Below, in pieces: positions 1-34,130 of a stretch of DNA of 34,130 nucleotides. Position numbers and translations under genes: made by a program. The stretch is from Acidobacteriota bacterium (GTDB taxonomy: Bacteria > Acidobacteriota > UBA6911). Location: the NCBI GenBank assembly GCA_012719455.1, contig JAAYAJ010000032.1, positions 1 to 34,130 on the forward strand, read 5' to 3'. The notes beneath the pieces were generated by a model. It searched no databases. It was not told the DNA's origin and saw nothing but the letters and a program-made list of their open reading frames with translations. The first letter of the stretch is position 1, and each line of letters begins with the position of its first letter.

Positions 1-81
1 AAATAATGCTTGCACCACCGCCCGGATTGCAGGCATACTCGACGTGCTGTGAAAAACGTCAAAGCGCTGCATACATTCTCC

Positions 82-118
82 GGCTTCACTTGAGTCCGAT
101 AGCCTCCACGTCGGTTCG
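82..118 (+). promoter_or_regulatory. Conserved leader element, copy 1 (upstream of reductase/transport operon)
   Basis: This 37-bp block matches 11500-11536, upstream of selA, in the same orientation. The left part reads GGCTTYACYTGAGTCYGAT, then comes an unconserved 9-nt spacer, then GTCGGTTCG. Outside the spacer 25 of 28 positions agree, and the three differences are C/T transitions. The YGAT and GTCGG parts could pair as a 5-bp stem around the 9-nt loop in both copies. The element lies about 130 bp before the first gene of the operon. It may be a protein operator, an RNA element or a piece of a dispersed repeat; the sequence does not decide. A separate 6-bp hairpin, CGCGGC/GCCGCG, lies at about 162-178. 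Confidence 0.5.
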
Positions 119-246
119 CCGTACAGCCCTTTTCAAATTGTCGTCCCCCCGATAATGACCCGCGGCCGCAAGCCGCGCAGCACTTCTTCTTGTTGGGAGG
201 ACTCCGGGTCTATTCCGGTCTTTGCCATGAGCGCGGTTTTTCCGGT

Positions 247-1068
247 ATGAATGAACAGATCCTATTTGCCGGACTGGATGTCGGGTCGCTGACGAGCAAG
301 GCGGTGCTGCTCGGCGCGGACTCCGTCCTCGCGCACTGCACTGTTCCGACCGGTTCCAACCCGCGCCTGGCGGGAGAAAGGGCCCTGGAAGGCGCCCTGG
401 CGGGGGCGGGCAGGGACAAGGGGGCGATCGCCTACCTCGTCGGAACGGGATACGGCAGGGTGAACCTGCCCGGGGCGCAGCGCACCGTCACCGAGCTGAC
501 CTGCCACGCCCGCGGCGCCCATTTCGCCAATCCGAAGGCGCGGACCGTTATCGATATCGGGGGGCAGGACAGCAAGGTCATCCGGATGGATGCGAACGGG
601 AACATGGTCGATTTCGCGATGAACGACAAGTGCGCCGCGGGAACGGGGCGGTTCCTGGAGGTCATGGCCCGGGCGCTGGAATTGGACTTGGAGGATCTGG
701 GGGCGGTGGCCGAGCGCTCGGCCGCACCCTGCCCGATCAACAGCATCTGCGCCGTGTTCGCCGAGTCGGAGGTGGTCTCGTTGCTCGCTGCGGGACACGA
801 AAAGCAGGATGTCGTCGCGGGGCTGCACCAAGCGGTGGCGCAGCGGGTGGGGAACATGGCGGCGCGGATCGGGATCGAGGCCGAGGTGGTTTTCGTGGGC
901 GGGGTCGCCAAAAACAGGGGCGTGGCCCGGGCTCTGGAGCGCTTCCTCGGCATTTCCTTCGTCTCGCCGGTGGTGGATCCGCAGATCAACGGCGCCCTGG
1001 GCGCGGCCGTTCTGGCCAGGGATATTTATTACGGAGCGAATCATGCCGGGGGGCTGGGACTTCGATAG
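247..1068 (+). CDS. ATP-dependent activator of a dehydratase-like reductase (HgdC/YjiL, BadF/BcrA ATPase family)
   Basis: A 273-residue ASKHA-fold ATPase. Family members hold one [4Fe-4S] cluster between two identical subunits and use ATP hydrolysis to push a low-potential electron into a partner iron-sulfur reductase. Visible are the N-terminal phosphate loop LDVGSLTSK (about residues 10-18), the second nucleotide motif DIGGQDSK (103-110), and the two cluster cysteines C129 (NDKCAAGTG) and C168 (NSICAVF), at the spacing of known HgdC proteins. I chose ATG 247 because homologues start just before this point; a TTG at 190 would add 19 unlikely residues. A 7-codon ORF (227-250) ends across this start as an ATGA overlap and could couple translation. 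The gene is first in an operon, 29 bp before its likely partner reductase. Confidence 0.93.
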   Translation: MNEQILFAGLDVGSLTSKAVLLGADSVLAHCTVPTGSNPRLAGERALEGALAGAGRDKGAIAYLVGTGYGRVNLPGAQRTVTELTCHARGAHFANPKARTVIDIGGQDSKVIRMDANGNMVDFAMNDKCAAGTGRFLEVMARALELDLEDLGAVAERSAAPCPINSICAVFAESEVVSLLAAGHEKQDVVAGLHQAVAQRVGNMAARIGIEAEVVFVGGVAKNRGVARALERFLGISFVSPVVDPQINGALGAAVLARDIYYGANHAGGLGLR

Positions 1069-1097
1069 CGTTTCCCCGACGAAAAGGAGGATGGAAT

Positions 1098-2267
1098 TTG
1101 GAACTGAAAGCGGACAAAACGATCTCCGAAACAAGAACCGATTTTTCCTATCGGCTGGAAATGGCCAAGGATGAGGGGAAGAAAGTCGTCGGCAGTCTCT
1201 GCTCCTATTTCCCGGTCGAACTTACCTTGGCCGCGGGCGCCATCCCCGTGGGCCTCTGCGGCACTACCTCGGAACCGATCGAGGCCGCCGAAAAGGTGCT
1301 GCCGGCCGACCAGTGCCCCATGGTCAAAGCGACTTACGGACGTTCGGTGGGGAATACCTGCCCGATCTTCCCCCTGGCCGACTGCATAGTGGGGGAGACG
1401 ACGTGCGACGGCCGCAAGAAGATGTACGAGCTCCTGGCCCGGGAGAAGCCGATGCACGTGATGGACCTGCCGCAGAAACCGGATGAGCCGGAAGCCCTGG
1501 AGCACTGGATTCACGAGGTCCGCAAATTGAGGGACTTTCTCAGCCGGCAGCTCGACGTTGCCATTACGGACGAAAGTCTCAGGCGCGTGATCCGGGGAAT
1601 GAACAAGGAACGCAGGCTGATGAAGGAGATCTACGCCTGCCGCAAGCACCACCCCGTGCCGATCATGGGGACGGACCTGGTCGGCCTGACGACGGCCCTG
1701 CACTATACGGTCGACCGGGAGGAGTACCGCAACAACCTGGCGTCGGTGCTGGCGGAGCTGCAGCGCCGGATCCGGGACAAGGAGTACGCCTGCGGACCGG
1801 AGCGCCCCCGGGTGCTCTGGACCGGGCTGGGCAACAGCCTGGGGTGTGACAAGGTGCTCCGGCTGGTGGAGGAATGCGGCGGGGTCGTGGTCTGCCAGGA
1901 AGGGTGCGGGGGTGTGACGCGCTCGGACAACCTGGTGGACGAGAACAAGGACCCGCTGGAAGCCCTCGCGGAGCGTTATCTCGGGGTCACCTGTGCCTGC
2001 ATGACGCCCAACAACATCCGGTTTGAGCAGATCGACCGGCTCATCCAGGAGTACGCCATAGAGGGGGTCCTGGACCTGACCTGGCAGTCGTGTCACGCGT
2101 TCAACATCGAGTCCTACCGGGTGTCGGAGATCGTGAAGGGGAAGCACGGGCTCCCCTTCCTGCATATCGTCACCGATTTTTCCCAGTCCGACATCGGGAC
2201 GCTGCGCGTCCGCATTGAAGGCTTCATCGAGCAGATGCTGTTACGGAGACAAAATGGCGCTCATTGA
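1098..2267 (+). CDS. Double-cubane-cluster-type anaerobic reductase, YjiM / 2-hydroxyacyl-CoA dehydratase D family (copy 1)
   Basis: A 389-residue single-subunit member of the HgdB/BcrC superfamily that most resembles E. coli YjiM and the double-cubane-cluster protein DCCP, which reduces small molecules with electrons from an ATP-driven activator. True 2-hydroxyacyl-CoA dehydratases need two different subunits; only one is present here, so a DCCP-like homodimer is more likely. Candidate cluster ligands are C35, C54, C73 (QCPMVK), C88, C96, C103 (GETTCDG) and the cysteine of WQSCH near the C-terminus. The TTG start at 1098 is chosen because AAAAGGAGG sits 7 nt upstream; the ATG at 1091 is in another frame. 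The end overlaps the ABC ATPase start by 14 nt, implying translational coupling. The substrate is unknown. A paralogue lies at 9832-11013. Confidence 0.9.
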   Translation: MELKADKTISETRTDFSYRLEMAKDEGKKVVGSLCSYFPVELTLAAGAIPVGLCGTTSEPIEAAEKVLPADQCPMVKATYGRSVGNTCPIFPLADCIVGETTCDGRKKMYELLAREKPMHVMDLPQKPDEPEALEHWIHEVRKLRDFLSRQLDVAITDESLRRVIRGMNKERRLMKEIYACRKHHPVPIMGTDLVGLTTALHYTVDREEYRNNLASVLAELQRRIRDKEYACGPERPRVLWTGLGNSLGCDKVLRLVEECGGVVVCQEGCGGVTRSDNLVDENKDPLEALAERYLGVTCACMTPNNIRFEQIDRLIQEYAIEGVLDLTWQSCHAFNIESYRVSEIVKGKHGLPFLHIVTDFSQSDIGTLRVRIEGFIEQMLLRRQNGAH

Positions 2268-3024
2268 CGCCCGGAAAGTCGGGAAGGTCTATGCCAACCG
2301 CAATGGCGAACCGACCGCTGCGCTCGAGGATTTCACCCTCGAGGTTGAAGCGAATGAGTTCGTCGGCATTGTCGGTCCCAGTGGATGCGGTAAAACGACG
2401 TTTTTGATGCTGGTGGCGGGATTGGAGACGTTGACCAGCGGGGAGCTTTTCCTGGAAGACCAGCCGGTAGAGGGGCCCGATCCCCGGCACGCCATCGTGT
2501 TCCAGGAGTTCCTGCTCTTCCCCTGGCGGACGGTCCGGCAGAACGTGGAATTCGGGCCCGAGGTCAGGGGTGTCTCCAGGGAGAAACGCCGGCAGATAGT
2601 GGACGGGTACATCAGCCTGGTGGGGCTGGAAGGATTCGAGGACCGCTACCCGCACGAGCTCAGCGGGGGGATGCGGCAGAAGGCGGCGATCGCCCGGGCC
2701 CTGGCGAATGAACCCCGGGTCCTGCTGATGGACGAGCCGTTCGCCTCGCTGGATGCGCTTACGCGCGAAACGCTCCAGCAGGAGCTTCTGCGGATCTGGC
2801 AGCAGACGGAGGCGACGGTGCTTTTCGTGACTCACAGCATCTCCGAAGCGGTCTTCCTATCGGACCGGGTGGTGGTGATGGGGCCGCGGCCGGGAAAGAT
2901 CCGAGGGGTGGCGCGAATCGGCCTGCCTCGTCCGAGGAAGAGGGAAATATTGACATCGCCCGAGTTTATGGGGTACGAGCGACATATCCGGGAACTGGTC
3001 TGGGATGAATCTCAAAGGAATTAG
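2254..3024 (+). CDS. NitT/TauT/SsuB-type ABC importer, ATP-binding subunit
   Basis: A 256-residue ABC ATPase that would power an inner-membrane importer from the cytoplasmic face. It has Walker A GPSGCGKTT (41-49), a Q-loop in FQEFLLFPW, the signature LSGGM (136-140), Walker B LLMDEP (157-162), D-loop SLD and the H-loop histidine in VTHS. The sequence type belongs to the nitrate/sulfonate/taurine importer family, whose members carry small organic or inorganic anions, thiamine precursors and others. The substrate cannot be read from the ATPase. The start overlaps the end of the reductase gene by 14 nt and the stop overlaps the permease start by 20 nt. Transporter and reductase are therefore translated as one block. 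Confidence 0.95.
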   Translation: MALIDARKVGKVYANRNGEPTAALEDFTLEVEANEFVGIVGPSGCGKTTFLMLVAGLETLTSGELFLEDQPVEGPDPRHAIVFQEFLLFPWRTVRQNVEFGPEVRGVSREKRRQIVDGYISLVGLEGFEDRYPHELSGGMRQKAAIARALANEPRVLLMDEPFASLDALTRETLQQELLRIWQQTEATVLFVTHSISEAVFLSDRVVVMGPRPGKIRGVARIGLPRPRKREILTSPEFMGYERHIRELVWDESQRN

Positions 3025-3793
3025 CGGGCGCCTGTCCGCAAAGCGGTACGCGTCGCCGGCGGTCCTCATCGTTGCCTGGGAGCTGGTCGGCCGGCTGGGC
3101 CTGGTGGATCCCTTTTTCCTTCCGGCCCCCACCAGGATCCTGGGTTCGATGTGGAGCCTGGTGCTGAACGGCGAGCTGTTCCGGCATATGAGCGTCAGCC
3201 TCTACCGGTCTCTCGGCGGTTATTTCCTCGCGCTGGTTCTGGGTCTCGGCTTCGGCGTTCTCATCTGCTGGTCGCGCCGCGCCGAGGATATCCTGGATCC
3301 GGTATTCGAATTGCTGCGGCCGGTGTCCACGCTGGGACTGGTGCCGCTCGTGATCATCTGGTTCGGGATCGGGAACGGGTCCAAGATCGCCATTGTGCTG
3401 AAAGCCTGTTTTTTCCCGATTCTCCTGAACACGGTGGCGGGGATCAAGGGAGTCAACCTCAAGCTGATCCACGCGGCCCGTTCCCTGGGGGCGAGCGAAT
3501 ACCAGATCTGGACTAAGGTCATTTTCCCGGCCGCGCTGCCGGTGATCTTCACCGGCATGAGGATTTCCACCGCCATTTCCATGATGTCCATCGTAGGGGT
3601 GGAAATGCTGGCGGCCGATTCCGGGCTGGGCTTCATGATCGTCGATGCCCAGCGCCTGTTTGATACGACCAGGATGTTCGTTGGAATCATTACCCTGTCT
3701 GTTTTGGGTTTTTGTATGGATTACGCCGCCCGGATGCTGCAGAAGCGCTTTGTCGGATGGCACGCGGACAGCCTGGCCGCGGGCAAGATATAG
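3005..3793 (+). CDS. NitT/TauT/SsuC-type ABC importer, permease subunit
   Basis: A 262-residue inner-membrane permease of the binding-protein-dependent type with about six hydrophobic segments. The cytoplasmic loop that docks the ATPase is seen as HAARSLGASEYQIWTKV, the family EAA motif, roughly residues 157-173. ATG 3005 is used; it overlaps the ATPase gene by 20 nt. It forms the membrane channel for the importer built with the ATPase at 2254-3024 and the lipoprotein at 3803-4786. Length and motif are normal and nothing looks broken. Confidence 0.94.
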   Translation: MNLKGISGRLSAKRYASPAVLIVAWELVGRLGLVDPFFLPAPTRILGSMWSLVLNGELFRHMSVSLYRSLGGYFLALVLGLGFGVLICWSRRAEDILDPVFELLRPVSTLGLVPLVIIWFGIGNGSKIAIVLKACFFPILLNTVAGIKGVNLKLIHAARSLGASEYQIWTKVIFPAALPVIFTGMRISTAISMMSIVGVEMLAADSGLGFMIVDAQRLFDTTRMFVGIITLSVLGFCMDYAARMLQKRFVGWHADSLAAGKI

Positions 3794-3802
3794 GAGAAGG
3801 CA

Positions 3803-4786
3803 ATGAAAAGATTTATCGGGTTTCGGAAGCCGGCGGCCTGCGCCCTGCTGGCCGGTTTCGCGCTCATGCTGTTGGCAGGGGCCGCGTGCACCCGGAACAA
3901 GGAGTTGCCGGTGGTCCGGCTGGCCTATACCCGCTCGATCGACGACCTCCCGTTTTTTGTCGGCATGGAGGAGAAACTGTTCGAGCGGGAGGGGGTGCGC
4001 GTGGAGATGACGCGTCTCACAGGCAATACCTCGGCGCTTGCGGGGGTGATGCGCAACGATATCCAGGCCGCGGTCATCGGGCTGCCGCAGGTCTACTCCG
4101 CCGCCGGGCAGTCCATTCCCATCAAGGTGGTTGCGTGGTTGGGCCGGACTCATCCGGGCACCCACTGCGGACTTCACGTGCGCAAAGACGCCCCTATTTA
4201 TGATCTCGAGGACCTGCGCGGCAAACGCATTGCCGTCAGCGGCGACGTCAGCAGCCGCATGGTGGTGTACCAGGCGCTGGAGCAAGGGGGGGTGGCGGCC
4301 GAGGACGCCCAGATCATCCTGGGCCTGGAAATGAGCGAACCGATGCAGCACGAGGCCGTGCTCAAGACCGGAAAGGTGGATGTCGTCATCGCTTGAGACC
4401 CCACCGCTACCATGCTTGAATCGCATGGTGTGAGTCGCATGTTGCGATCCTTCAACGATATCCTGCCCGGCTACGTGTTTACGGGCGTCTACTTCAGCGA
4501 CCGGTACCTGGCGTCCCATGCCCGGGAGGTGCGCGCGTTCCTGCGCGGGCTGGTCCGGTCCTTCGAATTCATCAAAACCAACGAGGCCGCGGCCCGGCGT
4601 CATATCCCCAAGTATACCGGTGTTTCCGACGACGTGGCGCGCAAGTGCGCCCTGCGCGATCTCAGCGGCGGCGGGCGGGAACCCTTCGAGATGCTGGACC
4701 GCCAGCGCGATCTGCTGGTGAAACACGGCCTATTCAAGAACAAAGAGACCCTGAAGGGGATCGTGGATTATCAATACCTGCCCTGA
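3803..4786 (+). CDS. NitT/TauT-type ABC substrate-binding lipoprotein with an in-frame UGA (candidate selenoprotein)
   Basis: A 327-codon solute-binding protein for the importer encoded just upstream. The start at 3803 has AGGAG close by, and the N-terminus is a lipoprotein-like signal (about residues 1-28, LLAGAAC, C29). The frame is open to a TGA at 4394-4396 (codon 198, after VDVVIA). It then continues without a frame change as DPTATMLESHG and so on to 4786, which is the expected C-terminal lobe. The two parts share one frame, so this is a single-codon interruption and not an indel. A SECIS-like hairpin follows the UGA and the window encodes SelA, SelB, SelD and tRNA-Sec, so selenocysteine is possible. 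Many relatives carry Trp at about this place, so a TGG-to-TGA nonsense change is the main alternative. Confidence 0.85.
4394..4432 (+). promoter_or_regulatory. In-frame UGA with SECIS-like hairpin in the binding-protein gene
   Basis: The UGA is at 4394-4396. Downstream, ACCATGC (4409-4415) pairs perfectly with GCATGGT (4423-4429) around the 7-nt loop TTGAATC. CAC (4402-4404) and GTG (4430-4432) extend the stem below a 4-nt bulge. The apical loop starts 22 nt after the U of the UGA, inside the range used by bacterial SECIS elements bound by SelB. The loop has a G at its third position, whereas the usual consensus has it at position 1 or 2. The pairing is seen in the sequence; SECIS function is inference. 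Confidence 0.45.
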
Positions 4787-4863
4787 GGGGAAAGGAGGGT
4801 GGAAACGGAAAATCGGGCATGAAAGATAGTTTCAGTTCAGTGAACCAAACGGGAGGTTTGTTT

Positions 4864-6990
4864 ATGTACAGGTTAATATTGTTGCTCTTCTGCCTGCTGT
4901 GCCCCGCGGCCTGGGCGGAAGACGCAAGCGACGGATCGTCGACGGGGGACAAGGCTCCCCCGGGCGAAAGTGCGCAAACCCTGGAGGTTGGCCCGCAGGG
5001 GGACGAGTCCCGCCCCCGGGAAAAGGCCAAGCTCACCATTGCGCCGCAGACGGTCGTGGTCACGGCCGGCTTTCAAGCCGGGGCGGTGGCCCTGGAACCT
5101 ACCAAAACCGTGATCGACTTGACGCAGTTCGAGTCCAGCGGTTCCGTGGACAGGGTGGAAGACGTCCTCAAGCACATGTCAGGGATCGACGTCATCCAGA
5201 CGACCGGAGGCGCCGACCCGCAGCAGATGGTCATGATGCGTGGATTCGACGACAGCCGGTTCCAGGTGGCCATCAACGGCCGGCCGATCACGGCCCCCAC
5301 CGCGGGTGCGGATACCTTCGTGGACTGGTCAAGTCTGACCACCGGGGATATCGAACGGATCGAGGTGATCCGGGGCTCCGCATCGGCCCGGTATGAAAAC
5401 TCGGTTGGCGGCATCATCAACATCATCACCAAAAAGGGGCGCCGGGAAGGCAGTTCGGTGCCGCGGGCTTCCGCCGACGTGACCTACTCGAGCTTCAACT
5501 CCCTGAATACCAGGGGCACGGTCAACGGAGGGGTGGGTCAGCTGGGTTATTTCATCAGCTTCGGCAACCGGACCTCGGACGGCTTTCTGAGGAACAATTA
5601 CTTCGAAGGCCAGGATTACAGCGGGCGGCTCGATTATGCGCTGCCGGGCGGCGGTTCGTTATCGTCATCCTACAAGCGCAACGAGCTGGAGCACGGGTAC
5701 CCCGTGGTCAACGATCCGAACAGTGCTTTTTCAGACTACAATCCGGATTATCCCATCGTCTTCGAGGATGCGGACTCCCTTCGGATGGGGCGTCTGGTAT
5801 CCCACCCCGGCGGAAAGTCGTACAAGATCAAGAAGGCGACGCACCTGGATTTCAGCTACGACCAGCCGATCAAGAACACGCACCTGTCCCTGAAGGTCTT
5901 CCGGGACTGGGGTTCGGAGGACAGCTATTCCTACCAGCGCTCCGGCGCCGGCCTGGCCCAGGCCTTCAGCGGGAGGGGGGATCGCAAGGAAAAGACCTTC
6001 GGTGTCATGTTCGATTACCAGTTGAACTTGTGGGCACGGCACTCACTGGCGATCGGGTACAGCCATCGGCGCATGGGGGTGGAGAACACGCCCGACATCT
6101 ACCGCATCCAGGGCGCCTATATCGAGGACCAGTATGCCGTAAACAACAAGCTGACCCTGAACATGGGAATCCGTTTCATGCATGTGCGGGAACAGAGTTA
6201 CGCTTACAGCGATCCGGGGTCTTCGTTCAAGTATCGGCATCTCTTCCACCCCAAGGAATGGTTGCCGAAGTTTACAGCCACCTACCGCTTCAATCCGGAG
6301 ACGGAAATCTACGCCTCAGTGAACCGGGACTACCACGTCCCTGGGTGTTGAGAACGCTCACGCTGGGCCTCTGCCGGGCTCATGGATTCTTTTTTGAAGC
6401 CGGAAACAAGTATCAGTTACGACGCCGGACTGTATCGCCGTATCGGTCAGAATCTCGATATGCGGATCGCGGTGAATTACATCAACACCAGCAACTACTA
6501 TGTCACAAACACCACGTCTCCGTATTACAGCGGCTCCTACGCCTACCAGATCGAGGGGGTGAAGTTTTACGGAACGGAGCTTGAATTCAACTGGAAAGCC
6601 ACCGAAAAGCTGATCTTTTTCGGCAACTACTCCTACCAGAACAACGCGTATTCGTTGGGTGAAGAGTTCCCCTATCCGATGCTGCTCAACCTGCCGCCGA
6701 AGAACAAGGGGAAGCTCTCGATCCGCTACACCCTGCCTTTTAAAACGCGGCTTTCGTCGGATGTTATCATCTACGGCGAACGGCTGAGTGAAGGCGGATA
6801 CACGCTGGACGGCTATGCCACCGCCGACCTCAGCCTGGAGCGGAATTTCGCCGGCAGGATGATGGCGTCATTCTATATCAACAACCTCACCGGGACCGAG
6901 TACCAGCAGGTCTACGGATACCCCTCCCCAGGGGTGACTTGGGGGGTGCGGTTGAAGATCAGCACGGCCAGGAACATCTTCTCCCAGTAG
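4864..6990 (+). CDS. TonB-dependent outer-membrane receptor with an in-frame UGA (candidate selenoprotein)
   Basis: A 709-codon receptor (stop included) for energised uptake across the outer membrane. It has a signal peptide ending near AWA (residue 18), a TonB-box-like QTVVVTA (62-68), a plug domain (about 60-175, with MVMMRGFDDSRFQVAINGRP and GGIINIITKKG) and a long beta-barrel. The start at 4864 has GGGAGG 7 nt upstream. A TGA at 6349-6351 (codon 496, after HVPGC) interrupts the barrel. The same frame then continues through FLKPETSISYDAGLY, the usual receptor motif, to 6990. No other lesion is visible. A hairpin follows at the same distance as in the binding-protein gene. If decoded as selenocysteine it would form a vicinal Cys-Sec pair; a Trp-to-stop mutation or assembly error remains possible. 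The gene ends the operon before a terminator. Confidence 0.87.
6349..6382 (+). promoter_or_regulatory. In-frame UGA with SECIS-like hairpin in the TonB receptor gene
   Basis: The UGA is at 6349-6351. TGGGCC (6364-6369) pairs with GGCTCA (6377-6382) using one G-U pair, and T6370-G6376 can close a 5-nt loop CTGCC (6371-6375). The stem begins 15 nt and the loop about 22 nt after the U of the UGA, the same offsets as in the binding-protein gene. The loop carries a G at its third position. The geometry suits a bacterial SECIS, but short GC-rich hairpins are common in this DNA. Confidence 0.4.
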
Positions 6991-7011
6991 GGGAGAAGGG
7001 TCTGCAAACCA

Positions 7012-7049
7012 GGGGCTGTGGCGGTGTGAATCGCCACAGCCCCTTTTTT
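7012..7049 (+). terminator. Rho-independent terminator of the reductase/ABC/TonB operon
   Basis: GGGGCTGTGGCG (7012-7023) pairs perfectly over 12 bp with CGCCACAGCCCC (7032-7043) across an 8-nt loop, followed by six T residues (7044-7049). It lies 21 bp after the TonB receptor stop. There is no matching T-run for the opposite strand, so it serves the plus-strand operon only. Confidence 0.95.
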
Positions 7050-7076
7050 ATTACTGTAGTGGTATATGAAGGCGGG

Positions 7077-7170
7077 TGGCGGAGGTGAATGGGAGTTGAA
7101 CCCACCTGCCGCGATGAAGCGGCGCGACGATTTTGAAGACCGCGGGAGCCACCGGGCCCCGCTCACCTCC
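7077..7170 (-). tRNA. selC: tRNA-Sec (anticodon UCA)
   Basis: Read on the minus strand, 94 nt fold as a selenocysteine tRNA. The acceptor arm has 8 bp (GGAGGTGA with TCACCTCC), discriminator G and an encoded CCA at 7079-7077. The anticodon loop is CTTCAAA with UCA. A long variable arm closes with GCCGC/GCGGC, and the T arm has loop TTCAACT. The long acceptor and the variable arm are the marks of tRNA-Sec. It sits 88 nt after the selD-containing ORF on the same strand, so it is probably cotranscribed with it. It reads UGA after serylation and conversion by SelA. Confidence 0.96.
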
Positions 7171-7258
7171 GCTGGGTATTTTAACTCATCCATCTCCCGC
7201 AATCAAGCCCGGACCGCTTCGAACGCGGCCAATCAGGGGGCGACGGCCGGGTTTGCCG

Positions 7259-7624
7259 TTATTTGCTGTTCCGCACGCGCGTATACATGACCAGTGACGG
7301 GGAGCCGCCGAAGGCCACGCCCAGCATCGCCGCTTCGTCCATTTCCGCCGGGGTGAAACCGCCCTGGCGGGCCTTCTGCATGTGGGCCTTCAAGCAGGGC
7401 TCGCATCTCGTCGCCACCGACAGCGCGATCTGGATCGCCTGCTTGGTGAACGCGTCCAGGTTCCCGGGCCGACCGGCCGCGTCCAGGAACTGCTGGTAAA
7501 GACCTTCCGTTCCGGCTTCCGCCGACGGCGCCGCCCCTTCCGAGCAGCAAGCGGAGGTTGCATCCGGGCTGCAGCATGCGGTTGTCTGGGTTGCGGGTGT
7601 CGATTCGGGTGCTTTCGTAGTCAT
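7259..7624 (-). CDS. Possible separately translated CMD/AhpD-like protein (internal start within the selD fusion)
   Basis: From ATG 7624 the frame gives a 121-residue protein, the normal size of a small carboxymuconolactone-decarboxylase-family protein. It carries two Cys-Cys pairs near the N-terminus and the redox motif CEPC three residues before a histidine. An AAGGAG lies 7 nt upstream of this ATG. In the usual arrangement a selD stop would lie just before it, but the SelD frame here runs straight through the ribosome site as SGKRRLPM. Both fused and free products are possible. Confidence 0.45.
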   Translation of the reverse strand: MTTKAPESTPATQTTACCSPDATSACCSEGAAPSAEAGTEGLYQQFLDAAGRPGNLDAFTKQAIQIALSVATRCEPCLKAHMQKARQGGFTPAEMDEAAMLGVAFGGSPSLVMYTRVRNSK

Positions 7625-8836
7625 GGGCAGTCTCCTTTTTCCACTGGTTTCGATGTATACGCGTCCTTCCCCCTTTTGGCGCACTTTCCCGATGATGCAG
7701 GCGTCCTCGACGCCGGCGTCGTGCAAACTCTTGAGCAGCCGCACGGCGGTTTCCGGGGCCACCGCCATGAGCAGGCCCCCGGAGGTCTGGGCGTCGAAGC
7801 ACATGTCGAGCATGACCTCCCCTACTTCTTCCCCTGCGTAGACCCGGCTGCCGCACGATTCCTTGTTCCGTTCGATCCCCCCGGGCAGGATCCCCTCCGC
7901 GGCGTACTGCAGAACGTGGGGGAACCAGGGGAGATCGTCCCAGCGGATTTCCACGTCCACGCCGCTCCGGAGCGCCATCTCCGACAGGTGTCCCATGAGT
8001 CCGAAACCGGTCACGTCGGTGCAGGCGTGCACCCCGTGCCGCTCCATCTCCCCGGCGGCGCTCCGGTTGAGGGTGGTCATCGAGCGGACGGCCGCGGCCA
8101 GCGATTCCTCGCGCGCCCGGCCGATCTGCTTGGCGAAGGCCACGATGCCGGTCCCCAGGGGTTTGGTCAGGATCAGGACGTCCCCGGCCCGGGCGCCGGC
8201 ATTGGTCGTCACCCGGTTCTTGTCGATCAGCCCCGTGACGGCGAAGCCTGCCTTGATCTGGTCGTCGTCGATGCTGTGGCCGCCGATGACGGGCACCCCC
8301 GCCTCGGCCATCTTGTCGATGCCGCCCCGCAGGATCTCGCGCAGGACGCTGTCGGCCAGCTTGCGCACCGGGAATCCAACGATGGACAGGGCCGTGAGCG
8401 GGCGTCCCCCCATGGCGTAGACATCGCTGAGGGAATTCGCGGCCGCCACCTGTCCGAACTGGTAGGGGTCGTCGACGGATGGGGTGAAAACGTCGACGGT
8501 CTGGACCAGGGCCGTCGCCTCATCGAGTGCGTAGACCCCCGCGTCGTCCCCCGCCGGCATGCCCACGAGTACGCGCGGGTCCTCCAGGGTGGGCAGGTCC
8601 GAAAGCGCGGCCTTGAGAAAAGCCTGGTCGATTTTGGAAGCGCAGCCCGCCTTTTCCACCAGTTGCGTCAGGGCTACGGGGCCGGAAGGAACCTCGAGCC
8701 GCTCCCCGGCGCAGAGACAGATGTCCTTCTCCTTGAAGAGATCGCAGGGGCAGGGTTTGGCTGCATCGCAGATGCAGTGCCCCAGGCGGATTGAACGCTG
8801 CATGATGCGTTTTCTTTTTTCTAGATCTTTGGTCAT
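7259..8836 (-). CDS. selD: Selenophosphate synthetase SelD with a Cys-rich N-terminal extension, fused to a CMD/AhpD-like domain
   Basis: A 525-residue ORF. SelD makes selenophosphate from selenide and ATP for SelA. The SelD core runs from about residue 50 to 400, with catalytic C65 and K68 (KAGCASK), nucleotide motif GDDAGVY and the typical QFGQVAAANSLSDVYAMGG. Residues 1-50 are an extension with C21, C23, C29, C31, C40 and C42 in three CxC pairs, likely to bind metal or carry selenium. No stop separates SelD from residues 405-525, a carboxymuconolactone-decarboxylase-like domain with CEPC before a His, as in AhpD-type thiol peroxidases, preceded by two Cys-Cys pairs. The start at ATG 8836 has TGAGG upstream; ATG 8848 overlaps the activator stop and is the alternative. 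An internal ribosome site suggests the last domain may also be made alone. Confidence 0.92.
   Translation of the reverse strand: MTKDLEKRKRIMQRSIRLGHCICDAAKPCPCDLFKEKDICLCAGERLEVPSGPVALTQLVEKAGCASKIDQAFLKAALSDLPTLEDPRVLVGMPAGDDAGVYALDEATALVQTVDVFTPSVDDPYQFGQVAAANSLSDVYAMGGRPLTALSIVGFPVRKLADSVLREILRGGIDKMAEAGVPVIGGHSIDDDQIKAGFAVTGLIDKNRVTTNAGARAGDVLILTKPLGTGIVAFAKQIGRAREESLAAAVRSMTTLNRSAAGEMERHGVHACTDVTGFGLMGHLSEMALRSGVDVEIRWDDLPWFPHVLQYAAEGILPGGIERNKESCGSRVYAGEEVGEVMLDMCFDAQTSGGLLMAVAPETAVRLLKSLHDAGVEDACIIGKVRQKGEGRVYIETSGKRRLPMTTKAPESTPATQTTACCSPDATSACCSEGAAPSAEAGTEGLYQQFLDAAGRPGNLDAFTKQAIQIALSVATRCEPCLKAHMQKARQGGFTPAEMDEAAMLGVAFGGSPSLVMYTRVRNSK
7632..7637 (-). promoter_or_regulatory. Internal ribosome binding site within the selD fusion ORF
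   Basis: AAGGAG on the minus strand, 7 nt before the in-frame ATG at 7624, lies inside the continuous SelD-CMD reading frame. Its strength and spacing match those before real genes in this window. It is the evidence for an independent CMD product or for a recent loss of the selD stop codon. Confidence 0.6.
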
Positions 8837-8844
8837 CGTAGTCC

Positions 8845-9633
8845 TCATGGTTCGAGTGATTGATTTTGACGGGAGGCCAGGATCGCGGCCCCCAGGGCTC
8901 CCGTGAACTGGGGATGAAGTGCAACCGTGACCGGACGGCCGAGTGCGCGGGACAGCGCCCCGGCCATTCCCGGCATCCGCGCGACTCCGCCGGTCAGGTG
9001 TACGGGGCCCGGGTCCCGGTTCCCGAGCATGCCCGCGACGCGGGCGGCGACCGACACCTGGACTCCCGCCATGATGTCCTGTCCGGGTACGCCGGAGGCC
9101 AGCAGCCCTATGATCTCCGTCTCCGCGAATACGACGCACATGCTGCTGATCGCCGCCGGATTTGAGGAGTCCGCGGCCGCGCGGGCCACCTCGTCCAGGC
9201 TCCCTTGCAGACGGCGGGCCACGATTTCCAGGAACCTCCCGGTGCCCGCGGCGCAGCGGTCGTTCATGGCGAAATCCTGCACCTTCCCCACGTCGTTCAG
9301 GCGGATCACCTTGCTGTCCTCTCCCCCGATGTCGACGATGGTCCGAGCCTCCGGGTGCAGGCGGCGCACTCCGACCGCGTGGCAGGTGATCTCCGTAACG
9401 GCGGCGTCGGCGAACTCGAGGGCGTTGCGGCCATATCCCGTTGCCACGGTGCCGGCGACCGTGGCGGCGGAGCCCAGGTGCGCCCTTATGGTTTCCCGGT
9501 ACAGGGATGCGGCAATGTCCGCCTGGTCCAACCCCTGGTCCCGGATGGCGCGGGCGATCATATCTCCCTTTACGGTGTCGTAAAGGACCAGCTTGATGGT
9601 GCGGGAACCCGAGTCGATGCCTGCGTAGATCAT
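8845..9633 (-). CDS. ATP-dependent activator of dehydratase-like reductase (HgdC/YjiL family), copy 2
   Basis: A 262-residue ASKHA ATPase paralogous to the one at 247-1068, and the likely electron donor for the reductase at 9832-11013. It has the N-terminal phosphate loop GIDSGSRTIK (5-14), DIGGEDSK (101-108) and bridging-cluster cysteines C127 (NDRCAAGTG) and C166 (SSMCVVF). Its ATG (9633) overlaps the stop of the small upstream ORF as ATGA. Its own stop overlaps the first possible ATG of selD as ATGA. This tight packing ties the reductase activator directly to selenophosphate synthesis. Confidence 0.93.
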   Translation of the reverse strand: MIYAGIDSGSRTIKLVLYDTVKGDMIARAIRDQGLDQADIAASLYRETIRAHLGSAATVAGTVATGYGRNALEFADAAVTEITCHAVGVRRLHPEARTIVDIGGEDSKVIRLNDVGKVQDFAMNDRCAAGTGRFLEIVARRLQGSLDEVARAAADSSNPAAISSMCVVFAETEIIGLLASGVPGQDIMAGVQVSVAARVAGMLGNRDPGPVHLTGGVARMPGMAGALSRALGRPVTVALHPQFTGALGAAILASRQNQSLEP

Positions 9634-9851
9634 GGGTGACGGTTCTCCTTGATGGTTTCCACCAGGGCTTCGAGCCGGGTGCGCGTGCCGAGGCTCAGCG
9701 CATCGGCGATGGGTGGGACCTCGATCTCCGCCGCCGGAGGACCGTCATCCCCGGCGCCCCCGACCGAATAAAGGATTGCCCGGGGATCGGGCCCGTGGGC
9801 CGTGATCCAACTTCCCGGGATATGGGGGCCGCTATGCGGAATGTGCGGCAT
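9630..9851 (-). CDS. Unknown 73-residue protein between reductase and activator
   Basis: I do not recognise this small protein. ATG 9851 has AGGAG 4 nt upstream, inside the end of the reductase gene, and overlaps it by 20 nt. Its stop overlaps the activator start as ATGA. The N-terminus is rich in His and Pro (MPHIPHSGPHIPGSW); the rest is soluble and ends in a predicted helix (RTRLEALVETIKENR). There are no cysteines and no signal or membrane segment. Conserved packing in a coupled operon argues that it is translated. A His-rich N-terminus could bind metal, but that is a guess. Confidence 0.65.
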   Translation of the reverse strand: MPHIPHSGPHIPGSWITAHGPDPRAILYSVGGAGDDGPPAAEIEVPPIADALSLGTRTRLEALVETIKENRHP

Positions 9852-11013
9852 GGGACTCCTGGCGGTGGCTGCGGGCGGTTTCGAAGAGCGCCTCCAGGCG
9901 CACGCGCAGACGCGCGGAATCGGAGGGCGCGTAATCGGTGGAAATCCGCAAATACGGGATATTGCCAACCTCCTCCGCCCATTGCCGGATGCGCCAGGAT
10001 TCCACGTCGTAGGTCAAACATGCCTGCCAGGACAGGTCCACGATGCAATGGGGCTTGAAAATCCCGGCCATTTCCGAGAGCAGGTCGATCCGCCCGTCGT
10101 TCGGCGTCATCACCGAGCAGGGGATGCTCATATACTTGAGTGCCAGAGCCTTCATCAGGTCCTCCGCCTCTTCGTCCACGTCTTCCCAGATCGGCTTGAT
10201 GCCGGTGCAGTTTTCCATGCACACGACGAGGCCCCCGCACTCCTCGATCAGGTCGACCACCCTTTCGGCCCCATGAACTGTGGGGACGCCCGACAGGAGG
10301 ACCCGTACCCGCTTCCGGTTGGGCTCGTGGCTGCGGTGCTCGAGCTCCCGCAGCAGCGAGGCGTACACTTCCAGGTCCGCGTCGATGCAGGAGATGATGC
10401 TTTTGCAGTCCAGCAGCTGTCTTCCCGTGAGGGGAGGCGCCTCGTGCGCCATCAACAGGGCCAGGTCCCGGCGCAGCTTCCGTTCCCGGTTCATCTTCCG
10501 GACGGCGTCCCGCAGTGCTTCGTCGGTGATGCGGACCGAGAACCGCCGCTCGAGGCCGTCCCGGAACTTGGCCAATTCGGCGTACCAGTGGGTGAAGGCG
10601 TCGCGGTCGTCCGGTTTCTGGGGCAGTTCCAGGACCACCATCTCGCGCGTGCGCGCCAGGAGTTCGTACATCTTCTTTTTGCCATCGCACGTCGTTTCGC
10701 CGACCAGCAGGTCGGCCATTTCCAGGAAGGGATTGGCCTTCTGCACGTGATACCCGTAAGTGGATTTGATCAGGGGGCAGAGATTGGCGGGCAGCTCCGT
10801 CTCCGCGGGTCCGATCATTTCGAGGTCCCCCCCGCAGAGGCACACGGGGACTCCTCCCGCCGCCATGATGAGCTCGCGCGGAGCGTATTCGCACAGGATC
10901 CCGACTATGGGCCTGCCCTGGCTTTTGGCCGCTTGCGCATGTTCCAGGCAGTGGGGGATCATGTCTTCAAACCAGGCCAGAGTCGGCCCCTGGTTGTCGT
11001 GGCAACAAGTCAT
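9832..11013 (-). CDS. Double-cubane-cluster-type anaerobic reductase, YjiM / 2-hydroxyacyl-CoA dehydratase D family (copy 2)
   Basis: A paralogue of the reductase at 1098-2267, about 393 residues, keeping the family cysteines in ILCEYAP, CLCGG, LCPLIKSTYG, VGETTCDGKKKMYE and WQAC. Like copy 1 it stands alone without a second dehydratase subunit, which favours a homodimeric DCCP/YjiM-type ATP-dependent reductase over a CoA-ester dehydratase. I prefer ATG 11013 because GGAG lies 6 nt upstream; ATG 11025 would add four residues. It is the first gene of an overlapping operon running into the small ORF, the activator, SelD and tRNA-Sec. That context is the best evidence for a selenium-related role; the substrate is unknown. 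Confidence 0.9.
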   Translation of the reverse strand: MTCCHDNQGPTLAWFEDMIPHCLEHAQAAKSQGRPIVGILCEYAPRELIMAAGGVPVCLCGGDLEMIGPAETELPANLCPLIKSTYGYHVQKANPFLEMADLLVGETTCDGKKKMYELLARTREMVVLELPQKPDDRDAFTHWYAELAKFRDGLERRFSVRITDEALRDAVRKMNRERKLRRDLALLMAHEAPPLTGRQLLDCKSIISCIDADLEVYASLLRELEHRSHEPNRKRVRVLLSGVPTVHGAERVVDLIEECGGLVVCMENCTGIKPIWEDVDEEAEDLMKALALKYMSIPCSVMTPNDGRIDLLSEMAGIFKPHCIVDLSWQACLTYDVESWRIRQWAEEVGNIPYLRISTDYAPSDSARLRVRLEALFETARSHRQESHAAHSA

Positions 11014-11138
11014 GTCATTCTCCATGTGAATTCACCGTTTCTCGGTGACGAAAAGGCCCCGGACGATTTTGCCCGCGTGGACCATTTCCTGTATGAAATG
11101 TCAGTTTCCCGGCCAATGCGTACATCCTGCCGGCAAGC

Positions 11139-11162
11139 AAAAAAAGCGGGATTATGCCCCGC
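11139..11162 (-). terminator. Rho-independent terminator in the leader of the reductase/selD/selC operon
   Basis: On the minus strand GCGGG (11162-11158) pairs with CCCGC (11150-11146) around a 7-nt loop, followed directly by seven T residues (11145-11139). It points toward the reductase gene and lies about 126 nt before its ATG. It could end a short upstream RNA or act as an attenuator for the selenium operon. The stem is only 5 bp, so efficiency may be moderate. Confidence 0.6.
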
Positions 11163-11499
11163 CGATCCTTGTGGTTATGAATGGGATGAGATGCAGCCTA
11201 GGGGAAGGAAATGAAGGGTATTGCAGGAACCATGAAGCATTTCCAAACCTGGGCCGGCATCCAGCGAACTCGCCACGAGCATCGGTGTCGGTGCACTCAA
11301 CCGCCGTTCCAGATCTTCAATGCCAAATTCCCGATGGGGGATCTGTTTTGATCGTTCATCGATAGACCACCGGCGCCAAGTTAACAGGTCGTTGTCCTTT
11401 TTGCAATCCCGGAATGAAAATAACTGCTTGCACGATCTCGGCGTTCGCTGATAGCATGGAAGACCTGTGATGACAAGAATACTCCTTTATTCCTTCGCG

Positions 11500-11536
11500 G
11501 GCTTTACCTGAGTCTGATCCAACCGGCGTCGGTTCG
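11500..11536 (+). promoter_or_regulatory. Conserved leader element, copy 2 (upstream of selA)
   Basis: This is the second copy of the element at 82-118: GGCTTTACCTGAGTCTGAT, a 9-nt spacer, then GTCGGTTCG. It lies about 155 bp before selA in the same orientation relative to the gene as copy 1. Of three changes outside the spacer, the C-to-T at the stem base keeps pairing as U-G. Confidence 0.5.
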
Positions 11537-11691
11537 GCTGTTGCCTTCATATTCCATTCTGTTCTTTGCGCGCCGTTCAGCCTGTCCTGCAGGCGGGACG
11601 GGATGCGCATGCGCCCTTTTTTGATCGCCGCCCGGTGGAGGCCACGGCATTTCGGCTGTCCCAAATTTGTCCTATGCCAGCCAGGTGAGTT

Positions 11692-13101
11692 ATGGAACGT
11701 CAGGAAAATCAGGTTATGCGATTCCTCCCGTCCGTGGATTCGGTGCTCCAAACGCTGCCGATGAAGCCGGAGGATCGGGTGTTCGATCAGGAGATCGTGA
11801 CCCGCATTGTTCGCGAGCAGAAGGAAGCAATGCGGGAAGAGATAAGGAAGGGGAGATACAAGGATGCGGACCGGGCGGCGCTGTCACGGGAGATGTCGCG
11901 GCGGTGCCTGCATGAACTGGAATCGCTGCGGCGTCCCTTTTATCAGAAGGTGATCAATGCCAGCGGCATCATTCTGCATACCGCCCTGGGCCGCGCGGTG
12001 CTCGCGCCCGAGGCGCTGGAGGAAATCGAGAAGGAGTTGTCCGGCTACTCCAGGCTCCAGATCGGCCTGGGTTCGGGACAGCGGTCCCGCAGGGATGAAG
12101 GGGTGGAGCGCCTCCTCAGGCTCTTGACGGGGGCGGAAGCGGCGACCGTTGTCAACAACAACGCCGCCGCCACCGCCATCGTGCTCAATACGATCGGCAA
12201 AGGGAGGGAAGTGATCGTATCCCGCGGGCAGCTGGTTGAAATCGGCGGAGAGTTCCGGTTGCCCGAGGTCATGGCTTTCAGCGGGGCGAAGATGGTGGAA
12301 GTGGGGACCACCAACAAGACGCATGCCCGGGATTACGAGCGGGCGATCACGGAAGACACCGTCGCGATCCTGAGGGTGCACCCGAGCAATTACAAAATCC
12401 AGGGATTCACCGCGGAGGTGCCCCTGGAGGAGATGGTTCATATCGCGCACAGCCGGGGTCTCATACTGATTGACGACGTGGGCGCCGGTTCCCTCATGGA
12501 CATGTCGCCGTTCGGTTTCGATCCTGAGCCCACCCTGCAGCAATCGGTGGCGGCAGGGTCGGACATCATCACCAGCAGTGCGGACAAGCTGATCGGCGCT
12601 TCCCAGGGGGGCATCATCCTCGGGCGCCGGGACCTGGTCCAGGCCGTGCGCCGGAACCAGTTCGCGCGCATCCTGAGAGTCGGTAAATTGACCCTTGCGG
12701 CCTTGGAATCCACGCTCAAACTGTTCCTGGACCCCGATTCGGCAAAGACGAAACTGCCTACCCTGGAAATGATCCTGCGCACCCCCGAAGAACTGAACGC
12801 GGTCGCATGCCGAATGGCCGACCGGCTGAGCGACCTTTCGGAATGCGCCGAGATCCACACGGTCCCCGGGTTTTCGCAGACGGGGAGCGGGTCGCTTCCG
12901 GCGCAGAACCTTCCGACTACGCTGTTGGCGGTTCAGCCGAAAGCCATGTCCGCCCAGGCGCTGGCGGACCGCCTGCGCCTGTACCGAACGCCCATCATCA
13001 GCAGGATTCAGAACGAACAGGTATGGATGGACCCAAGAACGTTGCGCGGCGACGAGGCCGAGGATGTGATCCAGGCGTTGCGCGAGATTCTGGCGAGGTG
13101 A
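11692..13101 (+). CDS. selA: L-seryl-tRNA(Sec) selenium transferase
   Basis: A 469-residue PLP enzyme that converts Ser-tRNA(Sec) to Sec-tRNA(Sec) with selenophosphate. The length is normal for SelA. Typical blocks are ILHTALGRAVL (about 94-104), VNNNAAAT (154-161), VGTTNKTHARDY and the PLP lysine K299 in SSADKLIGASQGG. ATG 11692 has AGGTGA just upstream; a second ATG at 11716 is possible. selB starts 10 bp after its stop, forming a selAB operon divergent from the selD-selC operon. Confidence 0.97.
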   Translation: MERQENQVMRFLPSVDSVLQTLPMKPEDRVFDQEIVTRIVREQKEAMREEIRKGRYKDADRAALSREMSRRCLHELESLRRPFYQKVINASGIILHTALGRAVLAPEALEEIEKELSGYSRLQIGLGSGQRSRRDEGVERLLRLLTGAEAATVVNNNAAATAIVLNTIGKGREVIVSRGQLVEIGGEFRLPEVMAFSGAKMVEVGTTNKTHARDYERAITEDTVAILRVHPSNYKIQGFTAEVPLEEMVHIAHSRGLILIDDVGAGSLMDMSPFGFDPEPTLQQSVAAGSDIITSSADKLIGASQGGIILGRRDLVQAVRRNQFARILRVGKLTLAALESTLKLFLDPDSAKTKLPTLEMILRTPEELNAVACRMADRLSDLSECAEIHTVPGFSQTGSGSLPAQNLPTTLLAVQPKAMSAQALADRLRLYRTPIISRIQNEQVWMDPRTLRGDEAEDVIQALREILAR

Positions 13102-13111
13102 AGAGAAACCC

Positions 13112-15025
13112 ATGAACCAGAAAAATATCACCCTTGGAACGGCGGGACATATCGACCACGGCAAGACGGCGCTGATCCGGAACCTGACCGGATGCGAAAC
13201 GGACCGGCTCCGGGAAGAGCGGGAACGCGGCATGTCCATCGAGCTCGGCTTCGCCCCCTGGAAGGTGGGCGACCTCGAGGTCGGCATCGTCGATGTCCCC
13301 GGGCATGAAAATTTTGTCAAGACCATGGTGGCCGGGGCCACCGGGATCGACGCGGTGATCCTGGTCATCGCCGTCGACGACGGGATCATGCCGCAGACAC
13401 GGGAGCACCTGGAGATCCTGTCACTGCTCGGGGTGGAGCACGGGGTCGTGGTGCTGACCAAGGTGGACAAGGTAACGGCGGAGCGCCTCGGGGCCGTACG
13501 CGGGGAAGTACGGGATTACCTCCAGGGAACCTTCCTTCGGGATGCCCCGGTCTATCCCTTTTCGAACGTGACCGGGGAGGGGTTCGAGCCGTTCTATGAC
13601 GGACTGCTCGACCTGGTGCGCCGGCTGAAACCCAAACAGACCGATGGTATCTTCCGTCTTCCGATTGAGCGCACCTTTTCGGTGAAGGGGTACGGCACCA
13701 TCGCTTCGGGCATTCCCGTCAGTGGGGCCGCGCAGGTGGGCGACCCGGTGATCGTGCACCCGGCCGGGCTCCCCGGAAGGATCAAGGCCATCCAAGTCTA
13801 CCAGGTCCAGGCCGAAAGGGTTCAGTGCGGGCAGTGCGCGGCCCTTAACGTACCCCAATGGGATGCCGGAGCGCTTTCACGCGGGGACGTCATCACCCTG
13901 GACGGGTGGTTCTCCCCCGGTTCCTGGTACCTGTGCGAAATGGAAATTCTCCCCCTGGAGGGACCGGGTCTGAAGCATGGCGCCGAGGTCAGGTTTCATA
14001 CCGGGACATCGGAGTCCACCGCTACGGTATACCTGCTCGAAGGGGACCGGGCTGCCGGGGGGACGCGCTCGCTTGTTCAGGTGCAACTCGGCCAGCAGAT
14101 CGTGGCCGGGCCCATGGACCGTTTCATCCTGCGCGCGCTTTCCCCGGCGCGTACCATCGGCGGCGGCGTCGTTATCGAGGCGCTGGAAAGAAAACTGCGG
14201 CGCAGCCGGCCCGAGGTCGTGGAGGATGCGAAGCGGCGAGCCGCTGCGGTGCAAAACGATGCGGATTTTGCCGAATACGCGGTTCTTTCCGCTCCCGACG
14301 GCGCCATATCGGTGAAGGCCGTGGCCCATCGGATCAAAAAGGCGTTGCCCGGCACGGAGAAACTACTGCAGGGCCTGGCCGGGTCGGGCGCCGTGATTGC
14401 GCTGGAGCAGGGGCTTTTCATGCATGCCCGGACCGTGGAAACCCTGGGGCTCAAGGCCCTAAAGCGGCTAGCAATGTACCACCAGTCCGACCCTGCAAGC
14501 CCCGGGATGCCCCTGGACGCCGTCGCGGCGGAGTACGGGTGGGAGCGGCCGGTGGCCGCCAGGGTCTTCGGCGACCTGGCACATGCCGGCAAGGCGCGCA
14601 TTGAAAACGGTGTCGTGTGCCTTGCCGGGCACAGCGTCCGTTTCGATTCGGCGGAGGAGAAGAGACTACAGAGGGTGGAGCGCCTCTTTCTCGAACGGAT
14701 GTTCAACCCGCCGGAAAGGGGGGATCTGCCGGACCTGTGCGGGCTGACCGCAAAGGAGGCCGATAATGCCCTGCGGCTGCTGGTGGAGCACCGGCGCCTG
14801 GTGAGGATCGACCGGAACCTCCACTTCCATGTGGACGCTGTCGCCAAGGCAAGGGAGATCGCCGTCGGGCATCTCCGCAAGGAAAACAGGCTGGAAAGCG
14901 TCGCATGGAAATACCTGATCGACACTTCGCGCAAGTACGCCCTGCCGCTGCTCGATTATTTCGACAGGATCGGGGTCACCAAGCGGGCGCCCGACAACAC
15001 GCGGCACCTGGGGCCCCGGGCCTGA
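13112..15025 (+). CDS. selB: Selenocysteine-specific elongation factor SelB
   Basis: A 637-residue GTPase that delivers Sec-tRNA(Sec) to UGA codons next to a SECIS hairpin. G1 is GHIDHGKT (12-19), G3 DVPGHENF (61-68) and G4 TKVD (116-119). Two beta-barrel domains follow, and the C-terminal third has the winged-helix repeats that bind the SECIS, ending in RIGVTKRAPDNTRHLG as in full-length SelB. The protein looks intact, so the host should decode UGA as selenocysteine. Its stop lies 30 bp from the convergent dsrC stop. Confidence 0.97.
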   Translation: MNQKNITLGTAGHIDHGKTALIRNLTGCETDRLREERERGMSIELGFAPWKVGDLEVGIVDVPGHENFVKTMVAGATGIDAVILVIAVDDGIMPQTREHLEILSLLGVEHGVVVLTKVDKVTAERLGAVRGEVRDYLQGTFLRDAPVYPFSNVTGEGFEPFYDGLLDLVRRLKPKQTDGIFRLPIERTFSVKGYGTIASGIPVSGAAQVGDPVIVHPAGLPGRIKAIQVYQVQAERVQCGQCAALNVPQWDAGALSRGDVITLDGWFSPGSWYLCEMEILPLEGPGLKHGAEVRFHTGTSESTATVYLLEGDRAAGGTRSLVQVQLGQQIVAGPMDRFILRALSPARTIGGGVVIEALERKLRRSRPEVVEDAKRRAAAVQNDADFAEYAVLSAPDGAISVKAVAHRIKKALPGTEKLLQGLAGSGAVIALEQGLFMHARTVETLGLKALKRLAMYHQSDPASPGMPLDAVAAEYGWERPVAARVFGDLAHAGKARIENGVVCLAGHSVRFDSAEEKRLQRVERLFLERMFNPPERGDLPDLCGLTAKEADNALRLLVEHRRLVRIDRNLHFHVDAVAKAREIAVGHLRKENRLESVAWKYLIDTSRKYALPLLDYFDRIGVTKRAPDNTRHLGPRA

Positions 15026-15055
15026 TTGCGGAAGCGGGTCGAAAACGGCAGGCGG

Positions 15056-15373
15056 TCAGACGCACCCCTTGGGTTTCGGCAAGCCCGCTATCATGCACGC
15101 CCCCTTCCCCGGCCCGGCGGGGAAGAGCTCATAGATATGCTTCATTTTGAAGCCGGTGGCCCTGGAGATAACGCGCGCCATCGGAGGGGCGCCGTTTTCC
15201 CGGTAGTACTCCTGCAGAACGTTGATGAGCTTCCAGTGTTCCTCGGTCAGTTCCCCGATTCCCTGGCTGGTCCGGACATACTCCACCCATTCCGGACCCC
15301 AGTCGGAGAATTTCTCCAGGTGCCCGTCTTCATCCACAACAAACGTCCGGTCCTTGTGCCGCACCGATGTCAT
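15056..15373 (-). CDS. dsrC: DsrC/TusE-family sulfur carrier protein
   Basis: About 105 residues, the normal family length. It shows LTEEHWKLINVLQEYYRENG and the C-terminal arm with both conserved cysteines, CMIAGLPKPKGC, ten residues apart. Two cysteines mark a full DsrC that can form a trisulfide in sulfite reduction, rather than a one-cysteine relative. ATG 15373 is chosen by homology; its ribosome site is weak. No dsrAB genes are visible. It follows the DUF1684 lipoprotein gene by 28 bp on the same strand. Its closeness to selB may be chance. Confidence 0.92.
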   Translation of the reverse strand: MTSVRHKDRTFVVDEDGHLEKFSDWGPEWVEYVRTSQGIGELTEEHWKLINVLQEYYRENGAPPMARVISRATGFKMKHIYELFPAGPGKGACMIAGLPKPKGCV

Positions 15374-15401
15374 GCCGTCCCGAATCCCCCTAAGGATGGT
15401 G

Positions 15402-16325
15402 TCAGTGGTAATGGGAGTCCATTTCCCCCGCGCGCACAGGCACAGTGAGCGTGTTGGCTTTCGGTGGCACCGGGCAGTTGTAGAACTCCGAAAAGGCGCA
15501 GGCCGGGTTGTAGGCTTGGTTGAAGTCGAGGAGGTAATTTCCGTTCTCAAGCGGCACCGCGTCGACGTATCGGCCGAGGGCGTAGGTTTCCCGGCCGCTG
15601 GTGGCGTCGCGGAAGTAGACGCCGATGCCTTGGCCGCTCCCCGGCTCCAGCAGGCGCGTGGCCTCCAGGCGGCACTCCTTTCCCCCGGCGGAGAAATGGA
15701 ACCAGCCGGCGCGCTCCGCTGTCCGGCGGTGGCCGCGGGTGGAGAGGATGACGGTTTTTTCGGCCGCCGGGTCGCGCTCGAGCGGCAGTTCGTAGCGCCA
15801 GGCGAGGTCGACCGGGAACCACCGGGGCTCCTTGTGCCCGGCGAAGCGGGGGCTCTCGGGGTCGAAGACGATCAGGGCGGGGAAGTTCTGGTGCGACAAA
15901 CGCAGGTGGAAGCGCCCGGCCTGGATGTAGGATGGGCCGGTGACACCTTCGCGCATCTCCTTGTCCCCAAGCCGGAAAAGAGCGCCGTCGTCGAGCGCCT
16001 CGACCCGGAAGAGGTCCCCCTCGACCGTGATCCTGAGGTGGCGCGGCCGGATCGCCTCGTCTTCGAGGGTCAGGTCCGCGGCCGGGTCGCTCCCCACGAT
16101 CAGTGATTCTTTCCCGCCGAAGTCCACCCGGTCGACGGCGGCCAGGTAGGAGCGGGGGCTCGTGCGCAGCCAATCGAGGGTTTCGGCGCGCTCCCGCTCG
16201 ATGGCGGCGGTCACCGTTGCCGCCGCCTCGGGATCGATCCGGACCGGCCGCGCCGTGGGTTCCTGCCCCTGGCGGGCGCAGCCTGCCAGGGAAAAAGCGA
16301 TCAGGGCCAGCATGAGATTTTTCAT
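15402..16325 (-). CDS. DUF1684 family lipoprotein
   Basis: A 307-residue exported protein with a lipoprotein signal (LAGC, lipid-bearing C16). The N-terminal half includes a region like a forkhead-associated fold (LIVGSDPAADLTLEDEAI), as is common in this family. The C-terminal half carries the DUF1684 signature YNPACAFSEFYNCPVPP followed by a short extension. The function of DUF1684 is not established. GGAGG lies about 12 nt before the ATG, rather far. It is probably cotranscribed with dsrC downstream. Confidence 0.88.
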   Translation of the reverse strand: MKNLMLALIAFSLAGCARQGQEPTARPVRIDPEAAATVTAAIERERAETLDWLRTSPRSYLAAVDRVDFGGKESLIVGSDPAADLTLEDEAIRPRHLRITVEGDLFRVEALDDGALFRLGDKEMREGVTGPSYIQAGRFHLRLSHQNFPALIVFDPESPRFAGHKEPRWFPVDLAWRYELPLERDPAAEKTVILSTRGHRRTAERAGWFHFSAGGKECRLEATRLLEPGSGQGIGVYFRDATSGRETYALGRYVDAVPLENGNYLLDFNQAYNPACAFSEFYNCPVPPKANTLTVPVRAGEMDSHYH

Positions 16326-16367
16326 GGGCGGAATTGTCCTCCGGCAGGCGGGCCGAATGCAATCCTT

Positions 16368-16398
16368 TTGCGTCGATTTCCGTTCGGGCTGCTATAAT
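16368..16398 (+). promoter_or_regulatory. Predicted sigma-70-type promoter for the membrane protein gene
   Basis: A perfect TATAAT at 16393-16398 is preceded by TTGCGT at 16368-16373 with a 19-bp spacer, longer than the ideal 17. It lies 37 bp before the ATG at 16435, in the gap between divergent genes. Confidence 0.5.
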
Positions 16399-16434
16399 CG
16401 GCCCGTTCATCCACTCCTCTCGAGCGGGGAAACC

Positions 16435-16836
16435 ATGAAACTCTACATCCGGTTGTACGGCACGGTCTGGGTCTCTTTCTTCTCCTGCGTGCTGATCTCG
16501 CGCTGGCTGGGCGCCTACGTCGGAGCGTCCGTCCACGCTCTGCTCGGCACGGTTCTCCTCGTGCTGACGCTCGCAAACGCCCGCACCCTCGCGGCGCTTC
16601 CGGTCCCGGCGCGCCTGAAGCGGGTCAGCCGGGTGACGGCGGGGTTTGCGGTCTTCCAGGCGGCGGGCGGGCTGGCCCTGGGAGTGAGCGCGCGCCTGGT
16701 TCCCGCGTTGCCGGTGGTTCCGTCACTGCTTTACGGGGCGCACGTGGTCTGCGCCCTGGCGATCCTGGCCCAGGCTTCCTCGGTGGCGACGGCCTACGAC
16801 ATGTGGGAGGAGCGGGAGTTTCGGGAGCAGGCGTGA
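16435..16836 (+). CDS. Small four-helix membrane protein, unknown function
   Basis: A 133-residue protein with four hydrophobic stretches (about residues 9-28, 34-54, 67-87 and 97-120) and a charged C-terminal tail (MWEEREFREQA). I do not recognise a family. The ATG at 16435 follows CGGGGAAA, a modest ribosome site, and a TATAAT box lies 37 bp upstream. It is probably a single-gene unit: a 231-bp gap separates it from the next gene and the neighbour on the other side is divergent. Confidence 0.75.
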   Translation: MKLYIRLYGTVWVSFFSCVLISRWLGAYVGASVHALLGTVLLVLTLANARTLAALPVPARLKRVSRVTAGFAVFQAAGGLALGVSARLVPALPVVPSLLYGAHVVCALAILAQASSVATAYDMWEEREFREQA

Positions 16837-17023
16837 TTATTGCCCGACCGTTTGGCCGCGTACAACTCCCGTGATGACAGCCACGAACTCCCCGCCCCCC
16901 CCGGCGGTCGCCTGCTGATTGAGCTTGTCGCCAGGCCGGATTCATCATACAAAGGTAGGGGGCCGAAGGCGCTCGGGGGGGTGTCCCCGGGACAGGCCGC
17001 CCGGGATTAATTTAGCTTCAGGA

Positions 17024-17047
17024 AGCGCCGGGCCCAGCCCCGGCGCT
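17024..17047 (+). repeat. Inverted repeat in the leader of the MFS gene
   Basis: AGCGCCGGG (17024-17032) and CCCGGCGCT (17039-17047) form a perfect 9-bp stem with a 6-nt loop, ending 20 bp before the GTG start. There is no T-run, so it is not a terminator for the upstream gene. It could be an operator or a leader hairpin. Confidence 0.4.
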
Positions 17048-17067
17048 CCCAGGACAGGATCACGGGA

Positions 17068-18426
17068 GTGGCTGTTGACATCGATGTCGGTCAACTGATC
17101 GACGACTCCAAGCTGAACCGGGTCTCCCTGAGCGTCATCCTGCTGTGCGGGCTGATCATGCTCATGGACGGGTACGACTACACGATCATCACGGTAGCGG
17201 CTCCCGTGATCATGAAGGAGTGGGGTGTCGGGTCCGGCGCCTTCAGCTGGGTCTTCTCCGCCGCGTTTTTCGGCTACCTGATCGGGGCCGTGGGCTTCGG
17301 GATCCTTTCCGACCGGATCGGGCGCAAGCGCACCCTCATACTCGCCTCCTGCGTCTTCAGCACCGGGACGCTGCTGGTCTACTTCTGCCATTCCCTGGAA
17401 ATCCTCATCGCCATCCGCGTCTTCACCGGGATCGGCATCGGCGGGGCCGTCCCCTGCGCCATAACCCTGACAAGCGAATACTCCCCCTTGAAAGGGCGCG
17501 GGAAATACGTGTCGATCATGTATTCCGGTTTTCTGATCGGCATCGTCCTCGGGGGGTATCTCGCGGGCTACATGCTCGGGCGCCTCGGCTGGCGCCCGTT
17601 GTTCCTTGTCGGCTTTTTCGCCCCGCTCCTGGCGATCGTGCTGGTGGGGCTGAAACTCCCCGAATCGGCCCGCTGGCTGGCCGCGCGGCGGCAGACTGAA
17701 AAAGAGCGGCGCACGCTCTCGTACCTGGTCGGAAGGATGCGGCCGGACATCGTCGTCGGGGATGACGCGCGCTTCGTCTCCGCCGGCTCCGGCGGTAAAA
17801 GCGGCGCGCTGCGAGAACTGTTCGCCGGCCGGCTCCGCTGGGTCACCCCGGTGCTGTGGGGCTACTACCTGGTCAGCTCCATCGCCGTTTTCTTCATCGG
17901 TTCCTGGTCCCCCCAGCTCCTGGTCCTGAAGGGATTCGGAGCGTCGACGGCGGCCTACATCACCGGGAGCATCAACATCCTGATCGCCGCCGGCTGCCTC
18001 CTGAGCGGGTTCTACTTCGACCGGTTCGGCTTCCGCCGCGGCGCCCTTCTGCACGGGCTCGCCGCCGCCGCCGTCCTCGTCACCGGGGGGCTGGAATCGA
18101 CAGCCTTCGTTATCCTGCTGATGGCGAGCGGGTTCTTCATCAACTCCGCTCACATGGACGTCACCATTCTCGCCCCCATCGTCTACCCGCCCGGCTGCCG
18201 GAACAAGGGGGCCGGGGCCGCCGTCGCCGCCGGCAGGATCGGCGCCATCGTGGGCCCCCCGATCGGGGGCTACCTCCTCGACACCCGGCTGCCGATGGAG
18301 ACCCTGCTGGGGGTGGTGGCGATCCCGCTCGGGATCGCGGCCCTGCTCTGCTACCTGGCCGGGAGGCAGTACGATTTCCACTTCGCCCCCCTGTACGCCC
18401 GCAAGCCGCCTTCCGACGGCGCGTGA
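17068..18426 (+). CDS. MFS transporter, aromatic acid:H+ symporter (AAHS)-like
   Basis: A 452-residue inner-membrane transporter with twelve predicted helices. It has MDGYDYTII in helix 1, as in AAHS-type carriers of benzoate-like acids, and the MFS loop motif GILSDRIGRKRTL between helices 2 and 3, plus RPLFLVGFFAPLLA and LPESARWL. The GTG start at 17068 is the best available; the ribosome site is weak. The substrate is unknown; a small carboxylate is likely from the family. It stands alone. Confidence 0.85.
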   Translation: MAVDIDVGQLIDDSKLNRVSLSVILLCGLIMLMDGYDYTIITVAAPVIMKEWGVGSGAFSWVFSAAFFGYLIGAVGFGILSDRIGRKRTLILASCVFSTGTLLVYFCHSLEILIAIRVFTGIGIGGAVPCAITLTSEYSPLKGRGKYVSIMYSGFLIGIVLGGYLAGYMLGRLGWRPLFLVGFFAPLLAIVLVGLKLPESARWLAARRQTEKERRTLSYLVGRMRPDIVVGDDARFVSAGSGGKSGALRELFAGRLRWVTPVLWGYYLVSSIAVFFIGSWSPQLLVLKGFGASTAAYITGSINILIAAGCLLSGFYFDRFGFRRGALLHGLAAAAVLVTGGLESTAFVILLMASGFFINSAHMDVTILAPIVYPPGCRNKGAGAAVAAGRIGAIVGPPIGGYLLDTRLPMETLLGVVAIPLGIAALLCYLAGRQYDFHFAPLYARKPPSDGA

Positions 18427-18440
18427 GCGGGCGCGGCGCT

Positions 18441-18524
18441 TCAGTTCCGGCGTCTCATCCAGGCGGCATAGCGGCGGAAGGCCAGGGCGAATCAGGTCCA
18501 GAACATGGCTTTACGAAATGTCAT
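18441..18524 (-). CDS. Possible micropeptide ORF with an internal UGA
   Basis: ATG 18524 has GGAGGA 6 nt upstream on the minus strand. The frame reads MTFRKAMFWT, TGA (18492-18494), then FALAFRRYAAWMRRRN and a stop at 18441. The composition (aromatic helix, then basic tail) looks like a membrane-associated micropeptide, and Trp in place of the UGA would fit. No convincing SECIS hairpin follows. It could be a 10-residue peptide, a broken micropeptide gene or nothing. It lies downstream of the TauE/SafE gene on the same strand. Confidence 0.3.
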
Positions 18525-18590
18525 ATCCGTTCCTCCGAAATACGGAATACGCAACGGATGGGAAATGTTCCAGGTTTTTGCGCGCATTGG

Positions 18591-19490
18591 TTAGCCGAGG
18601 GCGCCGGCCAGGTACTTCAGGGCGACGGAAAGCACGATCACCCCGAGTAGGAGTTTCAGGCGGAAGGCGGGGATGTGGCGCTGCATGCGGGCGCCCAGGT
18701 AGGTGCCCGCCAGCCCCCCCAGCCCGAAAAGGGTGCCCAGGAGCCAGTCGGGGGTGATGACGAGGCCGGGGTAGAAGGGGGCGGCCAGGGCGTAGAAGAG
18801 GACGCCGGCCACGGAGGAGGCGCAGGTGCCCACCAGGGTGGCGCCGGCTACGGTGTGGACCGGGAGGCGGTAGAAGGAAACCAGAAAGGGGGAGATGATT
18901 GCCCCGCCGCCGATGCCGTAGATGCTTCCCACGATCCCCACCACGAAGGAGAGGAAAAAGAGGCCCCGGAAGCCGCAGCGGTATTCCTCCTCCTGGAAGC
19001 GGTAGGAGAGTACGGGCCAGGAGGCGCTGGTGATTTCCACGTTGAAGTCCCCATTGCCTCCGGCTGGCCGGTCGGTGCCACGGCGGAGCCCCAGCAGCAG
19101 CCGGCTGCCGATGTAGAGCATCACGCACCCGGCGAAGATCCGGAAGCGGCCCGGGTCGGGGAGCCAGCGCAGCCGGACGAGGCCTCCGATGACGACGCCC
19201 GGGAGGGTGCCGAGGACGATGGCGCCCGCCAGGGGCCAGATGAGGCGCTTCTCCCGCATGAAGCGGAAGATGCCCCCGGGGGTGGAGACGATGTTGTAGA
19301 CCAGGTTGGTGGCGCTGACGGCGGGACTTGTGAACCCCAGCACGCTGATCTGGAACGGGAGGAGGAGGAAGGAGCCGGTGATCCCGGCGGTGGAGGTGAT
19401 GGCCGAAACACAGAAGGCCACCAGCGGCGGCAGCCATAGCCAAGTGTGCACGCCCGAAACGGGGAAGGTGAACGGCTCGAGAAAGGTCAC
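18591..19490 (-). CDS. TauE/SafE family membrane permease
   Basis: About 299 residues with eight or nine membrane segments and the two half-repeats typical of the family, SAITSTAGITGSFLLLPFQ near the start and SIYGIGGGAIISPFLVSF in the middle. Family members export sulfite, sulfoacetate or similar anions across the inner membrane. I prefer GTG 19490, with AAGGA 9 nt upstream; ATG 19541 would add 17 residues of unlikely composition. It lies 34 bp downstream of the EF-P-like gene on the same strand. Substrate unknown. Confidence 0.88.
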   Translation of the reverse strand: MTFLEPFTFPVSGVHTWLWLPPLVAFCVSAITSTAGITGSFLLLPFQISVLGFTSPAVSATNLVYNIVSTPGGIFRFMREKRLIWPLAGAIVLGTLPGVVIGGLVRLRWLPDPGRFRIFAGCVMLYIGSRLLLGLRRGTDRPAGGNGDFNVEITSASWPVLSYRFQEEEYRCGFRGLFFLSFVVGIVGSIYGIGGGAIISPFLVSFYRLPVHTVAGATLVGTCASSVAGVLFYALAAPFYPGLVITPDWLLGTLFGLGGLAGTYLGARMQRHIPAFRLKLLLGVIVLSVALKYLAGALG

Positions 19491-19524
19491 GGGTTGCGGT
19501 CCTTGTAATCCATCCGGCCCCCTT

Positions 19525-20097
19525 TTAGGCGCGCGAGGCAAATTCCCCCGTCTGGGTGCTGACGCGTACCCGCTCCCCCTCCCTGATGAAAAGGGGGACG
19601 CGGATATTCAGCCCGGTTTCCAGGGTGGCGGGCTTGGTGGCCCCGCCCGAGCCCGCGTCGGAGCGCCCCCCCGGCTCGGTGTAGGCCACGGCCAGCTCGA
19701 CGAACGGGGGTAGTTCCACCGCGGTGGCGGCGCCGTTGTACTTGAGCACCTGGAGCGACAGCCCCTCGGTGAGGTAGAGTCGGTCGTCCCCCAGTTGCTC
19801 CGGGGTGAAGGCGAACTGCTCGTAGGTCTCCTCGTCCATGAAATGGCAGTGCTCCCCGTCGGCGTACAGGTAGGAGGCCGGGGCCTTGGTGACGTCGGCC
19901 TCGGCGAACTTTTCACCGGTCCGGAAGGTCTTTTCCATGACGGCGTCGGTCATGAGGTTGCGGAGCTTCGTGCGTACCATGGTCGAGGCGCCGCGCGCGC
20001 TCGGCGAGGCGAAAAAGACCTCGAGGACCGCGTACGGCTGGTTGCCCACCATGATGAACATCTTCCGTTTGAGTTCGTTCGCTCCGATCAGGGCCAT
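19525..20097 (-). CDS. Elongation factor P family protein (YeiP-like, Arg-type loop)
   Basis: A 190-residue three-domain protein that would enter the ribosomal E site to relieve stalling at proline-rich stretches. ATG 20097 follows AGGAA by 7 nt; the upstream ATG 20136 would add unlikely residues. The tip of domain I reads SPSARGAS, with Arg where most EF-P proteins carry a modified Lys. YHMD-type domain II features (CHFMDEETYEQF) and GLNIRVPLFIREGERVRVST in domain III are clear. An Arg tip occurs in EarP-modified EF-P and in YeiP/EfpL paralogues; the loop length favours the latter, with moderate confidence. Confidence 0.85.
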   Translation of the reverse strand: MALIGANELKRKMFIMVGNQPYAVLEVFFASPSARGASTMVRTKLRNLMTDAVMEKTFRTGEKFAEADVTKAPASYLYADGEHCHFMDEETYEQFAFTPEQLGDDRLYLTEGLSLQVLKYNGAATAVELPPFVELAVAYTEPGGRSDAGSGGATKPATLETGLNIRVPLFIREGERVRVSTQTGEFASRA

Positions 20098-20223
20098 GAT
20101 GACGTTCCTCGCATGCCGGCTTGCCCGCCCGGACATTCAAAAGCATAAAGATATGACATTCTTCCCCGCACGTAAACAGCGGACCTCGTTTTGTTCCGAT
20201 CGACGGAAGTGGATGGAGGGGGC

Positions 20224-20424
20224 ATGAATGCGGCTATTCTGGTACGGGGGAGCGGGAACGTGGCGTCGGCCGTGCCCCGCCTTCTTTTCCGGGAAGGTTA
20301 CAAAACTGTAATGTGTGGCGCTGCGTCCATTCCCGGCGTCGGGGGGATCCGGACGGGGCTTGCCTTCGGGGAGATGGTGACGGCGGGACAGGAGCCGCGG
20401 CCCCGGCCCCCTTCCCCTACTTGA
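20224..20424 (+). pseudogene. Remnant of the selenium-dependent molybdenum hydroxylase accessory gene yqeB (EF2563 family)
   Basis: ATG 20224 has GGAGG just upstream. The first ~56 residues (ILVRGSGNVASAVPRLLFRE, KTVMCGAASIPG and RTGLAFGEMV) match the N-terminal Rossmann-like start of YqeB/EF2563 proteins, normally about 260-280 residues. These belong to the labile-selenium molybdenum hydroxylase system. The similarity then gives way to a Pro/Arg-rich tail that stops at 20424, overlapping the convergent glnN end by 8 bp. I read this as a truncated gene, with the rest lost at a junction near 20390. Confidence 0.6.
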
Positions 20425-22591
20425 TGAACAGCATCTCCTGGTAGGTCGGCAGCGACCAGATCTCGTCGGACACCAGGCACTCGAGCCGGTCGGCGATCTC
20501 CCGGACGGCGGCCATGGCGGGTACAATTGTGTCGCGCGCATGGACCGCGTGGTCCAGGGTGGAGCCCTCCACCGGCGCGGCGAGCATCTCTTCCAGTTTC
20601 TGCATGGCTTCCTGCAGCTGCTTCACCTGTTCGTTCAGCGCGTCGAGAGTGGAGGTGCAGTGGGCCTTGCCCAGTTGCTCGAGCGCCAGCGCCGTCGTGG
20701 CCAGCTGGTGCTGGTACTGGACCGCCATCGGAAAGACCATGGTCCGGGCGATCATCCGCGTGAGCCGGCTTTCCACCGCGACGTCCTTCACGTACCGCTC
20801 CAGGTAGATCTCGTGGCGACTCTCCATCTCGCGCGGCGAGAGGACGTGGTGTTTCGCCATGAGCTCCACGTTCTTGGTGTCGGCCAGCGCCGCCAGGGCG
20901 TCCACGGAATTGGCGTGGTTGGGAAGGCCCCGCCGGGCGGCCTCCTTCTGCCACGATTCGCAGTAGTTGTCGCCGTTGAAGATGATGGCTCCGTGGTCCC
21001 GCACGATCTGCTGGAGCACTTCCTGGACGGCGGCGCTGAGCCCGGCCGCGTCCTCCCCGGTCCTTTTCTCGAGGGCGGAGGCGATGTAATCGAGCGAATC
21101 GGCCATGATCGTGTTCAGGGCGACCAGCGGACCGGATACGCTCTGGCTCGAGCCGACCATCCGGAATTCGAACTTGTTGCCGGTGAAGGCGAAGGGGCTG
21201 GTGCGGTTGCGGTCCCCGGCGTCCTTGGGGAAAGCCGGGAGCGTGTCCACCCCCACGTTCAGGTAGCCCGGTTCCTTGGACCGGCTCGCCCCGCCGTTGG
21301 CGATCTGCTCGAAGATGTCGGTCAGCTGTTCCCCCAGGTAGACCGAGATGATGGCCGGGGGCGCCTCGCTGGTCCCCAGGCGATGGTCGTTGCCCGAGTG
21401 CGCCACGGTGGCCCGCAGCAGGTCCCCGTAGAGGTGGACGGCCCGGATGGCGGCGGCGCAGAAGACCAGAAACTGCATGTTGCTGTGGGGCGTGGTGCCG
21501 GGCTCCAGGAGGTTGGCGCTCGAGGTGGCCAGCGACCAGTTCAGGTGCTTGCCCGAGCCGTTGATGCCGGCGAAGGGCTTTTCGTGGAGCAGGCATGCCA
21601 TGCCGTACTTGAGCGCCACGCGCTGCAGCGTCCTCATTACGAGGTACTGGTGGTCGGTGGCCAGGTTGGCGTTCTCGTACACGGGGGCGATTTCGTACTG
21701 GGCCGGGGCGACCTCGTTGTGCCGCGTTTTGACGGGGACCCCCAGCTTGTACAGCTCCTGCTCGGTCTCCAGCATGCAGGCCAGGACCCGCTCCGGGATG
21801 GCGCTGAAATACTGGTCTTCCAGTTCCTGCCCCTTCGAGGGTTTGGCCCCGAACAGGGTGCGGCCGGCGGTGACCAGGTCGGGCCGGGCGAAGTAGAAAT
21901 TCCGGTCGATGAGAAAGTACTCCTGCTCGCACCCGGCGGTTGAAAACACCAGGCCGGGGTCGGCGTCGCCGAAGAGCTTCAGGATCCTCCGGGCCTGCAG
22001 GTTCAGCGCTTGCAAGGAACGGAGCAGCGGAGTTTTCTTGTCGAGCGCCTCTCCCGTCCAGGAGCAGAAGACCGTCGGGATGCACAAGGTGGTCCCGTTC
22101 GGGTTCTCCAGGATGTAGGCCGGGCTGGTGATGTCCCAGGCCGTGTAGCCGCGCGCCTCGAACGTCGCCCGCAGCCCGCCCGAGGGGAAGCTCGAAGCAT
22201 CCGGCTCCCCCTGGATCAGCTGCTTCGCCGAAAACTCGGCCACCACGCCCCCCTTGCCGTCCGGCTCCAGGAAGCTGTCGTGTTTTTCGGCCGTCAGCCC
22301 CGTCAGCGGGTAAAACACGTGGGCGTAATGGGTGGCCCCTTTTTCGATGGCCCAGTCCCGCATGGCGGCCGCCACGGCATCCGCCACGGAGATGTCGAGC
22401 TTTTCCCCCTGGTCGATCGTCCGGCGCATCGCCTGGTACACCTGTTCGGGCAAACGCTCCTTCATGACGGCGTCGCTGAAGACGTTTACGCCGAAGAGAT
22501 CCTTCGAGGGCGTTTCCGAAAAATTCAGGGGTTTTTCAATAGGCTTGTAGCTGGTGACGGCGGCGATCGCATTCAGGCGCGAAATACTCAT
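20417..22591 (-). CDS. glnN: Glutamine synthetase type III
   Basis: A 724-residue enzyme, the normal size for GSIII, which makes glutamine from glutamate, ammonia and ATP as a large oligomer. It shows [12 protein letters not shown], the substrate region [18 protein letters not shown] with LATDHQ, and [18 protein letters not shown] 22591 follows AAGGA by 5 nt; upstream in-frame codons are basic and non-homologous. No glnB or glnR gene is adjacent. It is divergent from the ClC gene across a 354-bp gap. Confidence 0.95.
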
Positions 22592-22945
22592 CGGTTTCCT
22601 TCCCTTTCCTGGGCCACGCCCTCCGCCGGAAGCGCCGCTTCGCGGCGCGCGGGGAAGAGCAGATCCCGTTCCGATCCTCTTCGCCACTGAACCATGCAAA
22701 TTGATGCCCAGAGCGGATCTTCCTGGAGATATGTTTGCAAGTAATGAAAATAAGCGAGATAGGGCTGTCATGCGCCTGTCAGCTCTTTTGGTCTGATATT
22801 ACAATAATGTATCTCGGGCGGCATTTGTGTGACATATGTGTAGAAAATGGCGCCGCCCAGGTACGGCGCCTGTCAATTCGTACTTGAAATCTCCGTATCC
22901 AGTGCCTAGCTTTGATGGGGACAACGCGGTAAAACCGGGAAAGCA
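22592..22945. other. Divergent promoter region between glnN and the ClC gene; no gene seen
   Basis: This 354-bp gap is AT-richer in its centre (about 22735-22850). It contains the predicted promoter at 22776-22805 and a 7-bp hairpin GGCGCCG/CGGCGCC at 22849-22870 with an 8-nt loop and no T-run. I see no ORF with a good ribosome site and no RNA gene. Confidence 0.6.
22776..22805 (+). promoter_or_regulatory. Predicted sigma-70-type promoter for the ClC gene
   Basis: CTGTCA at 22776-22781 and TACAAT at 22800-22805 are separated by 18 bp. Matches to the consensus are 4/6 and 5/6. The box lies 141 bp upstream of the ClC start, leaving a leader that includes the hairpin at 22849-22870. Confidence 0.45.
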
Positions 22946-25807
22946 ATGAATCGTTCTCTCCACCACAGGCAGGGCTGGAAAGCACTTTTCGGACGGATGG
23001 ACGTCCGCCAGCTGGAGCAGCACGAGGAAAAGGTCCTCTTCATCCTGACCCTCATGATCGGTGCCGCGGTGGGGCTCGTGATCGTCGCCTTCATCGTCCT
23101 GACCGAAAACCTGGGTTCGAGGATGTACCCTGCCGGCGGGGCTGCCTGGAGGCGGTTCCTGGTGCCGACGGCGGGGTCGCTTGTCACCGGGTTCCTTTTG
23201 GTGCGCTATTTCCGCGATGCCCGAGGCAGCGGTATTCCTCAGACCAAGGCCGCTCTCTTCCTGCATTCCGGGGTGATCCGGCTCCGGACCGTCATCGGCA
23301 AATTCATCTGCTCCTCGATTTCGCTTGCGAGCGGCATCGCTCTGGGACGCGAGGGGCCGTCGGTCCAGATCGGCGCGGGGATTGCCTCGGCCATGGGACG
23401 CCAGTTCGGGCTGAGCCCCGAAAAGACCCTGACTCTGGTGCCGATCGGCGCCTCGGCCGCCCTGGCCGCCGCCTTCAACACGCCGATCGCCGCCGTCCTC
23501 TTCACGCTCGAGGAGGTCATGGGGGATCTGCACGCCCGGGTCTTAGGTGCCATCGTGATCAGTTCGGCGACCTCCTGGATGGTGCTCCACCTCCTGCTCG
23601 GGGACGAGCCGCTCTTCCATGTTCCCGCCTACCAGTTGGTACACCCGGTGGAGTTCATCCTCTACGCAGCTCTGGGCGCCCTGGGAGCTCTGGTGAGCAC
23701 ACTCTTCATCAGGCTGCTGCTCCGGCTGCGCCATTATTTCTTGAGAATGCCGGCATGGACGTCCTGGCTCCAGCCGTCGGCCGGGGGCCTGGTGGTGGGA
23801 ATCCTGGGGTTGTTCGTTCCCGCCGTGCTCGGTGTAGGTTACGGCTATGTCAGCGAGGCGCTCAACAGCCGGATGGCGCTCGGCACCATGGCGCTGCTTG
23901 TCGTTCTGAAGCTCGTCGCTACGGCCTGCTGTTACTCGTCGGGGAACGCCGGGGGCATCTTCGGACCCAGCCTCTTCATCGGGGCCATGCTTGGGGGCGC
24001 CTTCGGGGCAGGGGCTCACATGCTCATGCCCGACTACACCGGGAGCGTCGGTGCCTACGCCCTGGTCGGGATGGGGGTGGTGTTCGCCGGCATCGTCCGT
24101 GCACCGATGACGTCGGTCTTCATGATCTTCGAGATCACCCGCAACTATTCCATCATCGTCCCGCTGATGGTGGCCAACCTCACCAGCTATTTCCTTTCGA
24201 GCCGGATGCAGAAGAAGCCGATCTACGAGGCCCTGATGCACCAGGACGGGATCCACCTGCCTGCGGCTCCACGGGCGCAGGAGGAGGAAGCCCGCGTCAG
24301 CCAGGAGATGCGGGCGCCCGCAAGGGTGCTTCAGGGGACCGACCGGGTTGCCGACATCCTGCAGACGCTTCCGCCCGATGATACCGCCTGGGTAGTCGTC
24401 AACAGGGGGGAGCTCATGGGGGTAGTCACGCGTCGGCGCCTCCTCGAGGCGGCGGAATCGGGAGGGGGGGAAAAGACTCTGGCCGAACTCCTATCCGGGT
24501 TCGGGCCGCAGAGAGTCCTGACGACTGCGGAATTTCCCCATCTCCACCCGGACCAGTCCCTGGACGCGGCGCTGAGGCAGATGGCCGCGAGCGGACTCGA
24601 CGAGCTCCCGGTTGTCAGCCGCACCGATCCGAGGAAGCTGATCGCTTCGCTCGGTCTCAAGGACGCCATGGCCGCCTATCGGAAGGAAAAAAGGGGGGGA
24701 TCCGCTGCACCGGCCGCGGCGCGGAGGACCGTCTCCGTGGGGCGCATGGCCGTCGTTATCGCCCTGATGATCGCGCTGGGGGGAGGCCTGAGCTGGTTCT
24801 ACCGTTCCCGGCGCGCAGACCGGGCTCTGGAGCATGCGGTCCGGGGGGAAAGCCTGATGGCGGCGGGGCGCCCGGAGGAGGCGGTGGAACAGTTTCGCAG
24901 CGCCCTTTCCATAAGCCACAGTTTCCGGGACCGGCTGGCGCTGGCCTCGGCCCTCGTGACCGCCCGGCGCTGGAACGAGGCGGAGATCTACTTCCGCGAG
25001 TTGGGGCGCGAACAACCGGGGAGCGGCCCGGTAAACCTGGGCCTGGGGAGGATTGCAGCGCAGAAGGGGAATGTGGGCGAGGCCGTCGCCTTCTACCGCA
25101 GGGCGGTGTACGGGACCTGGCCCGAGGAATCCCCACTGCGTGGTCTGGAGATCCGTAGGGAGCTGGTGGACTTCCTCGGCCGGTCGGGACAGGCGGCCTG
25201 GGTGCGGGCGGAACTGCTGGCTCTGGCGGCGGAATGTCCCGACGCCCCCGGCGCCCGTATGGAGACGGCCGGCCTCCTGCTCGATCATGCGCTCGCCGCC
25301 GAGGCGGCTGCGATGTACCGTGAAATCCTGGCGGAGAACCCCCGGGACGGCGCCGCGCATGCCGGTCTGGGCCGGGCGGAATACGAACTCCGCAATTATG
25401 CGGAGGCCCGGAATTCCTTCCGCTCCGCCCTGCTCCAAAATCCCGGCGACGCCGTGTCCGAAGCCCGGCTCCAGGTGGTGGAGAGGATCCTGGCTCTCGA
25501 CCCGAGGGCGCGCGGGTTGAGACCGGCGGAGAAATACGCGAGAAGCCGGACCCTACTGGAGGCGGTCTTCGCCTCGCTCGAGGGGTGCCTGGGGGAAGGG
25601 GGAACATCGACTCCGGAAGCGGTGGGGGAGAGGCGCGAGGCCGCCCGCCGGTCGCTCGCCCGGCGCGGGAGGCCCCGATCCTACGGGGACGCCGTGGAGG
25701 AGAATCTGACGCTCGCGGCGGAGCTCTGGCGGGAGCGGATGCGGTGGTGCCCCGGCGCCCCCGCGGACGAGGCACTCGGGCTCGTCATGGAACGTTTTTC
25801 GGAGTAG
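22946..25807 (+). CDS. ClC chloride channel/transporter fused to CBS domains, an extra membrane helix and TPR repeats
   Basis: A 953-residue fusion. Residues 30-430 are a ClC core with GSGIPQ (94-99), GREGPSVQIG containing gating glutamate E136, the inner glutamates E189/E190 (where H+-coupled exchangers have their proton glutamate) and SGNAGGIFGPS near 340. Residues about 445-570 resemble a CBS pair, which in ClC proteins senses nucleotides in the cytoplasm. A further hydrophobic helix (about 599-618) follows, and then tetratricopeptide-like repeats to about 860. If the CBS pair is cytoplasmic, the extra helix would place the TPR part in the periplasm. The start at ATG 22946 has GGGAAA upstream. 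It is a single-gene unit, convergent with the glycogen genes. Confidence 0.9.
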   Translation: MNRSLHHRQGWKALFGRMDVRQLEQHEEKVLFILTLMIGAAVGLVIVAFIVLTENLGSRMYPAGGAAWRRFLVPTAGSLVTGFLLVRYFRDARGSGIPQTKAALFLHSGVIRLRTVIGKFICSSISLASGIALGREGPSVQIGAGIASAMGRQFGLSPEKTLTLVPIGASAALAAAFNTPIAAVLFTLEEVMGDLHARVLGAIVISSATSWMVLHLLLGDEPLFHVPAYQLVHPVEFILYAALGALGALVSTLFIRLLLRLRHYFLRMPAWTSWLQPSAGGLVVGILGLFVPAVLGVGYGYVSEALNSRMALGTMALLVVLKLVATACCYSSGNAGGIFGPSLFIGAMLGGAFGAGAHMLMPDYTGSVGAYALVGMGVVFAGIVRAPMTSVFMIFEITRNYSIIVPLMVANLTSYFLSSRMQKKPIYEALMHQDGIHLPAAPRAQEEEARVSQEMRAPARVLQGTDRVADILQTLPPDDTAWVVVNRGELMGVVTRRRLLEAAESGGGEKTLAELLSGFGPQRVLTTAEFPHLHPDQSLDAALRQMAASGLDELPVVSRTDPRKLIASLGLKDAMAAYRKEKRGGSAAPAAARRTVSVGRMAVVIALMIALGGGLSWFYRSRRADRALEHAVRGESLMAAGRPEEAVEQFRSALSISHSFRDRLALASALVTARRWNEAEIYFRELGREQPGSGPVNLGLGRIAAQKGNVGEAVAFYRRAVYGTWPEESPLRGLEIRRELVDFLGRSGQAAWVRAELLALAAECPDAPGARMETAGLLLDHALAAEAAAMYREILAENPRDGAAHAGLGRAEYELRNYAEARNSFRSALLQNPGDAVSEARLQVVERILALDPRARGLRPAEKYARSRTLLEAVFASLEGCLGEGGTSTPEAVGERREAARRSLARRGRPRSYGDAVEENLTLAAELWRERMRWCPGAPADEALGLVMERFSE

Positions 25808-26017
25808 CCGGCTACCCAAGCGGCCGGAATCCCGCCTCTTCTCCGGCGATGTTGTTCCTGGCCAGGGTGGCGGCCATCCCCACGCGGATCGACTACGCGG
25901 TCGCGGGCAGGAGCACGATCAGGTTCATGTCGGTGCTGGGTTGGCCGCAGAAATCTCAGAGCATGGCGCTCCCAGGCCAGCCGATCCAGAGAGCCCTGCG
26001 GCAGCTCCTGCAGCGTT

Positions 26018-27922
26018 TCATGTTTCCTCCCTCTTCAGCACCAGGGTGGATAGGGGCGGGAGGGTGAGGCTGAGCGAGCAGGGGCGGCCGTGTAATCCCT
26101 GCGGGGAGGCTTCGATTCGGCCGAGGTTCCCCATCCCGCTCCCGCCGTAGTCGAGGGCGTCGCTGTTGAGCGCCTCGATCCACATCCCCCCCTCCGGGAT
26201 ACCGATGCGGTAGTCGTGCCGCGGCACCGGTGTGAAGTTGCAGACGACGGCCACCGGGCGCCGGCGGTTCCTCCCGAAGCGGAGCAGGCTGATGCAGCTC
26301 CCCTGGCGGTCGTCGCAGTCGATCCACTCGAACCCGGCCGGTTCCGTGTCGAGCTCGTACATGGCGGGCTCCGACCGGTAGAAGGCGTTCAGGTCGGCCA
26401 CCCACCGCTCCAATCCCGAGTGGAACGGGTACTGGAGGAGGTGCCAGTCGAGGCTTCTGTCATGGTCCCATTCGGCCCACTGGCCGAACTCCCCTCCCAT
26501 GAAGAGGAGCTTCTTGCCGGGATGCCCGAACATGTAACCGTAAAGGAGGCGCAGGTTGGCGAATTGCTGCCACTCGTCCCCCGGCATCTTCCCGATCATG
26601 GATCCCTTCCCGTGCACGACCTCGTCGTGGGAAAAGGGGAGGAGGAAATTCTCCGTGAAGGCGTAGAGGAGGCTGAAGGTGATCTTGTTGTGGTGGTAGC
26701 TGCGGTACACCGGGTCGAGTTTCATGTACTCGAGCATGTCGTGCATCCACCCCATGTTCCACTTGAACCCGAATCCCAGGCCCCCCAGGTACGTCGGCCG
26801 TGAAACCATCGGCCAGGCGGTGGACTCCTCGGCGATGACCATGGCCCCGGGGACCTCGGCATGCACGCGCTCGTTGAGCCTTTTCAGGAAATCGACCGCC
26901 TCCAGGTTTTCCCGGCCCCCGTAGCGGTTGGGGATCCATTCCCCCTCCTTCCGGCCATAATCCAGGTAGAGCATGGAGGCGACGGCGTCCACCCGCAGCG
27001 CGTCGACGTGGTAGCAGTCAAACCAGAATACGGCGTTGCTGATCAGGAAGTTCTGCACCTCGGTGCGTCCGTAGTTGAAGACCAGCGTGTCCCAGTCCGG
27101 GTGCAGGCCCTGGCGCAGGTCGGCATGCTCGTACAGGTGGGTGCCGTCGAAGAACCCCAGCCCGTGTTCGTCCCGGGGGAAGTGGGCGGGAACCCAGTCG
27201 AGGATGACGCCGATCCCGTTCCGGTGCAGCATGTCGACCAGGTACATGAAGTCGTCGGGGGTCCCAAAACGGCTGGTGGGAGCGAAGTAACCCACGGTCT
27301 GGTAGCCCCAGGAGCCGTCGAAGGGGTGCTCCGACACCGGCATCATCTCCACGTGGGTGAAGCCCAGCCGGCGTACGTGATCGGCGAGCCTGGGGGCGAT
27401 TTCGCGGTAGGTGAGCCAGCGGTTCCCCTCTTCCGGCACCCGCATCCAGGAGCCGAGGTGGACCTCGTAGATCGAGAGAGCCTCCTCGTGGGGCCGCCGG
27501 GAGGGGCGCGCGCGCATCCACTCCCCGTCCTGCCAGGCGTAGGCCGACAGGTCCCACACCTTGGAGGCGGTCCGGGGACGGATTTCGGCCGCGAAGCCGT
27601 AAGGGTCGGCCTTTTCGACGGCGTAGCCGCCGTATTGCGACTCGACGTAATATTTGTAGAGGTCCCCCGCCCTCACTCCGGGCACGAATCCCTCCCAGAT
27701 TCCGGACGAGGCCCGCGGCGCGAGCGGCGCCGCCTCCCGGTTCCACCCGTTGAAATCGCCGATGGCCGAGACACGCTGTGCGTTCGGGGCCCACACCCGG
27801 AAAAAGGTCCCCGGGACCCCGTCAAGGCGACCCGGGTGAGCCCCCAGCTTTTCCCAGGTGCGGTAATGGGTTCCCTCGCCGATCAGGTGCAGGTCGAAAT
27901 CGGTCAGGCGGTCATTTGTCAT
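26018..27922 (-). CDS. glgB: 1,4-alpha-glucan branching enzyme
   Basis: A 634-residue GH13 enzyme that makes alpha-1,6 branches in glycogen. An N-terminal CBM48 domain (about 20-130, [20 protein letters not shown]) is followed by the catalytic barrel with nucleophile D312 (ALRVDAV), acid/base E365 (IAEEST) and [11 protein letters not shown], and then the C-terminal sheet domain. The length fits the shorter class lacking the first N-terminal module. It starts 28 bp after the universal stress gene, probably in one operon. Its stop overlaps an ATG (26021) as ATGA, but the ORF begun there is only 21 codons, so a downstream partner may be lost. Confidence 0.96.
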
Positions 27923-27950
27923 CGCTCGCTTTCCTCCGGTGTCGCGGCGG

Positions 27951-28823
27951 TCAAGGCTTCATCCGGACTACGAGGACCGAGCAGCCGGCCCTGCGCACCA
28001 CCGCCTCAGCCACGCTCCCGAGCGCCAGGTGGGCGAGGCCGGTCCGTCCCCGGGTCGCAACCACGACCAGGTCCGCCTCGAGCTTCTCGGCCGTTTCCAG
28101 GATGGCCCGGTCCGCGGAGCCGTGCACGAGGATCCCCTCGGCAGCCCCCACCCGGCGGACGCATGCGTCCAGGTGTCCTTGCAACGCCTCCTCGATTTCG
28201 ACGGAGAAGTCGAGCGGCAGCAGGCCGGGCACGGATGGGTCGGTCACCATGCCGTAGCGGAGGATGTCGAAGGCATGGACGATGCGGAGTTCGCGCCCCC
28301 TCCGCTTGGCCTCGCTCATGGCGGCGTCGACCGCGGGGGTCGAGGGGTCGGAGAAGTCGGTGGCCGCGAGCACTCCCCCCGGGGCGGAGGGGCGCGCGAC
28401 CAGCACCGGGCAGTAGGCGTGGCGGACGATGCGCTCGGCAATCCCGCCCAGGCGGTACTTGTGGGAGCCGTGGCCCACGACGATCAGCCCAGCGCCGACC
28501 CGCTCCGCCGCCGTGATGATGGCCGCGTGCTCGGTTCCGTACTCGATTTTGAGTTCGCAATCCTTCCCCCGGGGGGACGTGAAGACCGCGACCCGTTCCG
28601 AAAGCTCGCGGTAGGCCCCGGCTTCGAAATCGGACTTACGCAGGGCGTCCTCCATCTGCAGTTGGGGGAAGAGGGGGCGTACCGCCGTGATGTCGGGTAG
28701 GACGTGGCAGACATAGAGCTTCACGCCGTAGTGCCGGGCGATCTCCACGGCCTGGCGCAGCACCTCGTTGGCGGCTTCATCCAGTCTCACGGCGGCAAAA
28801 ATGGGACCGGTCGAACGGAACAT
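27951..28823 (-). CDS. Tandem universal stress protein (two UspA domains)
   Basis: A 290-residue cytoplasmic protein with two UspA folds (about 1-145 and 150-290). Both carry the ATP-binding glycine pattern near their ends: [19 protein letters not shown], and [23 protein letters not shown]-binding Usp proteins are linked to starvation, redox and energy stress. AAAGGAG lies 7 nt before the ATG. It precedes glgB by 28 bp, suggesting stress control of glycogen storage; that link is inference. Confidence 0.93.
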
Positions 28824-29011
28824 GGCACAACTCCTTTCTCGGATGAACGGCTATCCTATACCATACCACGGATCGGATGCGTCCGTCCGGCGGTGTCTGC
28901 GGGGGGATCCGGATTTTCGGATCTCCCGCCCGTCATGTTATCGTAAAAGTTCCATTGTCATGGCCATGGAGGATGGTCTTCCGGCCGATGCGACCAAAGG
29001 AGCGACCCGAC

Positions 29012-30808
29012 ATGACCACGAGGATATCCGAGCGCTACACTCGAGAACGTTTCGAGAAGGCCGCGGGGAAGATCATGGCCATTGTGCGCGCGGCCCCCTC
29101 GGTGGAGGACGCCCGGCGCGCCCTTTTCGCCCATGTGTCCGACGAGTATTACGCGCGGTTCAGCGAAACAAGCCACTCCTTCGGCTCGCGCCTGTACATC
29201 GTCCGGGACTGCGCGCGCGCCTGGCGCAGCATGCTGACCCCCATTTCCGACCAGGGGGTGGGTTTCAGCAACATCCGGGCGTTATGGGATCTTGCACGGG
29301 GAAGCGCGCGCCCCGACCTCGGGCCGGGCTTCTACGCCGAGATGACCCACCTGGCGCTGGGGCTGGAGGGGAAGGCGATGCCCCTGCATTCGGAGGCGGC
29401 CGAGCACCCGGTGACGCTCTCGGGGCGGGAGGCGGCGCTGGTCCGTTCGGATGAGCTGGACCGGCTCTGGGGGCACGTGGAGGAGTTGATGTCGCGATAC
29501 GGCGACGGGCTCGGGAAGGAGGAGCGTCGCCGCCGTGCGGGAAGGCGCCGCAGGATCCTCAAGGCCTTGGGGGCGACCGCCGCCCAGTTCGCCGACTGGC
29601 GCTGGCAGGTGGCGCACATCGCGCGCACCGCGGAGGAACTCGGCCGGATGGTGACCCTGCGCCCCTCCGAACGCGAGGCGATTCGGAAGGCGGTCGACGG
29701 CCGCCTTCCGTTCGGGGTGACCCCCTATTACGCCAGCCTGCTCGACGACGACGCTGAAGAGGGACGCGACCGGGCGCTGCGGGAGCAGGTCATCCCCCCG
29801 CCTGATTATGTCAACCGGATGCTCCAGCATCGCGGGGACCGCGAGTGCGCTTTCGATTTCATGCTGGAGCGGGATACCTCGCCGATCGACCTCGTCACCC
29901 GCCGGTATCCCGCGATCGCCATCCTGAAGCCGTACAACACCTGCCCCCAGATCTGCGTCTACTGCCAGCGAAATTGGGAGATCGACGAAGCCATGGCGCC
30001 GGGGGCGATGGCTTCGGCCGCCGACATCGACGCCGCCCTCGACTTCATCGCCCGGCGTCCGGCCTTGCGCGAGATCCTGGTCACCGGGGGAGATCCCCTG
30101 GGGATGGCGGACGAACCGCTGCTCGGCATCCTCGGGCGGCTGGCCGCCATCCCCCACATCGAGGTGATCCGCATCGGTACGCGCACCCCGGTTACGGTCC
30201 CGATGCGGATCACGCCGGGTCTCGCCGCCGCCCTCGGCCGGCTGCGCGACCCGGGCCGGCGCGAGGTATGCGTGGTGACGCACATCGAGCACCCTTACGA
30301 GATCACCCCCGACCTGGTCGCCGCCGTCAACCGGCTCAAGCGCCAGGGAATCTCCGTTCTCAACCAGCTGGTCTATTCCTTCTTCGTGTCCCGGCGTTTC
30401 GAGGCCGCCAAGCTGCGGATGATGCTGCGCCGCTCGGGGATCGATCCCTACTACACCTTCATGGCCAAGGGGAAGGAGGAGACCAACGCCTACCGGGTCC
30501 CGCTGGCGCGCCTGCTGCAGGAACAGAAAGAGGAGGCGCGGCTCCTGCCCGGATCCCGGCGGACCGACGAGGTGGTCTACAATGTCCCCGGGCTGGGAAA
30601 GAACTACCTGCGCGCCATGCAGCACCGGGACCTGCTGGCGATCCTCCCCGACGGCGCCCGCGTCTACGACTTCCACCCCTGGGAAAAGGGGATTGTCGAC
30701 CAGGCGTCCTACATGGGACACGACATCCCGATCCTGGAATACTTGTCGCGGCTGGAGGAAATCGGGGAGAATCCCGACGACTACGAAAGCATCTGGTACT
30801 ACTACTGA
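29012..30808 (+). CDS. KamA-family radical SAM protein (lysine 2,3-aminomutase-like) with a long N-terminal domain
   Basis: A 598-residue protein. The second half is a radical SAM enzyme with C311, C315 and C318 (CPQICVYC) for the [4Fe-4S]-SAM cluster, the VTGGDPL motif and the KamA-like C-terminus. The first ~230 residues are an extension not present in the ~420-residue lysine 2,3-aminomutases, so an amino acid mutase role is likely but the substrate is not certain. AAAGGAG lies 9 nt before ATG 29012. The gene is divergent from the Usp gene and convergent with the transporter pair. Confidence 0.88.
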   Translation: MTTRISERYTRERFEKAAGKIMAIVRAAPSVEDARRALFAHVSDEYYARFSETSHSFGSRLYIVRDCARAWRSMLTPISDQGVGFSNIRALWDLARGSARPDLGPGFYAEMTHLALGLEGKAMPLHSEAAEHPVTLSGREAALVRSDELDRLWGHVEELMSRYGDGLGKEERRRRAGRRRRILKALGATAAQFADWRWQVAHIARTAEELGRMVTLRPSEREAIRKAVDGRLPFGVTPYYASLLDDDAEEGRDRALREQVIPPPDYVNRMLQHRGDRECAFDFMLERDTSPIDLVTRRYPAIAILKPYNTCPQICVYCQRNWEIDEAMAPGAMASAADIDAALDFIARRPALREILVTGGDPLGMADEPLLGILGRLAAIPHIEVIRIGTRTPVTVPMRITPGLAAALGRLRDPGRREVCVVTHIEHPYEITPDLVAAVNRLKRQGISVLNQLVYSFFVSRRFEAAKLRMMLRRSGIDPYYTFMAKGKEETNAYRVPLARLLQEQKEEARLLPGSRRTDEVVYNVPGLGKNYLRAMQHRDLLAILPDGARVYDFHPWEKGIVDQASYMGHDIPILEYLSRLEEIGENPDDYESIWYYY

Positions 30809-30850
30809 TCGGGGGGCGCGGGCCTGGTCGAGCGAAAGACCGTCGTCGGG

Positions 30851-30873
30851 CGCCAGTGGATCAGACACTGGCG
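30851..30873 (+). repeat. Perfect hairpin between convergent genes
   Basis: CGCCAGTG (30851-30858) pairs with CACTGGCG (30866-30873) around a 7-nt loop. No T-run follows on either strand. It sits between the stop of the radical SAM gene and the convergent transporter genes, and may stabilise 3' ends. Confidence 0.5.
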
Positions 30874-30983
30874 TATCGATGCGTCCAGCCCGGCCCGGCG
30901 TCTGGGGATTGCTGCGGCCCTCCGTCGACATGTACGAAGCGGCCGTGTTTTCGATCCCCGGGTCCGCCCGGAAACCCGTCCCT

Positions 30984-31088
30984 TTATCTGATCTCCTTCT
31001 TGCCGAAGATCCGGCGGAAGCAGAAAGCCGCCAGGGCGAGGATCAATCCCCAGAAGAGAACCAGCAGGCACCACCCTTCAGGCCGCAT
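30984..31088 (-). CDS. MetS-like small subunit of the NSS transporter
   Basis: A 34-residue peptide, MRPEGW then a single hydrophobic helix (LLVLFWGLILALAAFCF) and a basic tail ending KKEIR. The ATG at 31088 has GGGGAGG 6 nt upstream and overlaps the stop of the transporter gene by 11 nt. In several bacteria NSS-family methionine/alanine importers (MetP) need such a tiny one-helix partner, MetS, encoded directly downstream. Position, size and topology match. An in-frame ATG at 31094 is possible. Confidence 0.8.
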   Translation of the reverse strand: MRPEGWCLLVLFWGLILALAAFCFRRIFGKKEIR

Positions 31089-32649
31089 ATCCATCCTCCC
31101 CCCGGGCGCGCCGCCGCTTCCAGGCCAGCTTCACCGCGAGCGCCAGCGCCGCCAGCATCAGCGCGAGCACGACGCGCGTGCCGAGCACGTAGGGGCGGCT
31201 TTCCGCGCTCACGTTTTCCATCCGGATGACGGGCATCCACTCCTGCCACAACCAGACGGAAAGGATGACGAGCAGAAAGAGCGGCGTCACGTACTTGATG
31301 ATGAACTTGTAGATGACGGGCACCCTCAGGTCGGCCCCGCGGTGCATTTCGTTCCACGCGTTGTGGATGCCGAACACCCAGGCGAACAGGATCACCTCGA
31401 TGGTGGCGAACACGACCAGGAAAAAAGTGCCGCCCCAGAAATCGAGCTCGTCCACGACCCCGTACCGGAGCAGGAACACCGGGAAGTGGCAAAGGACGAA
31501 GGCGACCGCCCCGACGATCCAGACCGCCTTCTTCCGGCCAATCCGGAATTCGTCCTCCAGGAAGGCGATGGAGGGTTGGAGCAGGGAGATCGACGAGGTG
31601 ATCCCGGCGAGGAAGAGGAGGAAGAACCAGAGGAAGCCGAAGAAGCCGGGGAACATCAGCTGGTTGAGGATCTGGGGCATGGTCACGAAGCCGAGATTGA
31701 ACACGCCCGAGGCGGCGATGGTCCGGATGTCGTGGGGCCCGAAAAAGACGAAGGCGGCAGGGATGATGATGCTGCCGCCCAGGATGACCTCGGCGATCTC
31801 GTTCATGCTGGTGGCGGTGAGCCCCGACAGCGTCACGTCGTCCTCCCGGGAGAGGTAGCTGGCGTAGGTGAGAATGGCGCCGATGCCGACGCTCAGGGTG
31901 AAGAAGATCTGGCCCGCCGCCTCGATCCAGATCCGGCCCGAACGCAGCGCGCTGAAGTCGGGGTTCCACAAAAAACCGAAGCCGTTGGAGATGCTCCAGG
32001 TCGGTTCGGCCGGGTTGGGCGTGCCGAGCGTCAGCACGCGCGCCATCAGGATCAGCGCGCAGGCGAACAGCACCGGGACCGCGATGCGGCAGATCCGCTC
32101 CACCCCTCCCTTGATCCCGTTCCGGACGACGGCGAAGTTGAGGAAAAAAGTGGCGACGAAAAAGAGGTAGGCGGGCCGGATGCTGCCGAAGTGCTGGTTC
32201 ACCTCGAGGCCCTGGTAGCCGCGCAGGAAGCTCTGCATCCCCTGCTGGTCCGTGACGCCCGCCAGTTTGCCGGTCAGGGAAAAGAAGCTGTAGGCGAGGG
32301 TCCAGGACTCGATGTAGGTGTAATAGATGAAGATGACGAGCGGGCCGAAGATGCCGATGACGCCGAGATACTTGATGAACCGGTTCTTGCGCCACACGCT
32401 GTTAAAGATCCCGGGCGCCGTCCCGTGTCCGAACCCGCCCCCGTAGCGTCCCAGCGTCCATTCCACCCACATCAGGGGGAGGCCCAGCAGCAGCAGGGCG
32501 ACCAGGTAGGGGATCATGAAAGCACCCCCGCCGTTGGCCGCCGCCTTGGCCGGGAAGCGCAGGAAGTTCCCCAGCCCGATGGCCGAACCGGCGACGGCCA
32601 TGATGATGCCGATCCGGCTGGCCCAGCTGTCGCGATTTCCCGCTCCCAT
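31078..32649 (-). CDS. Sodium-dependent NSS/SNF-family transporter
   Basis: A 523-residue inner-membrane symporter with about twelve helices. The helix 1 region SRIGIIMAVAGSAIGLGNFLRFPAKAAANGGGAF carries the sodium- and substrate-binding signature (quoted positions about residues 11-44; key AxxxGLGNxxRFP). Family members import amino acids with sodium. AGGGGAGAA-type ribosome bases precede the ATG at 32649. The overlapping MetS-like subunit points to neutral amino acids such as methionine or alanine, by analogy only. Confidence 0.93.
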   Translation of the reverse strand: MGAGNRDSWASRIGIIMAVAGSAIGLGNFLRFPAKAAANGGGAFMIPYLVALLLLGLPLMWVEWTLGRYGGGFGHGTAPGIFNSVWRKNRFIKYLGVIGIFGPLVIFIYYTYIESWTLAYSFFSLTGKLAGVTDQQGMQSFLRGYQGLEVNQHFGSIRPAYLFFVATFFLNFAVVRNGIKGGVERICRIAVPVLFACALILMARVLTLGTPNPAEPTWSISNGFGFLWNPDFSALRSGRIWIEAAGQIFFTLSVGIGAILTYASYLSREDDVTLSGLTATSMNEIAEVILGGSIIIPAAFVFFGPHDIRTIAASGVFNLGFVTMPQILNQLMFPGFFGFLWFFLLFLAGITSSISLLQPSIAFLEDEFRIGRKKAVWIVGAVAFVLCHFPVFLLRYGVVDELDFWGGTFFLVVFATIEVILFAWVFGIHNAWNEMHRGADLRVPVIYKFIIKYVTPLFLLVILSVWLWQEWMPVIRMENVSAESRPYVLGTRVVLALMLAALALAVKLAWKRRRARGEDGYAA

Positions 32650-32717
32650 TGTTCTCCCCGTGGATGGTTTCCGCTTGCGGCACCCCCCGCCGCGGCTGTC
32701 GATTATGGACCATTGGG

Positions 32718-32732
32718 GTTGTCCGTGACAAC
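32718..32732. promoter_or_regulatory. Palindrome between divergent transporter and dehydrogenase genes
   Basis: GTTGTC (32718-32723) and GACAAC (32727-32732) form a perfect inverted repeat with a 3-bp centre. It lies 69 bp from the NSS start and 40 bp before the predicted promoter of the dehydrogenase gene. Size and place suit an operator. Confidence 0.4.
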
Positions 32733-32771
32733 ACGTTGGAGCCGTTTTCGCCTCTTTTTCGGTTGTTTCCC

Positions 32772-32799
32772 TTCAAATGGCGCGGATTCAGTGTAACAT
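32772..32799 (+). promoter_or_regulatory. Weak predicted promoter for the dehydrogenase gene
   Basis: TTCAAA (32772-32777) and TAACAT (32794-32799) are spaced by 16 bp, 48 bp before the start codon. Matches to the consensus are partial. Confidence 0.35.
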
Positions 32800-32846
32800 T
32801 CCCCTTTTCGGGCTGCCGCCGGGGGGGCGGCGCCGGGAGGCGGACG

Positions 32847-33935
32847 ATGAAGAAGACAATCGCGGTGCTGGAAGGGGACGGGATCGGCCCCGAAATCGTG
32901 GCCGAATCGATCAAGGTACTCAGGGCGGTGGAGAAGAAGTTCGGGCACGATTTCCGACTCGACTACGCTCCGTTCGGAGCGGAAGCCTATTTCACCGACG
33001 GGTCACCCTTTCCGGAAAAGACGATCAGGATCTGCGATGAGGCGGACGCCATCATCAAGGGGCCCGTGGGGCTGCCGGTCGACAAGATGAGAAGGATCCC
33101 GCAGGAGATGCGGCCCGAGATCGCCGCCATCCTCCCACTGCGCGAACGCTACGACACCTTTGCCAACTATCGCCCGGTCCGGTTGCCCAAGGCGCTGGCC
33201 TCGTTTTCGCCCCTGAAGGAGAGCCTGATCGGAGAGGGGCTCGATATCCTGATGATCCGCGAACTGGTGGGGGGGATCTACTTCGGCGCCAAGACCGAAG
33301 GGAGTGCGACGGGGATGAAGTACGCGGCTGACGACTGCCGCTATACCCATGAACAGGTGCGGCGCGTGGCCGTCGTCGCCTTCGAGGAGGCGCGCAAGCG
33401 GCGCTCCCCCATGACCGATATCCACAAGGCCAACGTGCTTGCGACCTCGCGCTTCTGGGTGGAGGTGGTCGATGACGTGGCCCGCTCCTACCCGGACGTG
33501 GAGTACCGCTCCATGCTGGTCGACAACGCGGCTTTCCAGCTCGTGCGCGACCCGACCCAGTTCAACGGCGTGGTCCTGCTCGAAAACATGCAGGGGGACA
33601 TCCTGACCGACCAGGCGGGCGGGGTGCTGGGGTCGCTGGGGCTGATGCCGTCGGCCTGCATCGGGCCCGAAAAGGGGTACGTGGAGCCCGCCCACGGTTC
33701 CGCCCCCGACATTGCCGGGCAGAACAAGGCCAACCCCTACTCCATGATCGGCAGCGTGGCCTTTCTTTACGAAATGTGTTTCGGCCTGCACGCGGAATCG
33801 GAGGTGATCTGGAATGCCCTTTTCACGGTATTCGAGGAGGGCTACCGCACCGTGGAACTTGCTCCCCCGGACTACGACCCGGCCATGGTCCTGACCACCA
33901 GCCAGTTCGGCGACCGGGTGGTGGGGAAGATCTAG
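32847..33935 (+). CDS. leuB: Isopropylmalate/isocitrate dehydrogenase family (probably 3-isopropylmalate dehydrogenase)
   Basis: A 362-residue NAD-dependent beta-decarboxylating dehydrogenase, the normal LeuB length. It shows LEGDGIGPEI near the N-terminus, RELVGGIYFG in the substrate loop, the metal-binding NMQGDILTDQAGGVLGSLGLMPSA and the NAD motif EPAHGSAPDIAGQNKANP. GGGAGG lies 6 nt before ATG 32847. LeuB would act in leucine synthesis, but no leuA, leuC or leuD is adjacent, so a tartrate or homoisocitrate relative cannot be excluded. Confidence 0.88.
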   Translation: MKKTIAVLEGDGIGPEIVAESIKVLRAVEKKFGHDFRLDYAPFGAEAYFTDGSPFPEKTIRICDEADAIIKGPVGLPVDKMRRIPQEMRPEIAAILPLRERYDTFANYRPVRLPKALASFSPLKESLIGEGLDILMIRELVGGIYFGAKTEGSATGMKYAADDCRYTHEQVRRVAVVAFEEARKRRSPMTDIHKANVLATSRFWVEVVDDVARSYPDVEYRSMLVDNAAFQLVRDPTQFNGVVLLENMQGDILTDQAGGVLGSLGLMPSACIGPEKGYVEPAHGSAPDIAGQNKANPYSMIGSVAFLYEMCFGLHAESEVIWNALFTVFEEGYRTVELAPPDYDPAMVLTTSQFGDRVVGKI

Positions 33936-33994
33936 CCGGCGGGGGAGTCCGGGCCTCCGCTGCAAAAGATTCCACCCTTTGTTGCGGGGCTTTG

Positions 33995-34130
33995 TCATGA
34001 AGCCGCATCCGCTCCATCGGACGCCCGCTCGAGGTGGCGGAGCCACCGGTCGATGATGGCGGCGTCGACCTTCGGGTCGAACTTGCGCGCAAAGAGGCAG
34101 TCGGACGACGCGAGGATATCGAAATCCTCC
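33995..34130 (-). CDS. 3' end of a gene, probably a core-2/I-branching-type glycosyltransferase (partial)
   Basis: The minus-strand frame entering from the window edge reads DILASSDCLFARKFDPKVDA, then a charged helix, and stops at 33995. The CLFARKFD block resembles the C-terminus of beta-1,6-N-acetylglucosaminyltransferase-like (core-2/I-branching) proteins of bacteria. Only 44 codons are visible, so the call rests on a short motif. It is convergent with the dehydrogenase gene. Confidence 0.5.
   Translation of the reverse strand, partial: EDFDILASSDCLFARKFDPKVDAAIIDRWLRHLERASDGADAAS

Follow-up and report, generated by a model that had tools for sequence, protein, structure and literature searches.

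Genes and features of the locus

The window, i.e. the whole stretch of 34,130 nt analyzed here, contains a gene for an ABC-type substrate-binding protein (SBP) whose reading frame is interrupted only once, by a TGA in codon 198 (Table 1), as the preceding sequence-only reading of this DNA had described. When this codon is read as selenocysteine (Sec), the NMT1/SsuA-type profile match spans both lobes of the protein, and its score with PF09084 (NMT1/THI5-like superfamily, 73 bits) is above the gathering threshold of 20.5. The sequence-only reading had called the product an ABC substrate-binding lipoprotein. The binding-protein part of this annotation stands, while the lipoprotein part is not established, as the window SBP has a signal-like helix and lacks a clean lipobox (LVTGC is present in the homologue from locus L091).

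Table 1. Features of the SBP locus, with window coordinates and the basis of each assignment
Feature	Position	Strand	Basis
Acyl-CoA-dehydratase-type activase (ATP-dependent electron activator, BadF/HgdC family)	190..1068	+	TIGR00241, 271 bits (cut-off 125)
Double-cubane-cluster-containing anaerobic reductase	1113..2267	+	NF040772, 463 bits (cut-off 350)
ABC transporter ATPase (TauB/SsuB/SaoA-like)	2215..3024	+	Profile match; conserved beside SBP
ABC transporter permease (TauC/SsuC/SaoP-like)	3005..3793	+	Profile match; gene neighborhood
SBP, predicted selenocysteine at residue 198	3803..4786	+	UGA alignment, fold match
In-frame UGA, codon 198, predicted to be read as selenocysteine	4394..4396	+	UGA in 10/10 clade members
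Candidate SECIS hairpin	4406..4431	+	Stem 4409-4415/4423-4429, outer pairs 4406-4407/4430-4431
TonB-dependent receptor with Cys-Sec motif (NF049946 family)	4864..6993	+	868 bits (867.8), cut-off 700; one in-frame TGA
Second in-frame UGA (VPGC-U), predicted Sec codon of the receptor (residue 496)	6349..6351	+	C-U conserved in L089, L090, L091, L100
tRNA-Sec gene	7077..7170	-	Above curated cut-off
SelD (selenophosphate synthetase) with C-terminal AhpD/CMD domain, one frame	7259..9139	-	TIGR00476, 378 bits; TIGR00778, 42 bits
SelA	11692..13101	+	TIGR00474, 533 bits (cut-off 268)
SelB	13112..15025	+	TIGR00475, 294 bits (cut-off 242)

The window also encodes tRNA-Sec, SelD, SelA and SelB, in agreement with the sequence-only reading, and all four score above curated cut-offs. 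SelB was found in all five genomes tested. The SelD gene is an apparent SelD-AhpD fusion, with the CEPC motif in its AhpD/CMD domain. Beside it on the same strand there is a second activase/double-cubane reductase pair (8845-9633 and 9832-11025). The genome of the window has a second SelB (G000 C39:92652-94532, loci L046 and L054; 371 bits) with no tRNA-Sec nearby, which reflects either the presence of SelB in two copies or a mixed bin.

The order activase, double-cubane reductase, ATPase, permease, SBP is repeated in five homologous loci (L043, L040, L088, L091, L096), in each of which the first gene of this conserved operon, the activase, has a counterpart. In L090 the operon is kept from the reductase onward, and the remaining loci are truncated by contig ends or hold transposase-like ORFs upstream. 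The reductases of homologous operons are 60-73% identical.

The gene directly downstream of the SBP encodes a TonB-dependent receptor with an in-frame UGA of its own, on which the sequence-only reading was silent. Such a receptor, with the UGA in the context VPGC-U, directly follows the SBP gene in the window, L089, L090 and L091. The window receptor, the partner of the SBP, is a full member of the NF049946 (TonB_dep_CU) family; the scores of the L090 and L091 receptors are even higher (1161 and 1148 bits, cut-off 700). Among 395 genomes drawn from the phylum of L032, the locus of a close relative (see below), only four have an NF049946 receptor above the cut-off, and all four also have the UGA-containing SBP (hypergeometric p = 5e-9). 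In the fourth of these genomes, G781, the receptor is separated from the SBP by about 11 kb, including TonB/ExbBD genes. The adjacent C-U receptor is absent from all four Desulfobulbales operons. No description of a Sec-containing SBP beside an NF049946 receptor was found in the literature searched.

Several other genes were observed in the homologous loci. In all four Desulfobulbales operons the SBP gene is followed by a gene for an uncharacterized secreted protein of about 155 residues (L032:5939-6412, L040:173-640, L041 at about 6391-6810, L042:9541-10002), the L032 copy of which has no NCBIfam match. In G781, NapG/NapH-like ferredoxins are encoded directly after the SBP (L088:6211-7859), which suggests an extra electron supply. 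Related TonB receptors from L101, L102 and L103, scoring under the NF049946 cut-off, have an in-frame UGA in LPCP-U-DYYW and probably belong to the PCPU-type family.

Conservation of the in-frame UGA

Relatives of the SBP were collected in four steps. A scan of a genome collection yielded one close relative, L032 (a Desulfobulbaceae MAG), whose SBP is 43% identical to that of the window and has TGA at the same codon. A search of the order of L032 added three more, the 395-genome draw from its phylum four, and the order of G781, one of these four genomes, one. All ten members of the resulting group, i.e. the window and nine further genomes, have UGA at the column of codon 198, although the eight homologues aligned beside the window SBP are only 38-47% identical to it. 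In the phylogenetic tree UGA-bearing SBPs form a single clade (support 100/99). A search of 395 other genomes from the phylum of the window itself yielded no homologue, and there were no close relatives in the viral contigs and plasmids searched. In addition to a complete gene, G781 has a truncated copy comprising about 90 residues around the UGA, located beside a transposase-like ORF (L092:6673-6945).

The sequence-only reading had raised the counter-argument that relatives often carry Trp at this place. This is correct for neighboring clades, but not inside the UGA clade: column 198 is occupied by Trp in 15, by Pro in 9 and by Ile in 1 of the 25 next-closest proteins, the Trp-bearing ones belonging to clades of sulfonate/nitrate-type binding proteins. 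Since TGG and TGA differ by a single change, the window gene could in principle be a pseudogene of a Trp-type SBP, produced by a nonsense mutation or by a sequencing error. The identical UGA in nine other genomes with divergent sequences and the purifying selection acting on both lobes make the probability of this explanation negligible, and conservation of the UGA at codon 198 thus excludes a nonsense mutation. The alignment of homologues across this codon, proposed in the sequence-only reading as a check, therefore favors selenocysteine. No Cys-containing orthologue was found within the UGA clade, the nearest relatives having Trp or Pro, and hence the classical Sec/Cys pair is missing here.

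Alternatively, the N-terminal lobe could end at the UGA, with the C-terminal lobe being translated as a separate protein from ATG204, a codon shared by all members compared, whose first base lies 18 nt past the start of the UGA. The four codons 199-202, lying between the UGA and this next in-frame ATG, encode D P x A in every member compared (GAC CCN NNN GCN), with synonymous changes at codons 200 and 202. Conservation of this segment at the protein level, accompanied by synonymous changes, means that translation crosses the UGA in frame and argues against restart at ATG204. Moreover, ATG204 is located within the hairpin described below, and in the predicted structure the split would separate strand 194-197 from helix 201-207 within one folded lobe. 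Two separate proteins are thus very unlikely.

Hairpin downstream of the UGA

The hairpin reported in the sequence-only reading is present as described: a perfect 7-bp stem with a 7-nt loop occupies positions +15 to +35, counted from the U of the UGA. Its folding energy in the single sequence is ordinary (z = -1.2; 23 of 200 shuffled sequences fold equally well), and thus the weight of the hairpin comes from its conservation. The inner six base pairs are invariant in all nine sequences compared; as the seventh pair outward, five of them have A-U and two G-C, and in the other two this pair is broken. Codons 203-208, covering the hairpin, rank first in third-base conservation among about 280 windows along the gene, the same top window being obtained with five and with nine sequences. 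Codon 207 encodes Ser, Ala, Met or Glu, but its third base is always the stem-closing G. Position 2 of the loop is U in the window and G in the other eight aligned sequences.

Covariation in the hairpin is weak: there is one pair in which both bases have changed, and the observed score is reached by 84 of 500 shuffles. When synonymous codons are shuffled, the hairpin energy falls under the 5% level in just one of the nine genes. Hence, the candidate hairpin is well conserved, yet unproven by covariation. The regions following the UGA of the TonB-dependent receptor, folded in four sequences, have no common shape.

Relation to previously predicted Sec-containing binding proteins

The sequence-only reading knew of no established Sec-containing NitT/TauT-type binding protein. 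In fact, Sec-containing SBPs have already been predicted, namely SaoX (NF040735) and SaoB (NF040727) (Haft and Gwadz 2023, via the review PMC13188914); in this review SaoX is presented as a predicted Sec-containing binding protein with the U-x-P motif. SaoX appears to have Cys or Sec at the same column as the window SBP: with different residues placed at position 198 of the query, the SaoX profile gave Cys an advantage of 6-7 bits over Trp, Ser and Ala, a preference measured by profile substitution rather than on a SaoX sequence. In the same comparison, the SsuA and taurine profiles prefer Trp. The motif at the window UGA, U-D-P, fits U-x-P. Together with the Cys preference of the SaoX profile, this indicates that the column of codon 198 very likely corresponds to the Sec site of SaoX.

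None of the tested NCBIfam models reaches its cut-off on SBPs of the UGA clade. These proteins score 42-73 bits with the SaoX model, far below its cut-off of 300, in contrast to the shared fold family, the same column favoring Cys or Sec and the common motif. With TIGR01728 (SsuA_fam) they score 88-133 bits (cut-off 163.5); the SBP is also below the cut-off of TIGR01729 (TauA) and has no match to the SaoB model at E 0.01. A search for SaoX in 199 related genomes gave no match, but the controls were also silent, so that it says nothing on the absence of SaoX. The partners of the window SBP are the C-U TonB receptor and the double-cubane reductase, the comparison with SaoX covering the proteins themselves.

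The in-frame UGA could also be read as Trp or another amino acid by suppression or recoding without selenium, as might be expected from Trp at column 198 in related clades and from the preference of the SsuA and taurine profiles. This reading is very improbable. The SBP gene itself terminates in TGA (4784-4786), hence UGA is a stop codon here; the complete Sec machinery is encoded in the same window; the SaoX profile favors Cys at this column; the in-frame UGA of the next gene belongs to a curated selenoprotein family (NF049946); and the conserved hairpin is consistent with SelB-type recoding. The proposal of the sequence-only reading that the gene encodes a candidate selenoprotein is thus supported by the UGA in ten of ten clade members, the Sec machinery in the window and the presence of SelB in each genome tested. 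As far as can be judged from comparison of sequences, the interpretation of UGA198 as selenocysteine in a full-length class II SBP is strongly supported. According to this comparative evidence, the codon would be decoded by the neighboring SelA, SelB, SelD and tRNA-Sec, directed by the hairpin at 4406-4431.

Predicted fold and ligand-binding site

The predicted structure of the SBP has a class II fold (mean pLDDT 88.8), and its closest matches in the structure search are SsuA, TauA, NrtA/CmpA and thiamin-precursor binding proteins, with Z-scores of 27-30 overall. The two-lobe architecture is shared with TauA and SsuA (TM about 0.7, Z 27-28), from which the window SBP differs in having Sec where they have Trp and in scoring under the cut-offs of both corresponding models.

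In the sequence alignment, Sec198 corresponds to Trp176 of TauA, and the invariant Cys122 to Glu106 (the TauA numbering offset was derived from chain ranges of the structure match); due to a gap nearby, the latter assignment is good to one or two residues. In TauA both Trp176 and Glu106 contact the bound MES ligand, and the Glu106Ala substitution abolishes taurine binding (PMC6906117). Sec198 would therefore replace the ligand-contacting Trp of TauA/SsuA-type proteins, near Cys122, and, given that both residues fall at ligand-contact positions of TauA, the ligand is probably held by a selenol-thiol pair. Six residues, H117, C122, H125, M181, U198 and H208, are invariant in the UGA clade and absent from the 25 next-tier proteins; judging from this pattern, they may be soft-metal ligands forming a soft-ligand site.

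Proposed import pathway and its substrate

The reductase of the operon is a clear homologue of the double-cubane cluster protein, DCCP (6ENO, Jeoung and Dobbek; 256 bits against chain 6eno/7yyl; NF040772 family). No physiological substrate is known for DCCP (PMC11971306), whereas the window reductase is associated with an import chain of its own. The gene order suggests that a ligand may pass from the Sec-containing (C-U) TonB-dependent receptor to the Sec-containing SBP and, via the ABC permease and ATPase, into the cytoplasm, where it would be delivered to the double-cubane-cluster reductase charged by the ATP-dependent activase. Taken as a whole, an SBP with Sec198 acting in a Sec-dependent import chain that feeds a double-cubane reductase is the best explanation of the data, and we consider it highly probable.

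The least certain part of this explanation is the substrate. It might be a soft compound binding to thiols and selenols, such as an organometal, metalloid or chalcogen compound, cleaved or reduced by the reductase. The main rival to this guess, which concerns the substrate and not Sec, is an ordinary organosulfonate or other organosulfur cargo, with the reductase breaking the C-S bond for sulfur assimilation and Sec serving only as a redox switch. The closest folds and profiles of the SBP are indeed SsuA and TauA, and a nitrogenase-like enzyme of another bacterium is reported to assimilate the sulfonate isethionate (PMC11423573). On the other hand, a Sec-bearing TonB-dependent receptor is unexpected for small sulfonates, and the soft-ligand residues are invariant in the UGA clade. 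An organosulfur cargo is thus rather unlikely, though still a serious competitor of the preferred soft ligand.

The adjacency of the Sec-containing SBP to a second Sec protein, an outer-membrane receptor, suggests a selenium-dependent route of uptake not described before. Tentatively, the Sec-containing receptor and the Sec-containing SBP, with Sec at the site of the ligand-contacting Trp, could relay a soft ligand through the ABC transporter to the double-cubane reductase, supplying its physiological substrate; we regard this specific version as possible, with the odds somewhat against it.

Sec-containing SBPs (SaoX and SaoB) and Sec-containing TonB receptors are already known as predictions. 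What is new is a further family of Sec-containing SBPs, in whose nearest relatives the Sec site is occupied by Trp or Pro and not by Cys, and the links of this family to the C-U receptor and to the double-cubane reductase. Because of the Trp or Pro in its nearest relatives, pipelines relying on Cys/Sec pairs likely miss this family. The combination of the three proteins is not described in the papers searched, a set not including Haft and Gwadz 2023 and Haft and Tolstoy 2025. Two Sec-containing transport proteins are thereby linked to a member of the double-cubane reductases, an enzyme class whose low-potential chemistry is unusual and for which no physiological substrate is known. If the proposed pathway is correct, this orphan enzyme class would gain a physiological substrate, and the purified Sec-containing SBP would provide a direct handle on the substrate of the reductase.
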